From Bryoerythrophyllum caledonicum (Eukaryota > Streptophyta > Bryopsida > Pottiales > Pottiaceae), in contig OZ020515.1 of NCBI GenBank assembly GCA_963971425.1, positions 17,500,291 to 17,564,290 on the forward strand: a DNA stretch of 64,000 nucleotides, written 5' to 3'. Under the pieces are notes generated by a model. It was not told where the DNA came from and searched no databases. It was given only the letters and a program-made list of their open reading frames with translations. Numbering within the stretch: position 1 is the stretch's first letter; every line of letters starts with the position of its first letter. Shown piece after piece: positions 1 to 64,000 of the stretch. The position numbers were made by a program, and so were the translations under genes.

Positions 1-350
1 CATGGAGGGTATCCAATGTCGATCGGCCTTGTTCGACTTTTGAGGCAAGGCCACCAATGAGAGCTCAATTGAGGTGGAGCAACCCAAAATTGCACACTTC
101 ACGACCCAATGCCAATAGTGACTCGGGTTTTCAGATTTTGAGTTATCGGTTTTGGGTCGCTTCATGCACCATTTCATGCATTTACCATTTTCATGCACCA
201 TTTCATGCATACTCTACTAGTCAGAATTGGGTGTCTCTACCTCACTCCGTACTAAGTGAGAGATGGTGTAGAAAACCAATATTTAATGTAATCCCTATCT
301 ACACCAAGCTTTAGTGCAAATTGCTCGTGCAGAATACAAGAAATGTATTG

Positions 351-660
351 AAGTTTAGCAAGACTTACACCTTTGGATTGAAGGTTCTTCTACTAACATC
401 TTTCATTTGGAGGTCATTTCAAAATGTGAACCTTATCATGTTCAAATACGACACCATAAGTGTAGATTACCGTGGCCACGCGTGGCACCTTATGAAGTTC
501 AAGGGTTAAACGTCAGAAGATGCCACTTGTGGCCACAATATTCTACATGTACGGTGTTGTATTTGAACATGATAAGATTCATATATTAAAATGACCTCCA
601 AATGAAAGATGTTAGTTGAAGAATCTTCATTCCAAAGGTGTAAGTCTTGCTAAACTTTGA
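351..660. repeat. Foldback element with ~110-bp inverted arms
   Basis: The arm at about 352-465 is repeated in reverse complement at about 552-659, with only a few mismatches. Both outer ends read AAGTTTAGCAAGACTTACAC toward the middle, and about 90 bp of unrelated sequence separates the arms. Long inverted arms with no coding content fit a non-autonomous foldback or MITE-type DNA element. I could not find a convincing target-site duplication. Confidence 0.6.
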
Positions 661-716
661 TACCATTGTTGTAAAATATGTGTCAGTATATACGGTTCCT
701 GACTGACTTTAAAGGG

Positions 717-720
717 TTAA
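717..720. repeat. Orphan right end of a TTAA-type element
   Basis: The sequence CTTTAAAGGG directly precedes TTAA here, matching the right ends of the TTAA-flanked elements described elsewhere in the window. The left partner was not found and may lie before base 1. Confidence 0.25.
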
Positions 721-820
721 CTCAATTGACAAATGAAGACTTAGAAAATGATATTGTACCAAGATCTGTGGACACACTCAAAGTTCAAGATGGATTAGAA
801 CAAAATACCCCAGTTGTAGG

Positions 821-1100
821 GGATCACCTTATTGACCCTGGTCGAGCGGTGCACCAAACCTCAGCCTCGGGTGGGTCCATTTTTCTGGCCCTGCCCGTTT
901 TAGGGTTCTAGAGGCTTTTTTTGGTTTTTTTTTTTACAAAATTGGGGCATGCGGCTCCAAAATACCCTTGGTGGCCCCCCGTAGGATTAAATAGGGCCCC
1001 ACTCCAATACAAAAATAGGGGCAGGTTTTGTCCCACCCCTCCCAACCCCTGCCGAGCCTGTGGCTCGGTGCACCGCTCGACCGGGGTAAATAAGCAAATC
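821..1100. mobile_element. Mutator-like MITE, 280 bp
   Basis: Terminal inverted repeats of about 34 bp lie at 821-855 and 1067-1100, sharing the core GGTCGAGCGGTGCACC. They differ at about five positions. The element is bracketed by a perfect 10-bp direct repeat CAGTTGTAGG (811-820 and 1101-1110). Long inverted ends and a 9-11 bp target duplication are the signature of Mutator-superfamily elements. No transposase is present, so this is a non-autonomous copy. The interior is GC-richer than its flanks. Confidence 0.75.
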
Positions 1101-1110
1101 CAGTTGTAGG

Positions 1111-1412
1111 CATGGGCACGTGTATGAAACAAACTCGTTCCCAACCTCCAATGAATTCTTGCACTTGCAGAAGTGCGAAATATTTTGGACAAGGTCAGAA
1201 ATTAGAGCTGCTCTTTGACCCTTGTTAAATGGCACCATGTGTTGCACAGCTTTGTCTCCACTTGCAAGGCGTATCAACTTGAGACAAATTCAGAAAAGGT
1301 GATTTGATCGTGTGTGTTGGCTGTGCATCCAAGAGCATTACTACCCCGGCAAGTAAGGTAAAGCCCCCCTAAAACCGACAAGTTAAAGAATGTGCATATA
1401 TGGAGAGAGGAG
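1111..1412. other. Spacer, nothing recognised
   Basis: Mixed-composition sequence between the Mutator-like MITE and the R repeat. The short frames show no codon bias or family resemblance. Confidence 0.5.
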
Positions 1413-1715
1413 GTAATTATACTATTATTTTTTAGTGATAGCCAATAGAATTTCAATTCCAACCCAAGTGATTTCATGATTTTTCAATGAAAATTGAATT
1501 AGTTATGAGTTTTCAAACTATGTAGCCATGTTTAGTGGGTGGCCAGTAGTAGGTACCCCCCATAACCAACGACGAAAAGTAAGGGTCTTGACTAATAGCA
1601 AACCTCCATTTGGAGTTGAGTTGGTGGTAGTGGGGTGAAAGAGGGTTGGATTTACCCCAATTTTATGGGCGTTGGCTATGGGTTTTTGTTGGTTGTGGGG
1701 AGGCTTACCATATAT
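1413..1715 (-). repeat. Dispersed repeat R, copy 1
   Basis: About 300 bp that reappear in the opposite orientation at 2970-3260 and 43568-43880. All copies carry a CATAACTAATTCAA block, a TCAAATGGAGGTTTGCTAT block and an ACCTAC block. It is non-coding and probably a non-autonomous transposable element of unknown class. Confidence 0.55.
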
Positions 1716-2229
1716 TGGAATGCATCAAGAATCATTTACCAACAATACTTTCTTGGGTGCCCAATGCTTGCTTCACCTGAGTTGATGGAGCTGCACCATT
1801 CCTGGACCGCACATGCTACCAATCATAGTGAATTTTACAGGATTGTGAAAATGCTGTTTCTATTCAGACAATTTGTTTTCATGAGAGACCCAATTCCCAA
1901 AGTTAAAGTATTGGCTATTAGAGTTTTCCTGAAACTCCTTCCCAAAGAGGAAAGAGAAAGAAAAGGTAGGATAAATTTAAATAATGAAAGAAAGATAGCA
2001 TGAGGAATTTCACGCTCCGTTTCTTGGCACCAATGAAAAACATGGCAATCAATGTTCTTGACCCTATCCAATGCAAGCTAAGGCTCTCTTATGTAACCTT
2101 AAGTTCTCGTAAAGTTGACTAATAGTTCCTCCACACATTTCTTGAACCCTAAGGTACCGTGTCAGTTTCACACCAAAAACATTTCAAAATTATTGGATTC
2201 TAATGCAATGAATAAAGAATGAAACTAAA

Positions 2230-2950
2230 ACTTTCATTCCTAGTTTTGACCGTAGGATCTCAAATAAGACTTATTCAGTAACACACTCACAAAATTCCAT
2301 AAATTTTGACCGCACGGATTGAAATATCAAAGTGTTTGAAGTGAAGAAAATGGTTTGTTTTCTTCCTTGCATTGAGTGGATCAACAACCTTTGACTTCGT
2401 TTGGTGTCAAATTTTTGCACTACACAAGGTCTAAATCCATTACTATTGTGTTGAGCATGATGTTAGTTCCCTCTACACCAATTTTTGAGGTAGAAAAAGG
2501 GTGTAGCATATTCAAAACAATTGTCCAAGGAGTGGAGGTTCAAAAATTGCCAATTCACTTTTTTAATTTTTAATCTTAATATTTTTAAATTGATAAATGG
2601 TAAATAAGAAGGTTTACACCACATATTGTTGTGGAAAAAATAAAAAGTAAAAATATGAAGATCTCTAAGTTTCATGCGGAAAGGAAGCAGTTTTTTTGGT
2701 ACCTTGCCCGACAATGTAAGGCAATGAAAATGAAAATTTTTAAACAATTAAAATGCTTCACTTGGATTAGTATGTTTTTCTTCACTATAAATGTAAAAGG
2801 AAATAATATGAAAGGAAATAATGTCACTTACCAGTATTGAAAATCTCACATTCAGTATAGTGTTTTAACAAAACTTTTTGGAGGTGCCTGACATGCATGC
2901 TCTTGTTGTTTGAAATTTATAACCCTATAACTTTTTCATTAAATGTCAGA
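2230..2950 (+). repeat. Dispersed repeat S, copy 1
   Basis: AT-rich sequence whose 2230-2730 part recurs inverted at 42985-43510 (shared landmarks include GTGGATCAACAA and GGTACCTTGCCCGA). Its 2690-2950 part recurs inverted inside the TTAA-flanked element at 33583-34181. No open reading frame is conserved between copies. Confidence 0.5.
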
Positions 2951-2969
2951 TTGAGGAAAAATTTGTTTT

Positions 2970-3260
2970 CCCACCGAGGTTTTACCCGTAATCAACCAAA
3001 ATCTTTAACCAACACTTATAAAATTGGAGTATATCTAATTTACTTTCATCCCATTACCATCCATTCACCTTCAAATGGAGGTTTGCTATTTGTCAGGACC
3101 CGTTACTTTCGGTTGGCGCTTTTGGGGTACCTACTGGCGGGCCACCGGCAAAACATGGCAACACACTTTGAAAATTCATAACTAATTCAAATTTCATTGG
3201 AAAAATATGAAGTCACTTGAATTGAAATTGTAACTTTGTCCGCTATTATTATAAATAGAT
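2970..3260 (+). repeat. Dispersed repeat R, copy 2
   Basis: Second copy of the R repeat, opposite in orientation to the copy at 1413-1715 and parallel to the one at 43568-43880. It is visibly more diverged than the copy at 43.6 kb. Confidence 0.5.
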
Positions 3261-4212
3261 GTATTATGATTTGTATATATGCACATTGCTTAATTTATCG
3301 ATTATGGGGAGGTTTCCTTAGTTGAGGTTGATTGCTGAGAATTCTTTTGCTGATAATTCACGTGAGAGAGCATACTAGAGAAATGGGCATTGTCTCCATT
3401 GGAATTTCGGCTGTTCATTAGTGGCAATATGGTGATATAGCAACGACCATCAATGAAAATTTTGGCGACATGAAATCGCTACACCAATGACCAAACACTC
3501 TATGAAGTGTGGACCATAGTAGTTTGAGTTTCTACACTAATTGGAAATTTACATCCAAATTGGCCATTGGCACACACTTGCTTGAAAACGAATAGCCAAT
3601 TAGATTTTGACATGCACGTGCTTAATGCATATTAATGTGGGTGATCCACATCAATTATGAATCCACACTATATTCAATGTTTGGTGTAGTGCTCAACACA
3701 ATGAATTTTTTTCTCATGAGATGTTCATAAAGGCATGACATGTGAAGAACTTTGGTCTCTGAAATGGCCGGCATGATTAAATTGTCCATTTGTTCCACTA
3801 CTAAATCAAAACCCATAAGACAAAGATTATTAGTATGGAACTACGTCCTTTCTCAAGGGTACCGTGACATGTGAAGCAAAGGCGAGGCCTAAAAGGTGAG
3901 GCCTGAAAGGTGAGGCCCCTATTCTTACCCCGTGAAAGCCTACAAGGGTGACCTAGCCTAAGAGAATCTACGAGTATCTACGACAATCTATGAATCATGT
4001 AGAACAACATCTACACATGTTGTTCTTCATTTTAATTTGGAAAGAGAGACACCGCACCCATAAGGACCTCCTATCCTGATAATTGAATGAAGTTTTTAGA
4101 GGTTGCTTTCCTCACCACCAAATAAAAGAAAAGTTATTTGTATCTTCAAATGGTATGGGTGTTGGAGACCCAATATACTCTTTGAGTGCTCCTCTCCCTA
4201 CATCCCTACATT
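3261..4212. other. AT-rich spacer
   Basis: No coding signal seen. A small duplication (AGGCCTAAAAGGTGAGGCCTGAAAGGTGAGGCC type) lies near 3885-3915. The rest is low-complexity AT-rich sequence. Confidence 0.4.
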
Positions 4213-4935
4213 TTAACTCTTTAAAGCCGGAGCAGCCAAAAAGTGGCTTCTTGAATGACATTTCAAGGATGATTATTGTTCTGAATGATCAAATTTCATC
4301 CAAATTTGTATTGTGGAGAGTTCATTGAATGTGTAAGTATTAGATGATGAATCTTGCCTCATCAAGGTAATCATGTTATACTTAAAGAAGAAAGAGTTTG
4401 TGACATGGATCTCAATGTACTGAATTTTAGAAACGTCTTGCTCTAAGCTCTAAATTTGAATTCGAGTCATTAAAATGATACTTTTTTTATTCTGAGTCCA
4501 ACTAATGAAATGAAGTTTATGAGGTCTTATTTTGATTACAATTTGATACTCCTGAAAATACATAAAATTGAATAAGTAATTGCAATTTGAACTTTGGGCA
4601 TGTAAGCATGGTTGGCCAATTTTTAAATTTTAGCTAAACACGGAAGTTTCATTTACAACACAAATTTTTCCCCTAAAATGGTCACCTCTCGTGAATTATT
4701 CAAAAAATTTAAGTATACTTTGTATTTGATATGAATTTTCTTCACTTTTTCTTCAAAAAATCACTATAAATTCAAAATTTCACCAAAATAATCCGACATA
4801 AAGAAAACATGTGATCTCATCTTTGAAAAATGAAGTAAAAAAATTTCCACTTATATTTAATGAAAACTAGAATACATAGTAGTATGGAAATTGGAAAATA
4901 TGCCACGGTCATAGGCTCCGTCCTTCAAGGGTTAA
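4213..4935. mobile_element. TTAA-flanked non-autonomous element T1
   Basis: TTAA occurs at both edges. The inner ends are inverted repeats: left CTCTTTAAAGCCGGAGC, right (reverse complement) CCCTTGAAGGACGGAGC. The first ~230 bp recur at 22995-23225, so it is one of a dispersed family. It is AT-rich, about 715 bp, and has no transposase. A TTAA target with ends beginning C-C-C is typical of piggyBac-like elements; assigning this one to that group is inference. Confidence 0.45.
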
Positions 4936-5197
4936 ATAGTCTCATCACAATAAAGATAGAAATAGGAGGTCATAGGTGACTAAGGTAAGACAATCCAAAT
5001 CCGACCGGCAATCCCATACCACTCCCTTTTATACCCTTTTTAGATTCCATGAAGGATATGTAGTACGTCTTTACATGACGTATGCATTGACCAATGAATC
5101 AATAAGTGATGTGATGACCAACTACATCTCCTCCCTAAAATTGAGGAAGGATATAGACGGAAGCAATATTGGATTGCTGGTGAATATCGTGTTTGTC

Positions 5198-5784
5198 GTG
5201 CACAAACACATTGTGCAAAGATAACATCGCGCCAACATGTGAGAGCGCACAATTAGCAACAAACCCGGAGTAACGGTGACTAAACCATCACTATTGCCTC
5301 TGTAAACAATGAAAACAATAGTTTATGAAAGAAACTATCAACTACTCAGTAACCTAGGCTAGGAAAAAAGAAATAAATACCCAGACCACAACATTTAGTA
5401 ATTGGTCTACAAGGACCCCTTTACTAATAAATAAGTGGAAAACACTCACAAAGTACAATAAGTCAAGTCCATGCTACTCTTGAAGAGTCAAAGTTTGATC
5501 ACAATGCGGCTAACGATGTGCACACACACCGTCACCTCATCACGTGGGAGACTCAACATGAGAAAGATGAGTCTCCGTCAACCATACGTGGAGGTCATTT
5601 GAAGCTTCAAGTCCCAAATGGGGTGTCAAAAGACACCACCGTTGACCTAACCGTCACACGGCACTAACCCTAATTCTAATCACTAATTAGCATCAAGTCT
5701 CAACCCTTCCGGTAACTCCACAACGCCTTAGGTGGTTTTTAATCGGAAAGCACCAACACGAACGCCTCCATGCACCGATCCTGT
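5198..5784 (-). repeat. Left (3') LTR of the gypsy element
   Basis: It begins TGTCGTGCAC on the plus strand, and its 5430-5783 part matches 17428-17784. Its other half (5198-5420) is repeated right after it at 5785-6010. The right-hand LTR lacks a clear match to that half, so the two ends are not simple copies of each other. Confidence 0.6.
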
Positions 5785-6689
5785 TGTCGTGCACAATTAC
5801 ATCGTGCAAAAATAACATTGTGCCAATAGGTGAGAGCGCACAATTAGCAACAAACCGGGAGCAACGGTGACTAAACCATCATTGTTGCCTTCTTAAACAA
5901 TGAAAACAATAGTTTACAAAATAAGTTATCAACCACTCAGCATCGAAGGCTAGGAAAAAGAAATTAATACCCAAACCACAACATTTAGTAATTGGTCTAC
6001 AAGGACCACTTTACTTGCCTCCTTTGCCCGTGCTAAAGCGTCTTTTATATCGGAAAACCACACAATTAACGTAAACTGGAGGAACGACGGATTATGAAAA
6101 CCTCCCAAGTCCAGAGAAGCCAAGTCGAGTAACAAAAATGACACTAACAGATTGTATAGACAAAGGATAGGCCGAGTGCAATGGGAGCCCCACCGATAAT
6201 GGCCTCCAACATGTTTTAATGGCTAGACCTTGTCTACGTAGACTCTCAATGTGCTAAACATTGTAGACACTACCACTGACCCACTGGTACCTCTAAAAGA
6301 GATGGGGTTAGACACTCTAGATGCCATCCCGTAGAACACAAGTCACAAATGACCATTGTAGCAGTCTGTTTGGCACTATCACACAACATACATCGTTATC
6401 CAGCAAAGATGTGTGAAAGACTGGGGTGTACAGTGTCATCAATGTGTCGCAAATCGCAAGGCGTGCTATTGCGGATGTGATCCTTCCATATTTTACCATC
6501 ACGACCCTTCAAGAGTAACACTCTTGAGTTCCTTACATTACAAACTCGCAAGATCACCCGTCCCATCGTCACATCCAAGGTGGTGGGCGTTACTTGCTGT
6601 AAATATACGTAGTATATAGGAGTAAAACGCCGCACTTGCGGTCGGTAGCCTCCTCTCCGTATCGTAGCACAATGCAACGTATCTTAATG

Positions 6690-7800
6690 TTGAGTAATGG
6701 AGAGATTCTCCAATGCCATAGGCATCACTTGCTTGAACAAATCCGTATGTTGCTCACACACTTGAGCCCACGTGTCTAGATTGTCCATGTTAGCCAACAC
6801 GATGTCAGCATGTGTTTGAATGGCCTTCGGTAACACCAGATGCCTTCCAAACAACAAGAAGTAAGATTGAAAGGATGCCAAGGATGCTTACATACTAATC
6901 CGGTAGCCCATGGCTATCAATAGTAGTTGCAAGTCTCAATCTTGGTGATGTCCCATCTTCAAACTATTCTTTTGAAGCCCCCTCTTGACGGTTTGCATCA
7001 TGCGCTCCGCCAATCCATTCGCTTTGGGCTGATCCCTCGAAGTAGTGTGGTGATCAATCATTGCTTGCTCACACAACGTTTGAAATTCACCTAATAACTC
7101 ATGTCCTCGGTCTATGAGAACTTCCCATGGAGCTCCACAACGATTCGAAACTCCGTCAAGGAAAGAGTAAGCGGCGCCATCACTGAACTTGTCAGGTAAG
7201 GCTACCAACTTGATTTGCTTTGAAAAATGTTCAATCATCACTCATACATACTTGTTGTGTCGAGGTGTCACTGATAGTGAACTTGCAAAGTCTAAGATCC
7301 ACCTGTATCCAAAGTCTATAATTGGTTATGATTGCAATTGTCGCATTAGAGCGTTAAAAGACACTCGCACATAATCACACACCATGCACCAGGCCACCAA
7401 AGCTTGAACGTAAGATTGCATTTGTGACCACAATAGTGAAGCTCAAGCAAGTTGTAAGTCCTCCGCACTCCAAAGTGCCCAAGGTCTTCACGCATGTCCT
7501 TGATAAGCTTCACTCTTTCTAATGGAGACGACACAACCTTCCAAGTACCATCGGGCCACACACTCAAAAAGTAAGTCTTGTCCCACATGAACCATTTTGC
7601 TTGTTGTGAGATCCAATCTCTCTCCATGGCAGACCATGTAGACACCACTTCTCCATTATTCAAAAATTGCATCACATTCAAGTCTTTACAAATGTCTTTG
7701 GCACCTCTAGATTCTTCACCGCTATCTTCACCTATTATGGCCATAGTAGCTTCTCTGGTGTCATCTCCACGCATCGCCAATACACTTAGAAACAATACCA
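6690..7800 (-). pseudogene. Integrase region of the gypsy element
   Basis: Integrase-like segments: a zinc-binding (H2C2-type) part near 7440-7560, the catalytic core near 6940-7240 (with a DQPKANGLAERMMQ motif), and a downstream segment near 6690-6880. It integrated the cDNA copy in the live ancestor. It is non-functional here. Confidence 0.75.
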
Positions 7801-7970
7801 ACCTGCCAATGGATCAGTCTCATCCTCATTGTGCCACCTAGCGCCTGTATCATCTGTTTGATTTGGAATTGAATTGCGGCTAAGGCTGTCGGCATCCATG
7901 TTCACTACTCCCGCTCTGTGCAATACCTTGAAGTTGTATTCCATCAACATCAAGGCCCACCGCGCTAGTT

Positions 7971-9042
7971 TTACGTTAATTTGTCAAATTCCATCAACCA
8001 TTTTAAAGGTTGATGATCCGTAACAAACAGAAACTCATTACGATAAAGGTAACATAAAAAATGAGCAATTGCCCATATCGCGGCCAAACATTCCCCTTCA
8101 TACGAGCTATATTGAGCCTCTGCGTTGTTGTTTGACCGATTGGCGTACGCAATCACGAACTCCTTTCCATCGTCATCTATTTGTATCAACACCGCGCCGA
8201 TTGCCAACGCACTCCAATCTGTATATTACTCGTATGTTCTTCCTGCTATTGACGTTCAAAGTATAGGTGTTGATGCCAAGAGGTCCTTCAACTCTTGAAA
8301 GGCCGCCTCTTGTTCATCTCCCCAGATCCAAGGTTGATCATTCTTTGTCAACATGGTCAATGGCTTGGCAATAGCACTAAAAGTCTTCACAAACTTTCTG
8401 TAGTAGTTACACAATCCCAAGAATGCACGTAGCCTACTAATATCCCTTGGTCTAGGAATAGGCATCACTACTTCAATTTTGCTAGCTACCACACCCAATC
8501 CACTTGGATATATCATGTGGCTGAAGTAGAATTTGTACTTACCAGGGTGCAACTTCAAACCGTGGAGCCTCAATCTAGCAAACACTTCCATCAACTGTAG
8601 CCTATGTTGCTTTCAATTCTTCCAAAAGACAACAATGTTGTCAATGTAGCATCTCACAAAGTCCAAGCCCGAGAATACTTGGTCCATAACCCTGTGGAAT
8701 TTGAGACGGCACATTCTTCAATCAAAATGGTAAGAACTTCCATTAGAACAATTGGCATTTCCCATCTTTGTCAATGTCCCTGAACACGGTCTTTTCCTTG
8801 TCTTTCTCTCTCAATCCAATCTGGTGGTATCTAGAGTGCAAGTCCAACAAACTGAACACTTTGGCATGACCAATGGCGTCAAAGTTCTCCTCCGATGTTG
8901 GCATGGCATAACAATCCAACTTGGTGAATTTATTAATCCTCCTGTAGTCTTTGCACATCCTTTTCTTGGTCCAATAACCGTAGACATTTTTCTTGGATGG
9001 CATAACCGTTGCCGATGCATACTTAAAATCCGATGGAGCCAA
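7971..9042 (-). pseudogene. Reverse transcriptase and RNase H region of the gypsy element
   Basis: Reverse transcriptase-like blocks lie at about 8743-9042 (RMCKDYRRINKFT, FSLLDLHSRYHQI) and 8256-8594 (LRAFLGLCNYYRKFV). RNase H follows at 7971-8207 (YSSYEGECLAAIWA, FVTDHQPLKWL). These are standard Ty3/gypsy motifs. It is a broken remnant. Confidence 0.85.
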
Positions 9043-9439
9043 CTCTATTGGCTATGCAGCCACCAACTCCTCTACACGAGCACATATCATCCTCCGTTCA
9101 CCGTGGCTATACTTGTATGGCTTCTGGTATATTGGTGCTTTGTCTGTTAAGTTGATACGTACTTCTTACCCCTTCAACACTTTGAGATCTTCTAGACAAA
9201 AAACAAAAAAATCCATATACTCCTTGAGGAACTCATGCTTATCTTTCGCAACTGCTCCATCCGCCAGGCCTACTATCGGTTTCCGAGTATCCTTGGTCAC
9301 CGCCTCCTTCAATTCCTTTGGAACATGATTCTTCTTCCTTCATTGCTATTGAATAACTTCATTCCTATCATGCTTCCAAGTTCTTCCAATTGGCTTAATC
9401 TGCCAATCTCCTCTATCTGGTGAGTTGTATGCTCTTCCA

Positions 9440-10780
9440 TGAACATCTTCTCTACAACTTCCTCCAAGTCCCTCCTCTAGTAGGCCAATCTCCTAGTTTG
9501 ATTCCAATTCTCCCTTCCATGGTGAGGATCCTCAGCCTCAAGTGTCGCAAAAAGATTTGTGGTAGCCCACATGTTCCATGGATGAGGTGCTAAAGCCCTC
9601 TTGCCCCTAGCCACTTTGCCTATCACCTTGACAGAGACAAATGGTTCTCCGGCCGCCAGCAATTCAAAAGATCCCATCTAATCGTTGAAACTAGAAGCTA
9701 GCCGCTTCTGTTTTGCAACCACCAACAAAACGATCCAAGTCAAGCAATTTAAATCCATTGCTTGCTCAAGTAAAAATCGCTCTTGTTGCTCTGAAATGCC
9801 AAACGCATTGGTAGTTCTCGTGGAAAATTCCAAGGCTCTCTTCCGTTCATCCGCATTTGGCTCCACCATTTCTTGAGACAAAGAACTCCAAACAAGGCCA
9901 GGGCCGTTATCCTTGAAGGCATACGACCTAGCAAAACTAACTAACGTGGGCAATGCCCTACGCGGTGATCTCTTGCAGTTAACCACCACCAAAGAAGCTT
10001 GGTGGTCATGGTAAACGTGCCGAGGTGCCCTATCAAGATCCAAAATGTAACTCACATAGACATCCGATTGTTTGATACAAACGACGACAGACTGTAGCAA
10101 CTCCTAAGGTGCTATATTTGTCCACCGCAATACGGGCGACGTGCTCCCAATTTGACTGCTCCGCATCCAAAAACACTGGCAAACCCAAAATCTAGTGTAT
10201 GCGGTGCATGCCCCCCAAGGTCCTCAACCTGGAGCTACTCACCACCGGTACATTCTCCATGATGTAATTTGGTGGTCGCTTCTGAGATGTCTTAAGCAAA
10301 CGCAATATGCGGATCATATCATGAAACCACAAAGAACAAATATCTTTCAATCTGTTCTCATGTCCAGCCATGGACATACATTAACATGGTCAACTAGCAA
10401 TGACAAGGTCCACATGGCCAATTTGGTAAATGTCCAGTGCTGAAAGCAAGGCAATATTACCAACCAGCGTGGAAACATAAGTCTTGATGACACTAGTGGC
10501 CAACAAGTACGGGAATTGTGTTCTTGATCGTTGTAAATGCAGCTTGGCAACGTGCCTTGGTGTCTCATCAAGTGTAGCGTTTGACGTTGATCCCTACTTG
10601 CAGCACTACCGTCAAGCCACTTCCAATTCTGCCAAATAATTTCAACAACACAATACAATCCTTTGGTGCCTTCCAGTGAATGGTGGAAGTATCTAGAGGG
10701 GGTCCTGAATCTAGGTCCTCTCCAGACTCATCTTTCACTTGTGGGAGCATTGAATGCTACCAAGCATCTTCAATGACTTC
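9440..10780 (-). pseudogene. Pol upstream region of the gypsy element
   Basis: Minus-strand reading frames with residual coding bias lie between the reverse transcriptase and the inserted segment. They contain no motif I recognise with confidence. By position they belong to the region between protease and reverse transcriptase. Confidence 0.4.
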
Positions 10781-10799
10781 CTCAGCATCTTTCTGAAGC

Positions 10800-13100
10800 T
10801 GAGTCGTTGTGTTCCACGCTGTCGTGATGTAAATAACTACAGTATGTAAAAAAATAATGTAGATGCAAAAAGTGTGGTCGTAGAGTGACCTACAGTTGAA
10901 TTCAATGTGGGAACAATTGGAGCTTGTTAGCCTAGCTTGGATGTACTACATCTGTCACTCTAGCTTAGGGGTAGGTAGGTGGCCAGTTGGCTGCTTATTT
11001 TCCTGCTCTCACTAGGAAGTGCCAAGCCGCAGCCGCCCGAACAGTTCAACGAGCTCAATGAGACTCGAGCTCGGAATCAGTCGGCGGATAACAAACGGGC
11101 TCTAACAGCCAACCAAGTCTGCAACTTGGCGATTATCATCGAGCCCACAATAGTTTTATACTGCTACAGATAAGTCGTTTGTTTCTTAATCTGGCTTTAC
11201 TTTGGACCTTCTTTTAAATGGAAAGGCATCTATGGCTACTTAGATTTGCTTAACCGTTTATTATTAAAGAAATGTCATTGAATTAATGTTAGGGAAGGCA
11301 AGCTTCTTGATGAAGTTATCGAAAAACATATAAAGGGTAGATGGTTGCCGTGCCTTATGCATTACTTCAGGTCATTATTAGTTTGGATTGTTTCTTCTTA
11401 GTTTCTATAGGTTGATAGTATGGCTTCTCAAGACCTTGATGATTGAGAGTTACCTTTAGCTTACTCACCGGATGATCTAATTCAACTTTCTCAACCATCG
11501 ACATCAAGGCGGCGTGAGCGAGAGGAAGCAGGGCCTTCTGAGCGTCGTGTTCAACCACGTACCGCTTTTGATCCTCAACAAGTTCCTTTGACAAGTTTAA
11601 GAAGTTTACAACCGGAGGCAAGAACTTTAGTAATCGTCTTGGAGGTTGGAGATGTGCTTATCGAAGGCCATCAAGTCGTGTTTGAAGGGTGTTTTCAAAA
11701 TACTAACGAAGGTCAAATGGTAACCCGCTTGTCCAATGACTTTGGTCACCGTCTTTGGCTTCAAGACCCGCTCAGACACTTGAGTAGTGAAAGGCGAGCA
11801 AGTTACATTATTTCTGTTCTTCGTGAGATTCTTGACTTTTTACACGTTTAATCCATGTAGGGGCTGAAGTTGAGACCATTTGTTGTTATTTTTCTTAATA
11901 TATTTATAGTTAGTTGTTGTTGAAGAAACCCGGTCTTTAGATTGATGACCAGGTAGTTAGTGTTTAAAAATGCAAAGAATAGAAGGGATAGATGGATGAT
12001 AAGAGTTGATAAGGGGGAGAATTTGAGCAACCAATGGGGTTTAAGATGCCCATGTGACCTTTGAATGGGCTGAGGTTAGTTATGATTGGCTCATTTTCCC
12101 GTTTTGGGGGTTGAGTTCTTCCTTACCAAGGAGGGGCTGGACTGCGGGGGCTCTCTCTGGTTGTTTTTGTTGTAATTTGTTTTGGACTTTAAGTATGTTG
12201 TAGCCCTTGTTGTTTGCTCTCTATAAAGCTATCACTCGGTCTTAGAGCTAAAAGTATGAGTGAACGGCGCCTTGTCGAACACAAGGGGATTTGTTGCCCC
12301 ATGTTTTCATGAGCAGTAGGTTTGAAGCCTTGTAGCGAGTTGTACAAAGTATATCTAAATGACATCTTTGGTGAGTATTTATACACTGTAAATAGCTTTC
12401 CAAAGAGCTATCTTATGCTCTATTTTGAGCTTTTGTGAAGTCATAGCACTAGTTTGAAAGAAGAGGGGTCAGCTGACTTGAGTTTTTGTAAGAAGTAACT
12501 TTGATTGCACATAGCGGCTGGCCAGATGAGTTTCTGGAAGGGAAATTTGGTGTGTGTATGGTGTATTTTAGTGGCTTTTCAAAGAGCTATAGCACGTCTC
12601 ATTCCGAGTTTGTATGAAATCGTAGTGGTATTTTGAATTAGAAGGTTAATCAAGAGTTTAAAAGAGAGTTTGAGTTCGGTTTATACTTAATGAGAGGTTA
12701 GATAAATTATTTCAAAGGGAATAAGGGTATATAGGAGAAGGGTATGAAGTGATTAGGGTATGTAAGGGTAAGGGTATGTGGGATTGAGGTTAATTAGGGA
12801 ATTAATTATCTTAATCAAGGTTAATTGTGTTAAGTAAGATTAACTAATCTAATTGTAATCAATTAGCTTAACTAAAATTAAGTGGATTCATCAAGGTTAA
12901 TCATTTTAATTAAATATAATTATCTTAACTATCAATTAATTATTATTAAGTGGAATTAGTTAATTTAATCAGAGTTTAATTAAGGCTTGATTTAGGTTAA
13001 GGATAATTAATGTTTTGAGTTAAGTTTTTGAGAGACAAGTTCTACAAGACATCTGCATCATGTCTTATTATATGTACATCGAGTTTTATTATACAAGTTG
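10800..13100 (+). other. Probable nested insertion inside the gypsy element
   Basis: The minus-strand gypsy coding signal stops near 10.8 kb and resumes near 13.1 kb. The sequence between differs in character: a plus-strand frame at about 11588-11851, then a purine-rich GATAAGGGGGAGAA tract near 12000 that resembles a polypurine tract, a TATA-like TCTATAAAGC near 12222, and a TTAATCAAGG-type simple stretch at 12770-13010. This could be the end of another LTR element, but the family is not identifiable. Confidence 0.35.
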
Positions 13101-13129
13101 AAGATCGGAGGCCTTATGATATGGTGAAT

Positions 13130-16100
13130 GAGGACTTATAAGTTTATATGGATTTGGACACAAATCATATGTTCTATATTCTCCCTATCCCTCTCTAAAC
13201 TAAGTGCAGCCAAGAATCCTGGGTTTTCCTGAAGCAAAGACTCTCTACACAACAATGCTACTTCAATGCCGGGTTTATAGCTCTCCATATCTCCACCACT
13301 CGTATCACCCTTGTGGGCATCCACCTCATCAAGTGTAAGAATAGCTATAAAGAAATCTTCAACACCCTCCTGAACTCATAGTGGTTTCACATCCAAACCT
13401 TCCAAGACGGCAAACACATTTGCAAGATTACTAGTCAGAAGTCGTACAAATCAAATTGGCAGCTGGGCCTTCTACCCATCGCCTACTTGCCAACCTGGTC
13501 TTCAACTTGTTGTTTCCTCCTGAATCCAAGGTGAACCCCATGGAGTATAGCACTACCAAGCCCACCAAGACATCATATGACTTGACCTCAGTTACTATAG
13601 CTTTCACCTTCATGAAGCTCACATCCTCGACATCATATTTGTTGACTCGCAACATCAACTCCGATTTTGTGATGCTCGTAGCGTGCACCGTACCCCCCAT
13701 AGACGTGGTAATTATCCATGGACACTTCTCTAGAATGTCCCAGTGAAGCCCAAGTACTCAATGGCAGATGCTCTCAGCATCAATGGTTGAGCTCCTGAAT
13801 CCAAAAGCACTCGTCAAGGTACAAAACTCCCCTTGGGTCCAACAAGTTGGAAAATCCCTTGGGAATTGTCAACCACCACTACACGAGGTATAATGGATGA
13901 CCTCTCAATTGTTGGTATGGTGGCCATGGTCCTGATACGCATAGCTGCTGAAAGCAGCCCCTCCACCTTGTCTTCATAATTCTCATCCGCCGCCTCCTCA
14001 ATCACTATTGTCATCGATGCCCATGGAGTTATCTAACTCACACATCGTGGTCGCCATCTTATAGATTGCTACCAAATTGGAGCCCTTTAGTGGCATCAAC
14101 TTTGCAGAGACAATGAAGCTTGACAAACCATGTTTGCCGCTTTGATTACCACCGCATCTGTTGACTCTTCAACCCCAATTGTTGGGCGTATTGAATGTGC
14201 CTCCCGTCAAATTGGAGATACCATGTTAGATATTGTCACCATCTCCTCCAACGTGAAAGACTCCGACAACTAAACTTGCGATTGGGCTTTCCATGTTAAG
14301 GATCAAGAGTTGAATTTGTTCCACATGGTGTCTCTTTGATCACCGGTGTTGACTTTGTATAAGGACATAAACCTCCCGTAAGCCATCCGTAGTATTAAGT
14401 GCCATGCAACTCAACATGTAATCCTCAAATTTGTCATCATTGGGTCTAAACCCACCCCCAACATGAAAACTAGGATTGATTTGAGGCTTACTATTCACTA
14501 AATCAACGTTCATGCTCATGGCCTCCAGTTCCGAAAACTTGGCCTTTCAACTCTTCTTCTTCCCTCCGGAGGCCTTCGACTCCTTGTCCTTCTCTCCTCT
14601 TTTGCCTCATTTTCCTCCAGCAAGCTTCAACTCGAGGTGAAGCTTCCAACACTAAGTTTTGGTTTGCCCCTTGGCACCGCAACCGGAGTAAAATCCACTG
14701 GCTTTGGAGGTAGAGGACTTGCTTTCCTTGCAATCCTTTCGCAAATGCCCTAGCTTCCCACAACCGAAGCATAAGGTCTCAGTGTCAGTGGCATAGGAGG
14801 AAATAGCAGCCTTGGCAACCTTTGCCTTGTCGAGAACCTTCTCTACGCGTTTAAAAAATCTTATGGCCGCCTTCTCCTTCAACAAATTGATCTTGATTTG
14901 CTTTGATGTCTCGAATACAAATTGCAAGGTCGGTGGCTCATCCAATTGCAATGATTCATGTTGCAAATTAAGGTTTTTAACTCCTTCTTTAGGATGATGT
15001 ACTAATGTTGCACCGCCTGTTGCTCTGTGGCTCCATGAATAGCAGAGATCAGTCTGCGCAATCTCGCATGAGCGTCATGCAAGGATTCATCTCCTCCTTA
15101 TGCAAAAGACCTCTACGCCTTCATTTTGTCCTCCCGTTGATCCTAGTAGTCTTGACGGAGTTGTATGAAGAATTTGGCTACATGATTGAATGGAAGTGGA
15201 GAAGCCACCATCTCCACTATTTGACTCATTTCCTTGGCACTACTCGTGTCGTCTTCCTGTTTTCCTTTGCCTTTGAGTGATGGCACCCTTAGTGCCCCAC
15301 CATAAACATCCGCGTAGTTTGGTGCGTAGAAATTTCTTCACGCCTAGACTTCCGCAAGGCGAGCCTCCTCGAATTCTCGATAATCCGCTAACGGAGCTCC
15401 CTCTAGACATCCAAACAAGGCTTTCTAAACCATGTACGGGTTGAAGCCGGGGTTACGGGACTTCTGGAGTTCACACCACATAGTGAGCTCCCTCTTGAAG
15501 TCATCGACCTCAATGGTGCGCATGGCATACAAAAATCTCCGTACCCCACACTTCCCACCTCCATATGGTATAGTCATGTCTTCCTAATCAAAATATGATT
15601 GATGTGGCCTCTAGAGTAGATATGATTCTACAACACTCATGTTAGGCTCGCCAAGAAGTTCTTCCTCTTCTGCTACCAGTTGGGTTGTGTCCTCATTTTC
15701 TTCCGATTAACTGATGACTTCCTTCACCACGCTTTTACGAACGCCTACCGCAAAAGGGGTGTTTCTTTGAGTGAAACCGGGCCCCTTCCACGTCTTCAGA
15801 TTGAGAATTGGATGGCTCAATCAAAGAAGCTCCATGCTTCATTTGTGCCCTTCATTTCTAGAACATAAATGGTGGGTGGTACTTTCCAGTTGAGCAGCTC
15901 TAAGGTGAGAGTGTCCCACACGCTGTTCGCACGCTCTTATCACATACCCACTTCTCATTGCCACGTAGGGTGAAAGAGAAAACCCTCACTTTCAAACTCT
16001 CTGAAAATGAGGGAGAACGTGGGCAAGTGGCTACCCCGGTGGAAATCCTCCACCTCTGTTGCGTACCTTGATCCTACGTTCTTCAAGACAACGGCCTTCT

Positions 16101-16263
16101 TTCCAACCACAAGATCCACGACTTTAACTTGACCCCGAGCACAACAAAGAGGTGCTCGCACACCCTCCTTGGCCCATAGTGCCCGAACCTTGCGCACACC
16201 ACCAAGTGAGGTCCAATACTTCACGAAGTCCTTAATCACTACCTTTGTGCCTAGCTTCCGCAA
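13130..16263 (-). pseudogene. Gag and protease-like region of the gypsy element
   Basis: Gag-like minus-strand segments lie near 15955-16263 and 14500-14970. The latter includes a CCHC-type zinc knuckle (CFGCGKLGHLRKDC). An aspartic-protease-like stretch lies near 13430-14010. The region is broken throughout. Sequence from 16.3 to 17.3 kb would be the 5' leader. Confidence 0.65.
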
Positions 16264-17281
16264 ATCTTGAGACCTAGTTTGAGACTTGGCTATGAGGGGT
16301 AGCTAAAATCTCTTCCACTAGAGTTGGCCTTGGAAGGTCACGCTTTCACTTGCAAATCTTGAAGGCATAAAATCAACTCACTAAGTGTCTCAATGCTAAT
16401 CTCTACTTTTGACGCACTAGACTCTTATGATTTATTCTTGTCACCACCTCTATCCATATCCCATATCTTTGACACAATCCACAATTCTTACGTGATTGTG
16501 TCAAGTAGGCTTACAATGGTTTTTAAACCTAATTTAAGAGGAAGAAAAATAGCATCTTATCGCTCTTCACTATCATGTGATGCACACAACATTGATTTGT
16601 ACAATTACGAATGAAAACAACCTTAAACCTCAGTCTATCATCTCCTTCGCCTAATTTTCCAGCAGAAGTGCAGGAGGAAAGCGACACTATCACTCACCGT
16701 CTCAATCTTCTACTAGTCGCTTTCCCGAAGATGGTAAAGAGTAAAAAGTGGGTGACCATAGCACCCTCTATCCCACACCTTCACTCTCACTTAACATACC
16801 ATGTATTATAAGAATAGACCAATCCCCCGAGTAACCAATAATCTCCTCCCAATATGGCTTTGGATACTTTACCTTGTTGAAGTTGTCTCCGGCCTCCAGA
16901 TAGCCAACTCTACCACAACTAGGCTATGAATGCTACCATGATTCCACTCAAAGCCTTATGATGCCACATAAAAGTAGCTGGCTTTTTTCTAAAACCACAA
17001 AAGTTCTAGGATAAACGCACAAAAATGTGGACAAGGTGACAAGGCTAATAATACGAGATTACAAGAACACGTGCAACCCGGAATTGCACACTGCCGTAAA
17101 CTGTCCTCCACAGCAAGGCACAAAAAGAGAATGACTCCTTAGCACGCCGAGTTGATTTTGTGTTTATCGCATCCTTTCACCAAATCAAGCCACTTACATG
17201 CTTCAATGATCTCCCTCAATGAGTTGAGGCTCAAGTTGCCTTCCAAGCTCACCGTCTGCTCTGGCGCATCCACCAGGTTAT

Positions 17282-17784
17282 TAACACAAAATCGGTGCTC
17301 CTATCTCCGCAACTAGTTCTAACACTCAAACCACATACTAGTACACGAAACCGTAGGAGAAAAAATCTATTTGATGTAGGTAATGTCACAATTACACCTA
17401 TTTTCGTACCATGATCTTTCTCAAGTAAGAAATAAATGGAAACACTCACAAATTACAACAATTCAAGTCCATGCTACTCTTGAAGAGTTGAAGCTTGATC
17501 ACAATGCGGCTAATGGTGTGCACACACCCTCACCTCATCACGTAGGAGGCTCAACTTGAGAAAAATAAGTCTCACTCAACCACACGTGGAGGTCATTTGG
17601 AGCTCCAAGTCCCAAATGAGGTGTCAAAAGACACCACCATTGACCTAGCCATCACACGGCACTTACCCTAACCCTAATCACTAATTAGAGTCAAGTCTCA
17701 AGCCTTTCGATAACTCCACAACTCCTTAGGTGGTTTCTAACCGGAAACCACCTACACGAACACCTCCATGCACCGATCCTGACA
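17282..17784 (-). repeat. Right (5') LTR of the gypsy element
   Basis: On the minus strand it starts TGTCAGGATCGGTGCATGG at 17784. The part down to 17428 matches the left LTR. A TGGTGGATGCGCCAGAG-like stretch near 17265-17280 could be the primer-binding region, which would place the LTR edge near 17282. The inner edge is uncertain. Confidence 0.5.
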
Positions 17785-17937
17785 TATTGCCCTAAGGTCC
17801 GACAACCAAAAACCGACCGGCGACCCAATACTCCTCCGGTCTGTAGCCTTCATAGATATCAGGGAGAAGATGTAGCTTGTGATCACATCATTTATAAGTT
17901 CATTGGTCAATACATAAAGATATGTTGACACCGAGTC

Positions 17938-18750
17938 TCAATCCTTTAAGGCCAAACGACCATATATGGGTCGTTTTGGCACAATAACCTTTGTAGCAAG
18001 CGCTATATGCCACCTTGAAGGAAAAATAGATCATGACTTCGAGATTGAGGAAGATGGGCATCTATTGAGACCATTGCCACATTAATTGGTGCAAGCATCA
18101 AAGAGCTACAGTGATATCTATGAAATGAGTTTGTAGATTTCTGTGCTCAACATTTTAAAATTGAGATCTAAATTTCATATCTGCCAAACTTTGGCATTTT
18201 CTTGCATTCATCCTGATTTTTCCAAAATTCTAGTGAAATTTTTGTGTCAATTGGGATGTTGTTGCCTTGTTTGATGTGGCATGTGCTCCATGATGGTTGT
18301 TTTCATCGCAATGTGTGCACTCTTGATTGAACTCTTTTTATTGTACACTCTTGATTGAACTCTTTTTATTCTAGAGGCATCACAATAGATTTTTTCTTGG
18401 TTGCAGAGATGACCTTGGTTTGGAAAACCCAGTCCTACACATCTACCTTCTCTTCTTCGTTGATTCATTAAGGCTGAGCCACCCAGGGTCGTTTTGGTAT
18501 AAGAATCTCAACAACAACTACTATAAGCCACCTCCATAAAAGACTTAAAATGTGAGAAAGAGGTGGAGGAAGATGGGTATCTATTGAGACAATCGCCACA
18601 AAGATCGGTGCAAGCATCGGCGAGCGACAGTGGTTTCCGTGAAAGGGGTGTGTGATGAAATGTACCTTGTGCGTAGATGTTGTTCTGCATGATGTAGAAC
18701 ACTCGTAGATTCTCGTAGGCTAAAAAAGCTCATCAGCCTTAAAGGATTAA
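17938..18750. mobile_element. TTAA-type element T2, with an internal repeat
   Basis: Left end TCAA-TCCTTTAAGG at 17938; right end (reverse complement) TTAA-TCCTTTAAGG at 18750. Internally, 17946-18160 is repeated at about 18466-18716 (landmarks GGGTCGTTTTGG, GAGGAAGATGGG, CTATTGAGAC). It may therefore be two related copies joined. A short direct repeat of a TTGATTGAACTCTTTTTATT unit lies near 18320-18372. No transposase. Confidence 0.4.
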
Positions 18751-19381
18751 CAAAGATCAAGTGCAATATGAATCCTTCACAATCGCATTTGCAAAAGGCA
18801 CCTTGAACCTTTGAATTCCGCCCATATTTTACAAACACCAATAGTATATGTGAACACGCAGTAGCTACAAAGCTTTCAGTTCTTCATATAACCACTTTCA
18901 AAACTCTGAAGTGTGAAAACAACTTATTAGAAACTTCATTTGAGCTCTTTGTAAAAGTGTGGCACCATTACCAAAGACCTTGTGTGACAGTACCTTAAGT
19001 CATGTAAAGAGAGGCAACATTTCCTCCATACAATCTAGGAAGGGTATAGAAGGGAACGGTATTAAGCCGATTGCTATTGGGCTATCCTACCCTAACACTT
19101 CAACGACAAAGGGACCTAAATGTGGTCGATGAAACTAGTTTTCAAGGAGCCACAACTAACTGAACCATTGGATTGATTTGCACTAGTCGGAGCGGTTGTG
19201 TGCTTTGCCCAACCCATCTTCCCGATCTCTAATCAATTGAGGCAATAACGAACTTCAATGATTTCTGTAGAAAAAAGTGAACAATAAAATGTACTCCCCG
19301 TGTGGATGCTGTTGTGCAAAATCTATTAAATCGTAACATAATTTAAGGACCCCGTGCAAGGTCTCGTCGTTAAAGGGTTAA
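18751..19381. other. Repeat-derived spacer with an orphan TTAA-type end
   Basis: Sequence near 19250-19330 resembles parts of 18640-18690. At 19369-19381 the string GTTAAAGGGTTAA has the form of a TTAA-element right end, with no certain left partner. No gene seen. Confidence 0.3.
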
Positions 19382-19433
19382 GTACCCCTTGTCACCCAAC
19401 ATGACACCAACTGACCCGACGAGCACGCCAGCG

Positions 19434-19562
19434 TTCATCCATTATTGGATGAGAATCGTCGCCTCGTTACCAACTTACCCGAAGAGCGCGCCGAATTTCA
19501 TCTATTGTTGGATGAGAACGATCGAAGAGCACGACGGAGTTTCATCCATAATTGGATGAGAA
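19434..19562. repeat. Three copies of a short hairpin upstream of the glyoxalase II gene
   Basis: An imperfect palindrome of the form TCATCCATTATTGGATGA occurs three times, at 19434-19455, 19497-19518 and 19541-19562. Each copy is followed by GAGAAxxATCG. The set sits 180-300 bp before the start codon and could be a tandem promoter motif or a short repeat. Confidence 0.6.
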
Positions 19563-19739
19563 TCATCGAGTGGGTGGTGCAGAGGCTGCTTTGGGGCGAG
19601 GACAAGCTGTGGGCTGCAGTTGCTGCTTCCAGCGAGCGTGGCGAGTTGCTGGGATTGCTTGGTCCCGGGAACGTACCTTGGGTTTCCGCAGGAGAGTGAG
19701 GGAGTCGCAGCTGCGGGGAGGGAATCGCGTCCTGCCGCC

Positions 19740-21603
19740 ATGAAGGTGCTGCCCGTGCCGTGCCTGGAGGACAACTTCGCCTACTTGTACGTGCTCGTCT
19801 CTCCTCTCGCTTCGCTTTGACGTCGCGTTCTCTTTCATGTCATGGCAGGGGGGAAAACGGACCTGGTTTTGATGGGTTTTCTGTGAAGTCCCTCGGGGGT
19901 GTAGGGTTCTGAGTTTTCTTGCTGCAATTGAGTCGCTGTTTCTTGGGATTGGAGGGTCAAGATTCGGAAAGAGCGATTGAGGCTTGTGTGTGCTCGGGTG
20001 CACATTGAACGATTGGGACTGTGCGATGGTTGCAGGGTGTTCGATGAAGAAACCGGTGATGCAGCGGCGATTGACCCAGTGTGGCCTGACCAAGTTCTGC
20101 AGGCGGCCCAATTGAACGGTGCGAAAGTGAAGATGGTTCTCACCACTCACCATCACTGGTAATCTTGTGACGCGGGGGAAACTCATAAGAGGTTGTGTCG
20201 CTGATGCTCTTGGAAAGTTTTTCAAAAGTAGCAATCAATAATAAAAACCACTTTGATGATGTTGCATGTGCAGCGTTCATGACTCATGTTGCATGTGCGA
20301 AACCGAAGCATGATTCATGTTGGTTGAGATTGGTTGGCGTGTATGTATGTGAAGGGATCACGCTGGCGGGAACAATGGTATGAAGAAGCTGCTGGAAGAG
20401 GTGCCGATATACGGCGGCGTGAAGGACAAAGTGGAGGGTTGCTCACATCCTGTGCAACATGGTGACGAGTTTTCCATCAGTCCTACTATTCGTGTCAAAT
20501 GCCTGGACACTCCATGGTGGGTGAAACCTTTGTGGCGTTTTCTGGTCATGCAAACCAATGCGTTAGGGTGTCTTGTTTTTTGATTGTTCGGGGAACTTAT
20601 GTGGGCTGATCGTTGCAGCCACACGAAGGGGCACATATGCTATTTCATCACAAGCACACTTGCGGGAGACAAACCGGTCGTGTTCACTGGGGATACTTTG
20701 GTGCGCTCTCCTGCTGGCGTCTTTATGTTTCATTTACTCACATGGTTCATAGCATAACTTTCTCTTGGAAAGCATTGGAAGGTACTTCTGGGTTTGTACA
20801 GGCGTTGCATTTTCTTTTTCTAGTTTCTTGATACACAGAAGAGAGGTGGGATTAGATCAGGTAGTAAGATGTGCTGTATTCTTATGGGGGCGGAGTTCAG
20901 AGATTGATTGGCTTTGTCTGTTTGTGTGGGCAGTTCATAGGAGGCTGTGGCAGATTTTTTGAGGGGACGCCGGATCAGATGTACAACTCATTATGCAAGA
21001 CTCTTGCATCACTTCCTCCGGAGACTCAAGTTTACTGTGGTCACGAGGTGAGAGCTCAATCAGCTCTCTCTTTGAATTCTGTCTACTTTGTTTGGATGAA
21101 AGCCACAATTGAACGTTTCTGTTGCAGTATACCCAGAAGAATTTGGAGTTTGCTTTGACACTGGAGCCTAATAACGAAGCCCTGCTGAAGAAGCTGGAAT
21201 GGGTTGTGCAACAACGGAGGCAAAAGCTAGCTACTGTCCCATCAACCATTGGGGATGAGCTTGAATTCAATCCCTTCATGCGAGTAGATCTGAAGCCTCT
21301 CCAGGTTTGTTTTCCTTCCTTTAAAGAATTGTGCTGTATTTGAATGAAATACTCATTCTTGAATATTGTTGGCTGTTTGCGGATGTAAATCATCACCAGC
21401 TAACTAGACAGACCCTCTTCTTCTTTTTTTATTGTTTGCTGAATTGGTTGCTGTTTTTCCAAAAATTATGAGTTGTACATGACACGATTGTGATGATTTA
21501 CCGCTTTGTTTGTTGAGCAACACAGCTGGCCACTGGTCGACAATCGCCTCTTGAAGTTATGGCGGAAATAAGGCGCATGAAAGACAACTACAGAGGTCGG
21601 TAG
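19740..21603 (+). CDS. GLX2: Hydroxyacylglutathione hydrolase (glyoxalase II), cytosolic type
   Basis: Hydrolyses S-lactoylglutathione to D-lactate and glutathione, the second step of methylglyoxal detoxification. Seven exons: 19740-19786, 20036-20158, 20355-20516, 20619-20700, 20934-21047, 21128-21304, 21526-21603. All junctions are GT-AG and in phase, giving 260 aa, the usual length of plant cytosolic glyoxalase II. The start gives [16 protein letters not shown], which aligns with the family N-terminus with no room for a transit peptide. The metallo-beta-lactamase motif THHHWDH supplies metal ligands H54, H56, D58 and H59; further ligands are H112 (TPCHTKGH), D136 (TGDTL) and H175 (YCGHE). 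All catalytic residues are intact, so the gene should be functional. Three short hairpins precede it and a 71-bp tandem repeat follows it. Confidence 0.93.
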
Positions 21604-21679
21604 ATGTTGTGCACGCACTTCATGGAGACAAGAGAAGTAGTACATAAATGTATCAATCTTTACTTAACATCTGACGTAT

Positions 21680-21842
21680 GGCATGTATATGGTGTGGATG
21701 ATGTATCAATCTTTATTTAACTTTCATTCGACGTTGTACATGATGTGGATGGCATGTATATGGTGTGGATGATGTATCAATCTTTATTTAACTTTCATTC
21801 AACGTTGTACATGATGTGGATGGCATGTATATGGTGTGCATG
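21680..21842 (+). repeat. 71-bp tandem repeat after GLX2
   Basis: A 71-bp unit starting GGCATGTATATGGTGTGGAT begins at 21680, 21751 and 21822: two full copies and a partial third, nearly identical. It starts about 75 bp after the GLX2 stop codon and may lie in the 3' untranslated region. Confidence 0.75.
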
Positions 21843-21849
21843 AGTGATA

Positions 21850-24275
21850 AATCACATGCCACAATGCTTAGATTTGTTCATGAATAAGTGATCTTGATTG
21901 TTAACAATTTTTTTGTATTTCATGTTCTTTATATCATGTTTTTTTCTATGGTGGGCGATGTAGTTTTGGAAGGCGATGTAGTTTTGGAAGAAGTTGATTA
22001 TTTTTGAGTCTTCGATTGTGTAGGAGTAATGATATTGCATGCTGAATTATTATAGTGTTGATGTTTTTGAAGGTATTTCTCAAAAGTAATTGGTAACTTA
22101 ATTACTTGTCTATAAGTTTTATAGATGTGATGTGTGATGTTGCTCTAGCTTTGATTGTGTTACTATGAAGGGATCAACCTTCCATCCTTGTGCAATGATT
22201 CCATTAAGGAGTGACTGGTACTTATCTATATCATTTTCAATTGTAACTAGTAAGAATATGTCATTGTAATATGTGGGTTTGATGAATATCATGGTGAAGT
22301 TTGGGTTCATGTTGACTGATTGAGGATCCTTGCATGGAAGGCTACAATGCATAGTAAGGTAGAGGTTGATATTCCCGCCCGAATTTCAGGTTTGCATATT
22401 TAGACTTGTGAAAGAAAAAAATTATGATTTTTGGATGCTTTGCAAAGCTATTGCAAAGGCATCCCCAAAAAAAAAACATTTTTTGAGCATTTCTACAATT
22501 TTCTATGAATTTTTAAGAACGAAGGCTTAGAGTGGCCAATAACCGCTCATAGAGTCATGGTGTTCATGAGAGGTTGGATTCTGAAAATAGAGCACTTGTG
22601 CACCAATTCGAACCAATCAGAAGTTCTCAATTTTCCCAAGCATGGGCGGAATTAGAACAATCTTGGACACTTTCTAAAGCCAGGCTGGTTGGTTTCTAAC
22701 ACACAGCCCCGGAATGTAGGGTGCGACAATTGGAACTGCACGGAAATATCAACCACTACCTTATGGTTGGATTGAATTAGACATTGCAAAGTTTGGATAC
22801 CACGTAAGTAGAGTGGTAGCTATGTAAGGATCTAACCTTTCTTTTGGATTGTCATTAAAGGTGCTGGTCTTTGTGAGGATATGGCATCAAGAGTTGCTTG
22901 AGGATATGAGCAACTTTTTATTTTTCAACCTCTTTCATCGTATCTTTGGACAATTAGGGAATGAATGTGATATTGTTTACATTTGGGTAGTATGTGTAGC
23001 CATGTGCCTTGTTTAACCCTAAAACGTTCGAGGAGCTAGAAATTGGCTTCTCGAATGATAATTTGAGCATGATAAACAATGTGAATGATCCTTGTTCATT
23101 CAATTCTTTTTTGGAGAGTTCATTGAATGTGTAAGAAATAGATGCTGATTAAACTTGTCTCATTGACGTAGTCATGTTTTATCTAGATTAGAAAATCAAT
23201 GACATGGATCTGAATGTATTCAAATCCATGTGGGCCTTTATTTGGGTGTCTTCAAGAGAATGCCGCTTGTCTTTTTGGAAGTACTATGGTGTTGCCTAAG
23301 CAAGTTCACATCAGTGTTTTGCGCTCCCATGAACTTTCCCTCGATCTCCCTTTGGCTATAGTAGACTCCAAGCAGCTTAGGCACCTTTTTGCTTAAGAAT
23401 AAATTAAAATGAAAAAATAAGATTGCCAACATTCAAAATGATATTAAAAAATTAGACACTTATAAAAAGTAAAATAAGCAAGACTTTCATTCATATAATT
23501 GTTACACTTCATGGAAAAATATAGCACCTTCCACTATGGTGGTTATGTTTACCTTCTAACACTTATTTTTGCAATATTAGAAGCTTAAAGGTGTACTTAT
23601 TGTGTATGTAAAAGTTTTACTTGAAAAGGATACTAAGATTATTTAAAATCACTAAGTTGTTAATAGTTTAAAAACAATTGTAGCTATAGGTACTCTTTTT
23701 TCCATTATGTACTTTTAAACACTATTTTTCTAAAGATTTAGGCAAAAGACAAGACAATTCTTTTTTGTCCAAACTGTTTACATGCTATGCTAATTTGTCC
23801 ACTTATTTGTCACCATTAATGTTGACATGAGCTTTGACTTTGTATAATAATTGTGAATTATGTGTAACTTTGTAGGATTTGCACTATGGAGGCAAGAGTG
23901 GGCCGCTTTGTTATACCAATTATTACATTCAAGTATATCATGATAGCGTTTTTTCTTTATCTACAACAATTTTTTCTTGATTTGGCATCACTTTTCCTAC
24001 TTACACAAGTATTTCTTCTATAAGTCTACAATATTATGTCCCAATTGATATTTTTTTTTACCATGTACTATCAAAGTGCTAAAAATAAAAAATAGCTCCA
24101 TATATTAAAGTTAATAGCAAATAATTCAAAAAGATAATATTGCCAATTTCTTTACAATTAAGGTCGTTCAGAAGAGCTTAAACAATTTTTTAGAATTCAA
24201 AAGCCTCGAGAGCGTAAATTTTCTTTCAAATTACATATTGCTCTTTAACTTCTACTATTTTTCAATCCATATATA
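21850..24275. other. AT-rich repeat spacer
   Basis: No gene seen. The 22995-23225 part matches 4205-4435, the left part of TTAA element T1 (landmark GAGAGTTCATTGAATGTGTAAG). The remainder, especially 23400-24270, is very AT-rich and has no recognisable feature. Confidence 0.5.
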
Positions 24276-24411
24276 TCTACTACTATAACAGGCGTCAGTG
24301 TCTGTCCGTCCGCCGCTCCTATCAGACCAAGAAGCACCAACACCAAGAAGACCAAGAAGCACCGTCACCAAAAAGACTGACTCGCGTACTACTGACTAAT
24401 AAGAAGATGAA

Positions 24412-25490
24412 GAAGAAGATGTGAAGCTCCGCCGTGCGTTGCAGCTGGCGTTTCTACGCACCTCGACGCCCATGGACAGCCTTGCACGATCGTCTCCGCC
24501 GCCAGCGCCCTCGCCCAGCTTCGAGCGAGCTTGATTTCGCGAAGTGGCGGTGGCGGCAGCTAGGGCTCGCAGTACGGCGGTTGCCACTCGAGCACGCGTC
24601 CAAGCACTTTACGCAGTTGCACATGCGGCGATGCACAAGGCCGTGGCGGCAGTGATAGAAGCGGATGCCCTGCGTGCGGTAGAGCTGGCGGAGAACGCAG
24701 AAGGTGCGGAATACATCAGACCACCTTCTCTTTTCTCCACAAATTTCTCAGCATGCAGGTTTAGGGCTTCTCCGCTTACACACGAGAGTTGCAATCTGAG
24801 TACAGGACAGGACGTGGGATTCGTTTGGTTTGATTTGCAAGAGTGGCAGGTCAAAGAGAGGCGGTTCCGTTGATAAGAGGGATGGCGAGGTTGCTGCTGT
24901 GACGGTTCGTGAAGTCGACAATGGCGTGGTTGCCATTGGGTATGGCTGGAAGGTGCGGGAAGCCGCGCGCTTCGACGCCGAGGAGCTCCGCGCTGTGGCT
25001 CACGTTCAAGCTTTGTCGTTTCACATCGAGGCCGCCGTGTTCGACGACCTCTTCTTCAAGCTCTTTAAGGTGGAAGTTCTGTTTGATTCTCTGCAATTTT
25101 TTTCTTCTGAGTTTTCTTAGGTTATTAGGGTTGGACGTTTTTTTAAATTTTCCCGCTTGAATCCAGTGATGCGGAGCTAACTTGATCATGAATTGATTGG
25201 TCGAGCCCTCTGCACCCTGTGATGTTCTGCAAGGAGGTGTGTTGACTTGCTATGGCAGATTTTTCTCGCTTTTCGTGTTTTTTTTCCAGGACAGATGGTG
25301 ATCAACAGGGGTTGTTTTGTTCCAGTTCATAACTCGATCATGGATATGGTGAAGCAGAAGATGACGACGAAGAAGACAAAGAAGAGGATGTGAGGCTCCG
25401 ACGTGCGTTTCAGTTGGCGTTTCTACGCATCCTCGCATCCTCGATGCCCATGGACAGCGGAAAGCGGAAAGCAGTGACAACAAGGAGGTA
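24412..25490 (+). pseudogene. Captured unidentified gene sequence, with a duplicated module
   Basis: GC-rich sequence inside the Helitron. A module of about 70 bp encoding EEDVKLRRALQLAFLR and ending near CCCATGGACAGC occurs at 24411-24480 and again, diverged, at 25375-25455. Between them are frames rich in Ala, Arg and Glu with exon-like character (for example 24544-24705 and 24860-25070). I do not recognise the source gene. It is probably one or two captured exons duplicated within the element. Confidence 0.35.
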
Positions 25491-25653
25491 ATCCATGCAT
25501 GCTGTTGTAATGTTGGAAGTTTCGAGCTTCATTTTGAGTTTTCTTTTTGAGCTTAATTTAGTGAATTTTCTGGGTACCTTATTTGTTGTGGCTGCGTATC
25601 TTTCACCAATTGTAAGTATGTTAATTGAGCTCGGGGTTTTCCTTGGTGTTCAG

Positions 25654-25936
25654 TATCTCACCATTGAAGGTCTTGCTGCGTTTAACAAGGCTACGGTAGA
25701 ATTGCTCTTGGGAGCGGACAACGCTGCCATCAAAGAACACAGGGTAAGCCACAACTTCTCTTTGGGTTCGCCTTTTACATCTCCATTTTATTTGTTACAC
25801 TGGAAAATTTATGTCGCTAATATGTAGGTTGCTACCGTCCAAGGCCTCTCCGGAACAGGTTCTCTTCGCTTGGGTGCCGTTTTTATTCAACGCTATTTCC
25901 CGGGCACCACGGTGTACATCTCTTCACCAACCTGGG
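25654..25936 (+). pseudogene. Captured aspartate aminotransferase fragment (two exons and an intron)
   Basis: Two exons with intact splice sites. Exon 25654-25743 encodes YLTIEGLAAFNKATVELLLG and onward. Exon 25828-25936 encodes [20 protein letters not shown] through YISSPTW. Both are hallmark segments of class I aspartate aminotransferase near the cofactor-binding region. The 84-bp intron between them is retained, so the piece was copied from genomic DNA, not mRNA. The preceding and following exons of the enzyme are absent, including the lysine that binds pyridoxal phosphate, so no enzyme can be made. The frame is still open, suggesting fairly recent capture. Confidence 0.8.
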
Positions 25937-26402
25937 GTAAGCAGCTGTTTCTCCTTCATATTTCTGACGAGAATTTAGCAGAGAAGTTTAGCGTGATACT
26001 TCAATACAATGTGTCACTTGCACAGTCACCTTACAAAGTATGTTCACATGATTAGAGAAGCTAACATTGAAAATCGAACATAATCTTCTTCATTTTCAAG
26101 AGTGACCTATCTTATAAGTGCAAGGTCCTGTGGTGCACGGAAACATGGAACAAGCCCTTAAACTACACAAATGTGAGCATTAGGAGCTTACGAAATACAT
26201 AAGTCTGCAATTAGGCCCTTATACTCCGCAAAGTATATGTTTGTTGTGTTGGACGGGAAAACCGGGACCCAGCACGCGAAGTGGGAAATGGCGGGGCCAG
26301 CGCTCGGACGACGACAGCTTCGTCCCATTTAGGCATCGTGATTGCCCCCGAATTCTCATCTCTGCAGCAGCGGGTGGAGACCAAGTGAGCTGACCGAGGG
26401 AG

Positions 26403-26810
26403 ACGCTGGGACGAAGCTGGAGAGACTTAAATCCTAAATCTTAAAATCTTAAATCCATGTATTCACACTAATGCATCGGAGAGACTTCTTTGCAGATTTT
26501 CAGGTTTCTGATTCTATACGGACTTTAAGGACCAAGAACGCTGGGACGAAGCTGGAGAGACTTAAATCCTAAATCTTAAAATCTTAAATCCATGTATTCA
26601 CACTAATGCATCGGAGAGACTTCTTTGCAGATTTTCAGGTTTCTGATTCAATACGGACTTTAAGGACCAAGAACGTTGGGACGAAGCTGGAGAGACTTAA
26701 ATCCTAAAGCTTAAAATCTTAAATCCATGTATTCACACTAATGCATCGGAGAGACTTCTTTGCAGATTTTCAGGTTCCTGATTCTATACGGACATTAAGG
26801 ACAAGAACCT
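26403..26810 (+). repeat. 135-bp tandem repeat inside the Helitron
   Basis: Three consecutive, nearly identical copies of a 135-bp unit starting ACGCTGGGACGAAGCTGGAG, at 26403, 26538 and 26673. The unit contains ACTTAAATCC and GGAGAGACTTCTTTGCAG. Near-identity indicates recent amplification within the element. Confidence 0.8.
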
Positions 26811-26939
26811 CAATCAAGCTTTGAACAACGAGGATTTTCTTGCTGAGCTTTTTACCTCCCGCTCCTGCTTGGGTGAGAAAAACTTCTAACAGGATTCAGT
26901 CACGAATTGCAACAATCTGTTGTAAGCAACCTTTTATCG

Positions 26940-27330
26940 AGAATCTCCAATCGTATACAACGCCATCATCCAAAACGAAGAACATGACATTACAACCACC
27001 TTAACCCAACTGATCTTAAATCCAAAATGAGATATGCCACCAGCTTCAATATGGAATCAACACTCAAACGTAGGAGAATATGATGCCATCTTCTTCACCC
27101 AATCCAACATGAGCATATGACATCATACTCTTCACTTTAAAATACGACCTTTCTGGTGATCAATATGGAGCCAGCATACTTGACCGAGCTCCAATGCGAA
27201 ATGACAAATAGGACCATCTTCATTGCCAAAACCCAACTGCTCTCCCATCGTAAATGCAAATATGATACCCAACTGATCTCCAATCCAGGATGAAGAACAT
27301 GACACCGTCTTCAACATAAGACCAACCGAG
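26940..27330. repeat. Degenerate short repeats inside the Helitron
   Basis: Loose repetition of phrases such as GATGAAGAACATGACA, ATGCCATCTTCTTCA and CCCAACTGATCTC over about 400 bp. It is non-coding. Confidence 0.3.
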
Positions 27331-27361
27331 AAATGACACCACCTTCTTCTTCTTCTTCATG

Positions 27362-27491
27362 CATTCATAGATGAGAGGGATGGTACCGTAGTGATGACCC
27401 AGAAGGTGTAGTAAGCGAAGAGCGTGGTGCTGAAGAGCAACAACAGGAATCCGATGGCTCTGTCGCCGAGCTCCATCTCGAGGTGATCCAT
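27362..27491 (-). pseudogene. Captured DPM2 first exon fragment
   Basis: The minus-strand frame starts at ATG 27491 (second ATG at 27476) and reads MELGDRAIGFLLLLFSTTLF then AYYTFWVI. This matches the N-terminal membrane helix of the regulatory subunit of dolichol-phosphate-mannose synthase (DPM2). After FWVITT the family match ends at ACG|GTACCA, a plausible splice donor; the remaining exons (second helix and Lys-rich tail) are not nearby. Its place inside the Helitron, opposite in strand to the other captured pieces, supports capture rather than a resident gene. Confidence 0.65.
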
Positions 27492-27788
27492 CGTCGGTGA
27501 AATTCTTTGATTCAATTGGTCTGGACTACGTCTAATGCTATGGATGGGCAGTGAGTGTATTTCTGTTTTCTAGCTTTACTAGAAAACGTACTTTTCTAGC
27601 TTTACTATTCTTCTTAAGCAGAAACCGTTGAACGGGCCAGCGTTACTTGCTGAAGTTATGAAAGCCATTAAAGGTGTTTCCAGTTCACTTTCATGAGTTT
27701 CGGAAGGAGCTGAGAGGAGTTCTTTACTGACTTCATCGGAAATTCTTGCATGGCACCACTTATGACTTGCGAAATAAACTCTGTGCAG

Positions 27789-27906
27789 GAGGAGGTGATT
27801 TGAAGAGTTTCAAAGTTGAATCTCTCAAGACATATTTGCGTCATCATGGGCTACGTATGGTTGGTGTGAAGGCTGTCTTGCTTAGTCGGATCCATGAACA
27901 CCTGAA
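27789..27906 (+). pseudogene. Captured SAP-domain exon
   Basis: Between an acceptor (CTGTGCAG) and a donor-like GAA|GTATGG lies a frame encoding LKSFKVESLKTYLRHHGLRM and then VGVKAVLLSRIHEHLK. This is a SAP motif, a helix-extended-loop-helix DNA-binding fold found in nuclear proteins. Only this exon is recognisable, so it is a captured fragment. The source protein is unknown. Confidence 0.55.
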
Positions 27907-28250
27907 GTATGGGATTTCTCTCTGTTCGAAAGATGTATTGCAAGGATCTGTTGAGAATTTGAAGTTCATGTTGTGGTAACCGATTATGATATGCGTATTT
28001 CAGGATTAAAGATGGGTGAGCACGCCATGATAGACGTATGTGGGGGTGTGTAGATGCTGCTAATGAGGCCGATGAAGAGTCTGAGAATCTGCACCGCAGC
28101 TTTCTAGCAGGAGAAATTGAGCTGCTTGATTTCTACTCTCTTTTGAGTAAATTGTTACTCTGGGATTTTCTTTCCATTTTTCAAGGTGTTCTTCTGAGGA
28201 GCACTACTAATAAAACCTTCCCCGGTCGGAACGACGGGTACCAAAACTTG

Positions 28251-29400
28251 TATACAATTCATAAGTGTATATCATTGAATCTTTTTAAATCACAAACTTT
28301 GTACTTCTAAGACTTTCCACATTTAAATCACAAAAAAAGTTGATTTTCATACACAATTGAGCATTTATGCACTTGGCCAAGTGTACCTGCCCTTGAATGA
28401 ATAGTAACCTCAGGTTTAGGGTTAGGTTCATGATTGTTGCAGAGGTGTGTAGCATTTTCAATTGAGAATTTCAAGTGCCAAGGGATTTATAAGTTGGCTA
28501 GTTTAAATTTCTTGTTTCTTTTTACTTAACCTTAAAAGCATCATCAAACCATCCTTCTAGAGGTTGATTTCCATTAAGGAGACCTCAAATTCTTGCTATG
28601 GTTTCAAGTAGTTCACCCTCCAATTGAATTTTTTGTTAAAAAAATTTAAGTGATTCTTTTTAGTAGCCTTCCAAGAGTTTTGGATACTCCAATTAGGTTT
28701 TGATGTCAATTCATTGCTTGCTTTTGTACCAATATGGGTATTTTAAAATATAAATAGACAAAGGCAACATTTTACATGTTTTTAAATTTTTAAATCTTTA
28801 AATCTTGTTCTTACATTCTTATGTTCACGGTCCTTACATCCTGGGTATTAAATGATTTAGGTTTTCTTTTCTTTTCTTTTATAATATGGGCATGTATTAG
28901 TTGAGATATTAGAAATAAAGAGGATTATAATACATGTATATATTTTTAGGTATGTAGTTCTTTTATGGTGTCTACCCTTGAGAGGGAGAAGTAATTCCAT
29001 ACTACTAATCCTTTGTCCAGTGGGCATCGACTTAGTGGTAGAATGTACAAATACTCTATTCACGCCAGCCTTCAGTGGTCATCAAAGTTCTTCTTCTTTT
29101 TAATGACATTCAAAAAAGTTAACATTCTCAATAAAAAATAAAATAAAAAAGATAAAAATGTTGTATATTACTATTTAACATGTCTAGAGTAGGCTTACCG
29201 CATGTTGAATTCAACAACATTTTTTCTTTTAATCTTTCATTTTATTTTTTTTAGCACACACAAGCTACTACATTGGCTACTTGTGACAATCCCATCAAGT
29301 GAGAGAAGATTTTACAACCAGGGATCAAACCCGCATCCTCATGTCTTTGGATGTTTCACATTATCCCCGGATAGTTTAGGGTCTTCTAAATAGCATTTCA
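28251..29400. other. AT-rich spacer with tRNA-promoter-like motifs
   Basis: No gene. GACTTAGTGGTAGAATG near 29025 resembles an RNA polymerase III A box. On the minus strand, GGGTTTGATCCCTGG (plus strand 29317-29331) is a good B box. They are too far apart and opposed in strand to be one tRNA or one SINE. They may be remnants of tRNA-derived SINEs. Confidence 0.3.
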
Positions 29401-29410
29401 AATACATCCG

Positions 29411-29740
29411 AATGTAAGAACAGGATGTAAAGACAACAAACATAAAAATGTAAGAACAGGATGTAAAGACAACAAACATAAAAATGTAAGAACAGGATGT
29501 AAAGACAACAAACATAAAAATGTAAGAACAGGATGTACAGCTCGCGAACATAAGAATGGAAGCACAGGATGTACATTAAGCGAACATACGATTGTAAGAA
29601 CAGGATGTACACGAGGGTTTAAGAACAGGGTGTACAGATCGGGAACATAAGAGTGTAGTTACAAGATGTAACGGATGAGAATATACGAATGTAAGAGCAG
29701 GATGTACAGTATGCAAACATAAGAGTGTAAGAACAGGGTG
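29411..29740 (+). repeat. 36-bp minisatellite upstream of cytochrome c1
   Basis: The unit TGTAAGAACAGGATGTAAAG plus 16 more bases occurs three times almost perfectly from about 29412. It then continues as six or more diverged units that keep AGAACAGGATGTACA and CGAACATAAGA. The array ends about 250 bp before the cytochrome c1 start codon, so it lies in or next to the promoter. Confidence 0.8.
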
Positions 29741-29986
29741 TTGAGAGGGGCAAAAGAAATTCAAGAAACGAGACTAAAAAGAAGACCATCCTATTACCCA
29801 AGGTGGGAGAGAAATGTACCAATGACGTAGATTGTGGAGTGTGATGGGCGAAGGGCCACGGCCGCGATGATAGGCAGAGTCGCAGCGAAGCATACTAGTG
29901 GCCCTCGCGAGGGCGGAGGTTGGCATCGTCGCTCGAGCTCGACACACTCGCACTCGGGGTTCGGCACCAGCGACAGGGCAGGGGCG

Positions 29987-30916
29987 ATGGCGGGGCGGGC
30001 GATGGCGCGGCTGGCGCGGGTGCTGCGGCAGCCGCAGGGAGTGGCGCGCGTGGTTGGGGTGACGACGTCGCAGGCACAGGGGCAGGCGCAGGAGGAGGGT
30101 TTGGGCGTGAAGGGGTTGCGGGGTTTGGCGCTGGCGGGAGCCGTGGCGACGGGGCTGGTGGGGTTGGCGGGCGTGGCGCACGCGGACGAGGCGGAGCACG
30201 GGCTGGCGGCGCCGCAGTACTCGTGGTCGCACAATGGCGTGCTGAGCGGGTACGACCATGCGTCGATCCGGCGCGGGCAGCAGGTGTTCCAGCAGGTGTG
30301 CGCGGCGTGCCACAGTGCGAGCCTGGTGGCGTACCGCGACCTGATCGGGGTGGCGTACACGGAGGAAGAGGTCAAGTGCCTGGCCGCGGAGGTGGAGGTC
30401 GAGGACGGCCCCAACGACGAAGGTGAGATGTACACGCGACCCGGGAAACCGAGCGATCACTTCCAGAATCCTTACCCTAATGAGTCCGCGGCGCGGTTCG
30501 CGAACGGCGGGGCGTACCCGCCTGATTTGAGCTTGATCACCAAGGCGCGCCACGACGGGCAGAACTACGTGTTTGCGCTGCTGCTCGGGTACCGCGAGCC
30601 GCCCGCCGGGGTTTCTGTCCGCGAGGGCTTGCATTACAACCCTTACTTCGTCGGTGGCGCAATTGCGATGCCCAAGATGTTGACCGATGGCGGTGTCGAG
30701 TATGAGGACGGCACGCCCGCCACGGAGTCGCAGATGGCCAAGGACGTCGTCACATTCCTGTCGTGGGCCGCGGAGCCCGAGATGGACGAGCGCAAGCTCG
30801 CTGGAGCCAAGTGGATCTTTGTCATGTCCTTGGCACTGATGCAGGCCGCATACTACAAGCGCTTTAGGTGGTCGCCAATCAAGTCGAGGAAGCTTGTGTT
30901 TGATGTGGTCAACTAG
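29987..30916 (+). CDS. CYC1: Cytochrome c1, mitochondrial complex III haem protein
   Basis: Cytochrome c1 passes electrons from the Rieske protein to soluble cytochrome c in the bc1 complex. Starting at ATG 29987 the protein is 309 aa, the usual plant length. An upstream in-frame ATG at 29834 would add 51 low-complexity residues and is less likely. Residues 1-65 form a presequence: an Arg/Ala-rich mitochondrial part, then a hydrophobic stretch GLALAGAVATGLVGLAGVAHA, the typical bipartite signal. Haem is attached at CAACH (C105, C108, H109); the axial ligand is M228 (AIAMPKML). A C-terminal membrane helix spans about 273-290. There is no intron and the GC content is strikingly high, most of all in the first half. 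All key residues are present. Confidence 0.95.
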   Translation: MAGRAMARLARVLRQPQGVARVVGVTTSQAQGQAQEEGLGVKGLRGLALAGAVATGLVGLAGVAHADEAEHGLAAPQYSWSHNGVLSGYDHASIRRGQQVFQQVCAACHSASLVAYRDLIGVAYTEEEVKCLAAEVEVEDGPNDEGEMYTRPGKPSDHFQNPYPNESAARFANGGAYPPDLSLITKARHDGQNYVFALLLGYREPPAGVSVREGLHYNPYFVGGAIAMPKMLTDGGVEYEDGTPATESQMAKDVVTFLSWAAEPEMDERKLAGAKWIFVMSLALMQAAYYKRFRWSPIKSRKLVFDVVN

Positions 30917-31867
30917 AATTATGTACTAGGGTTTCTCCTGTGTCTAGGGTCATGTCTAGGGTTTTGAAATGCCATCCGTTTCCTATTGAGGCTGTCCGGC
31001 CTTGTGAACCCTAGAGAGAGCGATAGAAATTTTGTTGGTATGTTAGACGATTGTAGCAGAGGACGAGTGACCGTGGAAGAATAATATACCTGGCAATAAA
31101 ATGGCTCTTCTGCTTAAAACCATATCATGTCTGGGCTCATGTAAAATTATGCATGTTCTGTATTGAGTACTATGTCGAGTAAATAGATCACAAGGCAGCG
31201 GTCCCACCTCTAGTTTAGGAGGGCTGGCCTTCATCTCATTTGCTTGCAGTCACGTGTAGATCAATTGAACACCTACTAATACAGTCTCTGTTTAGCGTCT
31301 CACCAGAATGCTGAGTTGCCATGGAGTGAGGTTGACATCAGGATTATCAAACTACCCGGACATTCACGTGTCCCCACCTTGTCCTTGCATGCCCTGCATG
31401 CGTTTATATCAGTCCACTACCAATGTTTCCCTCCTGCTCGCCAACGACATGCACTCTGAAGCGGCTGGTGAGTGATTTTCATTTGAGGCTTAAATTGACG
31501 CATTCTGCATCGTCGTCATACTGACTTGGTGAGTGAGGGGCTCGTCAGTGTGAGGGTGTTTTGAGTTAGTGCTTTGTCTGTGTTCCGAGGTTCTCATTTG
31601 TGAGGTTTATGCGTCCAGGTTGTGCAGGACTACGGACGCGATCTAATTGGTATGTTCATGTGCTTCTGGTAGCCATTGTTCTAGAGGCTGTTTGCACTAG
31701 TTACTCTGTCCAATTTTGGGTTTCCTGTAGCCTAGACAAGCACTAGATCTGTCTGTCCTCTGCTTTTCTACATAGCATCTTGTCATGTTACTTTCTTACT
31801 CCCAGTTTTATGTCGAGGGTTGCAGACTTGAGAGAAGGGCGTTTCTTGGGTGATTGAAGGGACGAGC
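30917..31867 (+). other. Intergenic region between CYC1 and the next gene
   Basis: Holds the CYC1 3' flank and the upstream region of the gene at 31868. GTTTATATCAG near 31401 is a possible TATA element, and a GT...AG pair between about 31470 and 31825 could mark an intron in the 5' leader. No coding signal seen. Confidence 0.3.
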
Positions 31868-32592
31868 ATGGCGGACCCTAAAGTTGAAGAGTCGCAACTC
31901 ACGTCCCAGGGACAAATCTATCAGACAGCGTCCAAGACCGACGAAAAGATACCAGAGCTTGAAACCCAGTACAGAGGGACTGGAGCGACACAGGAGCAGA
32001 AAGAAGACGAGAGCAAACCCTGGATTGTCGAAAGCCGCAATGACGTCGCAGCTGTCGACGATGGACCATCTGGTCATCAGTATGATTCATATGCTCAAGA
32101 GTTGGACAAACGCTTGGGCCCCATAGCCTTTGTCAAGGATAAGGTTGCAGACACAGTCGAGACAGCCATCGGGAAAGTATCCGCCACCAGCAACCAAACC
32201 TCAGTAAGTCTGCTGACCCTAAACCTAGGTCAAAACTCAGGGAAGTCTTCATTTTTAAAGAGAGGGAGAGGGAGAGAGAGAGAGGTTATCTTATTGATGA
32301 CTTAACAAATAACTCTAATCACCATGATCATGCTCAGAACTCAGCTGACATGGCTGTTTTGTTGTTTTCACAGTACACGCAAGCGGCATGGGAGAAGATA
32401 AACGATCTCAAGCCTACAATTGGAGCAAATCAGAGCTCTCTTCCAGGGATGGATGCAAGCTCTGTGATGAACAAAACGCACATTCTTGATGCAGGAGGGG
32501 ATGATGTATTTAAGGTTATGGCGGATGGAGGGTCGTCTCATAATGATGCCATGAAGGCGAACATGAGGGTGACGGCAGAGACTCTCATATAA
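31868..32592 (+). CDS. Hydrophilic protein of unknown function, 184 aa
   Basis: Two exons, 31868-32203 and 32374-32592, joined in phase at GT-AG sites. The start MADPKVEESQLTSQGQIYQT is the first ATG of the open frame after an in-frame upstream extension without better context. The product is very hydrophilic (rich in Asp, Glu, Lys, Gln, Ser), with no signal peptide, membrane segment or cysteine. A short amphipathic stretch (KDKVADTVETAIGKVSA) precedes the exon junction. Composition recalls late-embryogenesis-abundant or other stress-related disordered proteins, but no family motif is visible, so function is left open. The intron contains a GA-rich run (AGAGAGGGAGAGGGAGAGAG). Confidence 0.6.
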
Positions 32593-32599
32593 GTCAAAA

Positions 32600-33582
32600 G
32601 TCAAGCTCGGCTCTTAATATGTGTGAAGATACATAAGGTTTATGAAGCTCTACCAGTGGTTTTCTTTCAAAACTGCATATTTTGGAACACCGTGTTTGAG
32701 ATTTTCAAGGACCAAGAGCAGGAGTGGTAGGGTGTGCTTATGGAACTTTTACTCGGCTGATAGTTGAGTGTAGAAAGATAAAAGTACTGTACTAGTTCTG
32801 ACCATAAAAACAAGATATTAATACATAAAAGGGCCCTGCAAGAACTCAAGCAAATAATTAAACAAGACTACCGTGGTTGTGTGAAACTGGTTGGAATATA
32901 TAGTAGTGTCCAAGGTAGAGGACACTATTTCTGTTGGTTCTAGCCATGCAACATACCATATTTGTGCAGATGATCTCCACAAAACAAAAGTATTCACAAC
33001 TTTGAGTGAAACTCTAATCCATTTTTTGAATTTGAAACATGACTTCATAATACTGGAGGTCTTCACAAGGCATAGGAGAATCCATGAGGGTACTAGATCA
33101 TGCACAACAGCTAGTAGAAAATGCATTTTCAGTATCTACACATATAGTAGATTTCATGTTGACCCCACCTCACATAAATCATTGTAGCCCTCCAATGCTT
33201 GCACCAATGTGCCTAGGAATTGTTCCATTTGAAGTGTATGAACTAGTCTTGGACATGTTCCCTACAAAAAAAAGTGCACCTTACACTGAAGGAGCTATAC
33301 CCTGGAAAACCTGATCCAAAAATGATTACCTCTGCTATAGAGGGTTTAGAATTGATGGAGTAAATCCTTGTAGATTCCATTCTTGTACTCCTATCATCCA
33401 CCAATCACTTGCCATCATTGTTTTGAAATAGTCAAACACAAGGTAATTAAATCAAGAACTAAGAAGTTGGATCCAAGTGCATTTGTGGGAGACTACTACA
33501 TGCTCTACATGGAAGTAGTAAACTTTGTGGGACATGTTGTGTTGTATGAGAGCTTGTCATCTAGTCAGGAAAGTTGTAGATT
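32600..33582. other. AT-rich repeat-like spacer
   Basis: Several short frames on both strands (for example 33084-33314 plus) show weak coding character but no recognisable family. They are probably decayed transposon sequence. Confidence 0.3.
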
Positions 33583-34181
33583 TTAACCCCTAAAGGACCA
33601 AGTGTTCAAATATGACAATTTGAAAGCTTGGTAAGGTTCCTATGATGTCAATTCCTAACATTCCTCTTTGAAATTTTTATTGTAGAAGGGCATCACTAAA
33701 ACCCAAGTGGAAGAATTTTTTTTCTTCTTCTAAATTTGATATTTAATGAAAAAGTTATAGGGTTTTTAAATTTGAAATGGGGAGAGCGAGCACGTCGGGC
33801 ACCTCCAAAAACTTTTGCTAGGACACTCTATTGAATGTGAGATTTTCAATACTCCCAAGTAATAATATTTCCTTTCACATTGTCCAATTTTTTTTTTGTC
33901 TTTAGTGAAAAATAGCATACTAACCCAAGTCAAACATTTACACACATTGTCGGGCAAGGGGAAAAAAACTTTTTCTGGCACTTCAAACACTATAATCTTC
34001 AAATCCTTGTGGTGGATTGCAATGAAAAAACTATGGTGTGTTCACGTAGAAGTCTATTTGAAGATCTTACAACTAAAAGTGCAAAATTTCACTAAAAAAT
34101 GTGACTTTCATGCTTTTATAGGGAAGTGGCGGTTTTGGATTGGTTTTTCCCTCTTAAATGCCTTGGTCCTTTACGGATTAA
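33583..34181. mobile_element. TTAA-flanked element T3
   Basis: TTAA at 33583-33586 and 34178-34181. Inner ends are inverted: left CCCCTAAAGGACCAAG, right (reverse complement) TCCGTAAAGGACCAAG. About 590 bp inside; no reading frame of note. Part of its interior (33720-34000) matches the S repeat at 2690-2950 in inverse orientation. Same end type as T1, T2 and T4. Confidence 0.55.
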
Positions 34182-35120
34182 TGTAAAGAAGCAATCAGAT
34201 AATGTGTAACATGTCACACTAACATCTTGTCAACCCTAGAGCCATGCCTTTTGTATCATGCCATTGGAGTTTTCAGAAAACGAACTTTCTAAGGGCAATC
34301 AAAAATATTCTTCCCTTAGAGTTGTCCATGATAAAGAGATGACCAGATGATTCAAGGTAAGGCAACCCAAAAGTGATGAGTGACCCAATATTCCCAACTT
34401 CTATAGATTTTAGGGAAGAAATTAATAGGTTGTCCCTGAAATCTAGGAAGGGTATAGAAGAGGGCAATATCAACTCACCGAACCCAAGTTGTTGGTCATT
34501 CCACCTCCAACCACAACTGATTGTAACACACTTGATTGTAATCCAGATACGAACAAATCAAGCACACTTTTCTCTCACTCCAACCTATCATTCCTCAACT
34601 CCATTGATTAAAAACTTCTAAGAATGTAACCATAGGATCTTCCTCTACACTCATATGAGACGACGTGGTAAAAAATTTGTGGATTTTGACCATATAGATT
34701 GAAAGATAATTGCGGTCAAAGTAATCGTCCCCGAACAAACACTTGGTCCCAATTTCCACTGCATTTGATATGTTATTGTGCTGCACTATTTTCCACATTC
34801 ACATGAACCATCACATGAACCTCCCAGTCCAACTTCCTCAACCTTTCCACTCCCAGAAAATAAAGAATATCCACTTTTCATCTGAACCGCTCATCTCCTG
34901 ATCCAACGGCGCACCATTCCTCCATTTCAGGGCACGTGGACCCCTTTTCCGCTCCTTCTCATGAAACTCCCAAAAGGAATCTCAACGGGGACGAAGCCCC
35001 GTCACCTCGCCCCAAACCCGCCGCCATCTACCGATGGGGTACATCCAAAGGAAGGATTTCTACAGGATTCCTTGATCGCGACGCTTTTACGTGCATCGTC
35101 TCCGTCGCAGTTGACGTTGA
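34182..35120. other. Intergenic spacer
   Basis: The left part (34182-34800) is AT-rich with no feature recognised. From about 34850 GC content rises into the promoter of the next gene. Confidence 0.35.
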
Positions 35121-35122
35121 AG

Positions 35123-35188
35123 AATCCTGCCTTGCTTTCCAATCCTGCCTTGCTTTCCAATCCGTGTCCGATTTCTGCATATAAATGG
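35123..35188 (+). promoter_or_regulatory. Probable core promoter of the 35292 gene
   Basis: A perfect 18-bp tandem duplication (AATCCTGCCTTGCTTTCC, 35123-35140 and 35141-35158) is followed by CATATAAATGG (about 35179-35188), a good plant TATA box. This lies about 105 bp before the start codon. Confidence 0.45.
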
Positions 35189-35291
35189 TGGTCGCATTCT
35201 TGTTGGAGGTGGTGTGTTTTTTCTAGTGTGATTATCACGTTGTGGAGCTTGAGAAGAGGGAGGAGTGTCTGAAGTTTTTTGAGCCTGATCG

Positions 35292-35744
35292 ATGGCGAGT
35301 TCGAGGAGTAGTAGTGGGTGGTCGTCGGAGGGGGAGGGGAGTGCTCGCGTGCGAGCGACTGCGACGGAGAAGTTTGTCGACCTGAAGGTGGCGGCGGAGG
35401 AGACGATGGCGAAGGCGAGTGCGCGGCTGAGCGAGAAGGCGGTGCTGGTGCGGATGAACCTGGCGCTGGGGCTGCGCAGGATCGTCCGCCCCCGGGAGCA
35501 GAGCCCGCGGCACGACAAGTGCCTGGACTACGTCGCGGAGGCGCAGACGGCCGCCACGGAGAGGCGGCTGCGCCGGGAGCAGGAGGCGCATGAGCGGGCG
35601 GAGTGGGAGCGCGCCATGGCGCGCGAGTGGAGCGCGTACAAGTCGTCGCGGCACCTGGAGCATCCTCATCGCAGGTCTAGCGGCTCCAGACACAAGCATT
35701 TGCAGAGCTCGCACCAGCAGTTGCTAGTCCAGGGCGCGGCGTGA
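35292..35744 (+). CDS. Basic 150-aa protein of unknown function
   Basis: Single-exon, GC-rich frame with strong codon bias, in a gene island and preceded by a TATA box. The N-terminal ~20 residues are Ser/Gly-rich. Residues 20-65 (TEKFVDLKVAAEETMAKASA and on) look helical. Residues 85-118 are dense in Arg/Glu/Ala (ATERRLRREQEAHERAEWER), a likely charged helix or coiled coil. The C-terminus is His/Ser/Gln-rich. No signal peptide or membrane helix. I recognise no family. Antisense frames over the same span are shadows of its GC-rich codons. Confidence 0.6.
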   Translation: MASSRSSSGWSSEGEGSARVRATATEKFVDLKVAAEETMAKASARLSEKAVLVRMNLALGLRRIVRPREQSPRHDKCLDYVAEAQTAATERRLRREQEAHERAEWERAMAREWSAYKSSRHLEHPHRRSSGSRHKHLQSSHQQLLVQGAA

Positions 35745-36655
35745 AACTACTTTCTGGAGACATCACGTCTCATTTCTATGCGGCCAGGCATAACTTCTTC
35801 CATTCATCTCTGCGTTGCTGCTTCTGCTTCCTACACTGTTGTGTGTGCGGCATGCTTGCACTCAGCGGGAAATGGTTTGTGATTACGTAGCAAGCCAGGC
35901 GATGATCTCGTGTACAGAACATGACTTGGGTTATTCTGAGTAGTCCGGCAAACATGCTTCGAAATCAGGAGCCGATGTTTCACAGCCTCGGATCGAGTCT
36001 GAGAAAAAGCTGAGGATATTGACTATCCTTCATCATTGTACCACTATTACAGCCCAATGTATTGGGACATACAAACACATGATTCGTTACACAACAACGT
36101 TTTTTCAGTGTCAATTTGCGACTCATTTTTTTGTGGTGTACGATTTATGGTTACAGATTCAACTGATGGTTATGCCTGCGAAAGTGTACACTTGTGACGC
36201 TAACTGCTGTTCAATCGTAAAGCAACAGAGTATTCCAAACAAGGATGTGGAGTGACAATCATTCCATCGTCTTCTGGAAACTCTCGACTCAGAGTGACTT
36301 AGTTTCTCAAGAATGGAAACGAAATTCGCAATTTCAGAGAGTAACAAAGCAGATGCCCCAAAGTAATGGGAATTCATTATCCAGAAAGTAAAAATACAAA
36401 AAACTAAATCTTCTCAAAGATGAAATCCATGCCTCTTCAAGAAATAAATGATATTCTAAATGGTAATTGATAAAACTGTGGCCTTCCAGTGCTCAGCCCC
36501 ACCCTGCTCAGAATGTCGCGGAGAAGGCTCTCAAGGGTGCAGGCGAAAGCTCCACTTCGTTGATAGAATTATCGAGAGCATCAACATCTCGTACACGCTT
36601 TGACATGGAGGTGGAAAGAGAGCTAGCACACCAACCTCCAGGGTCAGCCGGAGTT
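35745..36655. other. Intergenic region between convergent genes
   Basis: Contains the 3' flanks of the 150-aa protein gene (plus) and of the phytocyanin gene (minus). No further gene recognised. Confidence 0.4.
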
Positions 36656-37408
36656 TCAGAAGCACGCGGCGATGAGGAGAACCATCGCGGTCGTCCAGCA
36701 GATGTACCGGTTCAAATCAACGTCGCTCGCGTCCGACGTCACGGGAGTCGGCGCCATGGCCGGAGCCACCGACTTCGCGGCCAGCACGGTCCAGCGAATC
36801 TTCTGCATCTCCAAGCAGTGTCCGGAGACGGTGCAGACAGCGTACATCGTCTGGCCCGCGCGAGCCGCTGGAACTGAAACCTGCGAGCCGCACACACCGT
36901 GGTAAGAACCTAGTGTTCGCGCACACAACCAACGGCAGGCGGACGAGAGAAGCGGAGCAATACCGTGACGTTTTCGCCCGGAGCTATAGGGGCAATGTTG
37001 GTCGCGTCTCCGACGGCGCACCTCTGGTACGAATCCGCGTTCGCGACCAGACCCACGGTGTGCGTGATCCGGTCGGGGTTATGGAAAACTGCAGTCGAAC
37101 AACACAACCCCAGATTCAAAACCATCCCCAAAAAACTCTAGTGTTCGAACAGGATCCTCTCCCTGTTCCAACAAAAGGAAGAACAAACAACGAAATGGCT
37201 CTCCTCCTAGTTGCCCACATAAAGAGTTTTAAGCATTACCGACTGCATCGCCAACTCTAACTTGGATGTTCTGGCTAGCGCCCCAAGCATCGTAGTCAAA
37301 TCCCGTCGTCCACCCCTTGGCATCACCGACAACAATCTCGGCGCCCTCCACGATCGTCGTAAGCACCAAGAGAGCTCCCAAGAGAGCGCCCCACGTCGTA
37401 GTACTCAT
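36656..37408 (-). CDS. Phytocyanin (blue copper protein), probably GPI-anchored
   Basis: Secreted type I copper protein of the plant phytocyanin family. Three exons on the minus strand: 37408-37240, 37088-36964, 36880-36656, all GT-AG and in phase, giving 172 aa. Residues 1-22 form a signal peptide (WGALLGALLVLTTIVEG). The plastocyanin-like domain starts AEIVVGDAKGW. Likely copper ligands are H66 (ITHTV), C114, H119 and Q124 (CTVSGHCLEMQ); Gln as the fourth ligand is the stellacyanin pattern. C80 and C120 should form the conserved disulphide. A short Pro/Ala/Thr linker and a hydrophobic tail (ICWTTAMVLLIAACF) suggest a GPI-anchor signal. Roles of such proteins include redox and cell-wall functions; this one's role is unknown. 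Confidence 0.85.
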
Positions 37409-37913
37409 GCTTGCAAATCACACAATAACTCCCTCCACAAAACAGCTCCAATCTGGAGCTCTAGAGCACAAGGCTTGCCTCGGAGCGCCTCAATAAGAGC
37501 AGAGGTGGCGGGAACGAGTCAAAAGAAGCCGCGGTCAAGGAAACCACCCCGTATTTAGTCCGATTGCCAGCCTAGCACACCTGAGAGAGAAAAAGAGAGA
37601 CCCTAGTGCGAATCTCACTGTAGTTGTAGGAATCTCATATCCACAGAAAACCTAGGCTGAAATTCCTGTCGCGAAGTCTTCGTATCAGAGAAATCAACTC
37701 GCTGTTGCAATCACATGAGATACAATGCTACGGATGCGACTCTGTTTCTGCTTTCTCGTAATTTCTAGCAGGTCTTGTTCGATGGCTGTTTGATTTTCGG
37801 CCTGGGTTTGGTCCGGAGTCTGGACAGTGAATGCCGGAGCAAGTTGAATCTTTGGTTCTAGAAGCGGTGGCAACCAGGCCGCATTCACATTCACAGGAGA
37901 AACGTTATTTACA

Positions 37914-38268
37914 TGTTAACTGTAAAACTGTTAAGATGGAGCTGTATACGGTAAGGAAATAGAGCTACAGACTCTAGGGAAACCAAAATATAAGAGAGAG
38001 AGCAAATAACAGAAATATATTTGAAATATATTAGCTATGGAGAAGTGTCTTCAACTCTGTGGGAGAGTTGCCTTATATACTTTCCTCCCACCATAGAAGG
38101 TAAGTAAACTACAAGCTCACTTTACTTTGAGCGGATATAGAAACATAAGTTCCTTTTACCTTATGCGAATATAGAAACTACCGATCGTTTCTAAGTTGAC
38201 TTTTACTTTAACAAAAACAAAAATTCATCGCACATCCTATTTCTTCACGCTACTGAGATAACATCTTC
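37914..38268 (-). repeat. LTR-like sequence (solo or partial)
   Basis: On the minus strand this contains AGTATATAAGGCAACTCTCC, a strong TATA box, followed by a leader-like stretch, and ends ACAGTTAACA. Just beyond it a minus-strand frame starts MNVNAAWLPPLLEPKIQLAP (37894-37694) and could be the beginning of a gag. Both fit the start of an LTR element of uncertain family. No second LTR is visible, so this is a fragment. Confidence 0.3.
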
Positions 38269-38276
38269 ATCGATAA

Positions 38277-38294
38277 ACCCTAAACCCTAAACCT
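38277..38294 (+). repeat. Short interstitial telomere motif
   Basis: Two and a half CCCTAAA units (plant-type telomere repeat). Similar short runs occur at about 46757-46775 (TTTAGGG form) and 63826-63846. All are internal and too short to be a chromosome end. Confidence 0.7.
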
Positions 38295-38561
38295 ACATGT
38301 CTTGAATATATTGAATGCATGTATATATTGAGTAGATTTTAATACATGTATTTTGTTGTCCAAGTACATGTATCCGATAGCTTCTCTACACCAACCTTAA
38401 ATTGAATTTCCAACCATAAACCTACTTTGGAAGTTTATATCTACCATTGTAAGTGTTGAGAGTTTCATGTCTGTGTACCTTGATGTATCTCAATTTGTTT
38501 AGTATGTGGAAACTACCAAGAAACATTGAAGATGCAATTGTTTCAAGGCGAGGTCACAGTG

Positions 38562-38784
38562 CTACACTAAATATCACTTTTAGTGTAGTGCCCAGTAAAT
38601 GACTTGTAAATGCAATAAGTTCTTACTCTTGATGCCAATTTTTACCAAGAGCACAACTCTCTATAGTATTCAAATAAAAGGATCATTATAAACATAGTTG
38701 GTAAAAATATTCACTTAAAGTAAAAACTTATAGCATTTACAAGTCATTTACTGGGCACTACACTAAAAGTGATATTTAGTGTAG
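38562..38784. mobile_element. 223-bp foldback MITE, copy 1
   Basis: Perfect terminal inverted repeats of about 52 bp starting CTACACTAAATATCAC. Each end is itself a small hairpin (CACTAAA...TTTAGTG). A homologous copy of identical length lies at 42734-42956. It is non-coding, a non-autonomous DNA transposon. Confidence 0.75.
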
Positions 38785-38785
38785 T

Positions 38786-39276
38786 ACTTGTGTTTTAGCT
38801 AGAGAGCTTGGTATCTCTCAATCATGTGTTCAAAGGATCGAAGCAAGACCGATACCAAATTTTGTATAATCTATGAGTAGAGAAATTGTAAGTTGTCGCA
38901 TAGACAAGCAAAGGCATGTGTTCATGCCGTCACTATGGGTGGTCGGAACATTACTACTAAGTTGATGATGGATATTAGGCAAAATGAGGTAGCGGCTTTG
39001 AGTGGTTGGGTTGTACATAGCGTTCCCCCTTAGCTTGGAATTTGCCTATTTCTCTTTTAATTGATTTTCATTTTCTCATAATGAAATTCTTCAATTCTTC
39101 AATCTTCAGAAATTTTATGAAACCAAAAGTTCCAGAACATTTACTCAATTGATTGCACATCAGTGTAGGAATACAACAAAAGGGTTTTGTATCATGAAAC
39201 AAAACTTTAGTGAGCAAATTCATTTCCAAAATAGTCATGAGCAGCTCCTTCACCATAAGCATTGTGGTGCTAGTTC
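38786..39276. other. AT-rich spacer
   Basis: Nothing recognised apart from the 3' flank of the minus-strand gene that ends at 39277. Confidence 0.4.
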
Positions 39277-40076
39277 CTAGTCGTAAATCCTGTGGCCCAG
39301 CTTGTCGATGGTGGTCTTTGTCGAGAGAAACGGAGCGACAGGGCAGATGGGGCATTGCGGCGGCGGCGTGTAGCTGGTGGTGTAGGTGGAGACGCCCTTA
39401 AACAAACTCTTCTCTGGATACCACTTGTACACGTACGGATGGTCCGCCGGACACTTCCATGGGTAGTGGTCGATGTAGGTGGTTTGTCTTGGATGTGCAT
39501 ACCTGGGGGGGGAAGAAAGTTACCGATGAATGAGCTAGTGTAACAGATCATTACAGCAAAGGAAGTGGTTGCGTGGGGACTGTCACCTGAATTGCTTCGG
39601 ATGGTCGGGTGGAGGTGGATGGACTGGCTTCGGCACATACTCATCGACGTACTCAGTGTTATTCCCAATCTTGCCACCCTCGCAAAACGGAATCACCGAC
39701 ATCTTCAACGGATCCTGGAGCTTCCATGCCGGCCATCTTGGACAGTTGTGTGTCCCACATGTGCAGATCTTGCAAGTGCAAATCTTCTTCGTCGACTGCA
39801 GAAGAACAACAATCACTAGTACAAAGAACCCAGTCGCTCCTCACTCAGAAAGTGTCGCCCTTTTCCTTGTTTTTTGTGACCCGATTTACTCACCAATTTC
39901 TAAAATGCTTGAAATAGGAAGTGAGAGGCGACAGGGTTGCTAGTAGTTCATTGAGCTAGTTAGCTAACGAAGAAACAACAAGCTAAGGTTGTTCTCAAAC
40001 CTAGAATGTTTGAGAACAATCGTTGACACACGTTGCAGTTGTCTCACAATCAAGAGAGAAATTGGCTTACGGTCAT
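39277..40076 (-). CDS. SAXO-like axonemal microtubule-stabilising protein
   Basis: Three exons on the minus strand: 40076-40071 (only Met-Thr), 39795-39587, 39502-39277, with GT-AG junctions in phase, giving 146 aa. It starts MTSTKKICTCKICTCGTHNC, the Cys-rich N-terminus that marks the SAXO/FAM154 (STOP-like) family. A repeat-like segment follows (YPWKCPADHPYVYKWYPEKS, then LFKGVSTYTTSYTPP), resembling the microtubule-binding Mn repeats. Family members bind axonemal and centriolar microtubules. The protein is much shorter than animal SAXO1/2 (roughly 400-470 aa), with perhaps one or two repeats. A six-base first exon is unusual but its ATG-ACC-GT context and frame fit well. In plants the family is expected only in lineages with flagellated sperm. 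Confidence 0.7.
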
Positions 40077-40872
40077 GATTCTTGAGGAGAAAGATTACTC
40101 GATCAGCAGTCGACAGCAGATGCGCTCCTCGTTTGCGTAGCGGAACTCATTTTGCGATGAGAGTCTCTGTTCTCGTGTGACGATGCTCACGAGAAGCGCC
40201 ACTCTGTCTGTATGCAACTGTTGGAGACAGAAGGGCAGGTCCCGAGGCGAGGTTCTGAAGGATGCGCAACCTTACAAATCCTCCACGGAAGCAGCGCTTG
40301 AGCCCTTGACGTTCGCTGTCTGACCAAACGGATGATGCATCTGAAAGGAAGAAGGAAATCATGTGCCAAACATCAAGGTAATTTGTACACACACAAGGGC
40401 AGCTGGCGCCGCAACGAAACATGCACATTCATTATGATCGCTTCCCAATAGAATCTGCCCTAACTTCCGCCCCACAGATGTTACCCTGTTGCCGTCATGA
40501 GGAACGTCCTAGCCTGAGTTGCTTGCATCCCTTCAACTCATCATCAATTTGTAGATATTCAGCTCGAGCAGAGCTTTAGGTCTTGAAATAGGGTAGAGCA
40601 CTGTTTTGTGCAGCCACGCTTTTCGATTACAGATGCAGTGATTGTGGAAGAGGGTTCTTTAGCGTTTCGCAAGTGAAAAACTCACTTTCAGTTGATCAAG
40701 TTCTTGTGCAGAATACAGTACTTAAACCCTATAAACAGTAGCATTTGTTCCAGAGAAGATTCTCATGGTGCGATCGCGCCTTCAAACCGCTAGACTCGAC
40801 CCAGGGTCCTTGCATTTTCTTTGTGTGAGAGAGAAGATCAGTTAGGTTTCATTTGTGGAAGCTGCGACAGCC
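40077..40872. promoter_or_regulatory. Shared upstream region of two divergent genes
   Basis: About 800 bp separate the start codons of the SAXO-like gene (minus) and plastid S13 (plus). It must contain both promoters and leaders. An ATG near 40150 (minus) opens only a very short frame. No clear TATA box or shared motif was identified. Confidence 0.4.
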
Positions 40873-41685
40873 ATGGCGCTGCACGCTGCAAGTCAAGCGA
40901 GTTTCGTAACCCCAGGAGCTTCAAAGACCTCGTTCGGCGTTGCATCCGGCGGCTACCGCGCCTTGAAAGTGGGCTTCCCTGTGAAGGTACGTTCTCGAGC
41001 TAGCACTCCCTTACTGACGGCATTTCAACGAGCCGATGCATGACTATCTCACGTTGCAATCGATCTCCACATCTCTCTCTCGTGGCCGAATATTCTTCGA
41101 CTCTCGGCAACGATCAGCTGGAGTTCAACTTAGTGTTGTTGATGGGTTATTCAAACTGAGAGACCCTTCTTGCGTGTAAATAGTATGGAACATCAGGATT
41201 CCATCTCAACCTTCGATGCGCTCGAATTGGAGGGGTGGAGGTGCCAAACAAGAAGCGCATCGAGACTGCTCTACAGTACATTCACGGAGTAGGGCAAACC
41301 ACGGCGCGGCAGGTGCTGCTGAATGTGGGGCTGGAGAATAAGACCACCGGCGAGCTCTCAGAATCGGAGCTCACCAAACTCCGTGACGAACTTTCCCGCA
41401 CAAGATACAGAATCGAAGGCAAACTGGTTAGTGTTCCTCATTTCCCTTCTTGATGGTTGCAAAAGCTTTAGGATAATTCCTGCCATGCATGTAACTTGTG
41501 TATGTTTGCAGCGGCGCTTCAATGCTGAGAATATACAGCGGCTGATCGACATTCAGTGCTACCGAGGCAAAAGGCATGTCGCAGGGCTACCGTGCAGAGG
41601 CCAACACACGCAGTGCAACGCGCGGACCAGGCGCAAGGGCAAGAGACGAGCTGTCGCGGGCAAGAAGAAGGCCACCAAAAGATGA
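40873..41685 (+). CDS. RPS13: Chloroplast 30S ribosomal protein S13
   Basis: Nuclear gene for the plastid small-subunit protein uS13, which sits in the 30S head and contacts the P-site tRNA and the 50S subunit. Three exons: 40873-40986, 41184-41426, 41512-41685, all in phase, giving 176 aa. The first ~50 residues ([20 protein letters not shown] and on) are Ser/Ala-rich with few acidic residues, a typical plastid transit peptide. The mature part starts near [20 protein letters not shown]; family motifs [39 protein letters not shown] and a Lys-rich tail are all present. I placed exon 2's start at the TAG acceptor at 41183 because the CAG at 41196 would break the frame. Confidence 0.93.
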
Positions 41686-41879
41686 GTGATCTCGGAATCC
41701 GGTGCTCACTTTACCCAGCTAGTTTCCAAGTATGGGGGCAATCATCCTCGGCTCTCTCATGGACATAGACGTTAGCTGTGTATAATGTTTGCAATCAGGT
41801 TCATAGCGATTTGTTGAAGGCACAAATCTCCTGCACAGATGGTGAATATGTCACTATATCCCATATTATGAACATGGAC

Positions 41880-42240
41880 CTGAAAAGCAAACCATGTCTC
41901 AGTCGAAGACCTGAACTTCATTGAGCTAACCTTACGAAATCCTTGCACAAACTCACATCAAAGAAACCGAGGGCTCCAAAATCTTCTGACAATTTCTGAT
42001 ACAACTCTTATGGTGATAAGCATCCCATCCAAAAAAGGGAAACCATATCTCAGTCAACCTGAAGCTAAGAACCTACCTCCATTGAACTAACCCTGCAAAC
42101 AGAGACCAAAGAAACGTAGGGCACCAAATGCTCGTGACAGTTTGCTGATATGAACATCCCAAGACTGTAGACCCAAAAAGCAAACCATATCTCACCAATT
42201 CGCATCAAACGAACAGAGAACACCATCTTCAACACAAAAA
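41880..42240 (+). repeat. Degenerate ~145-bp tandem repeat after RPS13
   Basis: Three loosely similar units, each beginning near CAAACCATATCTCA (about 41888, 42042, 42181), with shared phrases CATTGAxCTAACC and CAAAGAAAC. The copies are old and diverged. Confidence 0.5.
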
Positions 42241-42333
42241 AAGCAGGAGAGAATCGGAGAAGCCTTCCCGGTCAGAAACGCCGCCAACGGACACAGCAGT
42301 AAAACCAGCTCCTACGAATGGACCCATAATCAA

Positions 42334-42413
42334 GCTGCACCTCCTACGACTTCCGTTGCTAGAAGAATTCTCCATTAAAATGGAATTGGAGAAGTGGAAG
42401 GAGGTGCAGCTGT
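42334..42413. repeat. Inverted repeat / potential hairpin
   Basis: The 22-bp left arm starting AGCTGCACCTCC (42334) is complemented by a right arm ending GGAGGTGCAGCT near 42413, with two or three mismatches and a loop of about 36 bp. Confidence 0.5.
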
Positions 42414-42613
42414 TCCAGTGGAGCTTGTCGTATGATCGCTCGGTAGACTGCGCAGACTACGAGAGTGCGCGCACTCGCCATCTCTCGCACACGACGAGCA
42501 ACAGCTTCAGCTCTCGTAATGTGTGTCGACATGGATGGTGTTAGGGTTTCATCCACGTCCGCTTCCTCGGGATTCTTGGATGCGTTTTGGTTTTTCATCC
42601 ACAATATCTTCAT
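42359..42613 (-). CDS. Small unidentified reading frame (84 aa)
   Basis: Minus-strand frame starting MKILWMKNQNASKNPEEADV, in a GC-richer patch. The Ala/Arg-rich middle (ITRAEAVARRVREMASARTL) has real-exon character, but the C-terminal part overlaps the inverted repeat and no family is recognised. It could be a first exon or a decayed gene piece. Confidence 0.2.
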   Translation of the reverse strand: MKILWMKNQNASKNPEEADVDETLTPSMSTHITRAEAVARRVREMASARTLVVCAVYRAIIRQAPLEQLHLLPLLQFHFNGEFF

Positions 42614-42733
42614 CCATAGCGTCTCCTTTTTAGGTGGACACCAAATTTAACTTACGCCTTTTTTGGAATTTACGAAATTGACCCCTAAATGAAAACAAAA
42701 AACATTCCTTGTCTTTAGTGAAACGTATCACCG

Positions 42734-42956
42734 CTATACTAAATTTTATGTTTAGTGTCATGCACAGTAAATGAATCGTAAATGCTATAATTTTTTACTT
42801 TTGATGAAGATTTTTACTAAGAGCACAAAAAATTATATTATTCATAGAGGGGGATCGTTGTAGACACAATTGGTAAAAATCTTCATCAAAAGTCAAAACT
42901 TATAGCATTTACAAGTCATTTACTGTACATGACACTAAATATAAAATTTAGTGTAG
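42734..42956. mobile_element. 223-bp foldback MITE, copy 2
   Basis: Same length and end structure as 38562-38784 (ends CTATACTAAATTTTA / CTACACTAAATTTTA). Inner arms share CAGTAAATGA, GTAAATGCTATAA and TACTTTTGATGAAGATTTTT. Near-identical 12-bp strings AAACGTATCACC and AAACGTATTACC lie just outside the two ends and may be a target duplication. Confidence 0.7.
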
Positions 42957-42984
42957 TCAAAACGTATTACCTGTAGTCGAACAT

Positions 42985-43510
42985 TTTCACACATTGTCAC
43001 ACATTTTCGGGCAAGGTACCAAAAAACTTCTTCTTTTCTACATAAAACTTAGAGATCTTCATATTTTTTACTTTTTATTTTTTCCACTACAAAATGTGGT
43101 GTATCCTTCGTATGACTATTTGGATTACCAATCTAAAATATATCATGTTCACAAAAAAAATAAGACGTGAATTGGTAGTTTTTGAACCTCCATTCTTTGC
43201 ACAATTTTTTGAATATGCCACACCCCCTCTTACCTCTAAAAGTGGTGTACAAAGAAGTTATATCATGCTTGACATGATGGTAATGAATTTAGGCCTTGTG
43301 TAGTGCAATCATTTGACACCACATAAAGCCAAAGTTTGTTGATCCACTAAACGCAGGGAAGAAAATGAATTGTTTTCAATACTTCAAACATCATAGTCTT
43401 TCAATCCATGCAGTCAAAGTTTATAAAATTTTGTGAATATGTTTCTCAATAAGTCTTAACTGAGATCTTGTAGTCAAAACTAAAAATAATAGTTTTTGTT
43501 TCCTTCCTTA
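42985..43510 (-). repeat. Dispersed repeat S, copy 2
   Basis: Inverted copy of 2230-2730, sharing CGGGCAAGGTACCAAAAAA, GTGTAGTGCA and GTTGATCCACTAAA landmarks. It is non-coding. Confidence 0.55.
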
Positions 43511-43567
43511 CTCATTGTACTAAAATCGTCTACCCTAGAGAGGGAAGAGTAGTTCCATACTACTAAA

Positions 43568-43880
43568 CCTAAGGTAAGCTCCCCCATAACCAACCAAAAT
43601 TCATAGCCAACGCCTATAAAATTGGGGTATATCCAACCCTCTTCCATCCCACTACCACCAACTCAGTTTCAAATGGAGGTTTGCTATTAGTCAAGACCCT
43701 TACTTTTGGTCGTTGGTTATGGGGGTACCTACTGCTGACCACCCACTAAACATGGCTCCATAGTTTGAAAATTCATAACTAATTCAATTTTCATTGGAAA
43801 AATATGAAATCACTTGGGTTGGAATTGCAATTCTATTGGCTATCACTGAGAAATAATAGTATAATTATTAAAGGAAATGG
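43568..43880 (+). repeat. Dispersed repeat R, copy 3
   Basis: Closely matches 1413-1715 in inverse orientation and 2970-3260 in direct orientation (CATGGCTCCATAGTTTGAAA and CACTTGGGTTGGAATT are shared with copy 1). Confidence 0.6.
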
Positions 43881-45852
43881 GATTAAAGGAAAAAATTTAT
43901 AAGGTGCAGTTGGATCTTCATGTAATCTTTTTTTTCATTAATATTGGGAATCTGGTGATAGCATTGTGCAAATCTATTGTTCATTTTACTTAAAAATTTG
44001 TTGATTTATATTTTGATTTAAATTGAATGACACTTTGAGTATTGTGAAGTCTTCTTGGGTCAGTCTTAGATTAAGTTTGTATACATATCTTCTTCTAGAG
44101 ATTTTTAAGGGCACCAAGTTTTTCTACAGAGGGGACTTGTAGTGTAGGTGATATCAAAGTTACCACAAACAAATCATAGTCACATTAAAAGTTGTATTAT
44201 GCAATGCATTATTCTTTCTCCTCTTTCTCGTACGCTTCTTCAATTCATTTCACATTTCAGCATTTGAAATGACTTAGAGCAAAAAAATACCAATATTTTT
44301 AATTTACAATTAAACCTAATTTTTGTAATAATTTGACTCTTTTAGATCTTTGATGCTAGTCTATAAGTGCTTATTTCACCTCATAGATATTTTATGAAAA
44401 AATTCAATTGTATGATTCAACATCCTTTCAACTAAAAAATAAATTAAATTTAAAAAAAAAATAGGACTAGACAAATGGGGAAGTTCATGAAATTTTTCAA
44501 TAGCCAACATAAACTCTTTTTAGATCTTATTAAAAAAAACCTTCTACAGTGTAGAAAACAATGAGAGTAGTTTAACAAATTGGATACAATGCAAAAAAGG
44601 GTTTTATAAATAGACACAAAATTTTGAAAATTTTCACCATTTCTTTTCTTTTTCACTACCTCAAGAAAATTTAATGATTTTATTGCTCACCGTTTGGATC
44701 TATCAAAATAAATTCATAATAGAATAGGCTTTGTGTAATTTTGGACCCCTTCTTATTGCAAGATTTTTTGGATACGCTAAACACCTTCAATATATCTAAA
44801 TGTTTTGGACAAGTACCTTACATCATACATGTTGTGGTGAAAAAAATTGGCAACTTGCATAGTGTAAAAGTCTTATTTTATCATAAAAACTTAGGGTTTT
44901 CGGACCCTATAAAATCAAGGTAAAAAATACTTTAACACTTGCCTTAATAAATGATATAATCATCCAATTGGTGCGGTAAAATAATGTAACAAATTGATGT
45001 GTTTTTCTAGCAGTACGGAAAAAGATCCTCTCTTGTGGTTTTCAATTATTGAAATCAACCCTAAATTGCTCTAAATTTCTATTATCAACTTGAAGAGGAA
45101 AAAACAGCTAGATTCATGATGCAACACCACCTTCATTCTTTGATCTCAAAAACAACTAAACTACTTCTAACTTGAATTTAGAGACCATCTTCTCTTCCTT
45201 TGATCTAGCTATTGCAACAAACAAATCTCAAAAGGAAATGGGAGGGCATAGCACAATTATTGGAGCTACAGGACTCAGCATTGAATTTTTATAATTCTTT
45301 TTTGAAAATTTCACTGGAAAACTTAAAAAAATTCCAAAAACAATTACGCTCTGGTCCTAGAGAGAACATTTCACACATTACAAAATGAATGAAAAACACT
45401 ACATTTCAGAAAGCGAACTCCTCGGGATTGCAAAGATTTTGATTATTTGACGATGGACAACCATGCCTTTAGTTTCCGTTTTACTTGGGATTGCTTGTGA
45501 CTGGTTCATTATTTTGTTTGTGTAGTGTATTGGTGGGAAAGTGCAAACTTGATGGACGTTGTACGGTACATGACTATGTCTTATGCTCCATCTCTTTGAT
45601 GTGAAATGAACACAGCTTTTTAAATATTACACAAAGGTGACATGCACATTCTCTCTGGCCTTTTGCATGTATATAAAGAGTACCGCATTGGTCCTTGGAC
45701 AATGCATGAAAAGACACCTTGTGGCCCCCCTTTACAATGACATGTACTTGCCTTAGCAAATTCTTGTAAAGCTATGTAGTGGGATTCCAAGCAAATGTAG
45801 CATCCTTTTCCTCGGAAAAAGTTTTATTAGAAGTGGGAAAAGAGGGTGAGAT
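43881..45852. other. AT-rich spacer, no gene
   Basis: About 2 kb of very AT-rich DNA with many A and T runs. No reading frame with coding character and no repeat match that I can support. Confidence 0.5.
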
Positions 45853-46701
45853 TTAACCCCTAAAGTCGAAAGCCCTCAAAACTGCCAAAAACCCTCAAAA
45901 CTGCCCTCTTTCAATGCAAGGTGAAAATTTTAAACTTTTGACAAATTTTCGAGTATGTAACCGTAAGATCTAGTACCTAACTTGTACATGTACATGCATA
46001 CCGAATCTTAGATTCAAACTCCTCTCCATTTGTGAGATCGTAATGTTCAAAGTTGAAAAAAAAGACTTTTTCCTTGTTGTAGAATGGAAAACTAATGTTT
46101 TGGGGGCCAAAAAAACCAATTTTGAAAGGAAATTTGACATGTGGCTCTTCAAATTCTTGTTCCTATGTGAGTAAGGAATATGTCCATATAATTTTTACCC
46201 TCATAGGACCTATAAAACCTAAAGAAATGCTTAATTTTTCACAAGGAGGTATGCTGAAATACAAATACAAATGCCCATTTTCAACAATTAAAAAGGCATG
46301 CAAAAAATTATCTGATTGAAAATCCAAACGGTGAGATCATGCTTTACTACCTCTTTTACATGTAAGAAAAACAAAATTCGAAAAAAAATAAAATCTCAAT
46401 TTTTGGTGAATTTTTGAAGTTACTGCGATCTAATTGATTTTGGGCAGATTTTGAGAATAATTGAGCATATACCGCAGTTCTGGGCAGATTTCAGCATGCC
46501 CTAACAGTGTTTTCAAACTTTGACCGTGAATATCTCCTAAAGTATGAGGAATTTTGAAGCATGAATGGTGTCATTTTACAGGTCTGGGAAAACTCTACAA
46601 CCTTCCACAAAAGTAACTTCATACGATCTAAACTTAGTAACTGAGAGCCTGACCAGAGTCAGATCGACCACATTCTGGTCGATTTCGACTTTAGGGGTTA
46701 A
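45853..46701. mobile_element. TTAA-flanked element T4, perfect ends
   Basis: TTAA at 45853-45856 and 46698-46701 bracket 841 bp. The inner ends are perfect 15-bp inverted repeats, CCCCTAAAGTCGAAA. The interior is AT-rich with no transposase. Best example of the TTAA-type group in this window, and probably the youngest given its intact ends. Confidence 0.65.
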
Positions 46702-47240
46702 TGATAAAAAGAGGATTGCTATCTAAATGGTGAGCGGTGAGCATTGAGCAATCAAGTTTAGGGTTAAGGATTAAGGGTTTAGGGTTTATAATTTTAGGTT
46801 TTATGGTTTAGTAATAGGTAACACTCTCATACTTTTCGAAGAAAAATACAAAATAATTATTTTTCTCCTCTTTTGTTTTTACTCACCGCTCACGAGATAG
46901 CATCCCTGCAATATTCTCGGGCTCTACCCTGGAGCAAGCTATAGCTCTCCTATGGTACCCAAGTCCTCAAAAAGTTGGCTAGTAGCGCTCCATATCTTAT
47001 GGCACAACAAAAAGCCTTGCATATACACATGAATTTAAACCTAACTAACCACCTTCTTATCTATGTCCACAACTCCATCGTCTTAACTTTTCCCAACAAC
47101 ATTTCAATGAACATCCTTTCTCTCAAAATTTACTCACATGATCCAAACAAGTCACATCCTCTAGAAGGTGCCTTCAAACACCACAACCACCGGAATCCAC
47201 ACATCCACACATATTTCTCCCAAAAACATAGACTCATCTA
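46702..47240. other. Spacer with a degenerate telomere-like run
   Basis: 46740-46812 contains TTTAGGG-like words (AAGGGTTTAGGGTTTATAAT). Otherwise there is nothing recognised. Confidence 0.35.
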
Positions 47241-48879
47241 CCTCTCTTTGTCACTATCGTAAGTTACTTCATATACGATACCCGGCAAGGAAGTCGTGTA
47301 CATCGAACTGAACTCTAAAGCCAATTCTACGGTCAACTTCGTCAAAAGTTTCAAACTCGTGCCCACCCGTCCCCGCCACTCAGAGCCCGCCACGTCACCA
47401 TACAGGGCCACCACGGTCAGACCCTTCCCGAGCCTGGTCAACCCGTTCCCATGTTCCCAAGACCCGACGTTCTCCATCGATTCCGACAGTTCCCATCCAT
47501 ATTCATCCTCCGTTCCCACTGTCCTCGTTCCCCATCCCAGAACGTTCTTCAAGATTGTGTTCACACGTACCCAAAACGTTCCCAGTCACGTTCCCAATGC
47601 GTATGTTATCTCAGGAAGATGGTTACGTTCTCATGACGTTCTTCTAGAGGTCTTTCACGTTCTCATGTTCCCAGGGAGTGTTCCCTTCTGCTGTGAAGCC
47701 GGCATCTCGACGGCGAGGAACTTGTGCAGCTCGGTGCACGGCGATGGTGCCATCGGAACTTTCTGCTGTTTCTAGTCTCCGACCGAGGTTGCAGCTGTGA
47801 GCGGAGTTCCGGGGTTGCGTTGTCGGACGCGACGCGGCCGGCGAATCGTTGATGGGTGGACCGATACAACAACTGTAGTGTTTTTTTTTTTTTTTTTTTG
47901 AGTTGGACCGATACAACTGTAGTGTTTTTTTTTCTAGTTGAGATTTGCAGGAGGTTCAAGGTTGTTTCGTACGTTGTCGTCATCGACGTACCGGTTTTTT
48001 CGTTTGTGCGGGACGACGTCTTCGGCGGATATTCAACTGGGATATTGTTATACCGAGTACAGGTTACTGTAGAAGTTTGCAGCTGGGCGGTGTCGTTGCT
48101 GCATGTGCGTCGTCGTTCCAGTTAAGTTGGATCAGGCTAGTTTTCGGCGACCCGGGAGGTTTGAGGAGGTAGCCTAGCATGTGATCGATGGATTCTTGAA
48201 GCTCTTTGCGGGCTAGGAGCGGAGTGATCGGCGATTAGTGATCACATCGGCTAGTCTAGTATGCAGTAGTTCTGTGTGTTGTCTGTGAAGGCGTCGTGAT
48301 TCGGGCAGTTTATCATCGTAGTTATGATCCAACTTGGTGAGTAGCAGGAAGTCTGGTTGATTTGTGGGGACAGTGCGTCTGAGCTGCTTACCATGAGGTT
48401 TTTGTACGGTGCATGGAAATTTCGATGATATCATGACGTACGCGGAGGCTGAAGGAATGCAGCTTGTCACTGGCTTATGATTCAACTGGCAATAAGAACC
48501 GTCATACGGTCCTGTAGCGGTCGGAGGTGGAGGACAGCTTTACAGCAGCCCAAGTTGTTGGAATCGATACTCACAACGTGGTATGGACCCCGAATCGCAT
48601 CGTCGTCATCACCACGTCCCCTTGAGGCCGACGACGGCGGGACAGTATCAGCTGGACGACTAGTGAACAATCTCGGTGCCGAATTCATCACTCGATCGTG
48701 ATCCGCCATGGATGGTCCGGACGGTACCCGCGACGTCCATCCTGAGGTAATTCCGAACCATGATCTCGCCTCCGCTTTTGATTTCGCTGCGGGACCCATT
48801 CCAAGGACACGACTGTGGCGTTACTTTCCAATTCCTGGATTAAAAAAAGGTAGAAGTCAGGACAGCACTTGAGGGTCCG
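47241..48879 (+). promoter_or_regulatory. Upstream region of the HAK/KUP gene
   Basis: GC-richer than the preceding spacer. 47400-47690 holds about a dozen ACGTTC or GTTCCC words. At 47865-47937 the phrase GGACCGATACAACxxCTGTAGTG is duplicated, each copy followed by a T-run. No protein family is recognised; frames here are not convincing. It probably contains promoter and leader sequence of the gene starting at 48880. Confidence 0.35.
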
Positions 48880-51800
48880 ATGGCTTTCTCCAAGACGACG
48901 AATCATGTTGGTTGTGAGTCGCAGGTACCGCCCAAGGCGTCTTCTATTACGGTCATGATGATGCTGGCTTACCAGAGCTTTGGAGTGGTGTACGGCGATC
49001 TAAGCGTGTCCCCGCTCTACGTCTTCCAGAACACCTTTTCAGGCGACCTACGGGACAATGTCTCCGAGGACCAGATATATGGCGTGCTGTCGCTCGTCTT
49101 CTGGACCTTGACGTTGGTGCCCGTCATCAAGTACGCTCTCATCGTCCTAAGCGCTGACGACAATGGGGAAGGTAGATGACATGTTCATTTCTCGGGGGGA
49201 AGAAACGGTATTGATTTCTTGTGTAATAACAACTGTGGCGAGATTCTTTCAGGCGGTACATTTGCGCTCTACTCTTTGCTATGCCGCCACGCGAAACTGA
49301 GCCTGATACTCAACCAACAGACAGCAGACAGAGAGGTGTCCACTTACAAGCTAGTAGAGCCCCCGGACACAAGACGAGGGGAGCAAGTGCGCATGCTTCT
49401 CGAGAAGCACCGATGTCTCAGAACGGGGCTTCTCATCATCGTCCTGCTCGGCACTTCCATGGTGATCGGCGATGGCGTTCTCACCCCTTCCATCTCAGGT
49501 ACTACGGCTCGCATGCAAAACTATTTATCATCTTCACCGAAGATTCTCATGGATTTTTTTCATTGCTGCAGTTTTGTCAGCCATTTCCGGGATTTCGGTT
49601 GCGGCGCCGCACCTACACCAGAGTGAGTCTCATAGCACCTCCTTCTCACTCAACCAGCAGAGGTTTGTTGTGGTCATGGGAGAGATGAACCTAGTACCGC
49701 AGCCCGAACTTTTGGATATTGTCAGCTCGGGATGTTGTCATCTCTGATGTGGACGTTGTGATCGCAGACGTGGTGGTTATAGTGTCGTGCTGCATTTTGG
49801 TGCTCCTCTTCGCACTTCAGCACATCGGCACTCGCCGCATCTCGTTCCTGTTCGCGCCGGTGGTGCTTGCGTGGCTCTTCTGTAACTGCAGCGTGGGGCT
49901 GTACAACCTCGTCGCGTTCAACCCCGGGATCGTGCGCGCTCTCTCGCCCTACTACATCTATAAATTCTTCAAGGTTTCCAAAAAAGATGGCTGGATTTCT
50001 CTCGGCGGGGTTCTCCTCTGCGTCACAGGTCTCGCATCTTCACAGTAAAAACCCTAGCTTACATGATTCGGGAGACACCTCGTATTTATCACGGTGCTTT
50101 CCGTCATGCAGGGTCGGAGGCGATGTATGCCGACTTGGGACATTTTTCTCGGAGATCCATCAAGGTCATTTCCTCACAAGCAGTTGTGTTTGAAAGGTTC
50201 AAAAACAGGGTCTAACCCATTGTTTTGCAATTGGCTGCAGGTTGCATTTACATGCGTTGTGTACCCTAGTCTCACGCTGGGGTACATTGGCCAGGCTGCT
50301 TATCTATCGAAGAACTTCAACCGGGTTGACCATGGCTTCTTCCACTCCATCCCAAGTAAGCCCAAGACCTACGGAATCCATCGTTTTCTTTGTTTACGCG
50401 CCGAACTGATACAGGGTTTGTGTGTTCGCAGAGCCTGTGTTCTGGCCCGTCTTTGTCATAGGTGGGTTGTTCTTCTCTTCACTGTACTTCGGTTGATTGG
50501 TTCTATTGGTCTTCACCTGATTGTGGTTGTTGTTTGTTGCAGGGACAATGGCGTCGATCGTGGGGAGCCAAGCCGTCATCTCTGCGACATTCTCCATCAT
50601 CAAGCAATGCCAGGCGCTTGGTTGCTTCCCATGGGTGAAAGTGGTGCACACGTCACACACAATACACGGGCAAATCTACATTCCGGAAGTGAATTGGATC
50701 ATGTTAGCCCTCTGCTTGGGTGTTACAGTTGGATTCCAAAACACGATCGACATCGGCAATGCGTATGGTAAGTTTTAACGACAGCTTGCTTGTTGTAGAA
50801 ACCTTTGCTGAGAATAGTGGACATTATGATTTGCAGGGATTGCGGTGATCATGGTGATGCTGGTGACCACATTCTTGACAGCGCTTGTCATAATCGTCGT
50901 ATGGCAACGGAGCATCGCGCTGGCGCTTCTCTTCTTCCTCATTTTTGGCTCCGTGGAGTCTTTTTACTTATCATCAGCTCTCTTCAAAGTGCCGCAGGGA
51001 GGTTGGGTTCCCCTTGTTCTGGCTGGCATAGTCATGACCATTATGTACGTCTGGCATTACGGCACAACTCTCAAGTACAAGTTCGACCTGCAAAACAAGG
51101 TGTCCATGAAGTGGCTGCTCGCCCTCGGCCCCAGCCTCGGCATCGTTCGCGTGCCTGGCGTTGGGCTGATCTACACCGACCTCGTCACCGGCGTGCCCGC
51201 CATTTTCTCCCATTTTGTCACCAATCTGCCAGCCTTCCACCGGATCCTGGTGTTTGTTTGCATGAAATCCGTGCCGGTCCCCTATGTTCCTACCAATGAA
51301 CGCTTCTTGATCGGCCGTGTGGGTCCGAAAGATTACCGCATGTACAGGTGAGCTCCGCCACTTCTATCACTCTTTTTCTCATGTCTGCTTCTGATACCAT
51401 GTGATTGAAAGTTTGAGCTCTGTGCAGGTGTATTGTGAGGCGTGGATATAAGGATGCAACGGGAGACGACACCGAGTTTGAGAATCAGGTCGTCTCTAGC
51501 CTTGAGGAGTTCATCAAAACCGAGTCCTCCTCGGCTCCTTGGATCCCTTCCAGCAGCGAAATGTCGGTGGACGGTCGCATGGCGGTCAATGGCAACTTCG
51601 CATCCATCAATTCTCTCTCTCTGAGTTCCCTTTCAGACTCACCTTGCAGTGAAAGGCCGGCGGGGATGATGCACCGAGATAGCTCGGAGGTGAGTTCCTA
51701 ATCTCCTTCCATCACATGAAATTTCTCAACAAAGAAATGAAGTAGCCTATTGGCAGGTACCATGACCATATTATTAAACGATTGTGTATCTGTATGTTAG

Positions 51801-52545
51801 ACTGATTGCACTCTTTCTTTTCTGACATTCTAACAGAGCTATTCGTCTATCCATAGCTCTCTACTCTTTCTGTTTGGCCTAGAATTGTCACATGAGGTAG
51901 TGTAGTTGCGTTCCTCTTCGCTTGGAGAGTACAAACGTAGCAATGAGAAATCATGGGAGACCGTAAAAACTAGTCATGGAAGAGTTTTGGGTCACCGCAA
52001 GATGAGTGCTCCAAGAGAGTGTTTTTTTTTAATCTCAGCTGAATTTCTTCAAAGAGAGCATAAAATCACATAACTAAGTTCAGTTAGCTTCAAACCTCAC
52101 TGCTAGCAAGGGCCGTGACGTCTTCCTGGTGTGACATGCCTTCAGTAACAGAGTTTCTCTCATTTTGTAGCCCTTGGAGGACACCGCCACCTCGCTCCAC
52201 ACAGGGCGTAAGAAGCAGGTGCAATTCGACGTTCCCATAGTGATCCAGAGCGACGACATCGACAGCGACGTGGATGGGATGAACGGCACGCATGACAACG
52301 AGGTGGCGGACGTGAGCTCCGAGGTGCGGAAGGAGCTGGTCGACCTGATGAGCGCCAAAGAGGCCGGCGTGGCGTACGTGATCAGCCACTCGTACGTGAA
52401 GGCGACGAATCAGTCGTCGTGGGTGAAGCGCGTCGCCATCGACTTCGTGTTCCAGTTTTTGCGCACCAACTGCCGCGAGCCGTCCACGGCTCTGCACATC
52501 CCCCACATGAGCCTCATCGAAGTGGGCATGGTATACTACGTGTAG
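48880..52545 (+). CDS. HAK/KUP/KT family potassium transporter
   Basis: Membrane K+ uptake transporter. Eleven exons: 48880-49171, 49253-49498, 49572-49622, 49768-50028, 50112-50164, 50241-50355, 50432-50461, 50543-50767, 50837-51347, 51428-51689, 52171-52545. All junctions are GT-AG and in phase, giving 806 aa, normal for the family. The signature [15 protein letters not shown] (residues 35-49) is the first membrane segment; others include [51 protein letters not shown] and [16 protein letters not shown]. About twelve hydrophobic segments end near residue 500, followed by a cytosolic tail with a Ser-rich linker (about 630-680). The family usually has GDLGTSPLY where this has GDLSVSPLY. The protein ends ...IEVGMVYYV. 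An 84-bp tandem array follows directly. Confidence 0.93.
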
Positions 52546-52559
52546 GTAACTTACAATCT

Positions 52560-53165
52560 CTCCACAAGAGTCTCATGCTGTAAACATGGAGAGGTTCCAA
52601 TGAATGTTATGTCATTAGAGGTGATGCTAAAATATTACTAGAATCATTCGCGGTGAGTCTCATGCTGTAAACATCGAGAGGTTACAATGAGTGTTATGTC
52701 ATTACAAGTGATGCTGTAATATCACTATCATTCGCGGCAAGTCTCGTGCTGTAAATATGGAGAGGTTACAATGAATGTTATGTCATTAGAGGTGATGTTG
52801 TAATATTACTAGTATCGTTCGCGGTGAGTCTCATGCTGTAAACGTGGAGAGGTTACAATGAGTGTTATGTCATTAGAGGTGACGTTGTGATATTACTAGC
52901 ATTCGCGGTGAGTGTTGTGTTGTAAACATGGAGAGGTTACAATGAGTGTTATGTCATTAGAGGTGACGCTGTAATATTACTAGTATCGTTCGCGGTGAGT
53001 CTCATACTGTAAACATCGAGAGGTTACAATGAGTGTTATGTCATTAGAGGTGACGCTGTAATATTACTATCGTTTGCGGTGAGTCTCATGCTGTAAACAT
53101 CGAGAGGTTACAATGGATGTTTTGTCATTAGAGGTGACGCTGTAATATTACTATCATTTGCGGTG
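52560..53165 (+). repeat. 84-bp tandem array after the HAK/KUP gene
   Basis: Seven units of about 83-87 bp, each with GTGAGTCTCATGCTGTAAAC, GAGAGGTTACAATGAGTGTT and ATGTCATTAGAGGTGA words. They begin about 15 bp after the stop codon, so the array probably forms much of the 3' untranslated region. Units differ by a few bases and small indels. Confidence 0.85.
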
Positions 53166-54060
53166 AAATGTACAGTTCCCTTCAATAAAGATATGTAGCA
53201 ACAAAAAAATTGCCAGAACTATGAGAAAGCTACAAATTTGACTTGCCACTACAATCTCAAAAGAGCTTCAAATCCAAAACTAGAAAGTGCATTGGAAAGG
53301 TAGTAAAGTCTACACTCATGTCCACTAAATTCTTTTTTGACAAAATTGTAAGATTACACAACAATAGATATTTTATTAGCAAACTAGGTACCACCTAGTG
53401 TGCCTGTCATAACAACCATCTTACGGAAAGGCATGCTAAAGATGAGAGTGTCTATTCTCTTCACTCACACCTTCCCATACTCGTTGAATGGTTTTGATCA
53501 ATTCTTCTTTATTCTTTGGTGGATCCTCTTTTTGCACACAGTCTTTTACAATCTTCTAGAGGTTCTCAATAAGGTAGATAGATACCGTCCCCTTTTGTAA
53601 ATGGATGTAGTTAACAAAAGCCATTAAGTACATCTTATTTTATGCACAATGACCCTAACACCTTACACTCATGGAAGATGGCGCTCCAATGCATCAGAAT
53701 AGGCAATTAAGGCTTTGGAGAAAGGCCTATTATATGAGCAAGCTAGAATGGCTTGCAAAGTTCTGTACAAAATGAGGTCCTAGTGAAGGATACATAATAA
53801 TTGATCAAAATCATTCAATAAGCATGGAAAGACATGGGTGGAGAGATTATAGAAATTCTCATTTCTGCATGGCTATATGTATTGTGCATGCTATGAATGC
53901 TTGAGGCGGACACACCTCTAGATGGAAGCTAGTGTATTGATAAAAATCTATTGTTATGCGATCTTACATCTTTGTCAAGAAATTTTTTGGTGACACGAAA
54001 GTACACTCCACTACCTTCCCAATGCACTTCATGGTTGTGAATTTGAAGCTTAAGGGGATT

Positions 54061-54062
<2 letters not shown>
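53166..54062. other. Spacer, repeat-like
   Basis: AT-rich, with short frames of no recognised family. Confidence 0.35.
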
Positions 54063-54092
<30 letters not shown>

Positions 54093-54239
54093 AAGAAGAA
54101 GAAGAAGAAGAAGAAGAAGAAGAAGAAGAAGAAGAAGAAGAAGAAGAAGAAGAAGAAGAAGAAGAAGAAGAAGAAGAAGAAGAAGAAGAAGAAGAAGAAG
54201 AAGAAGAAGAAGAAGAAGAAGAAGAAGAAGAAGAAGAAG

Positions 54240-54268
<29 letters not shown>
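54063..54268 (+). repeat. (AAG)n microsatellite, about 68 units
   Basis: Uninterrupted AAG/GAA triplets over about 206 bp. The poly-Arg, poly-Ser and poly-Phe frames through it are artefacts. Confidence 0.98.
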
Positions 54269-54270
<2 letters not shown>

Positions 54271-54337
54271 TGTCGAAGTCATCGGCCATACTTAGAAACT
54301 GGAACCAAACAAAATCATTTGTTGCCATCAAGGATGA

Positions 54338-54880
54338 ATGTTATATCCACCGAATAGTACAATCGATTCGGTGGATTACAATTGGCCGAAGATTCCAGGT
54401 CAATTTGACATGGCAGCCCATTGTGCAGACGCATACAGAAGTTTCTGTGAAGAACACAAAACTCACACAGATCTGGTATGTTTTTGTGCTGCCATTTTTT
54501 GTAAATTTTTGGTGAAGATGTGTGGTGAATTTGGGGTGGTGATCAACGTCAACCAATATGACTCGGCCAACCCCGAATTTCACCTGGATGTCAAGCTGCG
54601 CTATCACCTCTCCTGATGGAAGCGGATCATCGAAGTGATGGCCATGACTCACTTCCTCTACGGATCAAATGGATGCTTTGTGAACGAGTTCACGACCACC
54701 AAGATTGCTCTCGACAAGTGGCTCAAGCGGCAAGAGCTGGAGATGACAACACCATTCCGAGAAAACGAGCAAGTGAAGAAGGAGGTCGGCAGACTCAAGG
54801 CTATCGAGTTGAAGAGGGAGCAGCGCGAGCGAGCCAACTTGCGTAACGTGGGGCGTAGGTTCAACTACGACAGACAGTGA
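54338..54880 (+). pseudogene. Unidentified repeat-type protein remnant
   Basis: One plus-strand frame, read in two blocks, with good coding character: a first block around FDMAAHCADAYRSFCEEHKT, and a charged C-terminal block ELKREQRERANLRNVGRRFN. I do not recognise a family. Its place among repeats suggests a decayed mobile-element protein, apparently lightly broken. Confidence 0.35.
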
Positions 54881-54884
54881 AACT

Positions 54885-56230
54885 ACATCAACTAGATTTA
54901 CTAACTTGCCCGGAGTCAAGTTGATTAAAGTCGGGAGCTATGTAGTAGTAACTTTTTCAAATTGATGTAGTTTATGCTATTTTGGTGTGAATAGAGTGGA
55001 TTTACTTGAATTAGGTTCGATCATGTGAATATGAATCAAATAGATGTATGAAGTAGTTTTGGTAGTTAGGATGTAAACCACCATTATATAACCACCTAGA
55101 ACTATAAGAGAAGAAGAGGAGGACAAAGGAAACACTACACACTTAGTTTTGAGGGATTACATTTTACAGTGTTAGTCATCATCTTAGCTTGATCTACTTG
55201 ATCATATTTTGCCATTGATTAGATTCTCGTTATGACTGTATAGTGTTAGTGGTTATGTTCTGATCATATCAACTGGATTCACTATGCACATGTACTATCA
55301 AATTGATGCGTGATCAACTGGATAAGTTGGATTATTGGAGTTGTCTGGTCTCACCTGTAACACATCAACTGGATTTGCTAACGTGCATACACTCTAACTG
55401 CGGAAATCTACTTGATACGGAGTTCAGGGTTAAGGGGGTATGTGGAGTCATAGTTGGGGAGGTTGTTAAGGGAGTCCAGAGTTAAAGTTATCAACTGGAT
55501 GAGAGAGAGTGAGAGATTCATTTGATAAGGAAGTCCAAAAGAAGGCCAAGGTTGCTTGGGAATTACAGCCGTGATTATCTACTGGAATTAAATAAGTTAA
55601 TTGTAGAGATGACGATCCTACAATAGCTAAGACTTGAGTTTTCTATCAATTGTACGTAAGTGTAGGTTACTAAGTGTGAGAGTAATATACATGCTTCAAA
55701 TTATAACATAGAAATACAAAGTCATCCGAAAATGTGAATGCTTGGTTGAATTATGTTTCACTGGATAATGTGTTCGGCCAACCATATCCACTAGATGATT
55801 TACTGAATGATTTGACATACAAAACCATTAATTCAATTAAGAATAATCTACTTGATAGGAGGTATGCGCAACCTTCATTCAAGAGAATATTATAACTATA
55901 ATTAGAATTAATTGAGTCTTTATAATTAAGGAAGATCAGGATGGTAAATTGATGTGTGAGAATCCATGAATTGTGATCAAGACATTTGACATACATAAGG
56001 TCTCAAGGGAGGATTGAGATCAAATTACAAGAAGTAAAGATGGAGTAAAGAGGAACGGGAGAATTGCATGAGTTAAGTATCAAAACCCTAATTTCAATTA
56101 CGCAAAACGGTATAATACCATTCATAATATGGACTAAGGTAAAGGAATTTACAATGTTGTGACTATCAAATTGATCATGGATACATCAACTGGATACTAA
56201 CGTTACTATCAATTTGATTGGATTAAGAGT
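54885..56230. repeat. Region dense in an ATCAACTGGAT-like motif
   Basis: Variants of ATC(A/T)ACT(G/T)GAT occur about a dozen times over 1.35 kb, for example near 54888, 55193, 55268, 55311, 55363, 55408, 55488, 55846 and 56186, with looser forms between. The motif is nearly palindromic. There is no fixed spacing, so it is not a simple tandem array. No gene is seen in the stretch. Confidence 0.5.
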
Positions 56231-56417
56231 GTTCCCGGAATAATAATTAATTCCTTAAAGAAGTATCCTTTGGGTTAATTCAATAATAAACACAATTACA
56301 ACCTTCATGTGACCTTAAGCTACTTATACATTATACGAAAAGATCCATTCCCCATAGAAGTTCATAGAATTGAATTGCATGGAGTGATTTTGAAGAGTTC
56401 AATGAAAGATCAAATTT

Positions 56418-57695
56418 CTATACTACATTAGCATAGGCCTCCTCGACCTTAACGGTCTGCTCCACCATGAAGGCAATCACCCTCTTGCTGGAAATATGGC
56501 CATCTCTCTCCAACTTGGCATCAAACATCTTGGCCTTCATCACCGCATCCGCCAGGAAGTATAATGCCTCCTCCACCTCCTGTAACCCCGCTACCGAGGC
56601 ATTGGCTTGGAGAAGAGCCTCCTTGCAACTCTTCTCCACCTCCAATGCCCGGCTCTTCATCTTTGTCATGTCAAGAGTGAGCCGGTTGACCTTCTGCTCC
56701 ATGATGCGGAGATCACCCGCTCCTCCAATCTTCTCCTTGACTGTGGCAATCAGTCCTTCGCACAGAGGATTGCCCACCAAGCTGCTCACATGTCCCAAAG
56801 TCCTATCCACATCGTCCACATACACACGAAGAACCTCTATCAACTCGGATGCCCGATAAGTCTTACCTCCGAGTTGAACTGGTCCGGTAGCCGCGGCACG
56901 GACTGTAGCTCGTGTCCGTGTGGAAGGTGCTCCTCTCTGCCTCTGTCTCTAACGCTTGGAGGGTGGTAGAGCTTCGTCCTCTGACTACGATGAGCTGCTC
57001 TGTCCTTCCGATCTTGGCTCAGGATCTGACTCCATTCCTTCAAACTTCATCATCATAAGTTGAGTTCCATACGCCATGGCCTCCTCCGGAATGGTCTCCT
57101 TGAAGTGATGATAGAGGTGGATCGAGAAAGAGCAGATGGGTGAGCGCTTGGTGCTGTTGGCACCCTTTGTCAATCTGAGCACCACGTCTTTGACAATGAT
57201 GGCCCAGTTTACCACCCTTTCTCCAAGATAGGAACCATACAGGGTGTTAGCAAGGGTGATTGTGACTCCGGTGGGTTTCTCAAGCTCTAAGATTGGTACA
57301 ACGAATGAGAAGACCCGCTTGGCTCTAGGGTCCAGACAATCCTGCAATGCATAACCATTCTTGACATCCTTGGTGCCGAAACGTCCATTAGTATATTCTT
57401 CCTTCTTCATGCTTGTCCATCCTGCTCTGTGTCGTGGAAACACGTACATTTCTTGCCACCTATCCATTGTCCACCAATTCGGGCAAGCCCGGATGCTATC
57501 CCCTTTGGATTCCGGTAATGGATCCTGCCGTATCTCTTGCACGGTTGAATACACACAAAAGCTCCAACAAAACTCAAGGAGAGAGAGACATCTCATACGG
57601 AGGGGATTCTCCTTGAGCTCGGTGAGTTCAAGAAGATCCTTGGGAAAGACAGGGGAAATATCCTTAGCCATGGAAGACACCAGGTTGGAGACCAT
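56418..57695 (-). pseudogene. Unidentified repeat-type protein, decayed
   Basis: Minus-strand coding character runs through two main blocks, 57695-56985 and 56843-56418, that lie in the same frame. The N-terminal block contains LLEFCWSFCVYSTVQEIRQ, NWWTMDRWQEMYVFPRHRAG and a helical FKETIPEEAMAYGTQLMMMK. The C-terminal block is a likely coiled coil (NRLTLDMTKMKSRALEVEKS). No enzyme motif is visible. It resembles the structural proteins that plant repeats often carry, but I cannot assign it. It seems to have only a few breaks. Confidence 0.4.
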
Positions 57696-57721
57696 TCTTC
57701 TAGCCTCGATCCTTCCTACCG

Positions 57722-57845
57722 TTCCTCGCCTTGGTCGTTCCGGGCTCCGCCTACTCGGATGCAGCAGCTCCTCGCCTTGGTCGTTCCGGGCTCCGCCTGC
57801 TCGGATGCAACAGCTCCTTGCCTTCGTCGTTCCGAGCTTCGCCTA
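57722..57845 (+). repeat. Short tandem repeat, ~55-bp unit
   Basis: The phrase CTCGCCTTGGTCGTTCCGGG plus a following CTCCGCCTxCTCGGATGCA occurs twice, with a third diverged copy. It lies just upstream (minus strand) of the reading frame that starts at 57695. Confidence 0.65.
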
Positions 57846-57849
57846 TAAG

Positions 57850-58050
57850 ATATTTAATTGAAATAATTTATATAACTAATTATAAATTAATAATTATAAT
57901 ATATTATAATCTAAATTATAATATAATATAATAATTAATTATATAATATAATTATATATAATTATATTAATATAATGTTTTAAATTAATATTATATTATT
58001 TAATAATTATATATTATTCATTAATATTATAGTATTTAATAAATTAAATA
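57850..58050. repeat. Nearly pure AT tract
   Basis: About 190 bp made almost only of A and T (TATAATATAATAATTAATTA type). It is followed by a short tandem run of TTTGGAATAGAAAGTxTAC units at about 58140-58215. Confidence 0.8.
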
Positions 58051-58494
58051 GAATTTGATGAGGCTCTTGGTGAGGCAACACTCACACTTCAACTGAACTT
58101 AAGAAAGATAAAGCTAGAACTAAAGTTTTGATTTGTCAGAATTGGAATAGAAAGTCTACTTTTGGAATAGAAAGTATACTTTTGGAATAGGAAGTATACT
58201 TTTGGAATAGAAAGTCTACACATAAGCACTTCATTAATAAACGTGTCGCCTCCGTTGGTACAACGGGTATATGCCCTGGTGTGTAAATATTAGAGTAGCC
58301 ACACTCCATTTCAAGCCTCAAAATTAATAGAGTTTTTCTAAAAGTCACAAGAATACATACGATAGTCATCCCAGATCTTTTGTTAGTAACTGGGACTATA
58401 TGTATATAATGGCTTGGCTTGGAAAAGATATGAGGGAATCAAAGCTCAATTCTTAGTGAACATAGGGTCCTATACGGGAGCTCTAGCTTGCATG

Positions 58495-58735
58495 GGATTA
58501 GGGCCCAAGCGGTGTAGTGGTTTGAGTCACACTGGTGAGGTGGTTGTGACTTCAAATCTCCATGCTGGTGTGGTGCCCACTACCATAGTCCACTCAACTA
58601 TGGTGGGGGTCTTAATGACCTTGTTGTGTGGGTATCCAAAAAGCCCTTGGGGGAATGACATGTCGGTTGTCTCTAAGGCACTTACTGTAGAAAAGTGTTT
58701 ACTCTTGAGAGGAAGGAGTACACTATAAGAAACCC
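58495..58735 (+). mobile_element. Candidate tRNA-derived SINE
   Basis: TAGTGGTTTGAG (A-box-like) is followed about 30 bp later by GACTTCAAATCTC (B-box-like), the spacing of an internal RNA polymerase III promoter. About 190 bp of non-coding body follows. Target duplications were not found, so this is tentative. Confidence 0.35.
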
Positions 58736-60055
58736 GTGTTTTTTGTAACGCGTTGAAAAAAATGTATGAACGTAAAAAAAAACATGTTTGACATCAATGT
58801 TGATGTCACCTAAAATTTGTCAAGTTGGATAGGCAAAAAATGTCCTAATTTTTTTTAATATGCATGATTAGGGAATATCAACTTCTTAATGTACAATACA
58901 ACGACGTCTAACAAGCTATGCAAAGGGCTCCATGTGGAGGGGTCGTCATGCCCACATAAACAATGTTTTTCTTTGGGGAGTGCCATGCGGGAATTTTTTC
59001 ATCCAACTCCATCATGACGTGGGATTTGAAATTTGCTAACGTGGATTCCATTTATGATGTTAGCAATCCATGTTAGCTAGCGTCATGATTTTCTTCGCAT
59101 CTTTTGTTCACCTAGGACTGTTGCGTTTGACGTTTCTCTGACATGTTTGTGTTCTCCACGACATTAACCTTAAGGTAGGCCCGTTTTGGACAACACCAAG
59201 ACTAATATGTGTTGTGAGTGGAGACGTGCAACACTGTCAACTCTAATGTGAAAAATAACATGCCATCAATGTGCATTGCTGGCTTTGACATTTGCAGTAA
59301 CATGGTTGGTGGTAAACTATACAACACCGTTGTTGCATTTGTTGTCTATAACAACATAAAGCATCCTATACATATTGATGTTCTACCCATTTTAAATATG
59401 ATATACTAAGTTTGTCTCATCTAATCGATGAAAAAGAGTAGTTGTTGCCCCAAACATCAAAAGAAACATTGCCCTAGTGCTATGACATCAATGATGTCAA
59501 GACTGCGCGGCCCCATCACTTTTTTTGAATGGCCTCAGCTTTCTTGCCGCTCCCATCCTCCATCATCCCGCAGCTATCCTCACAACATTAGTTTGTGAAT
59601 GAGCTTCTACATTCAAAAAGATTACTTTCTTTGTGGGTTTAGCACATTTTGACTTGTACCCTAGCTTCCATTTGAATTGAAAATCAAAGAAAAAACAAAT
59701 AAAAAATAGATACTTTTGAAACGCTGGTTGACACAATCACTTGTAAGGTAAATTAGAGGTAGTGCCCCATCCTCATTGACATTACAAATTGTCACTCGTA
59801 ACGTAAAAAATGACGTGAAGATTGATGGGTTGCTGATGATGGCTGCGACGGTTAATGGGAGGTTGGAGAACTACGGCTAGCTGCTGCTAAGAAGGGCTGC
59901 CAATCCCTAATCTTGCTGATATAGCAAGATTCATCAAACCCTAACTTGAATTTGCTCAAAATCCCTGTAGAGAGCAAAATCCTCAAAATACTAGGTAAAA
60001 AGCTCTTCAAAAAACTCTACAATAGCAATCAAGAAATCTGAAAACCCTAGTTGTA
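58736..60055. other. Spacer, no gene recognised
   Basis: Mixed sequence with many CAACAxx and GATGT phrases, no supported frame, no clear repeat boundaries. Confidence 0.35.
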
Positions 60056-60059
60056 ATAC

Positions 60060-60235
60060 TACATAGAACTCAAGTAGGAGAAATGTTTCAACCTTGGTTG
60101 CAATATTGCTTTAAACTCTAGTTGCAAATTGCTTGAAACCCTAGGTGAAAATTGCTTCAAACTCTAGTTGCAAATTGCTTGAAAGCCTAGTTGCAAATTG
60201 CTTCAAAATATGGTTGCAAATTGCTTCAAACCCTA
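60060..60235 (+). repeat. 22-bp minisatellite
   Basis: Around seven to eight units of a TTGCTTCAAACCCTAGTTGCAAA-like sequence with 22-bp spacing, moderately diverged. The core AAACCCTAG recalls a telomere word, but the period is 22. Confidence 0.7.
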
Positions 60236-61545
60236 ATTGTTTATGGTGGCAAGATTCACATGGATCAAACTTTTGCATAGTCGCCAATTTATCCCATGTA
60301 AGCAAAGTTAATATTCCAAGCAAGTTTTGCCTATTTATGTAGAGGAGCTGCCCATGCGGCTGTTGTGCAACAAAGACCTGACATCTCAAAAAACACCCCA
60401 CCTTGCAGCCTTGACGACACCAAAAACGTGGCTTTTTTACAATGATAGCTCTAGATTCACTATCCTTTGTCTGGCGGCCATTGGATTAATGATTGGAATG
60501 AACAAATACTATATTCATGTCGATCCCTTCCAAGGTCCGATATTCTTCTTTCTCTAGAGTCTAAGAGCAATAATTGTCATGCATTTCAATAGTGCAAGAA
60601 AAATGAGGTACGAGATCTTTCATGCGCTCTTCCTTTCCGTTTTAAATCTCGTCCTATTTGGCACCATATTCCTCTTGTGGCTTTCCACTCTAGGAAGCAC
60701 TTTCAAGAAAAGTCTATTTTATCAAATTCAAATCTCAATCAAAATCCACCACATTGACATCCATATCACAAACATTTTACTTTCTAGAACGAGCAAAGGC
60801 AAGTTTCATCATCACCAAATGCTGGACACATTCCGTAACCTCTCCGAAAAGAATTGGATGAAACATTCTAAATCTTCATCCCAGTGTCATCCAAGATGCC
60901 ACCTTTTGTCTCCGTTCGAGAATTAGTAAGCTCCTCGTTGACGGTGCGCCGTCTTTGCACATGATCTCTCACTTGCTCCAACACAATTCACACCATAGCT
61001 TAGAGTTCTTCTCACTATCAACGCCTCTCCAACAAAGATTGCCGTTTTTGCAACTACAATGTGCTTCAACCAGAGGTGTGACGAGTTCTGGTCGAGTGGG
61101 GGTCACATCATGGCTGGCTGTGAGCTAGGATTTTTCCATAAGCTCTTCACTTGCAAGTATTCTTCTTTACTGTAGCTGGCATTCATTGACGGTCTGTTGA
61201 TCTATGTTTGAGATTGAATCTGGTATTTTGAGGTAGAGGATTGTAACTGAATTCGGGAGTGTTTGGAGTCTGGTGATTGATGTGATGATTTTTTCTTGAC
61301 AAATATGCTATCTCTGTAGCGACTGGATTCCGAGTCTAACAATTCTCAGTTTCGCATTGCAACCTGTTGTTTGTTTTCTGCGAAGAGACCTACTCATCTT
61401 GTAAGAGTGCGCAGTCGCTATTTCCTACCTACCTCGCTACCTTGTAACATTGCTCCTTCGACCTTAGTAGAGCAGAACGTTGAGCGACCTGACTGTACCA
61501 CATTCATTCTGTAGCAAGAAAGAGAACCACGTCAGTAGAGGAAAG
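60236..61545 (+). promoter_or_regulatory. Upstream region of the gag-RNase H gene
   Basis: 60.3-60.9 kb holds short frames without recognised family. From about 61.0 kb composition becomes gene-like. No TATA box or leader intron could be placed with confidence. An in-frame extension upstream of the ATG to 61480 lacks an ATG. Confidence 0.3.
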
Positions 61546-62946
61546 ATGGATCGCTGGAGCACAATGGAGGAGGAAGACCGTTTGAAGGGTCTCCAAGATT
61601 ATTATGTGTGGTCACTGAAGATGCGGGAGATACTGCGCGCGGAGGGACTCTGGGCGATTACAGAAGAACCACAGACGCCGCAGAGCTTTCCTGCAACCAT
61701 AGATGGCGAGGAGTTCAAGGACCTGCATCAGCTCGAGCGCAAGAAGGCGATCGCGTGTTGCCGAATCATATTCGCAGTCACGGACCATCTTCGCTACGCC
61801 GTGGCAGACTTCGACGATCCAGCTCTTGCATGGCGTGCCCTCAAGACTTATCTTTCTTGGGGTAGCCCGTCTCATGTGTTCACCCTCAGGAGCCAACTGC
61901 TCAATCTCAGGCTACAGGAGGGAGGATCTGTGGAGGACTATCTAAATAAGGCGCGCGAGCTCCGCGATATGCTAAGTAGCATGGGAGAAAAGTTCTCAGA
62001 TCGCTATCTTAACGCGACTGTACTGAACGGGTTACCGCGGTCTTACGAGAGCACGATACCGATTTTGTACCACTCGGACGCATCCATGACGTTCGAAACT
62101 TTGTGTTCGAGACTCTTAACTGAGTCCTGTCGCAGGGACCATAGGAACCAACTCCTTGAAGCTGCATCCCAGGCATCACTCGGGAGTGGGTGGGATTGTG
62201 GCTGTGATCATTGGAGACGTGCTCTTGAGAAAGTGGAGATGGAGCAGGGCGATGAATTTGCTCTTCGGAAGTTCGACCCTTATGCATACGGCCATGAGCA
62301 GGGCGCGGCTCCGAGCGAGGTGCTCAGTTCAGATCCGCGTTGCTGCCCGATCGTTCACATAAGATATCCTTTTAAGTGTTACTCCTTTGCACTGTACGCG
62401 GATGGCGCGTGTGCAGGCAACGGCACTCCTCGAGCGCGGGCCAGTGTGGGCGTTTACAGCACGCCCAAAGCGTATTACAACCGGGGATACGTCCTGCCTG
62501 TGGGTGTCCCGCAGACGAGTCAGAGCGCGGAAATTCACTCCGCCATCGCTGCGCTTGAAGTCGCCAGAGCGATCGTCGAAGAGAGGTGGGAACGGGTGCC
62601 TCTTCCAGACGATGGCCACGTTTACACTCACGTGCTCCTGGTTATGGACTCGAGCTACGTTGTGCAAGCGATGACGGAATGGATGCGCAAGTGGCGAGTG
62701 ATTGGATTTCGCAACGCTCGTGGAGAGCCCGTAGCGAATATGGAGGCACTGATGCGACTGGACAATGAAATCAGAGAGCTCTTCGAAAAGCACCTCATCA
62801 TTGTCCAGTTCTGGCATGTCCCTCGTATTCACAATGCAGGTGCGGATCGGATGGCGGCTCATGCGCTCCGTGATAACACCAGCATTGGTTTCAAGTTAGA
62901 TTCTGACTTGGACGAAATGACAGAAAGATTTGCCCAGCAGTGGTAG
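61546..62946 (+). CDS. Gag-like (UBN2) domain fused to RNase H, 466 aa
   Basis: One uninterrupted, intronless frame with two unrelated halves. Residues ~15-200 form a copia-type gag domain (UBN2/DUF4219): YYVWSLKMREILRAEGLW, LAWRALKTYLSW, LRLQEGGSVEDYLNKARELR, LNGLPRSYESTI. Residues ~280-445 form an RNase H1-like domain with all four catalytic acids: D286 (YADGACAGNG), E329 (SAEIHSAIAALE), D368 (VMDSSYV) and D434 (NAGADRMAAHAL). There is no zinc knuckle, protease, integrase or reverse transcriptase, and no LTR seen nearby, so this is not a standard element. RNase H would cut RNA in RNA-DNA hybrids; the gag part could bind RNA or multimerise. A domesticated host gene is the best guess. Downstream lies a partial duplicate of the second half. 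Confidence 0.75.
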   Translation: MDRWSTMEEEDRLKGLQDYYVWSLKMREILRAEGLWAITEEPQTPQSFPATIDGEEFKDLHQLERKKAIACCRIIFAVTDHLRYAVADFDDPALAWRALKTYLSWGSPSHVFTLRSQLLNLRLQEGGSVEDYLNKARELRDMLSSMGEKFSDRYLNATVLNGLPRSYESTIPILYHSDASMTFETLCSRLLTESCRRDHRNQLLEAASQASLGSGWDCGCDHWRRALEKVEMEQGDEFALRKFDPYAYGHEQGAAPSEVLSSDPRCCPIVHIRYPFKCYSFALYADGACAGNGTPRARASVGVYSTPKAYYNRGYVLPVGVPQTSQSAEIHSAIAALEVARAIVEERWERVPLPDDGHVYTHVLLVMDSSYVVQAMTEWMRKWRVIGFRNARGEPVANMEALMRLDNEIRELFEKHLIIVQFWHVPRIHNAGADRMAAHALRDNTSIGFKLDSDLDEMTERFAQQW

Positions 62947-63400
62947 AGCTGAGATTGAGTTTTCTCGAGGCGACGAGGTGCTGCATGTTCAAGAGTACCA
63001 CCACCCGGCTTACATCACTGATATACAGTTGTTGAATTACGGTTTTTCAGTTGGTAAAATTGCTTTGTTTCGTGGCTTCATAACGTCTTGTGAGAAGTGC
63101 GTTATGTTTGAGTTGTCTGTCTTCGTTAGGCTTGCACGTCGGCTTGGAGTCAATGTTAGGTCTGCTATAATGTGACGTTATGTTTTTTTGGACGGAGAAG
63201 TAAGCTTTCTGACGTGGTTTTAGGTGAGTACTTTGTATGCCATTGTTTCAAGCTTGTGCCAGCTTTTACCAAGTAGGGGGCAAGAAGAAGGCAGATACGT
63301 AACAGCATTCTACAGGTTAGTTGACGGACACCATCTCTGAAGTTGAACCTTATGAACGGATCTTTTTGCCAGGTGCTGTGCTTGAGAGAAAACTGACTTT
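62947..63400. other. Spacer between the RNase H gene and its partial duplicate
   Basis: 3' flank of the preceding gene. No feature recognised. Confidence 0.35.
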
Positions 63401-63439
63401 TTCCTTGCTTGGTCTGCGAGAACAACTGTGTGCTTTTCA

Positions 63440-63725
63440 AGCTGATAACAGGATCTCTTGGCATTATGAGAGCTCGCTGGATGTGTGACCGTGGTTATTG
63501 GATCACAGCGTCTAGGATGATGGACGTGCTTCTGGGTGGCGATGAGTTTGATCTTCGGATTTTCAGCCCTCCTGCATGCGGCCGCCCACAGGATTTTTGC
63601 GTCCAAACCGTCGAAGGATCCTCCGTGTGAGCCGCTTGTGTTGATGGGAACCCGTATTATTTTGCTCTGTACGCAGACGCCGCATGCCGAAGCAATGGCA
63701 CTCCTCAAGCCCGGGCGATTGTGTG
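63440..63725 (+). pseudogene. Truncated duplicate of the RNase H gene's linker and domain start
   Basis: Resembles the linker and start of the RNase H domain of the upstream gene: RWMCDRGYWITASRMMDVLL and GDEFDLRIF match CDHWRRALEK and GDEFALRKF, and FALYADAACRSNGTPQARA matches FALYADGACAGNGTPRARA. It stops soon after the first catalytic motif and has no gag part. It is a decayed tandem copy. Confidence 0.7.
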
Positions 63726-64000
63726 AAGGAGCAAATGATAAATGAAAGCAAGAGTCTAATAATGATGTACAGGTGAGGCTAAATACAGAGACAGGAGCAT
63801 TTATTACAACAATATCGCCGAACTAAGCCCTAAACCCTAAACCCTGGGGTTAAGGAAATGAACCCGCAACAACTGTATGTGTTTTGCTCATTAAGACACA
63901 GTGATCATCAAGCTGATAAAAGACTATCGTGACGATGTACAAGAATAACTTAACGTGCCACTGTGCACTCTTGCAAGATTAGTAGGTCTCTTTGCAGAAA
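63726..64000. other. End of window, no gene
   Basis: Contains a short CCCTAAACCCTAAACCC run at about 63826-63846. Nothing else recognised. Confidence 0.4.

Follow-up and report, generated by a model that had tools for sequence, protein, structure and literature searches.

A single-copy host chimera in which a copia gag was captured into an RNase H gene copy

The fusion gene and its surroundings

We analysed a window of 64,000 nucleotides (C2:17500291–17564290 of a 437 Mb assembly), in which an open frame at 61546–62946 on the plus strand runs for 466 codons from ATG to TAG. Counted from stop to stop it spans 491 codons from 61471, the longest of the window's 53 frames of at least 120 codons, and the bases at −3 and +4 of its ATG are A and G. 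The encoded protein matched two Pfam profiles, Retrotran_gag_2/UBN2 (PF14223) at residues 26–201 (E = 4.2e-23, 82.1 bits; cut-off 27) and RNase_H (PF00075) at residues 282–440 (E = 3.1e-13, 50.5 bits; cut-off 25.8); both matches lie far beyond the cut-off, which speaks against chance. The capsid region of a captured copia gag takes up residues 1–206 (61546–62163, +). It is followed by a junction at 62164–62190 (+) and by the host RNase H half with its N-terminal extension, residues 214–466 (62185–62946, +). No CCHC motif, and hence no zinc knuckle, was found in the fusion.

Residues D286, E329, D368 and D434 align with the catalytic positions of the Ribonuclease H1 chain 2qk9, which itself has N in place of the third acid, and the same D-E-D-D set is present in all three members of the family, namely the fusion and the genes A and B described below. 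The profile match and the four acids together identify a type 1-like RNase H, and the original prediction of an intact 466-codon frame with both domains and all catalytic acids held throughout. The PDB chains closest in sequence to the RNase H half were Ribonuclease H1 (2qk9, 8swb and 6vrd), the human enzyme, followed by bacterial RNases HI. Single-sequence structure prediction of the fusion protein yielded no usable model (mean pLDDT 37.7), and scans that reach close relatives only found no prokaryotic or viral relative.

We then looked for the remainder of a retroelement around the fusion. No LTR-like direct repeats flanking it were found, and a Pfam scan of the seven longer flanking ORFs found no protease, integrase or reverse transcriptase, the sole match being a protein kinase. 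When 19 kb (55001–64000 and the next 10 kb) were searched with 48 protein pieces, taken from two copia frames and from the frames around other RNase H matches, two pieces matched, both to the gag half itself; these 48 pieces produced 13 rows when run against a copia control element, and no match to any of them came from the 30 kb that surround genes A and B. Neither a gag leader nor an LTR was seen 5' of the gag, in that comparison with 30 copia loci gave no DNA match before ∼61583. The claim that the fusion stands without the rest of a retroelement is thus borne out. High copy number, which would have pointed to a live element family, was not found either: the genome contains four matches to the RNase H half, and a DNA search with the single-copy gag half returned itself and one 122-base piece at 71% identity.

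It could be argued that the locus is what remains of a retroelement with an extra RNase H of its own. An added RNase H occurs in some LTR elements, the gag and RNase H domains are both of types found in retroelements, and this genome holds many matches to the RNase H profile (2911 candidates, of which 150 were scored, with the fusion and genes A and B among them); most of the other matches we took as retroelement RNases H. Frame pieces from 10 of the 12 best such loci matched neither A nor B, nor the RNase H half of the fusion. However, the copy number is one, no LTR, reverse transcriptase, protease or integrase was found nearby, no pol piece lies around A or B, and the gag-less members of the family have the layout of host genes. 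We therefore regard this explanation as largely refuted and very improbable. The flanking LTRs and pol expected of a copia LTR retrotransposon were not found, and what is present is a gag-derived frame without them whose copy number is far from that of an active family, as expected of a domesticated gag gene.

Part of the 5' flank of the fusion (61157–61418) recurs in inverse orientation at 63957–64000 on the minus strand, continuing 212 bases beyond the window end. This copy, ∼1 kb 3' of the fusion stop, aligns over 262 bases at 91.6% (about 92%) once the flank is joined. A transposon with terminal inverted repeats (the pair 61157–61418 and 63957–64212) was considered and rejected, the left arm being flank homologous to gene A; a DNA search with the pair returned this site only, a search that is insensitive, since it missed a known weaker match on C9. 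Readthrough into the inverted copy could give a hairpin RNA directed against the fusion gene's own leader. The neighbouring kinase gene (L009:5287–6671, minus strand) belongs to a large family with at least 102 matches and clusters on contigs C10, C12 and C6. Elsewhere in the window, a GC-rich block holds a cytochrome c1 frame (29831–30913, +; 361 open codons, Pfam E = 3.1e-97), and two stretches that resemble exons of a K+ transporter gene (K_trans, K_trans_C) lie at 50830–51348 and 52171–52542 (+). The last of these is followed directly on its 3' side by a tandem array of seven ∼84-base copies (52568–53166), and a perfect AAG repeat of 69 copies occupies 54063–54269.

RNase H genes without gag and the origin of the fusion

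All four candidates in the genome search with the RNase H half were scored and matched: the fusion itself, genes A and B on contig C9, and a fragment just downstream of the fusion. Genes A and B, both intact and gag-less, form a tandem pair on the minus strand (C9:12058908–12061245). Each starts MTARW and has all the catalytic acids. In amino acids, the RNase H half is 81% identical to A and 60% identical to B. Judged by eye, gene A appears to open with a 5'UTR exon that a GT...AG intron of ∼255 bases separates from the start codon.

The fusion is embedded in the same flanks. A 5'UTR-like stretch at 60906–61490 (+; designated UTR by eye) is homologous to the 5'UTR exon of gene A, with 78–85% identity and many indels; the value varies with the gap penalty, and the harshest penalty gave no alignment. 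In blastn comparison with the gene A locus, 61201–61295 and 61384–61411 were the matching pieces of this flank. On the other side, 62947–63376 (+) is homologous to the 3' flank of A at 83–88% identity, depending on gap penalty. It is followed at 63420–63723 (+) by a degenerate, truncated homologue of gene B (41% amino acid identity, with one TGA, in the search with the RNase H half; 84% DNA identity to B over 299 bases). The gag-less homologue that the original prediction placed downstream is therefore real, though a fragment and no gene.

The order of features on C2 is thus 5' flank homology, the fusion in A's place, the 3' flank of A and a piece of B. The gag lies between the 5' flank and the coding exon, where gene A has its intron. 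DNA homology to A begins at ∼62189, and A's own start codon has been lost, the codon opposite its ATG being CTC (62179–62181). Gag is absent from gene B too, so that in this RNase H family the fusion is likely to be derived from an ancestral gag-less form. The shared flanks of A, the single-copy gag and the kept RNase H frame together indicate a host-gene chimera and not a retroelement, and we conclude with high confidence that a copia gag was captured into a host RNase H gene. The idea that gag was added to the N-terminus of an RNase H gene that already existed is supported by the gag-less tandem pair on C9 and by the flanks that it shares with the fusion on both sides. That the joint is in frame is in itself weak evidence, because any joint keeps the frame one time in three.

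How the RNase H gene reached C2 was explored by comparing the C2 stretch (the window plus 20 kb) with a 30 kb stretch of C9. A whole-segment origin by genome duplication was rejected, as matches beyond the RNase H genes and their flanks are short and mostly fall at several places; we took them as repeats. The kinase beside the fusion had no C9 match among the 102 matches listed (92 of 865 candidates scored). Over the limited stretches compared, a local duplicate of the A–B pair thus fits better. We believe that a plant RNase H gene would have been duplicated as a tandem pair to the C2 site, and that the first copy would then have lost its 5'UTR intron and start codon to the captured copia gag. 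With intron and start codon lost to gag, the sole full-length product would be a Gag(capsid)–RNase H chimera.

The gag half, its copia relatives and tests for selection

The closest copia gags to the gag half are 56–57% identical, among the matches listed in a protein search (91 of 1161 candidates scored). When the gag half was combined with seven of the genome's own copia gags into a profile, this matched the Drosophila Copia VLP protein over the capsid (E = 6.3e-05), with weak matches to Ty1 p22 chains (E = 0.04–0.05) and Drt2 (E = 0.48). A strict CCHC motif was present in one of three copia elements examined, L047, near frame residue 287, ∼80 residues past the point at which the captured gag ends. 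The gag half has stayed open over all its 206 residues, which still align with the copia gags compared apart from a single inserted residue near position 60. GC3 is 0.61 in the gag half, 0.59 in the RNase H half and 0.60 in gene A, against 0.36–0.56 in 27 copia gags; the resemblance of the gag half to the RNase H half, and not to copia gags, may mean that it did not arrive recently. At columns invariant in six copia families, the fusion is altered at 11 of 49, and the same leave-one-out count for the six copia elements ranges from 1/39 to 11/49 (seven of eight sequences were used, L028 being dropped as close to L015 and decaying).

Some copia relatives of the gag half look recent. L047 has a 1457-codon frame and LTR stretches 99.3% alike over 139 bases; the corresponding values are 98.8% over 82 bases in L045 and 92.7% over 151 bases in L046, the lengths for L047 and L045 being limited by the ends of the fetched DNA. 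Among the matches listed (150 scored), many copia gags are clustered at one place per large contig, a pattern known from moss centromeres. Two tandem arrays were seen as well, one of a broken copia piece with twelve gags at an even spacing of 3291 bases, each with one TAA (C3:5526855–5563571), and a second with six gag frames at an even spacing of 4996 bases (C2:13240536–13266031).

Over 254 codons, the fusion and gene A share 87% DNA and 80% protein identity, with dN 0.11–0.12 and dS 0.23–0.26. The pairwise maximum-likelihood omega is 0.50, omega = 1 being worse by 4.5 lnL units. When gene B was used as outgroup, omega was 0.33 on the branch of gene A (fixing it at 1 costs 1.3 lnL units) and 0.70 on the RNase H branch of the fusion, where fixing it at 1 costs 0.13 lnL units; the latter value is indistinguishable from 1. 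By contrast, the reading frame is kept. In ∼760 aligned bases of the RNase H half there are no frame-breaking indels and one 6-base gap at two of three gap penalties; three 1-base gaps that appear at the laxest penalty are absent at the stricter ones. The flanks had 47 frame-breaking gaps in 858 aligned bases, 31 in 903 and 6 in 424 at the three penalties, the 3' flank alone being in effect aligned at the strictest. At these rates 20.8, 13 or 5.4 frame-breaking indels would be expected in 760 bases on one branch. We conclude, because such gaps are absent from the coding alignment, that selection protected the reading frame of the RNase H half during much of the period after the duplication, even though its residues changed rather freely.

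For the gag half, omega = 1 was rejected on the terminal branch (lnL −4088.4 versus −4108.5), but this branch includes the sequence's life as an element. It is also saturated, with dS ∼4 under one ratio and an own-ratio estimate that ran to its bound. Most of it must predate capture. The post-capture share would be a dS of only ∼0.10–0.18, the length of the fusion's RNase H branch, so that selection on gag after capture is not demonstrable. The gag tree comprised 12 of 28 gag sequences and the codon model eight of those 12; omega was 0.013–0.028 on the element branches L027, L031 and L038, and 7.05 on L028.

The omega value of the fusion branch is compatible with a gag fragment having recently landed by accident in a redundant RNase H copy, its frame open by chance and its protein unmade or idle. 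The in-frame joint would demand no more than one chance in three. The site is also unstable, given that the neighbouring copy at 63420–63723 has decayed and that the 5' flank was copied in inverse. The open gag would fit as well, since ∼2 stops would be expected in it under neutrality since the split, with a probability of ∼0.1 that none arose (0.11–0.63 for 0.10–0.02 neutral changes per site). On the other hand, the frame of the RNase H half survived a period in which both flanks gathered many indels, and the gag half already equals this half in GC3. A donor-like copia was also not found (best 57%, among the matches listed, 91 of 1161 candidates), which is odd for the recent capture of a resident element. 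We consider a young accident plausible, if rather doubtful.

A gag that is merely carried along must also be weighed. Here the fusion would be expressed and its RNase H would continue an ancestral housekeeping role, the gag giving a start codon and leader only. Full-length translation does need the ATG of gag, because the native start is lost and the next in-frame methionine (residue 232) aligns with M21 of gene A; the context of that ATG, noted above, and the kept RNase H frame fit this explanation. A passenger would nevertheless tolerate shortening, and the gag remains open and alignable over its whole length. We judge a passive gag to be unlikely, though by no means negligible.

Possible function and comparison with known systems

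We regard it as quite possible, though somewhat short of an even chance, that the fusion protein is made and used with gag contributing to its action. If so, its most likely working, as we infer it, is that the capsid domain concentrates RNase H at sites of RNA–DNA hybrids. Through the capsid domain, the protein would assemble with itself or enter the capsids or RNPs of copia elements; the assembled protein would bring RNase H to the places where hybrids form, and the enzyme would cut their RNA strand. Expression, assembly, enzyme activity and target are all parts of this proposal. In a milder version, the capsid domain may merely assemble RNase H, which needs no target element.

In the capsid-targeted version, the copia capsid domain would carry the host RNase H into copia particles, where it would destroy the RNA–DNA hybrid needed for reverse transcription. 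The parts for such action appear, from their sequence, to be present: a capsid domain, no zinc knuckle and intact nuclease acids. That no close relative of the donor gag lineage is among the matches found would fit, without proving, an old conflict that the host has won. Capsid restriction in yeast hinges on three residues and is highly subfamily-specific (PMC12530519). Because the gag half is at most 57% identical to any copia found, restriction of present-day elements is disfavoured; the close match to a target capsid that marks a restriction factor of the Drt2/p22 type is lacking among the matches listed (best 57%, 91 of 1161). Anti-retroelement action as a natural form of capsid-targeted inactivation thus seems improbable to us, and both retroelement restriction and the clearing of R-loops, the two roles originally suggested, are speculation.

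Cellular RNase H1 has a hybrid-binding domain, and the fusion has a gag domain in its place. Both enzymes carry the D-E-D-D acids, and beyond the third of these a W-rich stretch of the two can be aligned, but the fusion differs in its family-specific N-terminal extension of ∼70 residues and in a shorter stretch before the last Asp.

The capture itself has parallels. In yeast, Drt2 restricts Ty1', the element from which its capsid domain was captured (PMC10951436), and, like the fusion, represents a Pseudoviridae gag capsid domain kept as a host gene. In Drt2 and Ty1 p22/p18, restriction factors that derive from gags of the Ty1 family, the part that inhibits is the capsid C-terminal domain, which works by lattice poisoning, and no enzyme is attached (PMC10951436; PMC12530519). 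These factors are also highly subfamily-specific (PMC12530519), whereas no close relative of the fusion gag was found in its genome among the matches listed. Domesticated mammalian gag genes likewise keep a gag capsid as a host protein, but derive from Metaviridae and not from copia, and the cited part of that account mentions no cellular RNase H partner (PMC11011659).

The closest likeness in domain order is an engineered one. A Gag that carries RNase HI at its C-terminal end restrains murine leukaemia virus, an approach described as capsid-targeted viral inactivation, and shares with the fusion a capsid protein followed by a C-terminal RNase H; these are laboratory constructs in which the Gag of the target virus itself is joined to RNase HI from E. 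coli (PMC5035972). The present fusion differs in being a natural gene that joins a copia-type gag to a plant RNase H copy. Literature searches of open-licence papers revealed no natural Gag–RNase H host gene among the matches listed. Captured gags acting as natural restriction factors and Gag–nuclease fusions designed in the laboratory as antivirals were already known separately. Although omega on the fusion branch looks neutral, the interest of the locus lies in its natural Gag–RNase H order: a natural capsid domain joined to a host RNase H gene would link the two, and would offer a ready test for capsid-guided nucleases in plants.
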